The notes under the pieces are model-generated. The model made no database searches, was not told the origin of the DNA, and was given only the letters and a program-made list of their open reading frames with translations. Shown piece after piece: positions 1 to 32,910 of a stretch of 32,910 bases of DNA. The position numbers were made by a program, and so were the translations under genes. How positions within the stretch are numbered: the first letter of the stretch is position 1; every line of letters begins with the position of its first letter. The DNA comes from Halomonas sp. (GTDB taxonomy: Bacteria > Pseudomonadota > Gammaproteobacteria > Pseudomonadales > Halomonadaceae): the NCBI RefSeq assembly GCF_014859505.1, contig NZ_JACUUD010000023.1, positions 1 to 32,910 of the forward strand. Reading direction: 5' to 3'.

Positions 1-2
1 GA

Positions 3-1889
3 GGTGTGGTGATGATCCTCGGCCTCATCGGGCTGCTGATGGCCATCAACCAGACCTTCGCGCTGAAGCTGTTCGGCTTCTATCCCCTCGGCAACGCCTT
101 CCTCTACTACCTGATCGGCATCTTCCTGGCCGCGGCGCTGCTCTGCTATCCTGCCCGGGCCGCCGACACCCATCGCCTGCCCTGGTACGACTGGGCGCTG
201 GCCGCTGCCGCCCTGGGCTGTGCCGGCTACTTGGGGCTCAACGGGCTGCGCATGACCCAGGAGGGCTGGGAGTTCTTCGCCCCGGTCGAGGCGACCCTGG
301 TGGCCACCTTGACGATCCTGCTGGTGCTGGAGGGGGTGCGCCGCTGCGGTGGCTGGGCGATCTTCACGGTGGCCCTCGTCTTCGGTCTCTACCCGCTCTA
401 TGCCGGCCATATGCCGGGCTTCCTGTGGAGCAACCCCTTCGCCCTGGACGAGACGATTCGTGCCCATGTGATGGGGGCGGAGAGCATCATCGGGGTGCCC
501 ATGCAGGTGGTGGCCAACCTGATCATCGGCTTCGTGGTGTTCGGCATCGCCCTGACCATCACCGGAGGCGGCGAGTTCTTCATGAACTTCGCCACCGCCC
601 TGATGGGCCGGAGTCGCGGCGGCCCGGCCAAGGTGGCGGTGGTCTCCAGCGCCTTCATGGGTAGCCTCTCGGGCAGCGCCGTCTCCAATATCCTCACCAC
701 CGGGACCATCACCATCCCAGCCATGAAGCGCAGCGGCTATTCGCGGGAGTATGCCGCCGCCGTGGAGGCCTGCTCCTCCACCGGCGGCACCCTGATGCCG
801 CCGGTGATGGGCGCGGTGGCCTTCATCATGGCCTCCTTCCTGGGCGTCAGCTACGCCGAGGTGATGGTGGCGGCGCTGCTGCCGGCGATCCTCTTCTACC
901 TGGCGCTGCTGCTCCAGGTGGACCACTATGCGGCCCGCCAGGGGCTTCAAGGCATGCGCCCCGAGGAGATTCCGCGGGTGCTCGCCACCCTGAAGGAGGG
1001 CTGGCCCTATCTGCTCAGCCTGGCGGTGTTGATCTACATGCTGCTGGTGATGCGCCTAGAGAGCTACGCCCCCTACTATGCGACCCTGGTGCTGCTGGCA
1101 ATCTCGTTGGTCCGACGCCGGCAGCGGCTGAGTCTCACCAAGGGGTTCGATTTTCTCTATCAACTTGCCCACGGCATCGGCAACCTGGTGGCGGTGTTGG
1201 CGGGCATCGGCCTGGTGGTGGGGGGGCTCTCCTATACCGGGGTGGCCGGCTCCTTCTCCCGGGAGCTCTTGCTCTATGCCGGTGGCAGCATTCCGCTGAT
1301 GCTGGCGGCGGGGGCGGTGACCAGCTTCGTGCTGGGCATGGGCATGACGGTGAGCGCCTGCTACATCTTCCTGTCGATTCTGCTGGCGCCGGCGCTGGTG
1401 GGGGCGGGACTTGACCCTCTGGGCAGCCATCTCTTCATCCTCTACTGGGGCATGCTCTCCTACATCACCCCACCGGTGGCGCTGGCGGCGATCACCGCCG
1501 CGGGCGTGGCGGGGGCGAGTAATACCCGCACCAGCCTCCACGCGGTGCGCCTCGGCGGGGTGCTCTTCGTGCTGCCCTTCCTCTTCGTACTCAACCCGGC
1601 GCTGATCCTGCAGGGACCCCTGGATCGCATCCTGCTGTCGTCGCTCACCGCCCTTACTGCCATTTGGCTGGTAGCGGCGGCCATGGAGGGCTATCTCTAC
1701 CGGGTCGGCACGATCGGCTGGCTGCCACGCCTGCTGCTGCTGCTGGCCGCCGCTCTGCTGATCTATCCGGAGTGGCGCAGCGACCTTGTCGGCCTGACCC
1801 TGCTGGGAGGCGCCTACCTGTGGCTGGCAGGCCCCTTTCGCCGCCGGGCAGCGCTCCCGGAAGTGAGCGGGGAACAGAGGCCCGGCTGA
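3..1889 (+). CDS. TRAP transporter fused permease (4TM/12TM, DctQM-type), probably 5'-partial
   Basis: This is an integral inner-membrane permease that fuses the small (DctQ-like) and large (DctM-like) subunits of a TRAP transporter, driving ion-coupled uptake of an organic acid or similar solute. About 15 or more hydrophobic segments are visible. The family's hallmark is the glycine- and serine-rich stretch around residues 185-270 (GGGEFF, SLSGSAVSN, STGGTLMPPVMG). The reading frame stays open to the left edge, and the first visible helix lacks the short lead-in usual for the family. I therefore treat it as truncated by a few tens of residues; a GTG at position 6 is the alternative start. 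Fused TRAP permeases normally pair with a TAXI-type binding protein, which would lie upstream outside the window. The substrate cannot be read from sequence. A bidirectional terminator follows. Confidence 0.9.
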   Translation, partial: GVVMILGLIGLLMAINQTFALKLFGFYPLGNAFLYYLIGIFLAAALLCYPARAADTHRLPWYDWALAAAALGCAGYLGLNGLRMTQEGWEFFAPVEATLVATLTILLVLEGVRRCGGWAIFTVALVFGLYPLYAGHMPGFLWSNPFALDETIRAHVMGAESIIGVPMQVVANLIIGFVVFGIALTITGGGEFFMNFATALMGRSRGGPAKVAVVSSAFMGSLSGSAVSNILTTGTITIPAMKRSGYSREYAAAVEACSSTGGTLMPPVMGAVAFIMASFLGVSYAEVMVAALLPAILFYLALLLQVDHYAARQGLQGMRPEEIPRVLATLKEGWPYLLSLAVLIYMLLVMRLESYAPYYATLVLLAISLVRRRQRLSLTKGFDFLYQLAHGIGNLVAVLAGIGLVVGGLSYTGVAGSFSRELLLYAGGSIPLMLAAGAVTSFVLGMGMTVSACYIFLSILLAPALVGAGLDPLGSHLFILYWGMLSYITPPVALAAITAAGVAGASNTRTSLHAVRLGGVLFVLPFLFVLNPALILQGPLDRILLSSLTALTAIWLVAAAMEGYLYRVGTIGWLPRLLLLLAAALLIYPEWRSDLVGLTLLGGAYLWLAGPFRRRAALPEVSGEQRPG

Positions 1890-1912
1890 TTTCCGCCTGG
1901 CTCGCCAAGACG

Positions 1913-1940
1913 ACGCCGCCGCCCCAAGGGCGGCGGCGTT
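1913..1940. terminator. Bidirectional terminator between convergent permease and thiolase genes
   Basis: A perfect 12-bp GC stem (1913-1924 pairing with 1928-1939) with a 3-base CAA loop fills the 57-bp gap between two convergent genes. The T-run is short on the plus strand (TT), and the minus strand continues CGTCTTGG. The position and perfect symmetry argue for termination in both directions. Confidence 0.75.
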
Positions 1941-1946
1941 CGTGGA

Positions 1947-3155
1947 TCACCCCTCCAGGCGCTCGATCACGCAGGCGATGCCCTGTCCGACGCCGATGCA
2001 CATGGTGACCAGGGCGTAGCGGCCCCCCGAGGCCTCCAGTTGGCGCAGGGCGGTCAGAGTCAGGCGTGCCCCGGATGCGCCCAGAGGGTGCCCGATCGCG
2101 ATAGCTCCACCGTTGATGTTCAGGCGACTGTCGTCGGCCGAGAGCCCCAGCTGTTTGACGCAGCCCAGCACCTGCACCGCGAAGGCTTCATTGATCTCGA
2201 TCACGTCCATCTGATCCAGACTCAGTCCTGCCCGCTCAAGGGCCTTTCTGGAGGCAGGCACGGGACCGAGGCCCATGACCCGAGGTTCCACGCCGGCTAC
2301 GGCACCGGCCAAGAGGCGGCCCCGGGGACGTACGCCGGCACGTTCGCCGGCGGCGCGGCTGCCGACGATCAGGGCGGCGGCACCGTCGTTGAGCCCAGAG
2401 GCGTTGCCGGCGGTGACCACGCCGCCTTCGAACAGTGGAGACAGCCTACCGAGCTTGTCGGAATCGGTGCCTGGCCGTGGGTGCTCGTCCCTGTCGACCA
2501 GCAGCGGGGGTAACTTGCGACCCTGGGGTACCTCGATACCGAGGATCTCCTCGTCATAAAAGCCTCTGGCCTGGGCGTCGCCGTAGCGTGCCTGGGAGCG
2601 CGCCGCATAGGCGTCGCTCTCGGCGCGTCCCAGCCCCAGGTCATGTGCAACGTTGTCGGCGGTCTCCGGCATGCTGTGGTTGCCATAGGTCTGGGCGATC
2701 CATGGATTGGGGAAGCGCGAGCCGATCACGGTGTCGTAGAGTGGCTGGTTGCGGGCGAAGGGTGAATCTGCCTTGCCCAGCACATAGGGAGCACGCGACA
2801 TGGACTCAACGCCGCCGGCCAGGAACAGTTGCCCCTCACCGCTGCGGATCGCCCGGGCGGCGTCCATCACCGCGGCCAGGCCGCTGCCACAAAGGCGGTT
2901 GACGGTCTGGCCGGAGACCTCGACCGGCAGGCCGGCCAGCAGGGCCCCGTGGCGGGCCACGTTGCGAGAATCCTCACCGGCCTGGTTGGTGCAGCCGGCC
3001 AGCACCTCCTCGTAGTCTTCGGGGGCGAAACCGTTGCGCTGGACCAGGGCCCTCAGAGTCCTGCCCAGCAGGTCGTCAGGACGCAAAGCGGAGAGGCTGC
3101 CGCCGTGGCGGCCGAATGGTGTACGAACTCCGTCGTAGATCAAAGCGTCTTGCAT
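1947..3155 (-). CDS. Acetyl-CoA C-acyltransferase (thiolase), PcaF/PaaJ-like
   Basis: Thiolase II that cleaves a 3-oxoacyl-CoA with CoA to acetyl-CoA and a shortened acyl-CoA. At 402 residues it has the family's usual length. The nucleophilic Cys is C89 in NRLCGSG, the His motif GHPLGASG places H356, and the C-terminal Cys C386 lies in MCIGVGQG. The N-terminal pattern (RTPFGRHGG, CTNQAGEDSRNVAR) and the central SMPETADNVA are typical of 3-oxoadipyl-CoA thiolases as I remember them, so a dicarboxylyl-CoA substrate is plausible but not proven. An AGGAGC Shine-Dalgarno precedes the ATG. It lies 13 bp downstream of the 3-hydroxyacyl-CoA dehydrogenase on the same strand, so the two probably share a transcript and perform consecutive beta-oxidation steps. 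Confidence 0.9.
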   Translation of the reverse strand: MQDALIYDGVRTPFGRHGGSLSALRPDDLLGRTLRALVQRNGFAPEDYEEVLAGCTNQAGEDSRNVARHGALLAGLPVEVSGQTVNRLCGSGLAAVMDAARAIRSGEGQLFLAGGVESMSRAPYVLGKADSPFARNQPLYDTVIGSRFPNPWIAQTYGNHSMPETADNVAHDLGLGRAESDAYAARSQARYGDAQARGFYDEEILGIEVPQGRKLPPLLVDRDEHPRPGTDSDKLGRLSPLFEGGVVTAGNASGLNDGAAALIVGSRAAGERAGVRPRGRLLAGAVAGVEPRVMGLGPVPASRKALERAGLSLDQMDVIEINEAFAVQVLGCVKQLGLSADDSRLNINGGAIAIGHPLGASGARLTLTALRQLEASGGRYALVTMCIGVGQGIACVIERLEG

Positions 3156-3168
3156 GGGATAGCTCCTG

Positions 3169-4719
3169 TCAGATTGGTTGGGCCGTGGTGGTCAGCGGCA
3201 GACCCAGGGCGGCGCGTCGGCGCAGCCAGGGGCTGGGGCGGTAGCGGGGATCGCGGGTGGCAGCGAAGAGGTTGTCGAGAATCGTAAGGATGCGCCGGCT
3301 GCCGTAGTGGTCGCCCATGGCCAGCGGGCCATGGGGATAGCCAAGCCCCAGTTCCACGGCGCGGTCGAGAGTTGTTGGCTCAGCCACGCCCTGCTGGGCG
3401 ATCTCGGCGCCGACATTGACGATGCAGGCGACGACGCGCTGGAGCACGAAGCCGTTGCTGTCGTGGAGAGGACTTACCGGCGTGCCATCGTCGCCGAGCA
3501 GAGCCCAGGCGGCATCCCGATAGCGGGTCTCGGTAGCCGGAGTGGTCATCAGACTGCGGCGGCGATCGAGGCCCGCCAGCATCTCGACGGCCACGCAGCG
3601 CTGGGCATCGAGTCCCTGGCGGAGGGCGGCTGTGGTGGTGTCTTCGCCCAGCGGAGTGATCAGGCACAGTGACTCTCCGGCTGGCCGCTCGCCCCGGTCC
3701 AGCGGCCAGCCGGCAGCGGAAACGAGCGCAGAAAGTGCCTGGGCGGCCTCGGGGTCTTCGGGGCTTACCCATACGGGCAGGGGAGCAGCTTCCGGCGGAG
3801 TCGGTTCCGCCGCCACCACCGCTTGGCCATCCTCGTAGCGATAGAAGCCCTCGCCGCTCTTGCGGCCGAGCAGGCCGGCGGTAAGGCGTTGACGCGTGAT
3901 TGGGGATGGGCGGAAGCGGGGCTCCTCGTAGTACTGGTGATAGATGGACTCCATCACTGCGTGGGAGACATCGAGTCCGGTCAGGTCGAGCAGGCTGAAG
4001 GGGCCCATGCGGAAACCGCCCTGATCGACAAGGAGGCGGTCGATGGTGGTGTGATCGGCCACCCCCTCGCTGAGCAGTCGCAGCGCTTCGGTTCCGTAGG
4101 CGCGACCGGCGTGATTGACCAGGAAGCCTGGCGTATCGGTGGCGCGGGCGGTGAAGTGGCCCATGGCCTGTCCCAGCGCCTCGACGCGCTCGGCGACATC
4201 CGCCGTGGTCCGCAGGCCTGGTATGACCTCTACGATCTTCATCAGCGGCACGGGGTTGAAGAAGTGAAAGCCGATCACTCGCTGCGGAAGCTGGCAGGCG
4301 GCGGCGATGGCGGTCACCGATAGCGACGAGGTGTTGGTGGCGAGAACGGCCTGGTCACCCAGAATCCCTTCGAGGCGCATGAACAGTTCCTGCTTGGCCT
4401 GGAGGTTCTCGGCGATGGCTTCCACCACGATCTCGCAGCCTGCCAGGTCCGTCAGATCGTCGGCTTCCTGAAGTCGTTCTCGATAGGATGCCAGGTCTTT
4501 CTCGCTCAAGCGTCCCTTCGTCACCCCGCGTGTCCAGACACCGGTGATGAAGCTCCTGGCCTCATCCACCGCGCCCATGCGGGCATCATGGAGGCAAACC
4601 TCGAGGCCGGCCTGTGCGGCTAACTGGGCGATACCGCGTCCCATGGCGCCGGTTCCGACAATGCCTAGACGGCGGAATGGCAGGGGCGGCGTGACTTCCG
4701 AGGGGGAGGGGGGCGACAT
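3169..4719 (-). CDS. 3-hydroxyacyl-CoA dehydrogenase, PaaH/HbdA-like
   Basis: NAD-dependent oxidation of an L-3-hydroxyacyl-CoA to the 3-oxoacyl-CoA, feeding the thiolase encoded just downstream. The N-terminal Rossmann motif is GTGAMG at residues 22-27. The catalytic His region reads IGFHFFNPVPLMKIVE. There is a first C-terminal 3HCDH domain (around TPGFLVN) and a second, degenerate 3HCDH domain near the end (GLGYPHGPLAMGD). At 516 residues it resembles the long PaaH type. No crotonase (hydratase) domain is fused to it. The frame extends upstream to 5667, but I chose the ATG at 4719 because AAGGAG lies 9 bp before it, homology begins only about 16 residues later, and the upstream part is antisense to the acyl-CoA dehydrogenase. 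It is transcribed from the divergent region 4720-4929. Confidence 0.9.
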   Translation of the reverse strand: MSPPSPSEVTPPLPFRRLGIVGTGAMGRGIAQLAAQAGLEVCLHDARMGAVDEARSFITGVWTRGVTKGRLSEKDLASYRERLQEADDLTDLAGCEIVVEAIAENLQAKQELFMRLEGILGDQAVLATNTSSLSVTAIAAACQLPQRVIGFHFFNPVPLMKIVEVIPGLRTTADVAERVEALGQAMGHFTARATDTPGFLVNHAGRAYGTEALRLLSEGVADHTTIDRLLVDQGGFRMGPFSLLDLTGLDVSHAVMESIYHQYYEEPRFRPSPITRQRLTAGLLGRKSGEGFYRYEDGQAVVAAEPTPPEAAPLPVWVSPEDPEAAQALSALVSAAGWPLDRGERPAGESLCLITPLGEDTTTAALRQGLDAQRCVAVEMLAGLDRRRSLMTTPATETRYRDAAWALLGDDGTPVSPLHDSNGFVLQRVVACIVNVGAEIAQQGVAEPTTLDRAVELGLGYPHGPLAMGDHYGSRRILTILDNLFAATRDPRYRPSPWLRRRAALGLPLTTTAQPI

Positions 4720-4766
4720 GGTGGGTTTCTCCTTGCGATGGGGTTTCGGGACAGATATACGATAAT

Positions 4767-4783
4767 ATTCTGCATTGCGAAAT
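4767..4783 (-). promoter_or_regulatory. Operator candidate, site 1 of a shared 17-bp pseudo-palindrome
   Basis: Read on the minus strand this is ATTTCGCAATGCAGAAT. It is a pseudo-palindrome centred on one base, with 6 of 8 positions symmetric (ATTTCGCA against ATTCTGCA). It lies about 50 bp upstream of the 3-hydroxyacyl-CoA dehydrogenase start, overlapping a possible -10 (TATTAT on the minus strand, 4763-4768). A near-identical copy sits at 9552-9568. The one-base-centre symmetry is reminiscent of IclR-type operators, which is an inference only. Confidence 0.55.
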
Positions 4784-4849
4784 TGAATTCTGTTTATTGA
4801 CTCCCATCCTAGGCTATGCAAAAGTGCCTGGCAATAGATGCGAACTACA

Positions 4850-4866
4850 ATTCTACTATGCAGAAT
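4850..4866 (+). promoter_or_regulatory. Operator candidate, site 2 of the shared pseudo-palindrome
   Basis: ATTCTACTATGCAGAAT shares its whole right half (ATGCAGAAT) with sites 1 and 3. It forms its own inverted repeat with arms CAATTCT and AGAATTG (4849-4855 and 4863-4869 approximately). It lies 63 bp upstream of the acyl-CoA dehydrogenase start and overlaps possible -10 hexamers TACAAT (4846-4851) and TACTAT (4854-4859), a position suited to repression of the plus-strand operon. Confidence 0.5.
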
Positions 4867-4929
4867 TGGTTCTTCTGGCGTTGCCGACGTCGTGAGACCC
4901 GTCTGCCACTCGACCTGTGAGGACACGCC

Positions 4930-6081
4930 ATGATTCGCGATCCGGAACTCCTGAATCAGCTTCTCGATACCATTTCTCGTTTCGTGCGCGAACGACTGAT
5001 TCCCAACGAGGCACGCCTGGCCGAGGACGATGCCGTTCCCCCCGAGTTGCTCGCGGAGATGAAGGAGATGGGGTTGTTCGGCCTGTCGATCCCCGAAGAA
5101 TTCGGCGGACTCGGCTTGACCATGGAGGAGGAGGCGCTGGTGGCCATGGAGATCGGCAAGACGTCTCCGGCTTTCCGCTCGGTCTTTGGCACCAACAACG
5201 GCATCGGCGCTCAGGGCATTCTGATCGACGGTACTCCGGAGCAGAAAGCACGTTACGTGCCGCCACTGGCCACCGGCGAGATTCTGAGTTCGTTCTGTCT
5301 CACCGAGCCTGACGTCGGTTCCGATGCGGCGAGCCTGCGCACCACGGCCGTGCGCGACGGCGATCACTACATCCTCAATGGCACCAAGCGCTACATCACC
5401 AATGGTCCCGAGGCGGATCTGTTCACCGTGATGGCACGAACAGATCCTGACAACAAGGGTGCCAGTGGCATTTCGGCCTTTATCGTCGAAGGCAGCACCC
5501 CCGGACTCGAGCGCGGGCCTGCCGACAACAAGATGGGTCAGAAGGGCGCCCATACCTGCGACATCATCTTCAATGATTGCCGGGTGCCGGCCGAAAACAT
5601 CATCGGCGGGCGCGAGGGGCAGGGCTTCAAGACAGCGATGAAGGTACTCGACCGCGGCCGCCTGCATATTTCCGCCGTCTGCGTCGGTGTCGCCGAACGG
5701 CTGGTCGAGGAGTCGCTCCGCTATGCGATGGAGCGCCAGCAGTTCGGTGGGCCGCTATCCAGCCATCAGCTGATTCAGGCGATGCTCGCCGACAGCAAGA
5801 CCGAGGCATATGCCGGCCGCACCATGGTCCTCGACGCAGCACGCCGCAAGGATGCCGGCGAGGATGTCTCGACCCTGGCCTCATGCGCCAAGCTGTTCTG
5901 TTCCGAGATGGTTGGCCGTGTTGCCGACCGTGCGGTTCAGATCCATGGTGGGGCGGGTTACATGGCGGAGTACGCCGTCGAGCGTTTCTACCGCGACGTG
6001 CGGCTGTTCCGCATTTATGAGGGCACCACCCAGATTCAGCAGCTGGTGATCGCCCGAAATATGGTGCGGGAGGCGTCCTGA
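4930..6081 (+). CDS. Acyl-CoA dehydrogenase
   Basis: FAD enzyme that introduces the 2,3-double bond into an acyl-CoA and passes electrons to ETF, whose genes lie 5 kb downstream. At 383 residues it matches the short-chain family. It shows the FAD/acyl motif FCLTEPDVGSD around residues 122-132, the ITNG loop around 156-159, and a C-terminal RIYEGTTQIQ in which E364 is the expected catalytic base. The exact chain length or branching preference cannot be read. The ATG follows GTGAGGACACGCC, a modest Shine-Dalgarno. It is the first gene of a four-gene chain: its TGA overlaps the ATG of the ligase by one base. Two operator candidates and the divergent 3-hydroxyacyl-CoA dehydrogenase gene lie upstream. 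Confidence 0.92.
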   Translation: MIRDPELLNQLLDTISRFVRERLIPNEARLAEDDAVPPELLAEMKEMGLFGLSIPEEFGGLGLTMEEEALVAMEIGKTSPAFRSVFGTNNGIGAQGILIDGTPEQKARYVPPLATGEILSSFCLTEPDVGSDAASLRTTAVRDGDHYILNGTKRYITNGPEADLFTVMARTDPDNKGASGISAFIVEGSTPGLERGPADNKMGQKGAHTCDIIFNDCRVPAENIIGGREGQGFKTAMKVLDRGRLHISAVCVGVAERLVEESLRYAMERQQFGGPLSSHQLIQAMLADSKTEAYAGRTMVLDAARRKDAGEDVSTLASCAKLFCSEMVGRVADRAVQIHGGAGYMAEYAVERFYRDVRLFRIYEGTTQIQQLVIARNMVREAS

Positions 6082-7682
6082 TGGGCCTTTCCGTAACACA
6101 TCGGGCTCCTGACGAGCGCATCTTTGGCCGTCTGGCGAGTGAACTGGTGGCAGAACTGCCCGAGCGGTTGAGTCACCGCGTGCTCGACAATGCTCGGCGC
6201 ATTCCCGATCGGCCGGCACTGGTCGATGGTGAAGTCCGCTGGAGCTATGCCGATCTGGGGAGCGAGATTCTCAAGGCCCGGAAGTGGCTGGTCTCGCTGG
6301 GGATTCGACCCGGCGATCGTCTGATGACGGTCGGAGAGAACAGTCGCGCCCTGGTGGTGCTGTTGCTGGCGGCCAGCGAACTGGATGCCTGGGTGGCGAT
6401 CGTCAACTCGCGCCTGACGGACAAGGAAATCGACCTGATTCGCGATAACTGTCTGCCCCGGCGCACCTTCTATACCAGTGAGGCGTCCCCCGATGCGGAA
6501 GCGCACGGCCGTCGCCACGGTGCCGAGCGTCTGTCGCATCCCAGCCTGGGCGCGCTGCGGGTAGGGACGCTGGCCGACAGCGATGCGGAACCGGTGGCGG
6601 CCAGTGGCGCCGAGCAGGTCGCGGCGATGATCTACACCTCCGGGACCACCGGCACGCCCAAGGGCGTCATGCTCACTCACCGCGGCATCCTCTATATCGC
6701 CTCGATCTCGGGTGGCATGCGCCATCTCAGTGAGGGGCAGCGCGTCTACGGGGTGCTGCCCATGTCCCATGTTTTCGGTCTCTCCTCGGTGTGCATGGGA
6801 TCGCTCTACAACGGCGCTTGCCTCTACACGGTGCCGCGCTTCGATGCGGCGATGCTGCTGGATGCCCTGCAGCGGGAACGCATCACCGTCCTGCAGGGCG
6901 TTCCGGCCATGTACGCGCGAACCCTGGAGTTTGTGCGCCGTAAGGGTCAGGCCCTGGAAATTCCCGCACTGATCTATATCTCCGCAGGCGGCTCTCCTCT
7001 GGATGCTGATATCAAGGGGAGAGTGGAGGCTGCTTTCGGCTTGACCCTGCACAACGGCTACGGGTTGACCGAGGCCAGTCCGACCATCAGCCAGACCCGG
7101 ATCGACGATCGTCACGCCAGCAATACCGTGGGACGTGTCCTGCCGCTGCTGGAGTATCGCCTCGAGCCCTTGGGCGCCAGCGGCGATGCCGCCGATGACG
7201 GTGACGAGGTGGGTGAGCTCTGGGTGCGGGGCCCCAATGTGATGAAGGGCTACTTTCGTCAGCCCGAGGCGACGCGAGCCTGCCTCACTGAGGATGGCTG
7301 GCTCAACACCGGCGACATTGCACGCGTCGACGAAGATGACCAGCTCTATATCGTGGGGCGCAGCAAGGAGCTCATCATCCGCTCCGGGTTCAACATCTAT
7401 CCTCCCGATGTGGAGGCGGTGATCAACGAGCATCCCGATGTGACGCTGTCGGCCGTGGTGGGGCGTCAGGTATCGGGCAACGAGGAAGTGGTGGCCTTCG
7501 TGCAGTGTGAGCCTGGCGCAGACCTCGAGGAGGCGGCGCTTCGGACGTTCATTGCCGAGCGGCTGGCACCCTACAAGCGGCCCTCGCAGATCGTGCTGGT
7601 GGAAAGTCTACCCGCGACGGCCAGCGGCAAGATCCTCAAGGGGCGCCTGCGCGACATGGCGCAGGGGAAGGACCCGTCATGA
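6081..7682 (+). CDS. AMP-forming acyl-CoA ligase (ANL superfamily)
   Basis: Activates a carboxylic acid to its CoA thioester at the cost of ATP to AMP, the likely entry step for the pathway encoded around it. Motifs appear in the expected order: P-loop YTSGTTGTPKG (residues 185-195), GYGLTEASP, the GELWVRGP and GWLNTGDIA segment, the hinge GRSKELIIRSGFNIYP, and near the C-terminus ASGKILKGR with K517 as the adenylation lysine. Its 533 residues are normal for the family. The start overlaps the previous stop (TGATG), so translational coupling is likely. The acid substrate is unknown. A dicarboxylate or an aromatic or medium-chain acid would fit the PcaF-like thiolase nearby. Confidence 0.92.
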   Translation: MGLSVTHRAPDERIFGRLASELVAELPERLSHRVLDNARRIPDRPALVDGEVRWSYADLGSEILKARKWLVSLGIRPGDRLMTVGENSRALVVLLLAASELDAWVAIVNSRLTDKEIDLIRDNCLPRRTFYTSEASPDAEAHGRRHGAERLSHPSLGALRVGTLADSDAEPVAASGAEQVAAMIYTSGTTGTPKGVMLTHRGILYIASISGGMRHLSEGQRVYGVLPMSHVFGLSSVCMGSLYNGACLYTVPRFDAAMLLDALQRERITVLQGVPAMYARTLEFVRRKGQALEIPALIYISAGGSPLDADIKGRVEAAFGLTLHNGYGLTEASPTISQTRIDDRHASNTVGRVLPLLEYRLEPLGASGDAADDGDEVGELWVRGPNVMKGYFRQPEATRACLTEDGWLNTGDIARVDEDDQLYIVGRSKELIIRSGFNIYPPDVEAVINEHPDVTLSAVVGRQVSGNEEVVAFVQCEPGADLEEAALRTFIAERLAPYKRPSQIVLVESLPATASGKILKGRLRDMAQGKDPS

Positions 7683-8110
7683 GCCATTCCTTGCCGTTGT
7701 CGTGGCGGATGGTGGGCTTTCAGGAGCTGCTGGGAGTTCGTGTCGTCGACTGGGAGCCTGATCGGGTGACGCTCGAGCTGACAGTCGAGCCGCATCATCT
7801 CAACCGTAGCGGTATCGTGCACGGTGGCGTTCTCTGTACCTTGCTGGATGTGGCCTTGAGCTTTTCGGGCCTGCACTGCGAGGCGCCAGATCAGCTGCGC
7901 AAGGCGATGACGCTGTCGCTCTCCACCACCTTCGTTGCGCCAGCCAGGGGAGAAGCGCTGCGCGCTATCGGTCGGCTGGAAGGGGGAGGGCGCAGTACCT
8001 TCATGGCCAGTGGCAAGGTATTCGACAGCCAGGGCAACCTCGTGGCGATGGGGGAAGGGTCCTTTCGTCGGCGTCGGGGAAGCGAGGCCGAGGAGGGAGA
8101 GAGCCAGTGA
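7679..8110 (+). CDS. PaaI-family hotdog thioesterase
   Basis: Small acyl-CoA thioesterase of the hotdog fold, 143 residues. The diagnostic segment is HGGVLCTLLDVALS: HGG at residues 48-50 begins the central helix and D57 is the likely general base or nucleophile position of the PaaI group. Such enzymes usually release CoA from dead-end thioesters that accumulate in CoA-dependent catabolism, which would be its role beside the ligase. The ATG overlaps the ligase stop by four bases (ATGA), and its own stop overlaps the next gene, so it is embedded in one operon. The last 15 or so residues are a charged tail with no obvious role. Confidence 0.85.
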   Translation: MSHSLPLSWRMVGFQELLGVRVVDWEPDRVTLELTVEPHHLNRSGIVHGGVLCTLLDVALSFSGLHCEAPDQLRKAMTLSLSTTFVAPARGEALRAIGRLEGGGRSTFMASGKVFDSQGNLVAMGEGSFRRRRGSEAEEGESQ

Positions 8111-9489
8111 GCCGGGATCGCCTGAGGGTATCCCTGCTGCTGGTCGTGACGCTGGCAACCCTGGCAGATCTGGTGTTCGTCAGCACCCAGGCCCAGTGGT
8201 TGGCCATGGTCGCTCTGGGAGGGTATCTGCTCACTCTGCGTGGTCTCTCGTCCATGGCCCTTACCCTGTTGGGCGCTGTGGTCCTGCTCAGTCTGGTAGC
8301 GCTGTGGCATCACTCCGCCCCCTTGGCGCTGCTGCGCGAGGCGGCGGGACGCTTCGCCTTCTTCGCGACCTTTCTGGTCGCCCTGGGCCTGCTTCGGCTA
8401 CCCGCCTATCGGTCGAGGCTGGTGAAGCGCTGCGGGCATGCCATGCTGCTTCAGCCACCCAGCCAGCGTTATCCGATCCTGTCACTGGGCTCGTCGCTGT
8501 TCGGCATCATCCTCAACATCGGCGTGCTGAATCTCGTGGCCGCCATGATAGAGAAGAGCAATACCCTGGCGGCCGCTCAGGGGCGTCTGTGGGTCCAGCA
8601 GGCAAGACAGCGGCGCATGATGCTTGCGCTGCTGCGCGGTTTTGCACTGGCGCCACTGGTGTCGCCTATGGGCATCGGCATGGCGGTTGTGCTCTCGAGC
8701 ATGGAGGGCCTGCGCTGGATCGAGCTGGCGCCCTACGCCCTGGGTGCGGCGCTGCTGCTGTTTCTGGTCGGGTGGGGGGTCGATCGCGTCACCGGCCCAC
8801 GAATGCAGCAGGCCAGGGAGCATGCGGCTCCCTCGCTGAGACCCCTGGGGCGTTTCTCCCTGTTGCTGCTCGCGCTGGTGGCGCTGATCTTCTCTCTCGC
8901 CTGGGGGCTCGATCTTCAGCTGCCCACCGCCGTGCTGTTGGGGGCGCCCCTGGGGGCTTTCCTGTGGCTCTGCTGGCAGCTCCGTGGCCATGGCATGGCG
9001 GGAATGCCGGCTGCCACCGTTGCCCTGCATCGCGGGCTGCCCAGGCTGGTTTCACCGGCGTCCAACGAGATCGTGGTGCTGGGGGCTGCAGGCTATCTGG
9101 GGCATCTCTGCGTGGGACTAGTGAATGGTTCGGCCCTGGCCGGAAGCCTCGGCTTCCTGTCATCGCTGGGGGCAGGCACGGCGGTCATCGCCATGCTGCT
9201 CGTGGCCGTGCTGGCGCAGGTTGGCATCAATCCCATCGTCAGCGTCACCCTGCTGGCAGGCATCCTGCCGACATTGGGCATCGATGGGCTGTCGTTGCCC
9301 GTTCTTGCGGTCTCGCTGCTGGTGGGGTGGACGCTGGCGCTCATGTCATCCCCCATGACGGTCTCGATGCTGATTCTCTCCAGGTTCACTGGTGTTTCAT
9401 CGCTGCGGATCGGTTATCGCTGGAACGGCCTTTTTCTCTGTCTCGCCATGCCGCTATTGGCGGTTTGGTTCCTGACAGCACGTTTTTGA
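8107..9489 (+). CDS. Multi-pass membrane protein of unknown function, putative transporter
   Basis: I do not recognise this family with confidence. The 460-residue product has about 11-13 hydrophobic segments, and a cytoplasmic-looking basic stretch in the first half (KSNTLAAAQGRLWVQQARQRR). The second half has helix-breaking motifs such as GQ/A-VGINPIVSVTLLAG and LALMSSPMTVS, which recall the re-entrant loops of ion-transporter superfamily permeases (DASS, ArsB and relatives). That is a loose resemblance and not an assignment. It starts with GTG overlapping the thioesterase stop (GTGA), so it is the last gene of the dehydrogenase-ligase-thioesterase operon. Uptake or export of the pathway's acid is the simplest guess. 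No signal peptide is separable from the first helix. Confidence 0.75.
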   Translation: MSRDRLRVSLLLVVTLATLADLVFVSTQAQWLAMVALGGYLLTLRGLSSMALTLLGAVVLLSLVALWHHSAPLALLREAAGRFAFFATFLVALGLLRLPAYRSRLVKRCGHAMLLQPPSQRYPILSLGSSLFGIILNIGVLNLVAAMIEKSNTLAAAQGRLWVQQARQRRMMLALLRGFALAPLVSPMGIGMAVVLSSMEGLRWIELAPYALGAALLLFLVGWGVDRVTGPRMQQAREHAAPSLRPLGRFSLLLLALVALIFSLAWGLDLQLPTAVLLGAPLGAFLWLCWQLRGHGMAGMPAATVALHRGLPRLVSPASNEIVVLGAAGYLGHLCVGLVNGSALAGSLGFLSSLGAGTAVIAMLLVAVLAQVGINPIVSVTLLAGILPTLGIDGLSLPVLAVSLLVGWTLALMSSPMTVSMLILSRFTGVSSLRIGYRWNGLFLCLAMPLLAVWFLTARF

Positions 9490-9551
9490 GCGCGACAATT
9501 GGCGCTTGACTGTGGTCAGGCCGTTCAGCACCATAATATAAATAGAATCAA

Positions 9552-9568
9552 GTTTCGCAATGCAGAAT
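9552..9568 (+). promoter_or_regulatory. Operator candidate, site 3 upstream of glutaryl-CoA dehydrogenase
   Basis: GTTTCGCAATGCAGAAT matches site 1 at 16 of 17 positions. Over a wider 30-bp window (9540-9569 against the minus strand of 4766-4795) I count 26 identities. It lies 50 bp before the chosen gcdH start and 15 bp after the AT-rich stretch CATAATATAAATAG that probably contains the -10 region, so a bound repressor would block initiation. Confidence 0.6.
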
Positions 9569-9618
9569 AAGATGATCTGTCACGACAGGCCGTAATGATG
9601 AGTAGAGGAAATTTCGAC

Positions 9619-10800
9619 ATGTCCCAGATGCCCGCCTTCCACTGGCAAGACCCGCTGCTCCTCGACCAGCAGCTCACCGACGAGGAGCGCATGGTGCAGC
9701 AGAGCGCTGCCCAGTTCGCCGCCGACAAGCTCGCGCCCCGCGTGCTGGAGGCCTTCCGCCACGAGCAGACCGACCCGGCCATCTTCCGCGAGATGGGCGA
9801 GACCGGCCTGCTGGGAGCCACCATCCCCGAGCAGTATGGTGGCAGCGGCCTCAACTACGTCTGCTACGGGCTTATCGCCCGTGAGATCGAGCGCGTCGAC
9901 TCCGGCTACCGTTCCATGATGAGCGTGCAGTCCTCCCTGGTGATGGTGCCGATCAACGAATTCGGCAACGAGGCCACCAAGCAGAAGTACCTGCCGAAGC
10001 TGGCCAGCGGTGAGTGGATCGGCTGCTTCGGTCTCACCGAGCCCAACCACGGCTCCGACCCCGGCGGCATGGTGACCCGCGCCCGCAGGGTCGACGGCGG
10101 CTATCGCCTCACCGGCAGCAAGATGTGGATCACCAACAGCCCCATCGCCGACGTCTTCGTGGTGTGGGCCAAGGACGACGAGGGCGATATCCGCGGCTTC
10201 GTGCTGGAGAAAGGCTGGGAGGGGCTCTCCGCCCCGGCGATCCACGGCAAGGTGGGCCTGCGCGCCTCGATCACCGGCGAGATCGTCATGGACAGCGTCT
10301 TCGTGCCCGAGGAGAACATGTTCCCCGAGGTGCTCGGCCTCAAGGGGCCCTTCACCTGTCTCAACTCGGCGCGCTATGGCATCGCCTGGGGGGCGCTGGG
10401 TGCCGCCGAGGACTGCTGGCACACCGCCCGCCAGTACACCCTGGACCGCCAGCAGTTCGGTCGGCCGCTGGCCGCCAACCAGCTGATCCAGAAGAAGCTG
10501 GCCGACATGCAGACCGATATCTGCCTGGCCCTGCAGGGCTGCCTGCGCCTGGGCCGCATGAAGGACGAGGGCACCGCCGCGGTGGAGATCACCTCGATCA
10601 TGAAGCGCAACAGCTGTGGCAAGGCGCTGGATATCGCCCGCCTGGCCCGCGACATGCTGGGCGGCAACGGCATCAGCGACGAGTTCGGGGTGGCGCGCCA
10701 CCTGGTCAACCTCGAGGTGGTCAACACCTACGAGGGCACCCACGACGTTCACGCGCTGATCCTGGGGCGGGCCCAGACCGGCCTCCAGGCCTTCTGCTAG
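9619..10800 (+). CDS. gcdH: Glutaryl-CoA dehydrogenase
   Basis: Oxidises and decarboxylates glutaryl-CoA to crotonyl-CoA and CO2, donating electrons to ETF. This step is central to lysine, tryptophan and glutarate breakdown. The 393-residue product carries the GCDH-specific string [13 protein letters not shown], in which R98 corresponds to the glutarate-binding Arg of the human enzyme, followed by [15 protein letters not shown]. The C-terminus is [19 protein letters not shown] with E372 as catalytic base. I chose the ATG at 9619 because AGAGGAA lies 8 bp upstream; ATGs at 9595 and 9598 precede that Shine-Dalgarno. It heads the operon gcdH-etfB-etfA and has the shared operator in its leader. 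Family assignment is firm; other acyl-CoA dehydrogenases lack this combination. Confidence 0.93.
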
Positions 10801-10844
10801 GCCCTGCCACCGAACGCCCAACAACAATTCACCGGAGATACGCC

Positions 10845-11594
10845 ATGAAAGTCCTCGTCGCGGTCAAACGCGTCATCGACTACAACGTGAAGATCCGGGT
10901 CAAGCCGGATCACTCCGACGTCGACCTCACCAACGTCAAGATGGCCATGAACCCCTTCTGCGAGATCGCCGTGGAAGAGGCGGTGCGCCTGAAGGAAAAG
11001 GGCATCGCCACCGAGGTGGTCGCCGTGACCATCGGTCCCAAGGCCGCCCAGGAGCAGCTGCGCACTGCGCTGGCGCTGGGCGCCGACCGTGCCATCCACG
11101 TCGAGACCGATGAGCGCGTCGAGTCGCTGGGCGCCGCGAAGGCGCTGGCCAGGCTGGTGGAAGAGGAGCAGCCGGGCCTGGTGATCCTCGGCAAGCAGGC
11201 CATCGACACTGACAACAACCAGACCGGCCAGATGCTGGCGGCCCTCACCGGCCTGCCCCAGGGCACCTTCGCCTCCGAGATCAAGGTCGAAGGCGAGAAG
11301 CTCCAGGTCACCCGCGAGGTCGACGGCGGCCTGCAGACCGTCGAGCTGAGCCTGCCGGCCATCGTCACCGCCGACCTGCGCCTCAACGAGCCGCGTTACG
11401 CCAAGCTGCCCGACATCATGAAGGCCAAGAAGAAGCCGCTGGACGTGAAGACCCCGGCGGATCTCGGCATCGAGGTGGCCTCGAAGGTCAAGCTGCTCAA
11501 GGTCGAGCCGCCGGCCGAGCGAAAGGGTGGCGTCAAGGTGGGCTCCGTGGACGAGCTGATCGATAAACTCAAGAACGAAGCCAAAGTGCTTTGA
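10845..11594 (+). CDS. etfB: Electron transfer flavoprotein beta subunit
   Basis: Beta subunit of the soluble heterodimer that takes electrons from acyl-CoA dehydrogenases and delivers them to the membrane ETF-ubiquinone oxidoreductase. It binds AMP structurally. The product has 249 residues and begins [17 protein letters not shown], the usual start of the family. [15 protein letters not shown] is part of the signature, and [27 protein letters not shown] is split here as VDGGLQ and [16 protein letters not shown]. The frame runs open upstream through gcdH, but homology and a GGAG Shine-Dalgarno fix the ATG at 10845. It lies 44 bp after gcdH. Its stop falls inside the first copy of a short direct repeat preceding etfA. 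Confidence 0.96.
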
Positions 11595-11608
11595 CAATAG
11601 TGCTTTGA
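11585..11608 (+). repeat. 10-bp direct repeat at the etfB-etfA junction
   Basis: AGTGCTTTGA occurs at 11585-11594, where it contains the etfB stop TGA, and again at 11599-11608, where its end overlaps the etfA Shine-Dalgarno AAAGGAG. The copies are separated by CAAT. A small tandem duplication that lengthened the junction is the simplest explanation. Confidence 0.7.
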
Positions 11609-11622
11609 AAGGAGCGGATCTC

Positions 11623-12549
11623 ATGAGCATCCTGGTACTCGCCGAACATCACGACGGCGCCCTGGCCGGCGCCACCGCCCATGTGGTAGCGGCCGCCCAA
11701 GCCATCGGGGGCGATATCGATATCCTGGTGGCCGGTGAAGGCGTCGGCGCCATCGCCGAGGCCGCCGCCAAACTCGACGGCGTGAGCCGTGTGCGCGTGG
11801 CCGACCACGCCGCCTACGCCCATCTGCTGGCCGAGCCCACCGCGGCGCTGATCGCGGAGCTGGCCGGCGACTACACCCATCTGCTGGCCTGTGCCTCCAC
11901 CACCGGCAAGAACGTGCTGCCCCGGGTGGCCGCGCTCAAGGACGTGGGGCAGATCTCCGAGATCATCAGCGTGGAATCACCGGACACCTTCAAGCGCCCG
12001 ATCTACGCCGGCAACGCCATCGCCACGGTGCAGAGCGAGGACGCCCTCAAGGTGATCACCGTGCGCGCCACCGGCTTCGATGCGGTGGGCGAGGGTGGAA
12101 GTGCTGCCATCGAGGCGGTGGACTTTGTCGCCGACAATGCCCAGTCCACCTTCGTCAAGGAGGAGCTGGCCAAGTCCGACCGTCCCGAGCTGGGTGCCGC
12201 CAAGGTGGTGATCTCCGGCGGCCGCGGCATGGGCAGCGGCGAGAACTTCACGCTGCTCGACGGCATCGCCGACAAGCTTGGCGCGGCCATCGGCGCCTCT
12301 CGTGCCGCGGTGGACGCCGGCTTCGTGCCCAATGACATGCAGGTGGGCCAGACCGGCAAGATCGTGGCGCCCGAGCTCTACATCGCCGTGGGCATCTCGG
12401 GGGCCATCCAGCACCTGGCCGGCATGAAGGACTCCAAGGTGATCGTCGCCATCAACAAGGACGAGGAGGCGCCGATCTTCCAGGTCGCCGACTATGGCCT
12501 GGTCGCCGATCTCTTCCAGGCCCTGCCGGAGCTCGAGGAGAAGCTGTAG
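11623..12549 (+). CDS. etfA: Electron transfer flavoprotein alpha subunit
   Basis: Alpha subunit of ETF, carrying the FAD that shuttles electrons from glutaryl-CoA dehydrogenase and other acyl-CoA dehydrogenases to the quinone pool. The 308-residue product begins [12 protein letters not shown]. The C-terminal FAD domain shows [49 protein letters not shown] and [16 protein letters not shown], all hallmarks of the family. AAAGGAG lies 8 bp before the ATG at 11623; an in-frame alternative 18 bp upstream would lie before that Shine-Dalgarno. It is the last gene of the gcdH-etfB-etfA operon and is followed after 34 bp by a strong intrinsic terminator. Confidence 0.96.
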
Positions 12550-12583
12550 GGCCTATCCTTGATGGACATGTCGAACACACCGT

Positions 12584-12613
12584 GACCGGCCCCCGAAAGG
12601 GGGCCGGTCTTTT
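12584..12613 (+). terminator. Intrinsic terminator of the gcdH-etfBA operon
   Basis: An 11-bp perfect stem (12584-12594 with 12599-12609) with a stable GAAA tetraloop is followed by TTTT. It sits 34 bp after etfA and is the clearest intrinsic terminator of the window. Confidence 0.9.
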
Positions 12614-12724
12614 ACCCAGCGAATCCTGGATGCTACAGGCAGCCATGGTTCCAGCTTCGCCGGGGGGTGAAACCCCATCGGGTGGTTCACTTTAGCACTG
12701 CCTGGTTTCCAGGAGTCTGGGGGG

Positions 12725-13939
12725 CTACAGGCGACTGGCAAGCAGGGCGGTGAGCTCGTCGTCACTGAGCACCAGCGGGTTGGTTTTCATGCTGCCGCCT
12801 CGCGAATTGGCGACCACGCGGGGGAGGTCGCTTTCCTGCATGCCGAACGCTCCCAGTCGCGGCATTTCCAGGCGGCGGGTCCAGTCGCGCAGGGTAGCCA
12901 CCAGGGCGTTGCAGGCCTGTGGGTCATCCAGGTCGGGGGAATCGCCGAGCAGGCGGCCGACCCTGGCATATTTCGCCAGGGCCTCGGGGGCTTGCCCGCG
13001 TTCGTGCAGTGCGGCGATGTTCACCGCGGTGGCCTCGGCCAGCAGGGTGCCGCACACCACGCCGTGGGGAGCGGGGAAGAAGGCGCCCAGTGGCGACGCC
13101 AGGCCGTGCACCGAGCCCAGGCCCGCCTGGGCCAGGGTGATGCCGGACATCAGCGATGCATAGGCGATCCCCGGATAGCCCTCATCGGCATGCCGGGCGT
13201 CGCCGTCCAGTGCGGTCCAGAAGCCCTGGCAGAAGGCCTGCATGCCGGACCAGGCCAGTGCATCCGTAAGCGGACTGGCGTTGGCGGAGACATAGGACTC
13301 CAGCAGTTGGGTGAAGGCATCCATGCCGTTGGCGGCCAGCTGGTCCGCGGGGCAGCCGGCCAGCAGGTTCGGGTCGACCAGGGCGACGCGGGCCATCAGC
13401 CGGTCGTCCCGGAACGACTTCTTGAAGCCCTCAGGTCCTCGCTCGCTGAGCACGGCGTTGCGGGTCGCCTCGCTGCCGGTCCCCGCCGTGGTGGGCACGG
13501 CGATCAGCGGGGCGGCGGGCCCGGGGTAGGGCAGGCCCCGGCCCACCCCCTCGAGATGGTCCATGACCGAGGTGCCGGTATGCAGCAGGCCGGCCACGGC
13601 CTTGCCGGCATCGAGGGCGCTGCCGCCGCCGATGGCCACCACGACGTCGATCCCCGCCCCGCGGTGCGCCGCCACGACCTCATCCACCAGGCGAGGAGAG
13701 GGTTCTCCGGCGACGCTGACGTGCTGCCAGCTCACCCCCTGCTCCGCCAGCGCCGCCTGGAGCTCGGGCCAGCGGGGAGAGCCGACGAAGGAACGCCGGC
13801 CGGTGACCAGCAGGATGCGCCTGCCGTGCCGGGCGATCAGCGCCGGCAGGCGTTCAAGGGTCTGGCGGCCGAAGTGGATCTCGGGAAGGGGGGAGAGGCG
13901 GAAGGCGCCGATCTCTTCGAGACGTGGCGTGTGCGGCAT
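12725..13939 (-). CDS. Iron-containing (group III) alcohol dehydrogenase family protein
   Basis: NAD(P)-dependent metal alcohol dehydrogenase of the FucO/YqhD/maleylacetate reductase superfamily. The 404-residue product shows the dinucleotide motif GGGSALDAGK, the GTGSEATRNAVL segment, and a metal site from NGMDAFTQLLE, SVHGLASPLGAF and APHGVVCG. In FucO the first segment provides Asp and His (DxxxH); here the second position is Gln (DAFTQ), a variant I associate with uncharacterised members of this family, so metal choice and substrate are open. I chose the ATG at 13939 over the longer open frame because homology begins here and a promoter-like pair lies 35-65 bp upstream. It is transcribed alone, convergent with etfA. 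Confidence 0.85.
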   Translation of the reverse strand: MPHTPRLEEIGAFRLSPLPEIHFGRQTLERLPALIARHGRRILLVTGRRSFVGSPRWPELQAALAEQGVSWQHVSVAGEPSPRLVDEVVAAHRGAGIDVVVAIGGGSALDAGKAVAGLLHTGTSVMDHLEGVGRGLPYPGPAAPLIAVPTTAGTGSEATRNAVLSERGPEGFKKSFRDDRLMARVALVDPNLLAGCPADQLAANGMDAFTQLLESYVSANASPLTDALAWSGMQAFCQGFWTALDGDARHADEGYPGIAYASLMSGITLAQAGLGSVHGLASPLGAFFPAPHGVVCGTLLAEATAVNIAALHERGQAPEALAKYARVGRLLGDSPDLDDPQACNALVATLRDWTRRLEMPRLGAFGMQESDLPRVVANSRGGSMKTNPLVLSDDELTALLASRL

Positions 13940-13973
13940 GACATCGATCCCTGGGGTGGCGGGCAGGAGATCC

Positions 13974-14003
13974 ACTATAGGGGGCTCTCCCGGGGCGGGC
14001 CAA
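13974..14003 (-). promoter_or_regulatory. Candidate sigma-70 promoter of the iron-type alcohol dehydrogenase
   Basis: On the minus strand TTGGCC (13998-14003) is separated by 18 bp from TATAGT (13974-13979). The expected transcription start would leave a leader of roughly 25-30 bases before the ATG at 13939 and would exclude starts further upstream. Confidence 0.45.
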
Positions 14004-14036
14004 TCGTCACGCCGCCAACGCCTCGAGTGGCCCGAC

Positions 14037-14864
14037 TCAGCGCTCGAGATCGGTCCATGCCGGTGCATGGTCGGAGGGCCTCTCCATGCCGCGCAGGACG
14101 TAGTCGATGCCGGCATCGACTACCTTCGCGGCCAGCGGCGCGGTGACCAGGATATGGTCGATGCGCAGGCCGCGCTTCGGCTCACGATCGAAGCCCTTCG
14201 AGCGGTAGTCGAACCAGCTGAAGCGGTCCTCCACCTCCGGATAGTGCAACCGGTAGCTATCGGTGAGTCCCCAGGCCTTGATGCTCGCGAGCCACTCCCG
14301 CTCCACCGGCTGGAAGCTGGTCTTGCCGTCGCGCAGCCAGCGCTTGCGGTTGGCCTCGCCGATGCCGATGTCGATCTCCTCGGGGGAGATATTGAAGTCA
14401 CCCATCACCGCCAGGCGCTCGTCCGGTCGGTGCCGGGTCTCCAGCAGCCGTTGTAGCTGAGCGTAGAACGCGCGCTTGTGGGGAAACTTCACCGGGTGGT
14501 CGAGGTTCTCGCCCTGGGGGAAGTAGCCGTTGTACACCGTCAGCGGCTCGCCGCCCGCGGGGCGCAGCCGAACGCCGATCATGCGCTTCTGGGCGTCCTC
14601 ACTGTCGTCGGGGAAGCCGTAGTGCACCGCCTCGGGCTCGCCGCACTGGACGACGTCGATCATCAGGGCGACGCCGTAATGCCCCTTCTGACCGTGGAAG
14701 AGTACCCGGTAGCCCATCGCCTCCACCGCCTCCCGGGGAAACTCGCTGTCCTGGACCTTGGTCTCCTGCAGCCCGATCACCGCCGGGCGCTGGGCGGCCA
14801 CCAGGGCCTCGAGCTGGTGGAGGCGAGCACGAATGCCGTTGATATTGAACGTGACCAGGCGCAT
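14037..14864 (-). CDS. xthA: Exodeoxyribonuclease III family AP endonuclease
   Basis: Cuts DNA 5' of abasic sites and removes 3' blocking groups in base excision repair. The 275-residue product is of the exonuclease III type, beginning MRLVTFNINGIRAR. Metal and catalytic residues are visible: N7 in FNINGIR, E34 in GLQETK, the Asp and Asn of GDFNISPEE, the Asp of RIDHILV, and the final DHAPAWTDL with its Asp-His pair. The start codon overlaps the stop of the small upstream gene by one base, suggesting translational coupling. The family is certain; the symbol xthA is used for the closest functional match. Confidence 0.92.
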   Translation of the reverse strand: MRLVTFNINGIRARLHQLEALVAAQRPAVIGLQETKVQDSEFPREAVEAMGYRVLFHGQKGHYGVALMIDVVQCGEPEAVHYGFPDDSEDAQKRMIGVRLRPAGGEPLTVYNGYFPQGENLDHPVKFPHKRAFYAQLQRLLETRHRPDERLAVMGDFNISPEEIDIGIGEANRKRWLRDGKTSFQPVEREWLASIKAWGLTDSYRLHYPEVEDRFSWFDYRSKGFDREPKRGLRIDHILVTAPLAAKVVDAGIDYVLRGMERPSDHAPAWTDLER

Positions 14865-15148
14865 CAGCTCTCCGAGCTCCCCTGGTCGGGGCTCCCTGTG
14901 CCGGGGCTCTCTGTCTTCTGGCTCTCGGTCGCCTGTCCTGGATGGATGGCGATGCCTTCACCGGCTTGCTGGCGGGCCAGCTTGCGGGCGGCCTGGATCT
15001 TGCGCTGCTGGCGCTTCTTCTGGGTATAGCGGGTGGACGAGGTCACCTGATCGGGGTTCTCGTGGCGCCACTGCTTGTAATCCTTGCGCCGGCCGGTGCG
15101 AATCTGCACCTTGTCGGCCAGCGAACGGGTCTTCTTGCGACGGGTCAT
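14864..15148 (-). CDS. Small basic protein of unknown function, coupled to xthA
   Basis: I do not recognise this protein. The chosen ATG at 15148 has GAGGAG 9-10 bp upstream and gives 94 residues; the open frame extends further but crosses the divergent promoter region. The N-terminal two-thirds is rich in Lys, Arg and Gln (MTRRKKTRSLADKVQIRTGR, then YTQKKRQQRKIQAARKLARQ), while the last 25 residues are acidic and Ser/Gly/Pro-rich. Such a composition suits an RNA- or ribosome-binding protein, but that is only inference. It is first in a two-gene unit: its TGA overlaps the xthA ATG (TGATG). It diverges from rhlB. Confidence 0.75.
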   Translation of the reverse strand: MTRRKKTRSLADKVQIRTGRRKDYKQWRHENPDQVTSSTRYTQKKRQQRKIQAARKLARQQAGEGIAIHPGQATESQKTESPGTGSPDQGSSES

Positions 15149-15242
15149 GGAAAAACTCCTCTGGACTGGCGCGCATTCTACCAGCCCAGCCGCGCCGGCC
15201 ACAGGCGAAGCGCTAACGAGACGCGCCCTTCGTCGCATTGGC

Positions 15243-15251
15243 TGTTACAAT
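15243..15251 (+). promoter_or_regulatory. Candidate extended -10 of the rhlB-dinG operon
   Basis: TGTTACAAT contains the extended -10 TGn followed by TACAAT (15246-15251). No good -35 is seen upstream. A start near 15258 would give a leader of about 40 bases before the rhlB ATG at 15301. Confidence 0.35.
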
Positions 15252-15300
15252 GCGCATTTGTGTCATGTACTCAACCAGCCAAACGGACAGACAGCAGCCT

Positions 15301-16578
15301 ATGAGCGAGTCGGATCAGATCAACGCACCGGCCCAGGATCGCAAGCCCAAGCGTCGTCGTCGCAAACCGCGCCGCCGCAACGCCTCCGGCTGGGACCTGC
15401 GCCAGTTTCAGGTGCCTGCCGTGGCGGGCAAGTGGCGCTTCCATGACTTCGACCTGCCGCTGCCGCTGATGCATGCCATCCACGCCCTGGGCTTCGAGTA
15501 CTGCACCCCGATCCAGGCCGAAGCGCTGACCCATACCCTCCTCGGTGGCGACGTGGTCGGCAAGGCCCAGACCGGCACCGGCAAGACCGCCGCCTTCCTG
15601 ATTTCGATCCTGGCCTACTTCCTCGAGGAGGAGGCGCCCAACGCCCAGAAGCCCGGCGCCCCGCGGGCGCTGATCGTCGCCCCGACCCGCGAGCTGGCCC
15701 TGCAGATCGAGAAGGACGCCAAGGCACTGGCTCGCTTCACCGACCTCAAGGTGGCGAGCGTGGTGGGCGGCATGGACTACCAGGCCCAGCGCGAGGCCCT
15801 GGCCGATCGCCTCGACGTGCTGGTGGCCACCCCGGGCCGACTGCTCGACTTCCACCAGAAGCGCGACGTCGACCTGACCCAGGTCGAGGTGCTGGTGCTC
15901 GACGAGGCCGACCGGATGCTCTCCATGGGCTTCATCCCGGACGTCAAGCGCATCATCCGTCACACCCCGAAGAAAGAGGAGCGCCAGACCTTCCTCTTCT
16001 CGGCGACCTTCACCGAGGACATCCTCAACCTGGCCAGCCAGTGGACCTTTGAGCCGACCCACGTCGATATCGCGGTCACGGTGGAGAACGCCGCCGACAT
16101 CGAACAGCGCGTCTACCTGGTCGGCGACGAGGACAAGCAGCGCCTGCTGGTCAACCTGCTCAAGCAGGAGAGCTTCGACCGGGTGATGGTCTTCGGCAAC
16201 CGTCGTGACCTGGTGCGCAAGCTCGATGAGCTGCTGCGCAAGGCCGGCATCAATGCTGCCATGCTCTCCGGCGATGTCCCCCAGAACCAGCGCATCACGA
16301 CCCTCGAGCAGTTCCGCGAGGGCGAGATCCAGGTGCTGGTGGCCACCGATGTGGCCGGCCGCGGCATCCATATCGAGGATGTCAGCCATGTGATCAACTA
16401 CACCCTGCCGGAGGATCCGGAGGACTACGTCCACCGCATCGGCCGCACCGGCCGCGCCGGCGCCAAGGGCGTATCGATCAGCTTCGTGGGTGAGGAAGAC
16501 GCCTTCTCGCTGCCCGAGATCGAGCGTTTCATCGGCGACAAGCTGCCCTGCGAGCATCCGCCGGAAGGCATGCTCTGA
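15301..16578 (+). CDS. rhlB: DEAD-box ATP-dependent RNA helicase, RhlB type
   Basis: ATP-driven RNA unwinding; RhlB in gammaproteobacteria works with RNase E in the degradosome. The 425-residue product shows every DEAD-box motif in order: Q motif (CTPIQAEAL, about 68-76), AQTGTGKT at 89-96, [22 protein letters not shown] at 201-204, SAT, the C-terminal [11 protein letters not shown] and [10 protein letters not shown]. An Arg/Lys patch near residues 15-26 ([12 protein letters not shown]) precedes the core and probably binds RNA. The ATG at 15301 has no clear Shine-Dalgarno; an open frame continues 63 bp upstream with other possible starts. dinG begins 4 bp after the stop. RhlB rather than RhlE or SrmB is chosen on the overall length and the ending, so the symbol is slightly less certain than the family. 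Confidence 0.9.
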
Positions 16579-16582
16579 GCCC

Positions 16583-18724
16583 ATGCTCGACGAGGCCCTG
16601 AAGGGCGAGATCCAGACCGCCTACCGCCGTGTGCTCGAGGGCCTCGACCTCACGCCTCGCTACGGCCAGCGGCTGATGATCGCCGAGATCGCCCGCACCC
16701 TGGCGGGCATCGAGGTCGACGAGGCCGGAAAGCGAATCAGCGACGAGCACGTCTGCGTGCTTGAGGCCGGTACCGGTACCGGCAAGACGCTGGCCTACCT
16801 GCTGGCCGCCTTGCCGGTGGCCAGGGCCCGCGGCAAGCGGCTGGTGGTGGCCACCGCCACCGTGGCGCTGCAGGAGCAGGTGCTCCATCAGGATCTCCCC
16901 GCGCTCAAGGCCCACAGCGGCATCGACTTCAGCTATGCCCTGGCCAAGGGGCGCGGCCGCTATATCTGCGTGGCGCGTCTCGACCAGGCCCTCGACGGCG
17001 TCGAGGATAATCCCACCCTGTCGCTCTTCGAGCGTGAGATCGCCAGCGGCGGCGACGACTTCCAGGCCCTGGCCACCTCGCTGGGCGAGGCCTACGGCAA
17101 TGGCCGCTGGGAGGGAGATCGCGACAGCTGGCCCGAGGCCATCGACGACGGCCACTGGCGCAAGCTCACCGTCGATCACCGCCAGTGTACCAATCGCCGC
17201 TGCGGCCACTTCGGCGCCTGTGCCTTCTTTCGTGCACGGCGCGACCTGGAGCAGGCCGACATCATCGTCGCCAACCACGACCTGGTGCTGGCCGACCTCT
17301 CCCTGGGCGGCGGCGTCGTGCTGCCCGCCCCCGGCGATTGCATCCATGTCTTCGACGAGGGCCACCACCTTCCCGACAAGGCACTGAATCACTTCACCCA
17401 TCGCTTCGCCGTGGGCGGTGCCCTCGGCTGGTTGCGCACCCTCAGGAAGTCGCTGACCGAGCTCAACCAGGCGCTGGCCGTACAGCCCACCCTGGCGCGG
17501 CTGCTGGCCACGCTGCCCCAGGCCATCGAAGCGCTGGAGCCGAAGCTCGGCGAGGCCTTCGCCCTGGGCCACCAGCTGGCCGGGCGCCCCGAGGGGCTCG
17601 CCGACGGCGAGGAGGACCGCCAGCACCGCTTCGAGATGGGGCGTGCGCCCGGGGCCTTGCGCGAGCTGGCCGGGGCCCTGCTGGTCATCTTCGCCGAGCT
17701 GTCGCGCACCCTGGAGAGCATGGCCGACATCCTGCGCGAGAGCCTGGACCCCGACAAGCACACCGGCCTGCCGCGCGAGCAGGCCGAGGCCTGGCTGCCG
17801 CTGCTGGCGCTGCTGCATGGGCGGGCCCTGGAGGCCCACGCCCTGTGGCAGGCCTTTGCCGAAACGGACCCGGACGGAGAGCCGCCCCGGGCCCGCTGGC
17901 TGAGCCTGGAGCGCTTCGGGGCCGACCCGGAGCTGACCTTCTCGGCGAGCCCCGTCTCGGCGGCCCATACCCTGGCCAGGACCCTGTGGGGGACTACCTT
18001 CGGTGCCGTGGTCACCTCGGCTACCCTGACGGCACTCGGGCGCTTCGAGCGCCTGCAGGAGCGAGCCGGGCTGGCCAACCGCTACCGCTACCAGCGCCTG
18101 CCCAGCCCCTTCGACTACTCCCGTGCGGTGCTCAGCGTGCCACGCGAGGCCGTCGACCCCGCCGATCGCGAGGGCCACGAACGCGCCATCGTCGACTTCG
18201 TCCTGGCGCTGGGCCAGCAGGAGGCGGTGCTGATGCTCTTCTCGTCCCGCGCCCAGCTGCGCGCGGTGGAGAAGGCGCTGCCGAAGGCCCTCGGCGAGCG
18301 GGTGCTGGCCCAGGACCGGCTGCCCAAGCGTGAACTGATCACCCGGCACCGGGCCCGGGTCGATGCGGGGGAGGGCAGCATCATCTTCGGGCTGGCCAGT
18401 TTCGCCGAGGGCATCGACCTGCCCGGCGACTACCTGACCCATGTGGTGATCACCCGGCTGCCCTTCGCGGTGCCCGACGACCCGGTGGGCGCGACGCTCG
18501 CCGAGTGGATCGAGAGCCGCGGCGGCAATCCCTTCATGCGCATCAGCGTGCCCGATGCCTCCATCAAGCTGGTCCAGGCCTGCGGCCGGCTGATCCGCAA
18601 GGAGGCCGACAGCGGCCGCATCACCCTGCTCGATCGCCGGGTGCTCACCCGCCGTTACGGACGGGCCCTGCTCGACGCCCTGCCGCCCTTCGTTCGCGAG
18701 ATCGATGGCATCCGCCAGGGATAG
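16583..18724 (+). CDS. dinG: ATP-dependent Fe-S DNA helicase DinG
   Basis: XPD-like superfamily 2 helicase that unwinds forked DNA, D-loops and R-loops in the 5' to 3' direction. The 713-residue length is almost that of E. coli DinG. Walker A is GTGTGKT at 63-69. The four cluster cysteines are C129, C202, C207 and C213, with the C-x4-C-x5-C spacing known for the DinG 4Fe-4S domain. The DEGH box is at about 258-261. The C-terminal motor motifs include FGLASFAEGIDLPG and QACGRLIRKEADSG. The ATG follows the rhlB stop by only 4 bp, implying cotranscription of an RNA helicase and a DNA helicase. Confidence 0.93.
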   Translation: MLDEALKGEIQTAYRRVLEGLDLTPRYGQRLMIAEIARTLAGIEVDEAGKRISDEHVCVLEAGTGTGKTLAYLLAALPVARARGKRLVVATATVALQEQVLHQDLPALKAHSGIDFSYALAKGRGRYICVARLDQALDGVEDNPTLSLFEREIASGGDDFQALATSLGEAYGNGRWEGDRDSWPEAIDDGHWRKLTVDHRQCTNRRCGHFGACAFFRARRDLEQADIIVANHDLVLADLSLGGGVVLPAPGDCIHVFDEGHHLPDKALNHFTHRFAVGGALGWLRTLRKSLTELNQALAVQPTLARLLATLPQAIEALEPKLGEAFALGHQLAGRPEGLADGEEDRQHRFEMGRAPGALRELAGALLVIFAELSRTLESMADILRESLDPDKHTGLPREQAEAWLPLLALLHGRALEAHALWQAFAETDPDGEPPRARWLSLERFGADPELTFSASPVSAAHTLARTLWGTTFGAVVTSATLTALGRFERLQERAGLANRYRYQRLPSPFDYSRAVLSVPREAVDPADREGHERAIVDFVLALGQQEAVLMLFSSRAQLRAVEKALPKALGERVLAQDRLPKRELITRHRARVDAGEGSIIFGLASFAEGIDLPGDYLTHVVITRLPFAVPDDPVGATLAEWIESRGGNPFMRISVPDASIKLVQACGRLIRKEADSGRITLLDRRVLTRRYGRALLDALPPFVREIDGIRQG

Positions 18725-18748
18725 ATAGCCAAGGAGGCCGGAAACGAT

Positions 18749-18776
18749 CGCGGGCCCGCCAGTCGGCAGGCCCGCG
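18749..18776. terminator. GC-rich hairpin between convergent dinG and DAHP synthase genes
   Basis: A 12-bp stem with one C-A mismatch (18749-18760 with 18765-18776) and an AGTC loop lies 25 bp after the dinG stop. Neither strand has a proper T-run, so termination may be weak or Rho-assisted. The placement between two convergent genes supports the role. Confidence 0.55.
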
Positions 18777-18848
18777 GGGATACAGGGGTGTCAGGTTCAG
18801 AGAGCCTGGGGTCAGAGAACCATGTGCAGAGGCGTTATCGGGATGCGC

Positions 18849-19928
18849 TCACGCCGCCCCCCGGCGCTTGGCCAGCACCGGGGCGAGCTTCTCGCTCATC
18901 GCCCTGAAGGCTCGGTCGGTGGCGTCCCAGTCGATGCAGGCGTCGGTGATGGAGACGCCATACTGCAGCTGGCTCAGGTCCGCCGGCACCTTCTGGCTGC
19001 CCCAGCCGATATTCGACTCCACCATCAGGCCGATGATCGAGCGGTTACCCTCGAGGATCTGGTTGGTGACGTTCTCCAGCACCAGCGGCTGCAGGGCCGC
19101 GTCCTTGTTGGAGTTGGCGTGGGAGCAGTCGATCATGATGTTGGGCTTGATGCCGGCCTTTCTCAGCTCCTGCTCGGCCAGCGCCACGCTGACGCTGTCG
19201 TAGTTGGGCTTGCCGTTGCCGCCGCGCAGCACCACGTGGCCGTAGGTGTTGCCGCGGGTGCGGATGATCGCTACCCGGCCGGCAGTGTCGATGCCCAGGA
19301 AATTGTGGGGGTGGGCGACCGACTGCAGGGCATTGACCGCCACTTCCAGGCTGCCGTCGGTGCCGTTCTTGAAGCCGACCGGGCAGGAGAGACCCGACGA
19401 CATCTCGCGGTGGGTCTGGGACTCGGTGGTGCGGGCACCGATGGCCGACCAGCTGATGCAGTCCTGAATGTACTGGGGGGAGATCGGGTCCAGTGCCTCG
19501 GTGGCCAGCGGCAGGCCCATCTCGGCCAGTTCCACCAGCAGGCGACGGGCGATGTGCAGGCCCTCCTCGATCTCGAAGGAGCCGTTGAGATGCGGGTCGT
19601 TGATCAGGCCCTTCCAGCCCACGGTGGTGCGTGGCTTCTCGAAGTAGACGCGCATCACGATGTAGAGGCTATCCTTTACCTCATCGGCCAGACGGCGCAG
19701 GCGGCGGGCATAATCGAGGGCGGCGTCCACGTCGTGAATCGAGCAGGGACCCACCACCATCAGCAGGCGCGGATCCTCACCGTCGAGAATGCGCTGGATG
19801 GTCTCCCGCCCTTCGATGACGGTGCGCTCCGCGGTCTCGGTGAGGGGGATTTCCTGCTTCAGAGCGTCGGGTGTGATGAGAACGTCCTGGGAGAGGACGT
19901 TGAGGTTGCTGACCTGCTTATCTGTCAT
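18849..19928 (-). CDS. 3-deoxy-7-phosphoheptulonate (DAHP) synthase, class I
   Basis: First committed step of the shikimate pathway: condensation of phosphoenolpyruvate with erythrose 4-phosphate. The 359-residue product belongs to the AroF/AroG/AroH type. Metal ligands are recognisable: C62 in VGPCSIHD, the His of IDCSHANSNKD, the Glu of VESNIGWGSQ and the Asp of SITDACIDWD. KPRTTVGWKG is the PEP-binding segment. The N-terminal 40 residues include the extension that carries feedback regulation in this class, but I cannot tell from sequence whether tyrosine, phenylalanine or tryptophan is the inhibitor, so no symbol is given. AGGTAG precedes the ATG. It is monocistronic and divergent from the sigma-E operon. 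Confidence 0.93.
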   Translation of the reverse strand: MTDKQVSNLNVLSQDVLITPDALKQEIPLTETAERTVIEGRETIQRILDGEDPRLLMVVGPCSIHDVDAALDYARRLRRLADEVKDSLYIVMRVYFEKPRTTVGWKGLINDPHLNGSFEIEEGLHIARRLLVELAEMGLPLATEALDPISPQYIQDCISWSAIGARTTESQTHREMSSGLSCPVGFKNGTDGSLEVAVNALQSVAHPHNFLGIDTAGRVAIIRTRGNTYGHVVLRGGNGKPNYDSVSVALAEQELRKAGIKPNIMIDCSHANSNKDAALQPLVLENVTNQILEGNRSIIGLMVESNIGWGSQKVPADLSQLQYGVSITDACIDWDATDRAFRAMSEKLAPVLAKRRGAA

Positions 19929-19990
19929 GCGGCTACCTGTGTGTCGTGTCTGCGCTGATGGCCCGGGGGCGAGTGATAGTGTTTCCTCCT

Positions 19991-20021
19991 ACTATACACC
20001 GGTGGGGCCGCAAGAGATCAA
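19991..20021 (-). promoter_or_regulatory. Candidate promoter of the DAHP synthase gene
   Basis: On the minus strand TTGATC (20016-20021) and TATAGT (19991-19996) are separated by 19 bp, slightly long. The rest of the 340-bp gap 19929-20268 holds the candidate sigma-E promoter and a possible leader ORF; I see no TyrR-like box with confidence. Confidence 0.35.
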
Positions 20022-20026
20022 TCACG

Positions 20027-20053
20027 GAACCCCGGCGCCCCGGGGTGGTCTGA
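20027..20053 (+). promoter_or_regulatory. Candidate sigma-E type promoter upstream of the sigma gene
   Basis: GAACCC (20027-20032), 16 bp, TCTGA (20049-20053). The AlgU/RpoE consensus is close to GAACTT, 16-17 bp, TCTGA. The -35 matches at 4 of 6 and the -10 at 5 of 5. It would give an autoregulated transcript with a leader of about 210 bases. Confidence 0.4.
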
Positions 20054-20097
20054 CCGCGGGCTCTCTTGTCAGCGATTCGACCAGGCCCGCCGGGTTG

Positions 20098-20268
20098 ATG
20101 GATGGCCAGGAAAAGGGAACACTTGTGCGACTTTGGGCTACGGCCTCCGGACACTTCGCCGCCCACCCAGGGCTCCAGGTTGACGCCATGCACGTATTTT
20201 CCAACATGACCGCCGCTCTCCGGGCGCACTCGCCACGCTATCCTCGTCGTCTGTCGGGGAGGTCGTGA
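20098..20268 (+). CDS. Possible leader ORF translationally coupled to the sigma-E gene
   Basis: A 56-codon frame opens with ATG at 20098 and ends with a TGA at 20266-20268, directly abutting the sigma factor's ATG at 20269 (TGAATG). The sigma gene's Shine-Dalgarno (GGGGAGG, 20256-20262) lies inside the ORF. The product, starting MDGQEKGTLVRLWATASGHF, has no recognised domain and ends in a basic tail (RYPRRLSGRS). An internal ATG at 20188 would give 26 residues. Its own Shine-Dalgarno is weak. As I recall, E. coli rpoE is also preceded by a short ORF coupled to it (RseD, about 51 codons), which is why I list this frame. It may still be chance, because long open frames are common at this GC content. 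Confidence 0.3.
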   Translation: MDGQEKGTLVRLWATASGHFAAHPGLQVDAMHVFSNMTAALRAHSPRYPRRLSGRS

Positions 20269-20874
20269 ATGGGCGCCAGGGAGACCGACCAGCAGCTCGT
20301 CGAGCGCGCCCAGCAGGGCGATAACCGCGCCTTCGATCTGCTGGTGAAGAAGTACCAGCACAAGATCATCGGCCTGATCGGGCGCTATGTGCACGATCAT
20401 TCCGAGGTTCAGGACGTGGCCCAGGAGGCGTTCATCAAGGCCTATCGAGCCCTGGGCAAGTTCCGCGCCGAGAGCGCTTTCTATACCTGGATGTACCGCA
20501 TCGCCATCAACACCGCGAAGAACCATCTGGTCTCCCGGGGGCGCCGTCCACCGGGCAGCGATCTGGATATCGCCGATGCCGAGATCCTGGATCACAGCGG
20601 GCGACTGGCGGACTCCGAGACGCCGGAGGCGGCCATGGCGCGTGACCAGCTCGAGGCGGCGGTGTTCGAGGCGATCGACAATCTGCCCGATGATCTGCGC
20701 ACGGCGATTACCCTGCGCGAGCTCGAGGGGCTCTCCTACGAGGATATTGCCAACATCATGCAGTGCCCGGTGGGCACGGTACGCTCGCGGATCTTCCGTG
20801 CCCGCGAGGCGGTGGACCAGCACATCCAGCCGCTGGTCACCACCTCCCGCAACCGCGAGACGGTAGAGGAGTAG
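20269..20874 (+). CDS. rpoE: ECF RNA polymerase sigma factor RpoE (AlgU type)
   Basis: Extracytoplasmic-function sigma factor directing the envelope-stress response. The 201-residue product begins ETDQQLVERAQQGDNRAFDL after a short lead. Region 2 is seen in HSEVQDVAQEAFIKAYRAL and AFYTWMYRIAINTAKNHL. Region 4 includes LRELEGLSYEDIANIMQCPV and GTVRSRIFRARE. These strings are nearly those of E. coli RpoE and Pseudomonas AlgU. GGGGAGG lies 6 bp before the ATG. It is followed by the anti-sigma gene, the RseB-like regulator and a MucD-like protease, as in the AlgU operon, although the gap to the anti-sigma gene is unusually long (194 bp) and appears to contain its own promoter. Confidence 0.96.
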   Translation: MGARETDQQLVERAQQGDNRAFDLLVKKYQHKIIGLIGRYVHDHSEVQDVAQEAFIKAYRALGKFRAESAFYTWMYRIAINTAKNHLVSRGRRPPGSDLDIADAEILDHSGRLADSETPEAAMARDQLEAAVFEAIDNLPDDLRTAITLRELEGLSYEDIANIMQCPVGTVRSRIFRAREAVDQHIQPLVTTSRNRETVEE

Positions 20875-20915
20875 TCGGCCGGCAGGAAGGGTTGCACACT
20901 TTTTGTCGATTGGCT

Positions 20916-20942
20916 GAACTGTCGGTCGTCTTTGACGTCAGA
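20916..20942 (+). promoter_or_regulatory. Candidate sigma-E dependent promoter of the anti-sigma gene
   Basis: GAACTG (20916-20921), exactly 16 bp, TCAGA (20938-20942). This matches GAACTT at 5 of 6, and the -10 is intermediate between TCTGA and TCAAA. It lies in the 194-bp gap between the sigma and anti-sigma genes and would start transcription near 20949, just before two hairpins. Confidence 0.5.
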
Positions 20943-20954
20943 AGCAGTGTTCGA

Positions 20955-21010
20955 TCCGCCGTGCGGCGGAGATCGCGTCGACATTCCCGGACCCAGCCGG
21001 GAATGTCGAT
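20955..21010 (+). promoter_or_regulatory. Two-hairpin leader upstream of the anti-sigma gene
   Basis: The first hairpin is TCCGCC, loop GTGC, GGCGGA (20955-20970). The second is a perfect 13-bp inverted repeat (20978-20990 with 20997-21009) with a 6-base loop ACCCAG. No T-run follows, so this is not an ordinary intrinsic terminator. It could stabilise or attenuate the message, or be a DNA binding site. The anti-sigma Shine-Dalgarno starts about 45 bases later. Confidence 0.6.
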
Positions 21011-21068
21011 TCCAGGCTGAAATGAGGGAGCAGGGCGGAGCGCCTTGCCACTGTAGGGGGTGTTGAGA

Positions 21069-21764
21069 ATGAGTCAGAATGCACGGGAATCGCTTTCTGC
21101 CCTGATGGATAACGAGGGAGACGAACTCGAGCTTCGCCGGCTGCTCAAGACGCTGGACGCCTCTCCCGATTCCGCAGATGCCTGGCGTCGCTATCATCTG
21201 ATGCGCAGCCTGATGCGTCGGGAACCCGACGTCGACGTCTCCACCGATCTCTCCGCCGGCATCATGGCGCGCCTGCAGGACGAGCAGCCGCCGCAGATGG
21301 ACACGGCTCCGCCGGCTCCCCGCCGCACGCTGCCCTTCGCGCGCAGCGCCGGCATCGCTGCCGCAGTGTCGCTGATGGTCATCACCGGGGTGCAGTTCTA
21401 CTCCGGCGGCGCTCCCGACGGTACCCAACCGGGCACGGTGGCGGGCGGCAGTGCGTCTCAGCCGGCCCCTGCCAGCCTGGTATCCAGCGATGGCACCGTA
21501 TCTCGGCCTTCCCTGACCGAACTCCCGCTGTTCCAGCTTCCCCAGGGCGGTGGCCAGGGTCTGATGACCGTCGGCACGGGTGGCGACTCTGCCCCCATGT
21601 TCATGGCGCCAGGCCAGCGTCAGTCGATGCTTGCCGATGAAGAGCAGGCGCTTCTGCTGCAATCCTATCTGGACCGTCACGCCGAGGGAGCCGCCTTCCG
21701 CAGTGGCGATACCTGGATGCCGCTGCTGCGCGCCTCCGGCGCCGACAGCCTCGGTCAGCGCTGA
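21069..21764 (+). CDS. Sigma-E anti-sigma factor, RseA/MucA type
   Basis: Single-pass inner-membrane protein that sequesters the ECF sigma factor until it is degraded by regulated proteolysis. The 231-residue product starts with the typical N-terminal sigma-binding domain (ESLSALMDNEGDELELRRLL, then WRRYHLMRSLMRRE, residues 7-51). One hydrophobic helix lies at about 92-110 after a proline-rich linker, and a periplasmic part of about 120 residues follows. The far C-terminus is long and low in motifs. AGGGGGTG lies 7 bp before the ATG at 21069; a GTG 9 bp upstream is the alternative start. It is followed after 16 bp by the RseB-like gene. Both MucA and RseA fit; I leave the symbol empty because the names differ by lineage. 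Confidence 0.9.
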   Translation: MSQNARESLSALMDNEGDELELRRLLKTLDASPDSADAWRRYHLMRSLMRREPDVDVSTDLSAGIMARLQDEQPPQMDTAPPAPRRTLPFARSAGIAAAVSLMVITGVQFYSGGAPDGTQPGTVAGGSASQPAPASLVSSDGTVSRPSLTELPLFQLPQGGGQGLMTVGTGGDSAPMFMAPGQRQSMLADEEQALLLQSYLDRHAEGAAFRSGDTWMPLLRASGADSLGQR

Positions 21765-21780
21765 GCGAAGAAGGGTGACG

Positions 21781-22743
21781 ATGAGCGCGTCACGCCTGCG
21801 TCTCCTGGCTGCGAGCTGCCTGGGTGGCCTGTTGATCAGTGCGGGTACCCCGGCGGCCGAGCCCGATGATGAGCGTTTCGACTGTCGAACCCTGGCTCAT
21901 CTCGAGGTGCCAACCACCGCCCAGCAGTGGTTTGAGCGCAGCCTTTGGGCCGGCCACTGTTATCAGTACAATGCCCATGCCGTGCGTATCGGCCTCGACG
22001 GCGTCCGCACCCTGACTCTCACCCACGATGTGCATGACGGTATCGAGCGGGGCGTCGCCAGCTATCTCGATGGCCCACCCATGGTGTTCGAACGCCGAGG
22101 CCGCATCGGCCGCCTGGGCGGGTCAGGGGAGGGCGGCGAGGCGCCGCCCTCGCCCGCCGGCATCGCTGAGCGGGCAAGCGCTCTCTACCGTCTTCAGCTC
22201 GGCGGTGAGGAGCGCATCGCCAATCGTCGCGGCCTGCGTCTGGACATTTCCCCCCTGGACAGTTTTCGCTTCGGCCATCGTCTGTGGCTGGACCAGGCCA
22301 CCGGCCTGACCCTGAAGCAGTCGCTGCTCGACGAGACTGGGCGCCCCCTGGAGACCTTCCAGCTGACCACCCTGGAGCAGCCGCGTCTGCATCAGGGAGA
22401 GATACGCCTTGACCGCCAGCGCGAGGTGCCGACGGACCCCTGGCGGCTGGGCTGGCTGCCCGAAGGCTTCATCGCTCAGCCGGCAGATACCCGCAGCGCC
22501 CGCCACGGTGAGGGCGTCATCCATCGTCTTTACAGCGACGGTCTCGCTACCCTCAGCCTGTTCGTGGCGCCCGCTGACGACGTGGAGCTGCTGGCGCCCG
22601 GGCTTCATCGGTTGGGCGTCTCCCATGCCGCGGTGCGGCACCGCGATCTGGGAGGTCAGCCGCGCCAGCTGGTGGTCATGGGCGAGTTACCCCCCCGGGT
22701 GCTGCTGCGAGTCGCCGACAGCCTGGTCTGGGGGGCGCCTTGA
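21781..22743 (+). CDS. Periplasmic sigma-E regulator, MucB/RseB family
   Basis: Periplasmic partner that binds the anti-sigma factor and shields it from the site-1 protease until lipid or LPS signals release it. The 320-residue product opens with a signal peptide (MSASRLRLLAASCLGGLLIS, cleavage likely after GTPAAE or nearby). The N-terminal MucB/RseB domain has the patterns ERSLWAGHCYQYNAHAVRIG and MVFERRGRIGRL, and a C-terminal domain follows from about residue 215. A Gly/Glu/Pro-rich insert at about 115-130 is unusual for the family. It starts 16 bp after the anti-sigma gene. Unlike the Pseudomonas operon there is no MucC gene, and unlike E. coli there is no RseC gene, before the protease. 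Confidence 0.85.
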   Translation: MSASRLRLLAASCLGGLLISAGTPAAEPDDERFDCRTLAHLEVPTTAQQWFERSLWAGHCYQYNAHAVRIGLDGVRTLTLTHDVHDGIERGVASYLDGPPMVFERRGRIGRLGGSGEGGEAPPSPAGIAERASALYRLQLGGEERIANRRGLRLDISPLDSFRFGHRLWLDQATGLTLKQSLLDETGRPLETFQLTTLEQPRLHQGEIRLDRQREVPTDPWRLGWLPEGFIAQPADTRSARHGEGVIHRLYSDGLATLSLFVAPADDVELLAPGLHRLGVSHAAVRHRDLGGQPRQLVVMGELPPRVLLRVADSLVWGAP

Positions 22744-22795
22744 TGGCGGCCCGTCAGCCCCACAATCATCGCCACCCGAAATTTCAATAACTGTT

Positions 22796-22822
22796 GTCCC
22801 GACCCATCTGTCCCGACCCATC
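22796..22822 (+). repeat. 13-bp tandem repeat before the mucD Shine-Dalgarno
   Basis: GTCCCGACCCATC occurs at 22796-22808 and 22810-22822, a period of 14 bp with one intervening T. The second copy ends 3 bp before the AGGAG of mucD. It looks like a recent slippage duplication in the 92-bp gap. Confidence 0.75.
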
Positions 22823-22835
22823 GCAGGAGCCTTGC

Positions 22836-24257
22836 ATGAAACGCATGATCCGACCCTTCTCCCTGTGGATGCTGCTGGCTGCGACCCTGCTGGCCTGGCA
22901 GTCGGCCACGGCCCAGGAGCTGCCCGATTTCACCGTGCTGGTGGAGGAGGCCGCGCCTGGCGTCGTCAATATCTCCACCACCCGCACGGTGCAGAGTCGC
23001 GAGAATCCCTTCCAGGGCTTCGGCGGCCAGGAGCTGCCCGAGATCTTCCGTCACTTCTTCGGCGATCGCTTCCCGGACCCGCCCGGCGGGCAGGCCCCCG
23101 GTCGGCCCCAGGAGCGCCAGTCGCTGGGCTCCGGCTTCATCATCAGCGAAGATGGCTACATCCTGACCAATGCCCACGTGGTGGATGGCGCCGACGAGAT
23201 CCTGGTGCGCCTGAGCGATCGCCGAGAACTCCAGGCCGAGCTGGTGGGCAGCGACGAGCGCACCGATGTGGCGCTGCTCAAGGTGGAGGTCGAGGACCTG
23301 CCGCCTCTCAAGCTGGGTGACTCCGATACCCTCAGGGTGGGCGAGTGGGTGGCCGCCATCGGCTCGCCCTTCGGCTTCGACCACTCGGTTACGGCCGGCA
23401 TCATCAGCGCCATCGACCGCACCCTGCCCCGGGACGCCTACGTGCCCTTCATCCAGACCGACGTGGCCATCAACCCGGGCAACTCGGGCGGGCCGCTGTT
23501 CAACCTGGATGGCGAGGTGATCGGGATCAACTCCCAGATCTTCACCCGCAGCGGCGGCTTCATGGGCCTGTCGTTTGCCATCCCCATCAACGTGGCCATG
23601 GACGTGGCCGACCAGCTGCGCGATGACGGCCAGGTGCGTCGCGGCTGGCTGGGGGTGATGATCCAGCCGGTTTCCCGGGACCTGGCCGAATCCTTCGGCA
23701 TGGAGGGCCCCAGCGGTGCGCTGATCGCCGACCTCGACCCCGAGGGCCCGGCCGCCCGCGACGGCCTTCAGGTCGGCGATGTCATCCTCGAGGTGGACGG
23801 CAGTCGCGTGCACGACTCCAGCACCCTGCCGCGCCTGATTGGCCGCACCACGCCGGGCAGCGAAGTGGCACTCGAGCTGATGCGCGACGGCGAGCGCCGC
23901 CAGCTCAGCATTACCGTGGGTGACTGGCCCGACGCCGAGCGCGTCACCTCCAGCCGTCCCCAGGAGAGTCGCCAGGCCCGCCTGGGCATCTCGGTGGGTG
24001 AGCTGGAGGCCGCCGAGCGCGAGCAGTTCGGCATCGAGGGCGGCGTGCGGGTGCGCGAGGTCGACCCGAATGGCGCCGCCGCGGCGGCCGGTATCCGTCC
24101 CGGCGACATTCTGGTCAGCATCGACCACCGAGCCGTGAGTGATTCCGCTCAGCTGGTCGAGATAGCCAGTGAACTGCCCACCGACCGTGCCGTGCCGGTG
24201 CGCCTCTACCGCGACGGCCGCTCGCTGTTCGTGGCGCTGCGCCTGGCCGGCGACTGA
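22836..24257 (+). CDS. mucD: Periplasmic serine protease of the HtrA/DegP family, MucD type
   Basis: Trypsin-fold periplasmic protease and chaperone that clears misfolded envelope proteins and, in Pseudomonas, damps the AlgU pathway. The 473-residue length equals that of MucD. A signal peptide ends near residue 27 (LAWQSATAQ). The catalytic triad is H114 (TNAHVVDGA), D144 (ERTDVALLK) and S217 (NPGNSGGP). Two PDZ domains follow, at about 257-345 and 375-465. CAGGAG lies 6-10 bp before the ATG at 22836; upstream in-frame starts would precede that site. Its position after the sigma, anti-sigma and RseB-like genes supports MucD rather than DegP or DegS. A GC-rich hairpin follows. Confidence 0.93.
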
Positions 24258-24279
24258 GTCACTCTGCGGCGCAACCCTG

Positions 24280-24305
24280 ACCCGGCGGCCCCAGGCCGCC
24301 GGGTT
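24280..24305 (+). terminator. Terminator-like hairpin after mucD
   Basis: An 11-bp perfect stem (24280-24290 with 24294-24304) with a CCA loop lies 23 bp after the mucD stop and about 110 bp before lepA. The T-run is poor (TTCGCTGTAT), so read-through into lepA is possible. Confidence 0.6.
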
Positions 24306-24417
24306 CGCTGTATCTGGCCGGCGCATGCCGGTACAATGTTGCCCGAACCCGGCCACTTGCAGGCGGCACGCGCGCCGCCTGGCTCGGCCAGAACCTTATT
24401 CAGGCAGAATTCTCTCG

Positions 24418-26235
24418 ATGGCCCAAGACACCTCTTCCGACAAGCTCAAGCATATCCGCAATTTCTCGATCATCGCCCACATCGACCACGGCAAGTCGAC
24501 CCTGGCCGACCGCCTGATCCAGAGCTGCGGAGGGCTTTCCGAGCGCGAGCTGAAGGAGCAGGTGCTCGATTCCATGGACCTCGAGCGCGAGCGCGGCATC
24601 ACCATCAAGGCCCAGTCGGTGACCCTGGACTACCACGCCCAGGACGGCAACACCTACCAGCTCAACTTCATCGATACCCCGGGCCACGTGGACTTCTCCT
24701 ACGAGGTTTCGCGCTCGCTGTACGCCTGCGAGGGCGCGCTGCTGGTGGTGGACGCCGCCCAGGGGGTCGAGGCCCAGTCGGTGGCCAACTGCTATACCGC
24801 CATCGAGCAGGGGCTCGAGGTGCTGCCGGTGCTGAACAAGATGGACCTGCCCCAGGCCGACCCCGACAAGGTGGCCCACGAGATCGAGGAGATCATCGGC
24901 CTCGACGCCACCGATGCCTGCCAGGTCTCCGCCAAGAGCGGCTTGGGCATCGATGCCCTGCTCGAGAGGCTGGTGCGTGATATTCCGCCGCCCCAGGGCG
25001 ACCCCGATGCCCCGCTGCAGGCGCTGATCATCGACTCCTGGTTCGACAACTACCTCGGGGTGGTCTCGCTCGTGCGCCTCTTCGACGGCACCCTGAAGAA
25101 GGGCGAGAAGATCCGCCTCAAGTCCACCGGCCGCGACTGGCAGGCTAACGAGGTGGGTATCTTCACGCCGCTGCGCAAGGAGACCGGCGTGCTGCGGGCC
25201 GGCGAGGTGGGCTTCATCGTGGCCGGCATCAAGGAGATCCAAGGCGCGCCGGTGGGGGACACCATCACCCACGCCAGGACGCCGAACGTCGAGCGCCTGC
25301 CGGGCTTCAAGAAGGTCAAGCCCCAGGTCTACGCCGGCATGTTCCCGGTCAGCGCCGACGACTACGAGGACTTCCGCGACGCCCTGGAGAAGCTGGCGCT
25401 CAACGACGCCTCCCTGGCCTACGAGCCGGAGAACTCCGAAGCCCTGGGTTTCGGCTTCCGGGTCGGCTTCCTCGGCACCCTGCACATGGAAATCGTCCAG
25501 GAGCGTCTCGAGCGCGAGTACAATCTGGACCTGCTGACCACGGCGCCGACGGTGGTCTATGAGCTGGCGCTGAAGAATGGCGAGGTGAGTTACGTCTCCA
25601 ACCCCTCCAAGCTGCCCGACATGGCCGATGTGGAGGAGATGCGCGAGCCGATCGTGCGCGCCAGCATCCTGGTGCCCCAGGAGTTTGTCGGCAACGTGAT
25701 CATGGAGTGCGAGAACCGTCGCGGCACCCAGAAGGACATGCAGTTCCTCGGCAGCCAGATCCAGCTGGTCTACGAATTGCCGATGTCCGAGGTGGTGATG
25801 GACTTCTTCGACCGCCTCAAGTCGATCTCCAAGGGCTATGCCTCTCTGGACTACGGTTTCGAGCGCTTCCAGGCGGCCAAGCTGTCACGCCTCGACGTGC
25901 TGATCAACGGCGAGAAGGTCGACGCCCTGGCGGTGATCATCCATCGCGACCACGCCCATGGTCGCGGCCGGCTGCTGGTCGAGAAGATGAAGGAGCTGAT
26001 TCCGCGCCAGATGTTCGACGTGGCCATCCAGGCGGCCATCGGCGGCCAGGTGGTGGCGCGCTCCACGGTAAAGGCGCTGCGCAAGAACGTGACCGCCAAG
26101 TGCTATGGCGGTGACGTCAGCCGCAAGAAGAAGCTGCTGGAGAAGCAGAAAGCGGGCAAGAAACGCATGAAGCAGGTCGGCCGGGTGGAGATTCCCCAGG
26201 ATGCCTTCCTTGCTGTACTCAGGGTCAATGACTGA
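24418..26235 (+). CDS. lepA: Elongation factor 4 (LepA), ribosome-associated GTPase
   Basis: Translational GTPase that acts on ribosomes during initiation or elongation, including back-translocation in vitro. The 605-residue product shows [14 protein letters not shown] (G1), the RGITIKAQ effector segment (G2), DTPGHVDF (G3) and NKMDLP (G4). The LepA-specific C-terminal domain contains [20 protein letters not shown] (20 residues), and the tail [19 protein letters not shown] is diagnostic. The long upstream open frame overlaps mucD and is not used: homology fixes the ATG at 24418. No strong Shine-Dalgarno is seen (GGCAGAATTCTCTCG precedes it). It heads the run lepA-lepB-rnc-era-recO. Confidence 0.97.
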
Positions 26236-26262
26236 TTTCAAACACCAGGAACGCATACCTCC

Positions 26263-27066
26263 ATGGACTTCTCCCTGTTGCTGGTGGTGGCCGTTGCCAT
26301 CACCGGCCTGATCTGGCTGCTGGACCTCATCTGGTGGCGCCCCGCCCGCCGCCGCGCCGCGGCCAACGCCGAGGCCGGCACCACCGAGGGGCTCGACCCC
26401 GTCGCCCGCGAGAAGGTGCTCAAGGAGCCCTGGCCGGTGGACTACTCGCGCTCCTTCTTTCCGGTGCTTCTGGTAGTGCTGGTGCTGCGCAGCTTCGTGG
26501 TGGAGCCCTTCCAGATCCCGTCGGGCTCCATGCGCCCAACCCTTGAGGTGGGCGACTTCATCCTGGTCAACAAGTTTACCTACGGGCTTCGCCTGCCGGT
26601 GGTGCATACCCGCATCATTGAATTCAATGAGCCGGAGCGCGGTGACGTCATGGTGTTCCGCTTTCCCAACGAACCCGCGGTGAACTTCATCAAGCGGGTG
26701 GTGGGCCTGCCTGGCGACACCCTGCGCTACGAGGGCAAGCAGCTCTACGTCAACGGTGAGCCGGTCCCCAAGCGCCTGCTGGAGGAGGGCCCCGCCGGCG
26801 CCCCCGGCGAGTTGCTGCTGGCCGAGCAGCTGGGCGGACTCGAGCACCGGATCTACAATAATCCTCGAGACCCGGGCCCACAGATGCGCGAGGTGGTGGT
26901 TCCCGAAGGGCACTACTTCACCATGGGCGACAACCGCGACCACTCCAACGACAGCCGCTATTGGGGCTTCGTGCCGGAGGAGAACATCGTCGGCCGTGCC
27001 TTCGCCGTGTGGATGAGTTGGGATGGCGGCCTGCCCAGCTTCACCAGCGCACGACGCATCCAGTGA
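26263..27066 (+). CDS. lepB: Signal peptidase I
   Basis: Membrane endopeptidase that removes signal peptides from exported proteins on the periplasmic side. The 267-residue product has two N-terminal transmembrane segments (about 3-24 and 64-80). The catalytic Ser is S89 in PSGSMRPTL and the general base Lys is K144 in [11 protein letters not shown]. The conserved box [14 protein letters not shown] lies near the C-terminus. A short insert rich in Leu, Glu and Gly (about 165-185) enlarges the periplasmic domain. It starts 27 bp after lepA with a weak AGGA Shine-Dalgarno. The neighbour rnc follows after 43 bp, the same order as in E. coli. Confidence 0.96.
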
Positions 27067-27109
27067 GCTACACACCCGTGCCGACAAGTCATCAGATAAC
27101 AGGACATCC

Positions 27110-27814
27110 GTGAGCGACTCCCTCAACGCTTTCAGCCGACGCATCGGCCATGCCTTCAGGGATCCCGCCCTGCTGGAGCTGGCCATGACCCATCGCAGTG
27201 TCGGCGGGCAGAACAACGAACGCCTCGAGTTCCTCGGCGATTCCATCGTCAACTTCGTGATCGCCGAGGCGCTGTTCCGGCGCTTTCCCGACGCCCGGGA
27301 AGGGCAGCTCTCCCGGCTTCGCGCGCGCCTGGTCAAGGGCCAGACCCTGGCCGAGCTGGCCCGCGAGATGGAATTTGGCGAGCACCTGCGCCTCGGCTCC
27401 GGCGAGATGAAGAGCGGCGGGCATCGCCGAGAATCGATCCTGGCCGACGCCGTGGAGGCGGTGATCGGCGCCATCTATCTGGATGCCGGCATGGAGTCGG
27501 TGCGCGTGCGCGTGCTCTCCTGGTACGCGGCGCGTCTGGAAGACACCAGCCTGCAGGACACCCAGAAGGATCCCAAGACCCGCCTGCAGGAGTTCCTGCA
27601 GTCGCGCCAGCTCCCACTGCCCCGTTATGACGTGGTCAACGTGGAGGGCGAGGCCCACGCCCAGGTCTTCACCGTGGATTGCCACGTGGAGATGCTCGAC
27701 CAGCGCACCACCGGCGAGGGCGCCAGCCGGCGTCACGCCGAGCAGCAGGCCGCCGAGAAGGCCCTGGCCCTGCTTGAACCCGTCAGGGCCAACGCACAGG
27801 GAGCACGACCATGA
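27110..27814 (+). CDS. rnc: Ribonuclease III
   Basis: Double-strand RNA endonuclease for rRNA maturation and mRNA processing. The 234-residue product has the signature [10 protein letters not shown] (36-45). Catalytic residues E37, D44, D113 and E116 match the spacing of the E. coli enzyme. A C-terminal dsRNA-binding domain (about 160-228) includes [19 protein letters not shown] place the start at the GTG at 27110, which has AGGA 5-6 bp upstream and begins exactly at the family's start. The longer frame overlapping lepB has no homology. The last four bases overlap the era ATG (ATGA). Confidence 0.95.
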
Positions 27815-28710
27815 CCCAGACCTGCGGCTTCGTGGCCATCGTCGGTCGCCCCAACGTCGGCAAATCAACGCTGATGAACCGTATTCTCGGGCAGAAGATC
27901 TCCATCACCTCGCGGCGTCCCCAGACCACGCGTCACCAGGTGAGGGGTATCAAGACCGAAGGGGAGGCGCAGTTCATCTACGTCGACACCCCCGGCATGC
28001 ATATCATGGCCAAGGATCGCAACAAGGCGATCAACCGCTTCATGAACCAGGCGGCGACCCAGGCCCTGCGCGACGTGGACTGCGTGGTGTTCATCATCGA
28101 CCGCACCCGCTGGAGCGAGGAGGATCAGATCGTCCTCGCGCGCCTTGAGCACGTGACGGCGCCGGTGATCCTGGCCGTGAACAAGGTCGACCGGCTGCAG
28201 GACAAGGCGAGCTTGCTGCCCTGGCTGGAGGAGGTCGGTGCCCGGCGCGAGTTCGCCGCCATCGTCCCGATCTCCGCCAAGCACGGCACCAACGTGCCGG
28301 AACTGGAGGCCGAGGTGGCCAGGCATCTGCCCGAGAGCGTGCACTTCTTCCCCGAGGACCAGATCACCGACAAGAGCCAGCGCTTCCTGGCCGCGGAACT
28401 GGTGCGCGAGAAGGTGACGCGTCAGCTCGGCGACGAGCTGCCCTACCAGATGACCGTGGAGATCGAGGAGTTTCGCGACGAGGGCAGGGTGGTGCATATC
28501 AGCGCCCTTATCCTGGTGGAACGCCAGGGCCAGAAGAAGATCCTGATCGGCGAGAACGGCGAGCGCATCAAGAGCATCGGTCGCGAGGCGCGTCTGGACA
28601 TGGAGCGTGCCCTGGGTGCCAAGGTGATGCTCAACCTCTGGGTCAAGGTGAAGCGCGGCTGGTCCGACGACGAGCGGGCCCTGAAGAGCCTGGGCTACAA
28701 CCTCGACTGA
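27811..28710 (+). CDS. era: GTPase Era
   Basis: Essential GTPase that binds the 3' end of 16S rRNA and assists 30S assembly. The 299-residue product shows G1 GRPNVGKS (12-19), the [10 protein letters not shown] switch segment, G3 DTPG (59-62) and G4 NKVD. A C-terminal KH domain contains [16 protein letters not shown]. Length and order are those of the E. coli protein. It overlaps rnc by four bases and recO begins immediately after its stop, so the three are translationally linked. Confidence 0.97.
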
Positions 28711-29412
28711 ATGACCCCCGAACCCGCCTTCCTGCTGCACAAGCGCCCCTACCGCGAGACCAGCGCCCTGGTGGATCTGCTCACCCTGACCCAGGGCCGG
28801 GTGAGGGCGGTTGCTCAGGGCGTTCAGCGCCCCGGCTCACGCTCTCGGGGTCGGCTGCAGCCCTTTGCGCCCCTGCATGTCACCTGGGTCGGCGAGGGCG
28901 AGCTCAAGCGCCTGCGCCTCATGGAGAGCCGAGGGGCCACGGCGCTGCTGGCCGGCGAGGGGCTCTTGTGCGGGCTTTATGCCAATGAGCTGCTCACCCG
29001 CACACTGCCGGTGGAGCTGCCGGTGACCGAGGTGTTTGCCTTCTATGCCGCCCTGCTCGAGGCGCTGCCGCGGCCCGACGCCCGCGCCGGGGGGCTGCGC
29101 CGCCTGGAGGTGTCGCTGCTCGAGGCGCTGGACGCCATGCCGCGCTTTGTCACGGATGACGGCGGCGAGCTCGATCCCCAGGCGCGCTATGTCCTGGACG
29201 TATCCACGCGGGCCTTCCGTCCAGGGCAGCCCGGCCTGGACGGACGCACCCTGCGTCTGCTGGGGGCCGGCGACTGGGACGCCCCCGGGCTCGCCGGGCC
29301 CGCCAAGGCGGTCACCCGGGCGGCGCTGGCGCCGCTGCTGGGCACCCGACCGCTGCGCTCCCGGGAGCTGATGGCCCAGCTTGCCGAGCGCCGCCGGGAC
29401 GGGTCACACTGA
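28711..29412 (+). CDS. recO: DNA repair protein RecO
   Basis: Loads RecA on SSB-coated single-stranded DNA with RecR in the RecFOR pathway. The 233-residue product has an N-terminal OB fold ([20 protein letters not shown], residues 5-24, then [16 protein letters not shown]). A helical C-terminal domain includes [13 protein letters not shown]. No zinc-ligand cysteine cluster is visible, as is common in gammaproteobacterial RecO. The ATG follows the era TGA with no gap (TGAATG). Confidence 0.93.
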
Positions 29413-29477
29413 ACGCCTTTCACCTCTTGCACTGGCCCTGTCGCCTACTCCTGATTTCTCGACTCCCGGAGACCCCC

Positions 29478-30260
29478 ATGCATCCCCCCCGACTACTGCT
29501 CGGCGTCAATATCGACCATATCGCCACCCTGCGTCAGGCCCGCGGTACCCGCTATCCGGACCCGGTCCAGGCGGCGCTGCTGGCCGAGGAGGCCGGCGCC
29601 GATGGCATCACCGTGCACCTGCGCGAGGATCGCCGGCACATTCAGGACCGCGATGTGCGCCTGCTGGCCGAGGTGCTCAACACTCGCATGAATCTGGAGA
29701 TGGCGGTCACCGAGGAGATGCTGCGCCTGGCCGAGGAGATCCGCCCGGCCCACGTCTGCCTGGTGCCGGAGAAGCGCGAGGAGCTGACCACCGAGGGTGG
29801 TCTGGACGTGGTGGGTGGCTTCGCGGCGATCCAGGCGGCCTGTCGGCGCCTGGCCGCGGCCGGCTGTGAGGTGTCGCTGTTCATCGACCCCGAGCCGTCT
29901 CAGATCGAGGCCTCGGTGAAGGCCGGTGCCCCGGTGATCGAGCTGCATACCGGTGCCTATGCCGAGGCCGCGGGGCCAGCGGCCGTCCACGAGCACGCGC
30001 GGCTCAGTGCCGCCACCGAGATGGCGCTGGAGCTCGGCCTCACCGTCAACGCCGGCCATGGCCTCAACTACCATAACGTGGAAGCCATCGCCGCCATACC
30101 GGGCCTGCATGAGCTCAATATCGGCCATGCGATCATCGCCCGGGGGGTCTTCGTGGGGCTCAAGGAGGCAGTGGCCGAGATGAAGCGGCTGGCCATCGCC
30201 GGCCAGGAAGCCGGTTTCGTTGCCTCCCTGGAGGAGCACGACCATGATCATCACCACTGA
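29478..30260 (+). CDS. pdxJ: Pyridoxine 5'-phosphate synthase
   Basis: Final ring-closing step of the DXP-dependent vitamin B6 pathway: 3-amino-2-oxopropyl phosphate plus deoxyxylulose 5-phosphate give pyridoxine 5'-phosphate. The 260-residue TIM barrel shows [18 protein letters not shown] at the start, [39 protein letters not shown], and [17 protein letters not shown] lies 8 bp before the ATG at 29478. It is longer than the E. coli enzyme mainly because of the tail, which ends EEHDHDHHH, a natural His-rich end not needed by the barrel. acpS follows after 3 bp. Confidence 0.96.
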
Positions 30261-30263
30261 CCC

Positions 30264-30641
30264 ATGATCCTCGGCATCGGCACCGATATCGCCCGGATCG
30301 AACGCTTCGAGCGGGCCCTGGGGCGCCACGGCGAGCGACTGGCGCTGAGGCTGCTGGGCGAGCTGGAGCGTGAGCGCCTGGCGGGCCATCCGGCGCCGGC
30401 GGCCTTCCTGGCCAAGCGTTTCGCCGCCAAGGAGGCCTTCGTCAAGGCACTGGGGACCGGCCTGCGGCTGGGCATGCGCTGGACCGAGGTCCAGGTCTCC
30501 AACGATGCTCTCGGCCGGCCCTCGCTGCTGCTGTCGGGGAAGGCCCACGAGCTGGCCATGGCCGCCGGGGTGAGGGCGACCCACCTGTCGATCAGCGACG
30601 AGGCATCCCTGGCGGTGGCCTTCGTGGTACTGGAAGGCTAA
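30264..30641 (+). CDS. acpS: Holo-[acyl-carrier-protein] synthase
   Basis: Transfers the 4'-phosphopantetheine arm from CoA to acyl carrier protein. The 125-residue product shows [12 protein letters not shown] at the start, with the magnesium-binding Asp at residue 8, and [19 protein letters not shown] with the second ligand Glu. RPSLLLSG and [16 protein letters not shown] close the fold. It starts 3 bp after pdxJ, the same partnership as in E. coli. Its TAA shares bases with the stop of the convergent histidine kinase. Confidence 0.96.
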
Positions 30642-32910
30642 GTGTCGGAAGGCCAGGTTTCGGGGGGCTGAGCCTCCCGCTGCGCCCAGGCGCGCAGGTC
30701 CGCCATGGCAGCGAAGAGGTCGTCCATCAGATGCGTCACCGCGTCCCGGCCGCGGGTGCGCAGGCGGGTCTCCAGGGATTCGGCAATCAGCCCCAGTCGC
30801 GGCGCCCCGCAGTAGCGGCAGGCGCCATTGAGGGCATGAATGCCATCCAGCAACGCCTCGTCGTCGCTCTCGGCCAGGGCGCGTCGCAGGTCGGCTTCGT
30901 TCTCCTCGAGCCCCGCCGCCAGGCGCTCCAGCAGTTCCCTGGCCAGTGACGCCCGCCCGCCCGCCAGCCGTGCACCGAGTTCCAGGTCCACCGTGGGCAG
31001 CTCGCCGTCATCGGCGAGCAGGGGCGGGGCATCTTCCCGCAGCGGTGATGGCGTCTCGTTCGCCTCCGGCAGCACCACGCCCAGGTGACGATGCAGGGTG
31101 TCGCGCAGCTGGTCGCCATCCACCGGCTTCACCAGCACGTCATCCAGTCCGCTGGCCAGCAGCCGGCGGCGTTCCTTCTCGAGCACGTGGGCGGTCACGG
31201 CCACCACCGGGGTGGTGCGCCAGCGCTTGCCCAGGCGGCGCAGCGCCCGGGTGGCAGCGACGCCGTCCATGCCGGGCATGCGAATATCCATCAGCACCAG
31301 ATCGAAGGCCTGCTCTCGCGCCAGGGCCAGGGCCTCCTCGCCGCTGGCAGCCAGGCTGACCTCGATGCCGGGAGCGGCGATCAGCTCGCCCAGCAGCAGG
31401 CGATTCGATTCGGTGTCATCCACCGCCAGCAGGCGCAATGGCTGTGGCGCCGCACCCGCCTGGTTCGTCGGTGATGGGCTCGCGCGCTGGCCCAGGACCC
31501 TCGCCACGGCCGCGGTCAGGGTGGCCCGAGCCACAGGCTTGGCGAGGATCTCGCCGCCATGGGGCAGTGCCAGGCTGGGCAGGTCGAGGGAACTGGCGTT
31601 GGCAAGCAGCAGGGCCGGGCAGGCCAGCTCGGCGAGGCGGCGCTGCCAGGTCCCGGCCTCGTCCCTGGTCAGGGGCGTGTGCGGCAGGCTGGCGACCAGC
31701 AGAGCCGCCGGGGCGCTCTGGAGAGGAGTGGTAACGGCGTCCACCGGACGGGCGCCCCAGCGGGTGAAGAGATGGCGAAGGGCTCGGCGGGTGGCGGAGT
31801 GGGGCTCCTCGATCAGCACCGTCTGCCCGGCCAGGCGCAGCTCGGGTGGCCGCTCAGTGCTCTCGCTGCCTTCCAGGGGAAGGGTGAAGGAGAAGGTGGT
31901 GCCCTGACCGGGCTCGCTCTCCACGGTGATCTGACCGCCCATCTGCTCTACCAGCTGGCGGCAGATGGTCAGGCCCAGACCGGTGCCGCCAAACTCCCGG
32001 GAGTGGCTGGGCGCAGCTTGCTGGTAGGCCTGAAAGAGGCGGCGCTGGTGCTCCGTGGAGAGTCCGATGCCGGTGTCGGTGACGCTGATCCGCAGCGTCA
32101 CCCGGCCAAGGTCGGCCTGTTCCATCATCACCCGGACCACCACCTCGCCCTGCCGGGTGAACTTCACCGCATTGTGCACGAGGTTGGTGAGCACCTGCTG
32201 GATGCGCATCGGGTCGCCGGTGAGCACGCTGGGCACATCGTCATACACCAGCCCCAGCAGCTGCAGTTCCTTCTGGTGGGCCAGGGGTGCCTGCAGGCCC
32301 AGCACTTCGTCCACCAGGGCGACCATGTCCAGCGGCAGGTGCTCCAGTTCCAGGTGGCCGGCTTCGAGCTTGGAGAAATCGAGCACGTCGTTGACCAGCA
32401 TCAGCAGGTTGCTGGAGGCACGCTGGACGTGTTCGAGCCACTCCCGCTGACGCGGCTCCAGTCGCGAGCGGTCGAGCAGGCGGCAGAAGCCGATGATGCC
32501 GTTCAGCGGAGTGCGGATCTCGTGGCTCATGTTGGCCAGGAATTCCGACTTGATGCGGTTCGCCTCCACGGCGCGGCGGTGGGCGATATCCAGGTCGATG
32601 TTCTGGATCTCGATGGTCTCCATGGACTCCTCGAGCTCCGCGGTGGCCTGCTCGATCTGTCGCTGCGTCTCCAGCCGGGCCTCGGTCAGGTGGTCGCCCA
32701 GGGCGTTGACCCGTTCGGTCAGGCCGGCCAGCTCGCCCGGTGAGGGGGAGAGTGGGAGGGGGCTCTCGCCTGCGGCCAGTTGCGCCAGGGCGTCATCCAC
32801 GGCGGCTAGCGGGGGGTGCAGGCGGCGGTAGGTGCTGAGGGTCAGCCCCCCCAGCAGCAGGGTGGCAATGCCAAGCAGCAGCGCGGTGAGGCCGATCTGG
32901 CGGTAGTGGC
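30638..32910 (-). CDS. Hybrid sensor histidine kinase, BarA/GacS type (5'-partial)
   Basis: Membrane sensor kinase that, in the BarA/GacS family, phosphorylates UvrY/GacA to control Csr/Rsm small RNAs. The start lies beyond the right edge: the frame stays open to 32910. The visible protein begins in a transmembrane helix ([19 protein letters not shown]) followed by a HAMP-like linker and coiled coil. Domains then run HisKA with His in [10 protein letters not shown], HATPase with [13 protein letters not shown] and [12 protein letters not shown], a degenerate receiver-like segment without the phospho-acceptor Asp, a true receiver ([23 protein letters not shown], the conserved Lys in LVKPVD), and an HPt domain with its His in [16 protein letters not shown]. 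Assignment to BarA/GacS rests on the layout and on the neighbourhood with acpS. Confidence 0.88.

Follow-up and report, generated by a model that had tools for sequence, protein, structure and literature searches.

The three related 17-bp sites of the window, that is, of the whole 32,910-nt stretch of Halomonas sp. DNA analysed here, are best read from their sequence as operators of one IclR-family switch protein, and both the operator sites and the identity of this regulator, an IclR protein encoded on contig C210, are strongly supported by genome comparison. This protein would repress a set of dicarboxylate genes from these operators until a pathway metabolite relieves the repression, a reading to which we give a probability of about 0.68. 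The initial annotation had seen here a local regulon of acyl-CoA catabolism. The operators are local, but not only so, as a fourth one lies on contig C184, and the acyl-CoA genes are better read as belonging to alpha,omega-dicarboxylate beta-oxidation.

All three 17-bp pseudo-palindromes were located by sequence search (Table 1), with sites 1 and 3 sharing 16 of 17 bases and, by a count made by eye, 26 of 30 when the comparison is widened, just as the initial annotation had it. This wider identity arises because a third 7-bp box precedes each palindrome; the palindrome is thus present, but the true unit is a 27-bp operator made of three boxes in a 7-3-7-3-7 arrangement, given here in the reading direction of the gene served. 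The IclR-type symmetry proposed earlier agrees with the group 1, group 2, and three-box forms given in the accessible text of Suvorova and Gelfand (PMC8222616). The 17-bp centres (AAT, TAT, and AAT) and the outer positions largely fit the group 1 consensus GKTYCRYW3-4RYGRAMC, with box C, GCAGAAT, being off at the G of RYGRA; in relatives this box reads GCGAAAT, GCAGAAT, and GCAAAAC alike. The third box alternates in direction and forms with box B a pair of the group 2 type, which is the mark of an IclR three-box operator. Of the 50-65 bp proposed between site and start codon, the measured distances of 63 bp (site 2) and 50 bp (site 3) fall within the range and that of 47 bp (site 1) slightly below it (gcdH start set at 9619); the site centres lie 56-72 bp before the start codon, the usual range in the accessible text of the same survey being -20 to -80 (PMC8222616).

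Table 1. Sites, operators, inferred promoters, and genes of the window, with the candidate regulator on contig C210.
Feature	Position	Strand	Sequence	Remarks
Site 1	4767-4783	-	ATTTCGCAATGCAGAAT	17-mer
Site 2	4850-4866	+	ATTCTACTATGCAGAAT	17-mer
Site 3	9552-9568	+	GTTTCGCAATGCAGAAT	17-mer
Op1	4793..4767	-	ACAGAAT-TCA-ATTTCGC-AAT-GCAGAAT	site 1 plus box A; serves hcdh-thiolase operon
Op2	4840..4866	+	GCGAACT-ACA-ATTCTAC-TAT-GCAGAAT	site 2 plus weaker box A; serves acad operon
Op3	9542..9568	+	ATAGAAT-CAA-GTTTCGC-AAT-GCAGAAT	site 3 plus box A; serves gcdH-etfBA
acad promoter (inferred)	4797..4825	+	TTGACT-N17-AAAAGT	-10 called by eye
hcdh promoter (inferred)	4793..4821	-	TTGCAT-N17-AATAAA	read by eye; within conserved block
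gcdH promoter (inferred)	9506..9534	+	TTGACT-N17-CACCAT	
Fused TRAP permease gene, 3' part	1..1889	+		starts on C210; last gene of 7-kb iclR-thiolase module
3-oxoadipyl-CoA thiolase	1947..3155	-		NCBIfam equivalog NF006001, 654.2 bits (cut-off 622)
hcdh, 3-hydroxyacyl-CoA dehydrogenase, 516 aa	3169..4719	-		NF006124, 676 bits (cut-off 508)
acad, acyl-CoA dehydrogenase	4930..6081	+		Pfam; first gene of + strand operon
Acyl-CoA synthetase (AMP-binding)	6081..7682	+		Pfam PF00501/PF13193
Hotdog thioesterase	7679..8110	+		Pfam 4HBT
Membrane protein, dicarboxylate/Na+ symporter / TRAP permease fold	8107..9489	+		AlphaFold2, pLDDT 85.6
gcdH, glutaryl-CoA dehydrogenase	9619..10800	+		PDB 3gnc, E 5e-226, 753 bits, residues 13-400
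etfB	10845..11594	+		Pfam ETF
etfA	11623..12549	+		Pfam ETF, ETF_alpha
Candidate regulator, IclR family, 271 aa	C210:99-914			5.3 kb beyond left window edge

The enzymes encoded around these operators are best read as an alpha,omega-dicarboxylate beta-oxidation route that is almost complete and ends in glutaryl-CoA dehydrogenase and ETF; the substrates would be dicarboxylic acids, pimelate and adipate among them. Some neighbouring family assignments fall short: the thiolase scores below the cut-off of the pcaF model TIGR02430 (552.5 vs 597 bits), Hcdh below that of the PaaH equivalog, and GcdH below that of the one NCBIfam glutaryl-CoA dehydrogenase model listed, of the Acd type (217 vs 470 bits). 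The membrane protein gives no Pfam or NCBIfam match, and its structural model aligns with ArsB, VcINDY, NaCT, NaDC3, and SiaQM (VIA-align Z 22-27 over ~360-390 residues), which points to a second putative dicarboxylate carrier of the DASS/TRAP/ArsB fold class. The fourth operator, on C184, precedes an operon of TRAP, hydratase, and PimC/PimD-like genes, where the product of C184:5016-6203 scores 473.5 bits with the PimC model TIGR03204, under its cut-off of 623.85. A possible fifth operator at C210:1939-1965, in the gap between a LysR gene and that of a 589-aa acyl-CoA dehydrogenase, was discarded for its three mismatches and chance-level score; the stretch is also kept in the close relative G014. 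Among nine other exact 17-mers of relatives, three (L239, L240, and L241) precede a crotonase-type gene, and the other six (L242-L247) are within genes or next to them, with no link seen.

The placement of these operators relative to the promoters suggests how they may work. The inferred hcdh and acad promoters overlap on opposite strands, with Op1 and Op2 flanking both; TTGAC recurs in 31/31 acad-hcdh intergenic regions, and positions 4793-4826 are the best-conserved stretch, at 1.76 bits per column. Op1 and Op2 stand 82-87 bp apart, with a mode of 84, that is, eight turns, while the intergenic gap spans 169-241 bp; operator pairs are also found at the TRAP-pim promoter (96-97 bp, and 85 bp in one genome) and at the crotonase-type gene of G048 (87 bp). 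TTGAC and CAYCAT recur in all six gcdH loci, and Op3 starts 7 bp past the -10 box. Op2, Op3, and the C184 operator lie downstream of the -10, which agrees with the repressor-like positions ascribed to the sites by the initial annotation.

In the mechanism that we propose, whose sign of regulation, inducer, binding, looping, and substrates we infer from these features, an IclR dimer would occupy boxes B and C, while box A would hold an additional, supporting subunit; the three 7-bp boxes are set 3 bp apart in alternating direction. In the absence of the inducer, the protein would sit on the -10 or immediately past it and block transcription, and a tetramer would probably bridge Op1 and Op2 across the eight turns that separate them around the divergent promoters; upon the arrival of a dicarboxylate or a CoA-pathway intermediate, IclR would be released. 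Uptake would then take place through the C184 TRAP system and the putative carrier of the window, with the PimC/PimD-like dehydrogenase and the crotonase-type hydratase of C184 feeding the same route. The CoA ligase, acyl-CoA dehydrogenase, 3-hydroxyacyl-CoA dehydrogenase, and 3-oxoadipyl-CoA thiolase would act next, and glutaryl-CoA dehydrogenase with its ETF would constitute the end step for odd chains.

The same regulator could instead be an activator, or a dual regulator, that with its inducer bound acts from just upstream of the -35 box, which is where Op1 lies relative to acad, whose -10 (AAAAGT) is poor. The IclR family includes activators and dual regulators, according to the accessible text of PMC8222616, and in the alpha- and betaproteobacteria where iclR precedes acad, the three-box site is found directly upstream of the TTGAC box. 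In G012, G048, and G016, the crotonase-type gene also has its operator upstream of the -35, with the box order reversed to the gene and 14-15 bp from the palindrome end to TTGAC, which weakens the repressor reading and raises this other one. Nevertheless, we consider activation less likely, given that a protein bound downstream of the -10, as on Op2, Op3, and the C184 operator, blocks transcription, and that the gcdH promoter shows no second palindrome upstream (best 9-10 of 14 in six loci). Repression by the C210 protein remains the preferred reading.

The regulator gene, expected outside the window, lies to its left, and its product carries an IclR_C effector domain (PF01614, 79.6 bits, cut-off 24) and an HTH_IclR domain (PF09339, 56.8 bits, cut-off 22). 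Its best-scoring NCBIfam model is that of PcaR/PcaU/PobR, TIGR02431, of which it is a non-member, with 136.1 bits against a cut-off of 284.75. In this genome iclR is linked to the cluster by contig overlap, as C210 ends in the same 24 bp with which the window starts, and the junction is contiguous in G014; a 7-kb module separates iclR from the thiolase gene. The two genes adjoin in 27 of the 30 testable loci of the genus, with a module between them in three, and in 21/22 public Halomonad loci, the remaining contig being too short. Among 90 genomes, iclR (E<=1e-100) is found in 31 and acad (E<=1e-200) in 30, all 30 common to both, and in several alpha- and betaproteobacteria an iclR homologue immediately precedes acad and itself follows a similar motif.

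The initial annotation suggested looking for an autoregulated regulator gene that carries the motif: good candidate sites for autoregulation precede iclR outside the Halomonadaceae (the palindrome scoring 14/14 in two of 25 loci, L033 and L073, 12-13 in 18, and 9-11 in five), but none in this genome, and the 21 Halomonad loci have no exact palindrome upstream (best 9-13 of 14). Autoregulation was consequently discarded as a pointer, and the regulator is identified by synteny. In G042, a three-box match of 19 of 21 precedes iclR. The Halomonad regions shown share, upstream of iclR, a stretch of the TATGCGATA type, which may be its extended -10 and may overlap a weak operator.

Two other IclR proteins were considered. 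The PcaR-like one of contig C169 has a similar motif in its own promoter, reading GTTCGTATAGCGAAC and GTTTTGCATTGCGAAC, and could own the sites; it was, however, rejected on its genome distribution and is very improbable as the regulator. It occurs in 76/90 genomes irrespective of the cluster, is missing at E<=1e-80 in G012 and G017, both of them cluster genomes that keep the operators, and gives weak matches in the public loci surveyed (~25-32% identity), most of them cross-hits on the C210 orthologue. The IclR of C57 (L099) was also discarded, as its own locus gave no relaxed-palindrome match and showed no connection with the cluster.

Match counts speak differently for the two forms of the motif. 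With up to three mismatches, the patterns match only the three sites in the window, a count reached in 1/100 window shuffles for the asymmetric pattern and in 11/100 for the plain palindrome. Exact copies of RTTYYGCNNNGCRRAAY in the 3.36-Mb genome are limited to sites 1 and 3, with 0.49 expected if bases are independent at window GC; one mismatch gives 11 places against 17 expected, and two give 184, compared with 203 when the pattern is read backward. Genome-wide, the loose 17-mer thus gives no signal, and on its own site 2 would pass unnoticed. Exact matches to the 27-bp three-box pattern number two (Op1 and Op3; 0.001 expected); with up to two mismatches it falls on four distinct places (the three sites and that on C184; ~1 expected), and with up to three it gives 13 matches, against nine for the backward control, these expectations being flattering for patterns built from the sites themselves and their relatives. 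Op2 and the C184 site have two mismatches each, a level giving about one chance match per genome.

Conservation is the stronger test. As predicted, the motif is kept before orthologues, Op1 and Op2 in 31/31 cluster loci of the genus and Op3 in all six gcdH-etfBA loci. The Op1 palindrome scores 14/14 in 25 loci and 13/14 in six, with box A at 7/7 in 30; that of Op2 scores 14/14 in 22, 13/14 in six, and 12/14 in three, with a weak box A (4-6 of 7). Op3 before gcdH-etfBA scores 13-14 of 14, with box A at 7/7; before etfBA without gcdH, it scores high in 5/9 loci and is poor or unrecognised in four (9-12 of 14). In this 31-locus survey, where G001, G024, and G064 are without the membrane-protein gene in the stretch examined, 13 loci have no etfB in the stretch, G017 and G060 with an operator of 14/14 and the other 11 scoring 10-12; in a separate survey of etfB-only loci, the twelfth locus, L029, scored 9 because its start codon had been misplaced. 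Operators and promoters hold 1.24-1.76 bits per column, vs 0.46 and 0.76 in the two leaders, the acad ribosome-binding and start stretch (1.50) and the -10-to-Op2 gap (1.48) being conserved as well as the operators. Exact 17-mers number 69 in the 31 cluster genomes (backward control 23) and 15 in the 59 others (control 28). Among 58 non-Halomonad loci, the three-box motif is present in 19/25 with an iclR homologue vs 9/33 without (p = 2.6e-4), or 10/33 (p = 6e-4) if L083, with a poor match ~1.1 kb before acad, is counted. Even though the mismatched 17-mer and the plain palindrome stay at or near chance, a fortuitous or non-regulatory repeat is hardly credible in view of the conservation, the spacing, the co-occurrence with iclR, and the placement, with one of 102 three-box matches of at least 18 of 21 (36 loci, 86 distinct places) inside a mapped gene, only queried genes being mapped.

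Three-box IclR operators have been predicted for 32 orthologous groups, with PcaU of Acinetobacter as the experimental case, in the accessible text of the 2021 survey (PMC8222616). Those operators share with ours the alternating boxes, one pair being of the group 1 type and one of the group 2 type; the targets here, however, are read as aliphatic dicarboxylate genes rather than aromatics genes, and one consensus position (TTYC; PMC8222616) is T or C. The present group may already be listed in the supplement of that survey; among the accessible literature matches listed, none describes an IclR protein as the regulator of this cluster. Glutarate-responsive GcdR, of the LysR family, controls gcdH in Pseudomonas putida, whose poor growth on pimelate is likely caused by a lack of gcdH induction, as stated in the accessible text of PMC10870600; here the regulator belongs to another family, and gcdH and the upstream beta-oxidation genes have one operator type in common. 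RB-TnSeq in betaproteobacteria, where the same kind of pathway is regulated, identified the dicarboxylate regulators LysR, PcaR, and FadP, a PcaR homologue responding to adipate and glutarate; in the accessible text of that work, no IclR regulator dedicated to a dicarboxylate beta-oxidation cluster was found (PMC12543098). The Corynebacterium PcaR motif (GTTCGC-N3-GCGAAC) and the TphR motif are close to the one described here. In an Acinetobacter locus (L074) the order is iclR-caiB-thiolase-hcdh-ech // acad-etfQO. With PimC/PimD-like proteins, hydratase, thiolase, and acyl-CoA dehydrogenase, the gene content presumably resembles that of the pim operon of Rhodopseudomonas and the dca genes of Acinetobacter; in contrast to these, the genes here are split over several operons.

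On a broader scale, we tentatively propose, with less than even confidence, an IclR regulator devoted to aliphatic dicarboxylate catabolism across gamma-, beta-, and alphaproteobacteria, acting through in-phase operator pairs bridged around promoters. In the lineage of the window, gcdH would have come under the operator that elsewhere precedes etfBA, and odd-chain dicarboxylates would thereby induce glutaryl-CoA breakdown without a glutarate sensor, and an unnamed family of dicarboxylate carriers would complete the picture. This sharing of one operator type between gcdH and the rest of the route would be a natural solution to the pimelate problem of P. putida, as presented in the accessible text of PMC10870600. 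Dicarboxylates are plastic monomers, and the regulon could possibly serve as a dicarboxylate biosensor. What began as an unlabelled repeat can now be tested as a regulon that has four operators, a named regulator, and an almost complete dicarboxylate route, and the conserved operator spacing allows a direct test of bridging by an IclR protein.

The three 17-bp pseudo-palindromes described by the initial annotation were all present at their places when the window sequence was re-read, and the wider likeness it had noted between the first and the third proved real, being due to a third box. With this box, each site becomes a candidate 27-bp operator of boxes A, B and C (7-3-7-3-7), with the same box order and 3-bp box spacing in Op1, serving the hcdh-thiolase operon, Op2, serving the acad operon, and Op3, serving gcdH-etfBA. 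In the whole genome (3.36 Mb, 272 contigs), both the palindrome RTTYYGCNNNGCRRAAY and the three-box 27-mer match exactly at the first and third sites only, against 0.49 and 0.001 matches expected, respectively, if bases are independent. Once one or two mismatches are allowed, hits to the palindrome do not exceed chance in this genome, and Op2, two mismatches away from the 27-mer, is not significant there alone.

Candidate operators, putative promoters and candidate regulator gene (window positions unless a contig is named; operator sequences run towards the gene they would serve)
Feature	Position	Strand	Sequence or remark
Op1	4793..4767	minus	ACAGAAT-TCA-ATTTCGC-AAT-GCAGAAT
Op2	4840-4866	plus	GCGAACT-ACA-ATTCTAC-TAT-GCAGAAT
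Op3	9542-9568	plus	ATAGAAT-CAA-GTTTCGC-AAT-GCAGAAT
acad promoter (putative)	4797-4825	plus	TTGACT-N17-AAAAGT, by eye and conservation
hcdh promoter (putative)	4821..4793	minus	TTGCAT-N17-AATAAA, by eye and conservation
gcdH promoter (putative)	9506-9534	plus	TTGACT-N17-CACCAT, sequence and conservation
Fourth three-box site	C184:259-285		two mismatches; follows TTGACA-N18-TACTAT
Candidate iclR	C210:99-914		contig C210 of the same genome

The acad gene (4930-6081) was located together with its neighbours in at least 80 public loci, and 90 genus genomes were searched for it. In the 31 genus loci that carry the cluster, the palindrome of boxes B and C at Op1 is complete (14/14) in 25 and reaches 13/14 in 6; at Op2 it reaches 14/14 in 22, 13/14 in 6 and 12/14 in 3. 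While the hcdh-acad intergenic gap varies from 169 to 241 bp in these loci, the distance between both operators is nearly fixed (84 bp in 15, 83 in 9, 85 in 4, 82 in 2 and 87 in 1). Aligned, the 31 intergenic regions show 1.24-1.76 bits per column over the operators and promoter block, against 0.46 and 0.76 in the two leaders; conservation is also seen from the -10 to Op2 (1.48) and over the ribosome-binding and start stretch (1.50). Op3 precedes gcdH in all six gcdH-etfBA loci (13-14 of 14). Where gcdH is missing at that place, the upstream region scores 13-14 in five and 9-12 in four of the nine genus etfBA loci, and 13-14 in 11 of 12 Halomonad loci with etfB among the public matches listed, which overlap the genus set in part; thus, the operator also stands before etfBA alone, and in the window's group gcdH is placed between the two. 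In one genome (G017, locus L209, reverse strand, near 13885), Op3 and its promoter are kept, yet no etfBA follows, apparently a case of an operator orphaned by a deletion.

Suvorova and Gelfand distinguish group 1 pairs, group 2 pairs and three-box sites among IclR motifs, and the window motif combines both pairs into a three-box site that differs from the group 1 consensus at one position (PMC8222616). The genome encodes three IclR proteins. Orthologues of the one on C210 adjoin the thiolase gene in 21 of 22 Halomonad loci and precede acad in Janthinobacterium, Massilia, Rhodobacter and others, among the public matches listed; where iclR precedes acad outside Halomonads, a 12-14 of 14 motif lies mostly upstream of iclR. 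Among 58 non-Halomonad loci in these matches, the three-box motif occurs in 19/25 with an iclR homologue vs 9/33 without (10/33 counting L083, left out of the former figure). In the 90 genus genomes, iclR (E<=1e-100) is found in 31 and acad (E<=1e-200) in 30, all of these 30 having both; the extra genome, G064, is 85% complete and its acad is cut by a contig end. Weaker homologues included, the figures are 34 (E<=1e-60) and 33 (E<=1e-120).

C210 ends in the same 24 bp with which the window begins, and genus genome G014 contiguously encodes iclR, lysR, acyl-CoA dehydrogenase, CoA-transferase III, TAXI, TRAP permease, thiolase, hcdh, acad, acs, thioesterase, membrane protein, gcdH, etfB and etfA, which puts the start of iclR some 5.3 kb outside the left end of the window. 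A 7-kb module parts iclR from the thiolase gene here, an arrangement common to G086; in the 31 genus loci both genes are adjacent with nothing mapped between in 27, the module intervenes in 3 (G000, G014 and G086, of 30 loci where visible), and G037 has iclR on another contig. The module (C210 965-6262 plus window 1-1889) encodes LysR, an AidB-like 589-aa acyl-CoA dehydrogenase, CoA-transferase III (nearest models succinate-glutarate and mesaconate transferases, below cut-off), TAXI and a fused TRAP permease.

By model score, the C210 protein falls outside PcaR/PcaU/PobR. The rival, a PcaR-like IclR on C169, occurs in 76 of 90 genus genomes and is absent from two cluster genomes. Upstream of 1147 on C169, its gene has its own tandem motif, GTTCGTATAGCGAAC...GTTTTGCATTGCGAAC, which appears close enough to the dicarboxylate operators to raise the question of cross-talk.

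The fourth site precedes genes for a TAXI-TRAP transporter, a crotonase-type protein and two acyl-CoA dehydrogenases related to PimC and PimD, the PimC model scoring below cut-off. In seven other genomes, this TRAP-pim promoter combines the same type of operator with another palindrome (13/14) upstream, the two being 96 bp apart in four genomes, 97 in two and 85 in one; at the C184 promoter itself no upstream palindrome was found (best 10/14). In G012, G048 and G016, an exact palindrome precedes the crotonase-type gene itself, upstream of the -35 and, unlike the window's three, with the boxes in reverse order relative to the gene; a further palindrome downstream scores well in G048 alone (13/14, at a distance of 87 bp), against 11/14 in the other two. 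In Acinetobacter sp. ANC 4204 (L074, 4023-13038), iclR, CoA-transferase III, thiolase, hydroxyacyl-CoA dehydrogenase and enoyl-CoA hydratase genes diverge from acad and ETF-quinone oxidoreductase, and the region between carries the palindrome TACCGCACAGCGGTA.

Between Op1 and Op2, the conserved block would hold two overlapping divergent promoters. Relative to its own putative -10, Op1 overlaps by one base, and Op3 and Op2 lie 7 and 14 bp downstream, positions where a bound protein would block transcription. Activation by the C210 regulator is less likely but would fit two placements, that of Op1 upstream of the acad -35, kept in other classes, and that of the site before the crotonase-type gene, upstream of its own -35. 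IclR proteins can form tetramers (PMC8222616), and the operator pairs stand close to 8 and 9 turns apart (82-87 bp, and 96-97 or 85 bp), which suggests that a tetramer bridges them. The distance from Op1 to Op2 may, however, be no more than a result of fixed promoter geometry, and a second palindrome upstream at gcdH was looked for and not found.

The cluster also encodes a conserved 460-aa membrane protein (8107-9489; 44-93% identity in 16 relatives) with no Pfam or NCBIfam match found, whose predicted fold is that of VcINDY, NaDC3, ArsB and TRAP permeases; it may represent a dicarboxylate carrier family that has no name as yet. Taken together with this protein and the C184 genes, the cluster thiolase (over the cut-off of the 3-oxoadipyl-CoA thiolase model), GcdH and CoA ligase read as a set for uptake and beta-oxidation of what would be alpha,omega-dicarboxylates, odd chains yielding glutaryl-CoA. 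Fitness phenotypes on pimelate and azelate are on record for GcdH homologues of betaproteobacteria (PMC12543098).

No published description of the C210 regulator was found among the papers listed in the literature searches, the supplement of PMC8222616 aside. With sites, geometry, conservation and regulator linkage observed directly, the best supported reading is that this IclR protein would bind and repress these genes until released by a dicarboxylate-derived effector, where we infer binding, sign and effector. The system would work like the IclR regulons with three-box operators, among which it is best filed.
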